NCBI GenBank assembly: GCA_016215705.1
Contig: JACRIR010000231.1
Span: forward strand, 1-13,774
DNA length: 13,774 nucleotides
Reading direction: 5' to 3'
DNA from: Candidatus Poribacteria bacterium
Lineage (GTDB): Bacteria > Abyssobacteria > SURF-5
Position numbers and translations under genes: made by a program
Shown here: positions 1 through 13,774 of the stretch, piece by piece
Numbering within the stretch: position 1 is the stretch's first letter
Layout: every line of letters begins with the position of its first letter
The notes under the pieces: generated by a model
Database searches by the model: none
What the model was told of the DNA's origin: nothing
What the model saw: the letters and a program-made list of their open reading frames with translations, nothing else

Positions 1-983
1 CGGAACGACTCCTTTGGAGGAATAGTCCCCACGAAGGCAAGGATTGCGCCTTCCGCCCCGGCAATGTGGGCGCCCACACGATAATCGAGCGGCGAGAAAA
101 AAGACTCGAAGGTATACGAAGGGATTCCCAGCGAAAGCGTGAGCCAATCACTCAGCACCATCCTTCCCTTCCTGAACTCAGTCAAGAGAGGACCCGATAC
201 TTCTCTCCCCTCCCCCTTTGTTATTGTCTGTGGTATCGGCACAAAAATCTTTCTCAGGAGCCGCCCGATGTTACTCACTTTTCGAGGGACATAGTAGTTA
301 CGCTTCAAGTTCTCGATGATGCTGGCGCCGACAATTTCGCCCAGTTCACGCTTCAAGTCGGGGATAAACTCAATAACTGTAACCTCGAAATTGTTCGGCA
401 GGAACCGCCATTGCTGGGGCAGTTGGAACCTGACGCCGGGCCTGAAGAAAAGCGTTTCGTGCAAATCGAGAGAAAGAGAGGCGCGAATCTCCAATAGATA
501 CTTCTTAAGCGCACGTGTCTCCGACGGGAGAAACTCATCGGGCCTGCACCAGACGGCATTGACGTCTTCCCATGTACTTTCGGAATACTCCTCGCGAATT
601 TCCGTGTTGCCGATCGGGTCTACACATTTCACGCCCCGGCAGTCGTAGCCGTCCGGATCGAGGCACGGAAGCAGGACGAAACGCACCTTCCCAAGAATGT
701 CCGCCAACGCCTCACCCGGTTGAACGAGCCGGCGCGCCATCCACAGAAGGGCCAATGGCGGCGCATCTTCTCGACCGTGATTGGCCGCAGTGAGAAGGAT
801 TGTGTGATTCGACCTGGCGGGCCCGGCGCTTATCGCATAGATCGGGCGACCCATCTTTGAGCGGGCGACCTCCTCAACGGAAAGCTTTTGACGGAGGGCA
901 ATGATTCCAGCCTCGAGGTCGGAGTAGCGTTTGAAGCTGTTCAGTTCTTTGATGTGCGGGTATTTGTCAAATAGTTGGGTCAT
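1..983 (-). CDS. M14-family zinc carboxypeptidase-like protein, partial (3' end beyond window)
   Basis: The reverse strand reads without a stop from an ATG at 983 to base 1, giving 327 residues; the C-terminus lies outside the window. An in-frame TAG two codons upstream of the ATG and a GAGG about eight bases before it fix the start. Visible M14 landmarks are HGRE at residues 69-72 (zinc ligands His69 and Glu72), LDPDGY near 108-113 (compare NPDG), SETRALKKYL near 154-163, DLHE at 173-176 (third zinc ligand His175) and PSYTFESF near 288-295, whose Glu293 matches the general-base glutamate. M14 enzymes remove C-terminal residues or cleave related amide bonds. The usual Asn-Arg substrate-carboxylate pair reads Asn142-Ala143 here, so specificity may differ. 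No signal peptide is visible, so a cytoplasmic location is likely. It is the last gene of the leftward run, behind the repeat element at 1000-1127. Family assignment is firm; substrate unknown. Confidence 0.85.
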   Translation of the reverse strand, partial: MTQLFDKYPHIKELNSFKRYSDLEAGIIALRQKLSVEEVARSKMGRPIYAISAGPARSNHTILLTAANHGREDAPPLALLWMARRLVQPGEALADILGKVRFVLLPCLDPDGYDCRGVKCVDPIGNTEIREEYSESTWEDVNAVWCRPDEFLPSETRALKKYLLEIRASLSLDLHETLFFRPGVRFQLPQQWRFLPNNFEVTVIEFIPDLKRELGEIVGASIIENLKRNYYVPRKVSNIGRLLRKIFVPIPQTITKGEGREVSGPLLTEFRKGRMVLSDWLTLSLGIPSYTFESFFSPLDYRVGAHIAGAEGAILAFVGTIPPKESF

Positions 984-999
984 CTTCTAAGCCTCGTGC

Positions 1000-1127
1000 T
1001 GCAAATATTGGGGACACCATGAGGTATGGGGCGGGAAATATGGGGACACCATGAGGCATGGTGTCCCCATATTTCCCCATCGTGTCCCCGATTCTTGCGA
1101 TGCGGCATGGTGTCCCCGATATTTGCA
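1000..1127. repeat. REP/BIME-like nested inverted-repeat element with GGGGACACC cores
   Basis: A 22-bp outer inverted repeat (1000-1021 against 1106-1127, one mismatch) encloses a perfect 21-bp palindrome (1033-1053 against 1057-1077, loop AGG). A further partial copy, GTGTCCCCGATTCTTGC at 1082-1098, is a direct repeat of 1110-1126 (15 of 17 bases). All copies share the core GGGGACACC/GGTGTCCCC. The element fills almost the whole gap between two minus-strand genes: it ends one base from the stop codon of the 493-residue gene and lies 16 bases from the M14 start. Nested palindromes of this type resemble REP/BIME units mobilised in trans by RAYT (Y1-type) transposases; no such transposase is present here. 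Transcribed RNA would fold into a very stable hairpin between the two genes. Confidence 0.8.
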
Positions 1128-1128
1128 T

Positions 1129-2610
1129 TCATCTTTCAAGTCTCATAATACACTCACCGGGCTCTTTGAACTCCCTCTGGTGGAACACGGCCTTGGATTG
1201 GTAGATATCCGCTATCCCATTCCAACCGAAATGGAGCGCTTTGTGGAACGTCTCCGTGTAAGCATCGAAAAGATTCGAGGAATCTTTTACCAACTCATTG
1301 AGTTCGGCAAGCTTCTGGTCCTTCACGAGAGAGGGATGCGAGAAGTCCTCGAATATCTTGTCGAATCCCCGGGCGATATCGGAGAAATGTCTCTTTACGC
1401 TGCGACTCAGGAGCAGGCTCGCGCCAAATGTGGCCGCGCCAAAAAGGAGAATCGGCGAAACGAAAAAAGACCCCTTGAAAAGGCCGAACACCATATCGAG
1501 CACTCCGATAACGACGAGTGCGATGGGAATCTGGCGCTTCTCGAATGAGATAAGCTGCCCGAGCTTCATTGCCTGAAACTTGCTCCTCGAATATGCAGTT
1601 ATGTAAAGACTCTGTGAAAGCTTTGCCCTGATTTTCTCGACGTCGAGTTCTTCGGGCACGCGGATAACGTTCGTGATCTCGACTTCCCCCTCGCTAACCG
1701 TGTGCGCGATGGGATGAAGCGCCGGCGGTATGAGCGACGGCGGAAACCATTCTCCGTCGGAGAATTCATCAGCGAGGTAAATCTCATACGATTCCCTTGT
1801 CGGCAAAACAACGAACTCGATTGAGCGCCGCTGCCGACTCTGTTTCAGCAACGGGGTCTTGCGAGCGGTCCGGCCGGGGATTCGTATGCGACGGGCGTCT
1901 TCATCCGTAAACATGATCTTGAGGAATGAGAGTGCCGCTTGCAAGAGGCCGCGGCGCGGCTTGCTGTCTTCGAACTGAGCGTAATAATAGCGCTGGGCCG
2001 CTTTGAGTTTTTGCTCGTCGGCCTTAGCCGCAAGTCTGAGGTAAACATCCTGCGTGCTGCCGTCAATCTTATCGAAGAGTTCGACAATGGGATTGACCCT
2101 TGCCGCTACTGCCTCATCGGTTCCGCGAACCACGCGCATGCTGTTTGCTATTTCGCGCGCGCACTCTTTGAATTTCTCTGCGACCGCCAGCTTCTTTATG
2201 CGAGCATACGTCTGCAAAATATTAAAGACCATGTAAGGCAATGCGAGAGGAAGGACCAGAGGCTTCAAGACGGCCAATACAATGCATCCCGAGAGCCACG
2301 CGAGATCGAGAACACCTGACAGCATGCCCACGTGCATCAACTCATCCTGGTGAAGCGCCAAACTATCCCAATCTTTCTTCATCTGTCGCTCGACTTCCGT
2401 CATTTCCTCGTCGGTGGGGTTACCGTAGAGGAGGACGGTGACATCGAGAGAATCGAGCGGCCCCAGGATGGCGACTTCATTAAGGAGTTCCACATAGTAG
2501 GAAAGCAGCACATAGTCCTTCTGACCGATTACCGGCAGATATGCCGCGTCCATCGTAATGCGGGCCTGATTCCGGTCAAGTTCTATTTTGTGAAATCTTT
2601 CTTCAGTCAC
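1129..2610 (-). CDS. Unrecognised 493-residue membrane protein
   Basis: I do not recognise a family. The start is GTG at 2610, preceded on the minus strand by GGAG with an eight-base spacer. The protein has a soluble N-terminal part (1-94), a hydrophobic stretch (about 95-135, long enough for two membrane passes), a charged central domain (136-360) with helical character (138-210) and a likely beta-rich part around 263-320, a second hydrophobic double stretch (about 361-402), and an amphipathic C-terminal tail. This suggests an integral membrane protein with two hairpins and a large cytoplasmic domain between them. No signal peptide, no catalytic motif and no Walker box are evident. It lies downstream of larA after a 195-bp repeat-containing gap and upstream of the M14 gene, so cotranscription is possible but not shown. 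The gene is convincing because of its length, its start signal and the protein-like composition; function unknown. Confidence 0.8.
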   Translation of the reverse strand: MTEERFHKIELDRNQARITMDAAYLPVIGQKDYVLLSYYVELLNEVAILGPLDSLDVTVLLYGNPTDEEMTEVERQMKKDWDSLALHQDELMHVGMLSGVLDLAWLSGCIVLAVLKPLVLPLALPYMVFNILQTYARIKKLAVAEKFKECAREIANSMRVVRGTDEAVAARVNPIVELFDKIDGSTQDVYLRLAAKADEQKLKAAQRYYYAQFEDSKPRRGLLQAALSFLKIMFTDEDARRIRIPGRTARKTPLLKQSRQRRSIEFVVLPTRESYEIYLADEFSDGEWFPPSLIPPALHPIAHTVSEGEVEITNVIRVPEELDVEKIRAKLSQSLYITAYSRSKFQAMKLGQLISFEKRQIPIALVVIGVLDMVFGLFKGSFFVSPILLFGAATFGASLLLSRSVKRHFSDIARGFDKIFEDFSHPSLVKDQKLAELNELVKDSSNLFDAYTETFHKALHFGWNGIADIYQSKAVFHQREFKEPGECIMRLER

Positions 2611-2675
2611 TCAGAAAACTCCATTAATAATCCACACTTGCATATGTTCGCCGTATCACACGGAAATCAAAAAAT

Positions 2676-2756
2676 CCCCCTGCCCCGTTTTTCAAAGGGG
2701 GAGTCAGTCGTACCCCTTTATCGAAGGCCGACTTGGTCCCCCTTATCAAGGAGGAT
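2676..2756. repeat. Degenerate CCCCCTT...AAGGGGG palindromic repeats
   Basis: Three imperfect small palindromes follow each other: CCCC-GTT-TTTC-AAA-GGGG (2683-2700), ACCCCTTTATCGAAGG (2712-2727) and CCCCCTT-ATC-AAGGAGG (2738-2754, one mismatch). They resemble the dispersed palindromes of the form CCCCCTTTNTCAAAGGGGG that occur in many environmental bacterial genomes. They lie in the gap after larA and could form hairpins at the 3' end of its message. The rest of the gap 2611-2805 holds no gene I can support. Confidence 0.55.
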
Positions 2757-2805
2757 ATTCAGGCAGCCCTTTGCAGTGAAAACTTGGGCAATGAAGCGCT
2801 GGATT

Positions 2806-4140
2806 CTATTCTCCAACACTCCTCCCAATAGACGCCAGCGACCTCGAGCGTTCGTTTTCGGGCAGGAAAAGGGTGCTCGATGCGGCAGGGATTATATACG
2901 TTGTGAAGTCGTTAGGCAAATTTGCCGTCGCCGCTCGATATGCTTCCTCAAACGAGGCAGCGGGCCGCATCTTCATCCGCTGTACGTCCAAGGGGTCTAA
3001 TCTTGAAATTAAAGCGATGTTGACCGACATGGCTTTCTCGAAAGCCGCGTATGCCGTCTGCCCATAAATATGATAGTTTGCGCGGAGTTCTTGTTCGAAC
3101 TCGATGGCGTCGTCGAACCTGAACCAGTCGATGAACCCCGGGTGGCCGAAGCCGTCCGCACACTCGGCAAGCACAATCATCCAACCTCCGGGCTTAGTGA
3201 CCGAGTGCGCGCTGTGAATCGCCTTATGAGCCTGTATGAAATTGATATCTTTGGGATATCCCCCACAACTCACAACGGTCAGATCGGCTTGCTCCGGAAC
3301 AACTATGCTGAAATTTTTGATGTAATGAAAGCATGCGGCCTCATGGGCCTTTATGAAATTGCCCGCAAAAACGGCCGCCAACTCTTTTTCGGGAGTCACT
3401 ATGCTATTTAGCATGAAATGGGGGCCAACCATTCCAGCGGCCTCGAGCATATCTTCATGCACGGGATTGCCGGCGAGTCGGGCGACCCGGGCATTGGGAT
3501 TGCGGCCGCGTCCGGGCGGCGGATTGAATACCAGCAGGTGGCTCTGCAGGCTGGCTTCGAGCGAACATACTCCCGGCATGATACTTTTCCGGCCTCCGCC
3601 AAATCCTGCGAAATAATGCGGGCTTACGGCGCCGGTGAGCACGATCCTGTCAGCTTCCGCCACCGTACGGTTGACAGCGACCTCTGTTCCTCTGCTCGTC
3701 TTGCCGTACGAAACGAGGTTGTCCCTGTTGCGCGAGTCATGGTCGATGGGGGCAAAACGACGGTAGAGTTGATCACCCAACAGACCACGATGTTCCTCTT
3801 TGGTTTGAGGTCGATGGATACCCAACGCGATCACGATTGTGATATTCCGGTCCGGGATTCCCGCCGCGTTCAACTCCTCGATGATGTGCGGCAGGAACAG
3901 ATGGCTCGAGGTCGCGCGCGTGCTATCGGAGGCGACGATGGCGACCCTCTTTGCGCCTGACACCACATCGGTCAGCGGAGGAGAATCTATGGGATTATCG
4001 AGTGCGCACTTTATGATGTGTGAAGTGTCATTGGCCACTGCCGGCGAACTCGGCGTGAGGAATTTCGGCTCACGTCCGAGTGGCGCATCCACGTCGACTT
4101 CTTCATGTCCGTAGTTCAGCCTATATTTGCGTTTGGTCAT
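2806..4140 (-). CDS. larA: LarA-family nickel-dependent lactate/2-hydroxyacid racemase
   Basis: The 444-residue protein carries the DUF2088/LarA signatures in order: ASDSTRATSSH (70-80, the SDxTR substrate-binding motif), GIHRP (107-111, catalytic His109), SPHYFAGFGGGRKSIMPG (173-190, with His175 and Lys185), His201 after the EASLQS stretch, and GGYPKDINFIQAHKA (293-307). These match LarA His108, His174, Lys184 and His200 with an offset of one; the lysine carries the nickel-pincer nucleotide cofactor and the second and third histidines frame the nickel. Length is close to the characterised enzymes. LarA interconverts D- and L-lactate; homologs act on other 2-hydroxyacids, so the substrate is not certain. 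The cofactor genes larB, larC and larE are not in this window. The gene is divergent from a carboxylate-type MFS transporter. The ribosome binding site before ATG 4140 is weak. It is the first gene of the leftward run. Confidence 0.88.
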   Translation of the reverse strand: MTKRKYRLNYGHEEVDVDAPLGREPKFLTPSSPAVANDTSHIIKCALDNPIDSPPLTDVVSGAKRVAIVASDSTRATSSHLFLPHIIEELNAAGIPDRNITIVIALGIHRPQTKEEHRGLLGDQLYRRFAPIDHDSRNRDNLVSYGKTSRGTEVAVNRTVAEADRIVLTGAVSPHYFAGFGGGRKSIMPGVCSLEASLQSHLLVFNPPPGRGRNPNARVARLAGNPVHEDMLEAAGMVGPHFMLNSIVTPEKELAAVFAGNFIKAHEAACFHYIKNFSIVVPEQADLTVVSCGGYPKDINFIQAHKAIHSAHSVTKPGGWMIVLAECADGFGHPGFIDWFRFDDAIEFEQELRANYHIYGQTAYAAFEKAMSVNIALISRLDPLDVQRMKMRPAASFEEAYRAATANLPNDFTTYIIPAASSTLFLPENERSRSLASIGRSVGE

Positions 4141-4200
4141 CTATGGCCTATACTTGATCAACAATATGATAGACTTACTGAGAATGATCTGACTCGTCAC

Positions 4201-4230
4201 GGTCACTCTGAGCGAAGCGAAGAATCTCTC
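4201..4230. repeat. Dispersed repeat of the CTGAGCGAAGCGAAGAATC type
   Basis: The stretch GTCACTCTGAGCGAAGCGAA followed by GAATCTC matches a short repeat often seen in intergenic regions of many environmental bacteria (commonly GTCATTCTGAGCGAAGCGAA). It sits in the divergent gap between larA and the MFS gene. It should not be read as coding, although it is open in one frame and would give the familiar HSERSEESLF peptide. Its origin and function are unknown to me. Confidence 0.6.
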
Positions 4231-4285
4231 TTCTCCCTGTCAACTCGATCTTTGGCCTCTGACTTTCGCCCTCATTCTCTGTCTA

Positions 4286-4314
4286 TTGACTATTCAAATT
4301 CAAGCTTGTATCAT
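4286..4314 (+). promoter_or_regulatory. Candidate sigma70 promoter for the MFS transporter
   Basis: TTGACT (4286-4291) and TATCAT (4309-4314) are separated by exactly 17 bases, each matching five of six consensus positions. Transcription would start near 4321 and leave a leader of about 50 bases before the ATG at 4373. No operator is evident. A comparable promoter for larA on the other strand of this 232-bp gap was not found. Confidence 0.6.
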
Positions 4315-4372
4315 GAAGGCTCTATATTACCCACGGACTTAAGAGTTCCATAGACAATCATCGGGAGGTTAA

Positions 4373-5590
4373 ATGCAGCGCCGCGCCACGTTTTTCTATG
4401 GCTGGTTCATTGTCATGGCAAATTTCCTTATTCTCTTCTCGCTTCACGGCGTCATTATAAACACATTCGGTGTCTTCTTCAAGCCAGTGTCCGAAAGCAT
4501 GGGATGGAGCCGCGCGACATTTGCCGGGGCGCTCGGTATTGGAGCGCTCGCAATGGCGCTGGGAGCCCCTTTCGTTGGCAAAATGCTTGATAAGATTGGG
4601 GCAAGCAAGACCATGTTGGTTGGGGCGCTGCTTTGCGGCGCAGGAATGGGACTGCTCGGCGGCGCCACGCAACTCTCGCATTTCTATGCGCTTTTCGCCA
4701 TAGTGGGACTTGGATTATCCGCTTCGACGTCAATCCCTGTTTCTCTCGTGATTGCTAACTGGTTCGAGCGGAAACGAGGTCTTGCAATGGGTCTGTCTTT
4801 TACCGGGACCAGTCTCGGCGGCATGATTATGAATCCCGTGAATACGTACCTGATACAGGCATTCGGCTGGCGGGAATCATACGTTATCCTGGGAGTTGCA
4901 ATGATCCTGGTAACGGTTCCGCTGATTCTTCTTATCATACGGACGCGCCCCTCCGATATGAACCTCTTGCCCGACGGCAACGAGCCGGCGCAAAGGGCAA
5001 CCGAACCCATTGCGGGTCAAACCCTGCAGGAAGCGTTTCGCACCCCGACTTTCTGGTTCATAGCAGGAAACATGTTCCTCATTAATTTCATGGCCAACTC
5101 CGTAGGAGAACACGGCGTGCCCTATCTCACTGATATCGGCCATTCAGAAATGGCGGCGAGCATAGCCATAGGATTGTCGATGGGCTTCATGACACTGGGA
5201 AAACTCGGGTCCGGGCTGTCTGCCGACCGATGGGGAGCGCGCCCCACTTTCGTCGCAAGCTGCATCATGACCGCTGCCGGAATTGGCGTGCTTATGTTTG
5301 CCTCGAATTGGTGGATGCTCTGGCTCTTTGCGTTCATCTACGGGTTTCCGCAAGGCGGGCCACTCACGCTCACTCCCCTTGTCGTGGCCAACTGCCACGG
5401 ACTGGCGCATTTCGGACCCATCTTCGGGGTGATGACGCTCTTCTCCATTCTAGGGGCTGCGATAGGACCTATAATAGTCGGCAGAATGTACGACGTCAGT
5501 TCCTCTTATCAGAGCGCCTTTCTCTTGCTTATCGTAATAACGTTGGCGGGCAGCTACTGCATACACAAGGCGCGCGCGCCCCAGAGATAG
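4373..5590 (+). CDS. MFS transporter, monocarboxylate/OFA-type
   Basis: The 405-residue protein is hydrophobic throughout and fits the 12-helix major facilitator fold. The N-terminus FFYGWFIVMANF (7-18) is typical of the MCT/oxalate-formate antiporter branch. GKMLDKIGASK (about 69-79) corresponds to the MFS loop 2-3 motif, and SDMNLLPDGNEP (about 199-210) at the end of helix 6 resembles the MxLLPDG signature of monocarboxylate-type carriers. A second-half copy of the loop motif appears as GKLGSGLSADRWGARP (about 270-285). GGGAGG lies five bases before the ATG. Proposed role: cytoplasmic-membrane transport of a small carboxylate; the divergent larA makes lactate or another 2-hydroxyacid attractive, but that is inference from context only. 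Uptake versus exchange cannot be decided. Confidence 0.85.
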   Translation: MQRRATFFYGWFIVMANFLILFSLHGVIINTFGVFFKPVSESMGWSRATFAGALGIGALAMALGAPFVGKMLDKIGASKTMLVGALLCGAGMGLLGGATQLSHFYALFAIVGLGLSASTSIPVSLVIANWFERKRGLAMGLSFTGTSLGGMIMNPVNTYLIQAFGWRESYVILGVAMILVTVPLILLIIRTRPSDMNLLPDGNEPAQRATEPIAGQTLQEAFRTPTFWFIAGNMFLINFMANSVGEHGVPYLTDIGHSEMAASIAIGLSMGFMTLGKLGSGLSADRWGARPTFVASCIMTAAGIGVLMFASNWWMLWLFAFIYGFPQGGPLTLTPLVVANCHGLAHFGPIFGVMTLFSILGAAIGPIIVGRMYDVSSSYQSAFLLLIVITLAGSYCIHKARAPQR

Positions 5591-5598
5591 GCGAAAAG

Positions 5599-5640
5599 GG
5601 TTCATGGTTCATGGTTCATGGTTTAGGGTTTAGGGTTTGT
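5599..5640. repeat. 7-bp tandem repeat, GGTTCAT x3 then GGTTTAG x2
   Basis: Three exact GGTTCAT units (5599-5619) run in phase into two exact GGTTTAG units (5620-5633) and a partial unit GGTTT (5634-5638). It begins nine bases after the MFS stop codon and ends 55 bases before the oxidoreductase start. The remaining gap up to 5694 shows no gene. The pattern is a microsatellite-like heptamer array comparable to the short tandemly repeated sequences of some bacteria, and the unit count may vary between strains. Confidence 0.85.
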
Positions 5641-5694
5641 TATGTGGACACTCTTGGCGCTTTTGTTCCCGTTTCCTGGTAGGAGGATCAGAAA

Positions 5695-7224
5695 ATGACC
5701 CACGAAAATCAGAGGCAGCAATGGGACGTAATTGTTGTTGGTTCGGGTTTGGGAGGGCTAAGCTGCGCAGGATTGCTCTCCAAGAACGGGAAGAAGGTGC
5801 TTATACTTGAAAAGCACAAGAAGGTTGGGGGATATGCGCATCAATTCAAACGGAAAGCCGGCCACGATATCAAATACCACTTTGACGTTGCGCTCCATGT
5901 GACCGGCGCGATGGACGAAGGAGCCCCGAGCCGCCGAATTCTGGAGGAAATCGGAGTGTGGGATCGAATACGGGTTAAACGCCTTGACATAATGTATCGC
6001 TCGAGCTTCCCTGATTTCGAGATAACGGTCCCTGCGGACAAGGAATTGTTCAGGCAGAAGCTTTGCGCTCAGTTTCCGCAAGAAGCCGTCGCCATCAATT
6101 CTCTCTTCAAGACTGTCGAAACATTCGCAAATGAAATGGCGGCGTTGCTAAGGGCCGTCGTTCCCGGAGAGCCGCCGCAGTCGGACTTCGCTGAGAAATA
6201 CCCCACCCTCTCGAAATATATGGTCGCAACACTGCATGACCTCGTGTCCGACCATGTGAGCAATGAGAAACTTTCGGCGGTATTCTGTCAGCTCTGGCCC
6301 TATGTGGGACTTCCTCCGAAGCGGGTGTCGGCGTTCCTATATCTTCAGATGTGGTTGAGCTTCTTCACGGGAGGAGCCTACTATATTCAGGGTGGAGGCT
6401 ACGCGCTGAGCCAGGCTCTTGCCGGCATTGTCGAAGAGCGCGGCGGCAAAGTACTCACAAAAACGGAGGTCTCCCGGATACTTGTTGAAAACGGTCGCTG
6501 CTCGGGAGTCGAAACGGCAAATGGAGAAAAGTTTAAGGCGCCGATCATCGTGAGCAACGCCCCGGCGCCGGTCACTTTTGGTAAGCTCATTGACACTTCG
6601 TTGGTCGACCCCTCATATATGGAACAAGTGCAGAACACTGAACTGTCAATTTCGATCATTCAGGCATACATCGGCGTAAAGGGAACACCAAAGGAAATCG
6701 GGTTTGAAGACGACGAATACTTCATGAACATGGACTACGATGCCGAGGGACAATTCGACCGGATGCTTAAGGGGGATTACTCGAATGTCGCTTGTGTGAT
6801 GGCAAACAATACAGCCGTTAACCCGGGCGACACCCCGCCCGGCAGATCCATAATTGAAATCGCAATTCTGGCCGATGGGAAACAGTGGTGCGACCTGCCA
6901 CATGAGGAGTATCGCAAGAAGAAGGCCGAGGTTACAGAGTTGCTGGTTGACAAGTTTTCGGAGGTCATACCGGATATTCGTGATCGGATCGAGGTGATCG
7001 AGGTCGGCACCCCCCACACTATGAGGCGTTACACGGGCAATCCATGCGGAGCAGTCTATGGTTACGCCTCCACTCCGTCGGGACACTCAATATTCAGGCC
7101 GAGGCCGGACACGCCGGTGCCGGGCCTTTATCTCGCGAGTGCGTGGACCTTCCCCGGCCCCGGATTTGGCGGCACGCTTGCCGGCGGCGCAAACACGGCG
7201 GCAATTATCTTGAGAAAAGAATAG
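5695..7224 (+). CDS. FAD-dependent oxidoreductase, phytoene desaturase / RetSat-like
   Basis: The 509-residue protein opens with DVIVVGSGLGGLSCAGLLSK (11-30) and ILEKHKKVGGY (37-47), the dinucleotide-binding fold and GG motif of the amine-oxidase/CrtI flavoprotein superfamily. Near the C-terminus, VPGLYLASAWTFPGPGFGG (about 475-493) followed by LAGGANTA is the second FAD contact of phytoene desaturases, carotenoid isomerases and retinol saturases. Length fits these families (about 490-510). AGGAGG lies eight bases before the ATG. Such enzymes move or remove double bonds in polyprenoid or other unsaturated substrates. No phytoene synthase or prenyl transferase gene is nearby, so a carotenoid role is not supported by context and the substrate is open. 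A strong hairpin follows at 7243-7271, suggesting the gene ends its transcript. Confidence 0.85.
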   Translation: MTHENQRQQWDVIVVGSGLGGLSCAGLLSKNGKKVLILEKHKKVGGYAHQFKRKAGHDIKYHFDVALHVTGAMDEGAPSRRILEEIGVWDRIRVKRLDIMYRSSFPDFEITVPADKELFRQKLCAQFPQEAVAINSLFKTVETFANEMAALLRAVVPGEPPQSDFAEKYPTLSKYMVATLHDLVSDHVSNEKLSAVFCQLWPYVGLPPKRVSAFLYLQMWLSFFTGGAYYIQGGGYALSQALAGIVEERGGKVLTKTEVSRILVENGRCSGVETANGEKFKAPIIVSNAPAPVTFGKLIDTSLVDPSYMEQVQNTELSISIIQAYIGVKGTPKEIGFEDDEYFMNMDYDAEGQFDRMLKGDYSNVACVMANNTAVNPGDTPPGRSIIEIAILADGKQWCDLPHEEYRKKKAEVTELLVDKFSEVIPDIRDRIEVIEVGTPHTMRRYTGNPCGAVYGYASTPSGHSIFRPRPDTPVPGLYLASAWTFPGPGFGGTLAGGANTAAIILRKE

Positions 7225-7242
7225 AGATAAAAGGGAAACCAA

Positions 7243-7271
7243 ACCGCAAAGGGTCTGCGACTCTTTGCGGT
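7243..7271 (+). terminator. 13-bp hairpin after the FAD oxidoreductase gene
   Basis: Bases 7243-7255 pair with 7259-7271 (twelve Watson-Crick pairs and one G-T), with a loop of TGC, 18 bases after the stop codon. There is no clean T-run after it (TAAATTT follows), so it may be an imperfect terminator or an mRNA-stabilising hairpin. Confidence 0.5.
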
Positions 7272-7348
7272 AAATTTGGCGTTGTCCTGTAATCACCACT
7301 TCTTGATACCTGTTGTCTCCCCTGCTTTCCGGTGTTGACAGGCTTGCT

Positions 7349-7376
7349 TTGCATTCCTATCGGAGCATGATAGAAT
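7349..7376 (+). promoter_or_regulatory. Weak candidate promoter for the methyltransferase gene
   Basis: TAGAAT (7371-7376) is a five-of-six match to the -10 box, with TTGCAT (7349-7354) 16 bases upstream as a poor -35. A perfect TTGACA at 7335-7340 lies nearby, but its 17-base spacing lands on TATCGG. One of these could serve after the hairpin at 7243-7271. The gap 7225-7460 otherwise holds nothing I can identify. Confidence 0.3.
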
Positions 7377-7460
7377 AACCCTGTTTGAGGTCCTCAATCA
7401 CCGCGAATAGAAAGACCATCGCTTCGCTCAGAACGGCGTCTGCGAAATCCGAGGTGACCG

Positions 7461-8234
7461 ATGCAATACCTATTTGGCGATTCCGACGCGGCGGCGCAGC
7501 GCCTGAAGTTGGTCGCAGATGTTTTTGCCGGGACCACGAGAAGCTTTGTTCTCGATACGGTTATCGAAAAGCCTGATATCTTGGCGGACTTGGGATGTGG
7601 ACCCGGACACACTACGCGCCTCCTCGCAGAAACACTTCGGTGCGCACGCACAATCGGCTTAGATAACTCCGAACATTTCCTCTCGCTTGCTCGACAATCT
7701 GCGCAGGGCGGCGTTTCGTTCTTGTTCCATGACGTCTCATCTGTTCCCTTTCCCATGGAACAGGGCGACCTCTTATATTGCCGATTCCTGTTGAGTCATT
7801 TGAAGCATCCCCGGGCTCTCCTAAGCCGGTGGATGACACAATTGAAACAGGGAGGCCTCCTTCTAATTGAGGAGGTGGAGTGGATTCACACACAAAACGA
7901 CGACTTCGCCCTGTATCTCAGTATTGTGGAGGCTATGCTGCAAGACCAATCCGCAGAGTTGTATGTTGGTCGGGAACTTGATCGTCTGCGAGATAGCGAA
8001 ACGATGGGACGGCGAATAAGTCAAGTGGGCCGTTTGCGGGTATCGTATGATGACGCCGCAACGATGTTTTGCCTCAACATGCAAACGTGGAAACATCAGC
8101 CTTTTGTCCGCTCGAACTACTCCTTTTCCGCAATTACCAAACTGGAGGACGCTTTGAGGACTCTCAGCATGAAGAAGAGCGGCAAATCAGAAATTGAGTG
8201 GGGGCTGCGGCAGATCGTATTTGAACGAATATAG
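7461..8234 (+). CDS. Class I SAM-dependent methyltransferase
   Basis: This 257-residue protein has a Rossmann-type SAM site: ILADLGCGPGHTTRLLA (40-56, motif I), TIGLDNSEHF (64-73, with the acidic residue Asp68 that binds the ribose), FLFHDVSSVPFP (87-98) and DLLYCRFLLSHL (103-114, motif IV region). GGLLLIEEVEW (131-141) follows as the next strand. The C-terminal 110 residues carry no motif I know and probably hold substrate specificity. GAGGTG precedes the ATG by four bases. It is the first gene after the hairpin at 7243-7271 and lies 77 bases before the 157-residue gene. The substrate (small molecule or macromolecule) cannot be named. Confidence 0.83.
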   Translation: MQYLFGDSDAAAQRLKLVADVFAGTTRSFVLDTVIEKPDILADLGCGPGHTTRLLAETLRCARTIGLDNSEHFLSLARQSAQGGVSFLFHDVSSVPFPMEQGDLLYCRFLLSHLKHPRALLSRWMTQLKQGGLLLIEEVEWIHTQNDDFALYLSIVEAMLQDQSAELYVGRELDRLRDSETMGRRISQVGRLRVSYDDAATMFCLNMQTWKHQPFVRSNYSFSAITKLEDALRTLSMKKSGKSEIEWGLRQIVFERI

Positions 8235-8311
8235 AACCATCAGTAGGAGAATGATGCTGGGGGAATTGACATCGATTCATTCGGGCGACAACACCGAGGA
8301 GGCTTTCTAAA

Positions 8312-8785
8312 ATGACTGCTCGAGTCCCGAAAGTGAACCTCGAACACCAGGCGAACGGAGGCATCCTGCGATATCTCCGCAGCGGTTCGAAGGGCCATTC
8401 TCAACCAAGCGCAGCGCCGGAGGACATCCAGAATCCCTACTACGATCTCGGAACACATCCTGAGATCGTGGCGCGCATCTGGGATGAAATCACCGTCAAG
8501 CTGACGACGGACTGCCGTTGCGTGGTATATGGAGCGCCGGCGCTCGTTCACCCTGAATCAGGCATCATCTTCGGTTTCGCGGGTGGCACGCAGACTTATG
8601 CGCTCCGGCTCCCGGAGCCAGAGCGCCGGGAAGCCATCCGAAAAGGCGCCGAGCAAGTTCATACGTACATGGACGGCTCCAAGCTGGACCTCAAAGATTT
8701 TGGCAAAGAGTGGGTCTTCGGCGGATGGTTCGATATCGAAGCCGAATGGTGCCTGGCGGCATACGAATTTGCCGGCAATCCATAG
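8312..8785 (+). CDS. Conserved uncharacterised 157-residue protein
   Basis: No named domain is recognised. The sequence has the look of a conserved soluble family: NPYYDLGTHPEIVARIWDEI (41-60), CRCVVYGAPALVHPESGIIF (68-87), GFAGGTQTYALRLP (88-101), then LDLKDFGKEWVFGGWF (125-140) and AEWCLAAYEFAG (144-155). I recall similar proteins with GTHPdvvxrlWDEL and FAGGTxTYALRLP blocks in diverse bacteria, without known function. There is no signal peptide and no membrane segment. GGAGG stands nine bases before the ATG. It sits between the methyltransferase and the radical SAM pair, with a 120-base gap on its right that contains a small hairpin, so membership in the same operon is likely but unproven. 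Confidence 0.75.
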   Translation: MTARVPKVNLEHQANGGILRYLRSGSKGHSQPSAAPEDIQNPYYDLGTHPEIVARIWDEITVKLTTDCRCVVYGAPALVHPESGIIFGFAGGTQTYALRLPEPERREAIRKGAEQVHTYMDGSKLDLKDFGKEWVFGGWFDIEAEWCLAAYEFAGNP

Positions 8786-8870
8786 CAAATCGCTACGCGA
8801 TAAGTCGTGGCGCCAAGTAACCGACAATGCGAAAGAAAACTCTGAATCAGTGTCTGGTTGCATCAACGTG

Positions 8871-8889
8871 CGACCGGATTCTCCGGTCG
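8871..8889 (+). terminator. Small perfect hairpin before the radical SAM pair
   Basis: CGACCGGA (8871-8878) pairs fully with TCCGGTCG (8882-8889) around a TTC loop and is followed by TCTTTCG, a short imperfect T-rich stretch. It lies 20 bases before the first radical SAM start and could act as a weak terminator or attenuator, or limit access to the start codon. Confidence 0.35.
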
Positions 8890-8908
8890 TCTTTCGTGAA
8901 TCGAAGTG

Positions 8909-10183
8909 ATGAAGAAGATTTGGAAACCGGTTCTGCATAAAGCCATTACGGGGCAATGGCGCAGGTTTCTCATGAAGAAGATGCCTGCTCCATATCCGGG
9001 AAAGATGAAGAATCCCGGCCTGTACCTGCATGTACCTTTTTGCGAAAAGCTTTGCCCGTTTTGTCCGTACAACCGGGAAAAGTACGACACGGATAAGTAC
9101 GCGGAATATGAGAAATCGGTCCACAAAGAGATCAACCTTTACGCAAAGAACGTTCCCTCGCAGAAATACGTGTCGCTTTACATAGGTGGGGGAACTCCGA
9201 CAATCAACGTTCCGGGACTGGTTCGGATCATCCAACACATGAAAGCTTCTTTTGCGCTCGATGATTGCGATATATGTGTCGAATTTCACCCTTCCCATAT
9301 GGAAGAAGATTGCCTTAGAGCTTTGAAGCAGACGGGCGTAACACTTATATCCATCGGAGTAGAATCAACGAATGATGATCTTCTCAAGAGGCTCGGCAGA
9401 AACCATGACGGAAAGACGGCCTTGGAGTCCGTCCGGCGAGCGGTTTCCATGGGCTTCAGGTCAGTAAATGTCGATCTGATGTTTGTGCTTCCCGGCCAGA
9501 CTCTGGAACAACTCGACGAAGACCTGACGAGAATGTTGGGGGCCGGAATAGACCAGATATCAACGTACCCGATTTTCGGATTTCCTTATAGCGAGATGGG
9601 AATGGAGCAAGGAATCAGGGGAATAAGACGCCCTGATGAAGCCCTCATTCGAACCATGTTTGATCTCATCGCCATCAGATCACGCGAGTCCGGATTTGAG
9701 CGATGCGCAGTTTGGTCATTTCTGAAACCGAGTAGAAAGAAGTTCAGTTCCATAACCCGACACCATTACCTCGGTTTTGGCCCCAGCGCCGCGTCAATGA
9801 TCGGCGACCACTTCTATGTCAACACATTCTCCGTAAATGAATACGTGGAGGCTTTAAGTCACGGGCGCCCTGTGGCCCTTGTAATGGAAGTCCCCAAACG
9901 AATAGAAATGGCCTATTGGTTGTATTGGCGAGTCTATGAAATGCGCATTCCGAATGAAGAGTTTTCCGTCTTGTTTGAACAAGAACTTGAAGAAGTATTC
10001 GGCAGACTCATGCTTATCCCACGGGCGCTTTCTATGGCGGAGAAAAACGGACACGGATATGTCATAACCGAAGCCGGCGCATACTGGATTCATCGGATAC
10101 AAAATGAATATTCTCTGAACTACATCAATAGGCTGTGGGGAAGGTGCCGGGCAACACCGTGGCCGAACGAGGTTATCCTTTAG
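8909..10183 (+). CDS. HemN/HemW-like radical SAM protein
   Basis: The 424-residue protein has YLHVPFCEKLCPFCPYN (residues 39-55 when 8909 is the start), a CX3CX2C site for the radical-SAM [4Fe-4S] cluster, then YIGGGTPT (91-98) for SAM binding, SIGVESTNDDLLKRLGR, NVDLMFVLPGQT and DQISTYPIFGFPYSEMG, all hallmarks of the coproporphyrinogen-dehydrogenase-like family. HYLGFGPSAASM (about 285-296) parallels the YLGxGxGAxS region of HemW. The heme-binding HNxxYW motif of HemW is not seen, and the fourth cysteine of HemN (CX3CX2CXC) is a tyrosine, so neither classical function is safe. ATG 8909 is directly preceded by an in-frame GTG (8906), an alternative start; no good ribosome binding site is present. 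An ATG at 8972 is also possible. Four bases separate its stop from the next radical SAM gene. Confidence 0.83.
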   Translation: MKKIWKPVLHKAITGQWRRFLMKKMPAPYPGKMKNPGLYLHVPFCEKLCPFCPYNREKYDTDKYAEYEKSVHKEINLYAKNVPSQKYVSLYIGGGTPTINVPGLVRIIQHMKASFALDDCDICVEFHPSHMEEDCLRALKQTGVTLISIGVESTNDDLLKRLGRNHDGKTALESVRRAVSMGFRSVNVDLMFVLPGQTLEQLDEDLTRMLGAGIDQISTYPIFGFPYSEMGMEQGIRGIRRPDEALIRTMFDLIAIRSRESGFERCAVWSFLKPSRKKFSSITRHHYLGFGPSAASMIGDHFYVNTFSVNEYVEALSHGRPVALVMEVPKRIEMAYWLYWRVYEMRIPNEEFSVLFEQELEEVFGRLMLIPRALSMAEKNGHGYVITEAGAYWIHRIQNEYSLNYINRLWGRCRATPWPNEVIL

Positions 10184-10187
10184 CAAA

Positions 10188-11075
10188 ATGAGACTTAAAG
10201 AATTGATCAGCCACGTGGATTACGCAGTCAGGACTCTGGTTCTCAGGAAGCGAATCCCATACATGATAGGGATCATCCTGACGGACAAGTGCAATCTGAA
10301 CTGTGTCCATTGCCTGGGAAAGAATAAGGGGCAAGTGCATTGCGCATATGATGAGGCCGCAGCAGCGATGCAAGAAGCCTTCTCTCGCGGAAACCGATAC
10401 GTTTACTTTTCCGGCGGCGAACCACACCTATGGAAAGACACGGGACATACGCTCGGCGACCTGATCAGCCTGGCAAAAGACATCGGGTTCTTTGACGTGT
10501 TCGTGGCGACCAACGGAACGCATCCGCTAACCCGCAAAGATTGTCTGTACTATATCAGTATCGACGGCGTCCCCGAAGTGCACGATGAAATTCGCGGCGA
10601 ATCTTTCAGGGCCATCATGAAGAATATCGAGGATTCTCCCAGCCGCCGTATTTATGTTACCATCACCATCACAAAACGAAACCATTTGATTCTTGAGGAG
10701 TTTGCGAGAGACATCGCAGAAATCGGGAAGGTCAGAGGTATTTTGATCAATTTCTTCACAGGGGACGACTATCACGTAGAAGACCATGGGCTTTCCCCGG
10801 ACGAGAAAAGCAGGGTAATCGACTCACTCATAAAACTCAAGCATGAAGGACTCCCGTTTGAGATTTCCTATTCGGCGCTTGAAGCAATTCGCAAGAACGA
10901 CTGGAAAAGGCCCATTGCATCGCTCGAGTTGTTCTTGAACGGAAGGGTATATACGTGTTGCCGCGACTACGGTCAGCAGGAAATATGCAATAATTGCGGC
11001 TACGGAGAGTGCGTCGAAATATCGCAAATCCTCAAACTGAGGCCCGATGCCCTCATGAGAGTCTTCAGGACTTGA
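10188..11075 (+). CDS. Radical SAM protein with cysteine-rich C-terminus
   Basis: The 295-residue protein has the cluster motif CNLNCVHC (35-42), SGGEPHLW (75-82), VATNGTH (106-112) and SIDGVPEVHDEIRG (124-137), the normal order of MoaA/PqqE/HpnH-type radical SAM enzymes. The C-terminus (residues 257-275) has Cys257, Cys258, Cys267, Cys270 and Cys275 in the pattern CC-x8-C-x2-C-x4-C, which could bind an auxiliary Fe-S cluster in the manner of SPASM or twitch domains, though the spacing is not the standard one. The start is four bases after the stop of the preceding radical SAM gene and has no clear ribosome binding site, so translational coupling is likely. A hairpin with T-rich sequence follows the stop. 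The substrate is unknown; no precursor peptide of a RiPP system was convincingly found. Confidence 0.83.
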   Translation: MRLKELISHVDYAVRTLVLRKRIPYMIGIILTDKCNLNCVHCLGKNKGQVHCAYDEAAAAMQEAFSRGNRYVYFSGGEPHLWKDTGHTLGDLISLAKDIGFFDVFVATNGTHPLTRKDCLYYISIDGVPEVHDEIRGESFRAIMKNIEDSPSRRIYVTITITKRNHLILEEFARDIAEIGKVRGILINFFTGDDYHVEDHGLSPDEKSRVIDSLIKLKHEGLPFEISYSALEAIRKNDWKRPIASLELFLNGRVYTCCRDYGQQEICNNCGYGECVEISQILKLRPDALMRVFRT

Positions 11076-11120
11076 GAGAAAAGAATGCCTCTTTGCAGTT
11101 CTCTCTGTTTGCTTGTTTTT
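11074..11120 (+). terminator. Candidate terminator after the radical SAM pair
   Basis: GAGAGAA (11074-11080) pairs with TTCTCTC (11099-11105), with a possible inner AAGA/TCTT pairing, followed by TGTTTGCTTGTTTTTT. The stem is AT/GA-rich and the T6 run is about ten bases away, so this is only a plausible intrinsic terminator. Confidence 0.35.
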
Positions 11121-11178
11121 TCCGGCTCGCGGCCCGGAGAGATCAAAAAAGCCGATAAAGGAAAGTATCTCTTTCGTG

Positions 11179-11262
11179 ATGGACAATAGATTGCTGGGTG
11201 TATGCGGTCTTTATTGCGGCGCATGTTATCATTACCGCAGACTCGAGACAGAGAGCGCCTGA
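11179..11262 (+). pseudogene. DUF3795 N-terminal fragment, disrupted
   Basis: From ATG 11179 the frame encodes 27 residues with VCGLYCGACYHYR before a TGA at 11260-11262. CGLYCGAC (CX3CX2C) is the hallmark start of DUF3795 proteins, which normally run to roughly 80-150 residues with several more cysteine pairs. In the neighbouring frame the sequence continues as APEPCEHGCHKVMRKG without a stop and runs directly into the QueG-like gene, so a one-base shift followed by a deletion is one reading. A short genuine peptide is less likely. It is a diverged paralog of the intact DUF3795 gene at 12052 (about 8 of the first 16 positions identical), not a recent copy. Confidence 0.5.
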
Positions 11263-11308
11263 ACCATGCGAACACGGATGCCATAAGGTCATGAGAAAGG
11301 GGATTTCG

Positions 11309-12016
11309 ATGATTGACTCGAAACTTGTGAAAGAAACTGTTAAGGCTCTCGGCGCCGACCTTTGTGGCGTCGCGCCCGTGGAGAGATTCGGCGGAGCCCC
11401 TGAGGGATTTCACCCAACTGACATTTGGAGCTCCTGCAAATCGGTGATCGTGTTTGCGAAAAAGTTGCCTTCGCAATCGCTTTTCGCCGATAACTGCATT
11501 CCCTACACCTTCGTGAACACCATGCTGACACAGGAAGTTGACTGGCTTATCATAGAGATATCTCTGAAACTGGAAGCAATGGGCATTGCGAACGTTCCCA
11601 TCCCGTCGGATGACCCCTATTTACACTGGGAAGCCGACCGCTCATACGGCAGGGCGATATTGTCAATGAAACACGCGGGCTATCTCGCCGGCCTGGGAGT
11701 ACTCGGGAAAAACACGCTCCTCATCAACGGAGACTACGGGAATATGATCCAGATCGGCGCTGTGTTGGTGGCCGCAGAACTGGAGCCGGATCCGATTGCG
11801 ACATACGAAGCATGCATGGCGGACTGCATACTTTGTCTTGATTCGTGCCCGGCGCAAGCGCTCGACGGCGTGACAGTAAATCAGCAACTGTGCAGGCCGC
11901 TGTCGAATTATAAAACGGAGAAGGGCTACATCCTCAAGAAGTGTTACGAGTGCCGAAAGGTCTGCCCGAATGCGCTGGGCATAGTAGGCGAAAGGCGAAG
12001 GAGCACACAAACGTGA
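11309..12016 (+). CDS. QueG-like double [4Fe-4S] cluster protein
   Basis: I place the start at ATG 11309 (AAAGGGGA just upstream), giving 235 residues; the frame is open back to 11198, but the extra part overlaps the DUF3795 remnant. The protein resembles epoxyqueuosine reductase (COG1600): ALGADLCGVAPVERF (13-27), SCKSVIVFAKKLP (42-54), GLGVLGKNTLLINGDYGN (128-145), then two cluster motifs, CMADCILCLDSCP (169-181) and CYECRKVCP (212-220), with Cys195 between them, eight cysteines in all. That suits two [4Fe-4S] clusters. True QueG reduces epoxyqueuosine in tRNA with cobalamin and is longer (about 300-380 residues); this protein lacks the C-terminal part and shows no tRNA-binding tail, so a different redox role is equally possible. 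It is followed after 35 bases by an intact DUF3795 gene. Confidence 0.78.
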   Translation: MIDSKLVKETVKALGADLCGVAPVERFGGAPEGFHPTDIWSSCKSVIVFAKKLPSQSLFADNCIPYTFVNTMLTQEVDWLIIEISLKLEAMGIANVPIPSDDPYLHWEADRSYGRAILSMKHAGYLAGLGVLGKNTLLINGDYGNMIQIGAVLVAAELEPDPIATYEACMADCILCLDSCPAQALDGVTVNQQLCRPLSNYKTEKGYILKKCYECRKVCPNALGIVGERRRSTQT

Positions 12017-12051
12017 CAGCGGTTTGGTTGCTTCAGGATGGAGGTATCGAA

Positions 12052-12357
12052 ATGACTGACAAGAATTTGGCGGCGGCATGCGGGTTAGACTGCGGCTCTT
12101 GCGAACAGCTCGGGAAATCGTGCGCCGGGTGTGGCGGCGTGAAGGGCAAGCCTTTCTGGACAGCTCATGCGGGAGTCGAAACTTGTCCTCTGTACGATTG
12201 CTGTGTGAACCAGAGGCAGCTTGAGCACTGCGGCCGGTGTGATGAGCTTCCTTGTAAGATGTTCAACGAGTTCTATGACCCGGCCCTCAGCCCGGAAGAG
12301 GCACAGAAATCGATCCGTTCCCGCATAGAAGCGCTCAGGAAGAGGGGACATATCTGA
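12052..12357 (+). CDS. DUF3795 cysteine-rich small protein
   Basis: The start is ATG 12052, supported by GGAGGT six bases upstream; the open frame extends further back, but there it overlaps the QueG-like gene. The 101-residue product has eleven cysteines: CGLDCGSC (10-17), CAGC (24-27), Cys45, Cys50, Cys51, CGRC (60-63) and Cys68. CGLDCGSC and LPCKMFNEFYDP match the DUF3795 family, whose members are thought to bind metal or Fe-S clusters; no function is established to my knowledge. The C-terminal 30 residues form a basic, helix-like tail. It probably shares a transcript with the QueG-like gene 35 bases upstream, suggesting a linked redox or metal-related job. Confidence 0.82.
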   Translation: MTDKNLAAACGLDCGSCEQLGKSCAGCGGVKGKPFWTAHAGVETCPLYDCCVNQRQLEHCGRCDELPCKMFNEFYDPALSPEEAQKSIRSRIEALRKRGHI

Positions 12358-12394
12358 ACGGTGTGTCGCCCAGATATCCTGGCTGCGAGAAACA

Positions 12395-12422
12395 TGGATT
12401 CCCGCTTTCGCAGGAATGACAA
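12395..12422. repeat. Dispersed TGGATTCCCGCTTTCGC-type repeat
   Basis: TGGATTCCCGCTTTCGCAGG followed by AATGACAA matches a widespread bacterial intergenic repeat whose reverse strand reads as the familiar IPAKAGIH peptide. The inner part is a palindrome: 12398-12405 pairs with 12410-12417 except for one C-A mismatch, with a TTTC loop. It lies 37 bases after the DUF3795 stop codon and could act as a transcript end. The rest of the gap 12358-12644 holds the promoter listed next and no gene I can support. Confidence 0.65.
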
Positions 12423-12526
12423 AGACCCGTGAATCCTCCGACAATCATGCCCCCATGTGGTAGGAAACTCACAGGGATTCATTTGGGCAACACCCCGTGA
12501 ACAGTCTCCGCCGGAACAGTTCTTCG

Positions 12527-12556
12527 TTGACTATCGACTCTCCTCCCGAATAGAAT
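12527..12556 (+). promoter_or_regulatory. Candidate sigma70 promoter for the GDPD/amidohydrolase pair
   Basis: TTGACT (12527-12532) and TAGAAT (12551-12556), each five of six consensus positions, lie 18 bases apart. Transcription would begin near 12563, about 80 bases before the preferred GDPD start at 12645. This agrees with a new transcription unit after the repeat at 12395-12422. Confidence 0.5.
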
Positions 12557-12644
12557 ACACGCGATATGAACACGCCCGAATTTGCAGAACCGGGATGGAA
12601 TCCGAAAGGAAGGCTGCGCCAAAGGAGCAGGAGCGATACACTTC

Positions 12645-13451
12645 ATGAAAACAAGATTCTTTAGTGGGCCGAAGCCAAGGATGTTCGGACACCGAGGCTC
12701 GAGCGGCAACGCGCCCGAAAACACGCTGACCGCCTTCGAGATGGCCGTCGAGGCGGGCGCAGATATTCTCGAGATGGACGTCTATGCGACCCGCGATGGA
12801 CACATTGTCGTCATGCACGATCAAATGCTCGAAAGCACGACGAACGGCGCAGGGCCGGTCTCGTCCATAACCCTTGCGGATTTGAAGCAATTGGATGCGG
12901 GCTATCGGTTCACGCCCGATAAGGGCAAGACGTTTCCATTCCGGAGCAAGGGAATTCGAGTGCCGACTCTGCGCGAGGTCATAGATCGGTTCCCGGATAT
13001 CCCGTTTAATATCGAAGTGAAACAGAATGAACCGAGGATCGAGCGGGCAACCTTCGAGCTGCTCAAGGAACTCGGCCATGCGGAAATAACGCTGTTGGCT
13101 TCTGAACACGATTTCATAATGGAGAGGATACGTCAACTCGACGCGGACATTCCGACTAATTTTTGTTCGAGCGAGGCGCTCGAATTCCTCCAGCGGCTGC
13201 ACCAGGACAAATGGCGTGATTATGATCCACTGGGAGACGCGCTCCAGATTCCCGAGGAGTATTACGACATTCCGGTGTTGACGCCGGCATTGGTGGAAGC
13301 CGCCCACCGCCTCGGCATCGAGGTCCACGCCTGGACGATAAACGAAGAAGCGGACATTCGCAGGCTGTTGGAAATGGGCGTTGACGGAATAATGACGGAC
13401 TATCCGGAACGGCTTGCTAAGGTTGTCCGAGGAATGGGACAGCGACTCTGA
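12645..13451 (+). CDS. Glycerophosphodiester phosphodiesterase
   Basis: I prefer ATG 12645 (AGGAG eleven bases upstream), giving 268 residues; the frame is open to 12582, but the extra 21 residues are not family-like. GDPD hallmarks are in order: FGHRGSSGNAPENTLTAF (14-31, catalytic His16-Arg17 and Glu25-Asn26-Thr27), EMDVYATRDGHIVVMHD (43-59, metal ligands Glu43 and Asp45 and catalytic His58), PFNIEVKQ (120-127, Glu124 as metal ligand) and AWTINEEADIRRLLEMGVDG (229-248), ending GIMTDYPERL. The enzyme hydrolyses glycerophosphodiesters from phospholipid turnover to glycerol-3-phosphate and an alcohol, using divalent metal. There is no signal peptide, so it is probably cytoplasmic. Length is normal for the family. 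An amidohydrolase gene starts 19 bases after its stop, so the two likely form one operon. Confidence 0.92.
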   Translation: MKTRFFSGPKPRMFGHRGSSGNAPENTLTAFEMAVEAGADILEMDVYATRDGHIVVMHDQMLESTTNGAGPVSSITLADLKQLDAGYRFTPDKGKTFPFRSKGIRVPTLREVIDRFPDIPFNIEVKQNEPRIERATFELLKELGHAEITLLASEHDFIMERIRQLDADIPTNFCSSEALEFLQRLHQDKWRDYDPLGDALQIPEEYYDIPVLTPALVEAAHRLGIEVHAWTINEEADIRRLLEMGVDGIMTDYPERLAKVVRGMGQRL

Positions 13452-13470
13452 GACGAAAGGAGTTTTTTCG

Positions 13471-13774
13471 ATGATAGTCGATGCGCACGTTCACTTAAAC
13501 GATGACAACTGGAGACCGAAGGCTTTTAAGACCGGACTCGGACGGATTATCTCGGCGAGTCTCGCAAAGTATACCGGCGAATTCGGCGACCCCGACGATC
13601 TCGTAAGAGGCGCAGATGACCAACTGACTGACCCGACCGGCGAACTCCTCATCGCGGACATGGATGAAGCAGGGGTGGACGTGTCGGTCATTACTACGGT
13701 AGATTACGCCATGGGCGCCGACGAGCCCTGCTCGGGAACACCGGACTGCGCGCCAATATCCGATGTGAACCGCA
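13471..13774 (+). CDS. Amidohydrolase-2 family metal-dependent hydrolase, partial (5' part)
   Basis: The ATG at 13471 is preceded by AAAGGAG with eight bases between, and the frame is open to the window end (101 codons). The N-terminus MIVDAHVHL carries the HxH metal motif (residues 6 and 8) at the first strand of the amidohydrolase TIM barrel, and IADMDEAGVDVSVITT (72-87) is the typical second-strand region of the amidohydrolase-2 (PF04909) group, which includes decarboxylases and hydrolases such as the ACMSD relatives. Catalytic residues further on are outside the window, so the reaction cannot be named. It follows the GDPD gene closely on the same strand. Confidence 0.83.
   Translation, partial: MIVDAHVHLNDDNWRPKAFKTGLGRIISASLAKYTGEFGDPDDLVRGADDQLTDPTGELLIADMDEAGVDVSVITTVDYAMGADEPCSGTPDCAPISDVNR

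Follow-up and report, generated by a model that had tools for sequence, protein, structure and literature searches.

Described Relatives of the Radical SAM Pair

HemN-like radical SAM proteins are often annotated as "coproporphyrinogen III oxidase", though several of their clades perform other chemistry. The window analysed here, a stretch of 13,774 nucleotides from Candidatus Poribacteria bacterium, encodes one such protein, referred to as rS1, immediately followed by a second radical SAM protein, rS2. The nearest clade to rS1 comprises HemN-like class C enzymes, namely the menaquinone methyltransferases (MKMT) MenK, MenK2 and MqnK, together with Campylobacter CgdH2. It shares with them the motifs Q.[ST].YP and NxFxxxxY and the second-SAM tyrosine in LYxH. 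In contrast to these enzymes, rS1 carries CPxCPY rather than CxxCxF, lacks both YFxxxRxE and the arginine of RxSxGxQ, possesses a specific SSxTR motif and an invariant Trp269, has a radical SAM partner gene, and occurs in genomes without UbiA. HemN itself, the oxygen-independent coproporphyrinogen III oxidase (PDB entry 1olt), resembles rS1 in its whole-length fold and in the equivalent of Tyr56, whereas identity between the two is 22%, the family cut-off is far from being reached, and the Pfam HemN C-terminal domain is not matched.

STM4012 and STM4011 are two adjoining uncharacterised genes that likewise pair a HemN-like protein with a further radical SAM protein. However, rS1 scores 130 bits against the STM4012 cut-off of 380, and the families listed for rS2 do not include STM4011. 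Neither name appeared anywhere in the literature search.

Two further systems involve HemN-like enzymes. In the class C methylase NocN, a relative of NosN, the second SAM (SAM-II) is contacted by Tyr34, Tyr96, Asp196 and Ser225 (PMC12871812); no thiopeptide genes were noticed near rS1. C10P, a HemN-like enzyme, forms a two-component cyclopropanase with the methyltransferase C10Q (PMC6050322). rS1 is likewise accompanied by a second protein, but its conserved partner is a radical SAM protein instead of a methyltransferase. For rS2, the nearest described proteins are BlsE and SkfB, which it resembles in fold, and PTO1314-type twitch/SPASM proteins; it differs from these in its own cysteine spacing and in its score of 55.5 bits against TIGR03961 (PTO1314, cut-off 306 bits), the best curated model for its family.

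Gene Content of the Locus

Four genes lie on the forward strand with gaps of 77, 120 or 123, and 4 bp. The first encodes a class I SAM methyltransferase (7461-8234; Methyltransf_11, E 2.3e-16) and the second a 157-aa protein (8312-8785). They are followed by rS1 (8909-10183), which spans 424 aa from the ATG at 8909, with an alternative GTG start at 8906, and contains CxxxCPxCPYN. A forward-strand spacer of only four bases (10184-10187), indicating tight coupling, separates the rS1 stop from the start of rS2 (10188-11075), a protein of 295 aa with a CxxxCxxC motif and a C-terminal four-cysteine site. In the Pfam scan, PF04055 was far over the cut-off in both radical SAM frames (E 2.5e-24 for rS1 and 2e-15 for rS2). 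The arrangement, strand and spacing given by the original prediction, as well as its upstream SAM methyltransferase, are thus borne out. The block is flanked, on the same strand, by a CrtI/CrtISO-like FAD protein on the left (5695-7224; 79% protein identity in a related genome) and by a QueG-like iron-sulfur protein on the right (11309-12016; 74% in a related genome). A 67% homologue of the latter occurs in the other near relative on a different contig.

The 157-aa protein had been called an uncharacterised conserved protein. Uncharacterised it is, with no Pfam or NCBIfam match, while conserved is only weakly true, as its relatives are few. No match was found in 144 other genomes, plasmids or viral contigs, and 372 genomes of another phylum yielded four relatives, of which one is full-length (38%) and three are partial. 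The codon fit is best in its own frame, and the gene is rare and probably coding.

Conservation of the rS1/rS2 Pair

An rS2 homologue adjoins rS1 in 37 of 50 rS1-family loci, which are labelled with many different phyla. The closest rS1 clade (L039-L051, 47-62% identity) has 13 untruncated loci, 12 of which show this adjacency; no clear HemW locus does. All 31 measured pairs lie on a shared strand, in either gene order, and in 28 of them the gap ranges from -49 to +115 bp. The divergence of the two proteins is correlated (Mantel r 0.72, a value that none of 2000 permutations reached), and an additional pair was found in a sample of another phylum. By these comparisons, rS1 and rS2 form a genuine, widely shared and uncharacterised two-gene unit. 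The original prediction, which could name no matching pathway, holds in so far as the radical SAM genes occur together elsewhere and fit no named family; it does not hold for the set of four.

Several genomes carry rS1 without any rS2. A search for rS2 elsewhere in these rS1-only genomes gave no family-level match, and the leftover frames of 467-536 aa were rejected as a hidden rS2 because the true protein has roughly 300 aa. Carriage of the pair by plasmids or phages was also rejected: rS2 has no match in the plasmid or viral-contig collections, the six plasmid matches to rS1 share about 26-30% identity with it (three carry a HemW annotation), and no rS1-like sequence over 31% identity was present in the viral contigs.

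No gene for a substrate is consistently linked to the pair. Metal-related neighbours, read from sequence as ZIP, FeoB and CobW (Pfam confirms ZIP only), were seen once or twice each, too infrequently for a metal link, which was rejected. An exported protein adjoins the pair in some loci. A START/SRPBCC-like fold for this neighbour was an impression by eye that Pfam and PDB sequence searches did not support, and no fold is claimed either for a lipoprotein-like ORF between the pair genes at one locus (L041), for which the same searches were unsupportive.

Family, Fold and SAM Sites of rS1

The original prediction held that the first radical SAM protein departs from HemN and HemW, and this is confirmed by the curated models, whose best matches all fall below their cut-offs: PRK08629 (198 of 355 bits), HutW (TIGR04107; 163.4 of 400), HemW (TIGR00539; 148.1 of 205.4) and HemN (TIGR00538; 115.4 of 324.95). 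Across the 47 family members, the Pfam scan detected PF04055 and PF13353 only. In the tree, these 47 proteins are monophyletic (support 99/97) and lie outside the HemW clade (97/97); among the sampled groups, they join MKMT (99/93), with HutW, STM4012, HemZ, NosN and C10P compared by score only. The sequence evidence thereby places rS1 in a HemN-like clade of its own, distinct from HemW and beside MKMT-type enzymes. The structural model (pLDDT 94.8) has HemN 1olt as its best PDB match (Z 33.3, rmsd 3.4, 376 residues), with the next entry at about 15.

The cysteines of the SAM-I motif CxxxCxxC are present in all 47 members. In an alignment read by eye, NocN Tyr34, Tyr96 and Asp196 correspond to rS1 Tyr39, Tyr91 and Asp189, and Ser225 to Ser/Thr218, each in 47/47. 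On the other hand, Arg153 of NocN, which holds the methionine part of SAM-II, is replaced by Leu, Met or Gln in most members (Arg in 3/47), and the position of the catalytic Tyr276 is occupied by Ser, Gly or Thr. With these two positions changed, a second SAM in a methylating pose is uncertain for rS1.

Fold and Cysteine Site of rS2

The rS2 model (pLDDT 92.7) best matches BlsE 7vob (Z 22.6 over 256 residues), while SkfB gives Z 20.9. Its C-terminal cysteine set, described beforehand as non-standard, is so: Cys257, Cys267 and Cys270 are invariant in 33 homologues. The fourth cysteine, at 258, is shifted to 260 in one lineage, so that four cysteines are kept in 32/33. Their spacing (CC or CGRC, followed by CxxCGY) is unlike the standard SPASM/twitch motif. 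The cysteines by themselves suggest that this site may bind a second cluster. Both rS1 and rS2 stay below the cut-off of every curated family.

Proposed Function and Alternative Explanations

The reading favoured here, with moderate confidence, is that rS1 and rS2 form a self-contained module of two enzymes that moves horizontally. In it, rS1 would perform two-SAM chemistry of the HemN/class C type, and a second radical step would fall to rS2. The pair probably adds or rearranges carbon on a small molecule. By analogy with HemN and NocN, rS1 would bind two SAM molecules at once and cleave one of them to a 5'-deoxyadenosyl radical, taking hydrogen off the methyl group of the other. The resulting SAM-CH2 radical would then act on an unsaturated carbon of a small and probably hydrophobic substrate, either adding a one-carbon unit or abstracting hydrogen. 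rS2 would hold one SAM at its N-terminal cluster, its C-terminal cysteines would bind an auxiliary Fe-S cluster, and its reaction on the substrate of rS1 would be an oxidation, a decarboxylation or the formation of a C-C bond. Since rS1 stands alone in some lineages, it would act first or independently. A more tentative version, to which we give roughly half that credence, is that this unnamed, horizontally spread two-radical-enzyme system may modify the carbon skeleton of a hydrophobic molecule such as an envelope lipid, with a few lineages adding an exported accessory protein of their own.

It is unlikely that rS1 is a menaquinone methyltransferase of the MenK/MqnK type and that the pair makes a modified menaquinone. 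PRK08629 is the closest curated model, two MKMT-type proteins exceed its cut-off, and rS1 stands beside MKMT in the tree; Q.[ST].YP (45/47) and NxFxxxxY (44/47), both present in the window, are nearly absent from HemW. However, LYxHxPFCxxxCxxCxF occurs in 0/47, with CPY replacing CxF in all 47 members, and YFxxxRxE (0/47), GxxFxxxYxGGGT (3/47) and RxSxGxQxF(xxxxL) (1/47) are similarly rare or missing; exact QxTxYPLx is found in only 20/47, and the window reads QISTYPI. Prenylquinones need UbiA-type prenyltransferases. A UbiA-family gene is present in 20 of 26 rS1 genomes but missing in the other 6, three of which bear the full pair, one of these three being the isolate Anaerovirgula multivorans. 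A prenylquinone substrate is disfavoured because of this absence.

Equally improbable is RiPP tailoring, in which both enzymes would modify a ribosomal peptide, even though rS2 is similar to SPASM/twitch peptide maturases, SkfB and SuiB among them, and the HemN-like NosN and NocN act on a peptide. No conserved small ORF (20-100 aa) was found within 1.5 kb in any of the loci compared, nor did a transporter or peptidase gene recur in the neighbour maps. Among the 1528 small ORFs compared, the only matches were shadow frames of the XRE gene, pairs from near-identical loci and a handful that were short or of low complexity, and a RiPP precursor was rejected for lack of a credible candidate.

Still less credence is given to rS1 as a heme chaperone or heme-degrading enzyme of the HemW, CgdH2 or HutW/ChuW type. 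All 47 members are similar to HutW and HemW at the family level, yet rS1 falls under both cut-offs and outside the HemW clade, the HemW heme motif HNxxYW is present in nearly all HemW-like loci and in 0/47 rS1 proteins, and rS1 occurs in a 1.0-Mb Dojkabacteria genome.

The four-gene pathway, in which the methyltransferase would act with rS1 as C10Q does with C10P in CC-1065 cyclopropanation, is very improbable and was rejected as largely refuted: the shared strand, the short gaps and the proven cyclopropanase speak for it, but neither the methyltransferase nor the 157-aa gene is near rS1 in any of 50 other loci, so that the four are never together there. The nearest two genomes keep methyltransferase homologues (58% and 53%) at other loci without radical SAM genes. 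One related genome (G002) has the same flanking genes around an unrelated membrane-protein gene in place of the block, and rS1 and rS2 differ in base composition from most of the window. The methyltransferase and the 157-aa protein appear to be chance neighbours that lie outside the rS1/rS2 unit and share no pathway with it.

Significance of the Pair

The rS1 clade, accompanied by a radical SAM partner of its own, would represent an unassigned reaction common to bacteria of very different phylum labels. The pair genes occur in cultured Desulfosarcina alkanivorans, Desulforamulus aeronauticus, Heliobacterium, Clostridium and Anaerovirgula. The pair is compact, at about 2.2 kb of adjacent sequence, so its role may be tested directly in cultured strains.

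A Conserved Pair of Radical SAM Enzymes

A conserved two-enzyme radical SAM module is present here, formed by the HemN-like gene rS1 (8909-10183, forward strand) and a second radical SAM gene, rS2 (10188-11075, forward strand), with 4 bases between them. The host genome is a 5.47-Mb draft, of which the window is one complete contig, and its phylum is represented by three genomes in the set searched. The original prediction had joined both genes to a methyltransferase (7461-8234) and a 157-residue ORF (8312-8785) in a possible four-gene pathway. Its observation was sound: all four ORFs were found in place, the first being a class I methyltransferase by Pfam match. Pfam and NCBIfam searches returned no match for the 157-residue ORF, and no curated family reached its cut-off with rS1 or rS2.

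The rS1 alignment was scanned against 84,980 species genomes, and the best 80 loci were taken. Among them, 48 carry full or truncated rS1-family genes and, together with two from earlier searches, make up 50 rS1-family loci (L037-L084, L092, L108); the others are either clearly HemW-like or HemN-like of another kind. An additional divergent member without rS2 (L085) lies outside the 50. An rS2 homologue adjoins rS1 in 37 of these 50 loci and stands beside none of the HemW-like genes compared, while the methyltransferase and the 157-residue gene are absent near all 50. Neighbourhood comparison thus retains the pair and discards the four-gene pathway. In two of the 13 loci lacking rS2 (L052, L060), the contig stops within rS1 or about 135 bp past it; several rS1-only genomes contain no rS2 anywhere.

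Pair-bearing records are labelled Thermodesulfobacteriota, Pseudomonadota, Acidobacteriota, Planctomycetota, Hydrogenedentota, Lentisphaerota, Omnitrophota, Elusimicrobiota, Actinomycetota, Chloroflexota, Bacillota, Verrucomicrobiota and WOR-3, although individual labels may be wrong, since many records are MAGs. Both genes share a strand in all 31 measured pairs (window included), with either gene first, and the gap is -49 to +115 bp in 28. Of the three exceptions, L041 has a lipoprotein-like ORF between the genes, L069 an inserted gene for an exported protein, and L051 an insertion that is transposase-like by sequence. At this last locus, an N-terminal rS2 fragment (11254-11475) still adjoins rS1, and the transposase-like gene (11414-12910) separates rS1 from the remainder of rS2. 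Distances within rS1 and those within rS2 are correlated (Mantel r 0.72, 0/2000 permutations as high), with shared host ancestry contributing to r.

Identity of rS1 and rS2

The rS1 structure model (pLDDT 94.8) matches HemN with Z 33.3 across 376 residues, against 15.2 for the next entry. The predicted departure from HemN/HemW was borne out: rS1 lies below the family cut-offs, lacks the HemW motif, and forms a single clade (support 99/97) separate from HemW (97/97) in a 77-row tree. There it groups (99/93) with two menaquinone-methyltransferase (MKMT)-type proteins, which score above the PRK08629 cut-off and bear YFxxxRxE, GxxFxxxYxGGGT, RxSxGxQxF, QxTxYPL and NxFxxxxY. By the motif table of PMC10320005, rS1 carries two of the MKMT motifs, NxFxxxxY and, in relaxed form, QxTxYP, and does not match the others. 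It was not filed as MKMT, HemN, HemW or HutW. Its own signature comprises CPxCPY, SSxTR (S/T allowed) and invariant Trp269, His395 and Trp410.

Profile searching also retrieves the class C methylase NocN (E 4.1e-38). In an alignment read by eye, rS1 keeps equivalents of the second-SAM residues Tyr34, Tyr96, Asp196 and Ser225 but lacks those of Arg153 (second SAM) and the catalytic Tyr276. With most of the SAM-II residues kept, a two-SAM mode of action is probable for rS1.

The rS2 model (pLDDT 92.7) matches BlsE, SkfB, SuiB, tetraether synthase, viperin and MoaA. The C-terminal cysteine set singled out earlier is a family trait: 32 of 33 homologues retain four cysteines there. One Bacillota lineage has CGRC in place of the CC pair, which displaces one cysteine by two positions. 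These residues fit a putative metal or Fe-S site. A separate solo rS2-like subfamily (L128-L148, L008-L011) has no rS1 within 1.5 kb and no obvious constant neighbour, and many members end in CGFAAHxEIS or CGFTPVAEAS. Sampling 297 genomes from a different phylum gave 22 rS2 matches, of which 21 belong to this subfamily and one (L127) is a true pair.

Local History of the Locus

Neither G001 nor G002, the other two genomes of the host's family, has rS2, the 157-residue gene or an rS1-family gene; the G001 match to rS1 reaches only 28%. G002 shares the window's order of LarA, MFS, CrtI-like FAD protein (5695-7224), QueG-like iron-sulfur protein (11309-12016) and DUF3795, with a 438-residue putative membrane protein in place of the four genes between the FAD and QueG-like genes. 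Methyltransferase homologues (58%, 53%) occur in both relatives at other loci, where a second, different methyltransferase-like gene follows (L180 5150-5848; L181). Codon position 1 GC is lower in rS1 and rS2 than in the remaining window genes, position 3 GC is lowest in rS1, and the nearest rS1 (62%), among the best 80 loci, comes from an Elusimicrobia MAG. The simplest account is that the pair was acquired into a variable slot; no mobile-element insertion was seen at the window locus.

A nickel-pincer-type LarA homologue (2806-4140, reverse strand; closest family LarAH10, below cut-off at 453/540) stands next to a monocarboxylate-type MFS transporter (4373-5590) and the FAD gene, a block kept in a related genome. 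A LarA-like gene also lies near the pair at L073. Short stretches at 4202-4240 and 12383-12440 are probably dispersed repeats, as they match several other places in both related genomes at 87-97% identity.

Neighbouring Genes and Possible Substrate

No small ORF is conserved among those compared around the pair. A prenylquinone substrate is argued against by the missing UbiA-family gene in 6 of 26 rS1 genomes, three of which have the full pair. A small XRE-type regulator gene recurs near the pair, usually directly upstream, in nine Bacillota loci (L057, L059, L062, L071, L074, L080, L082, L083, L084). Additionally, an exported protein of 186-210 residues, without a Pfam match, overlaps or abuts rS1/rS2 in four loci (L061 8406-9011, L069 11170-11802, L076 9451-10011, L092 8481-9056), with a truncated-looking, likely broken copy in a fifth (L077 7010-7258). 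YibE/F and ZIP genes occur near rS1 at two loci each: the former, encoding a membrane protein, directly after solo rS1 in one Clostridia record (L078 3164-4276) and one Dojkabacteria record (L079 11383-12723), the latter after rS1 in L053, where it was read from sequence, and L072. These recurrent neighbours hint that the pair may act on an envelope or hydrophobic substrate.
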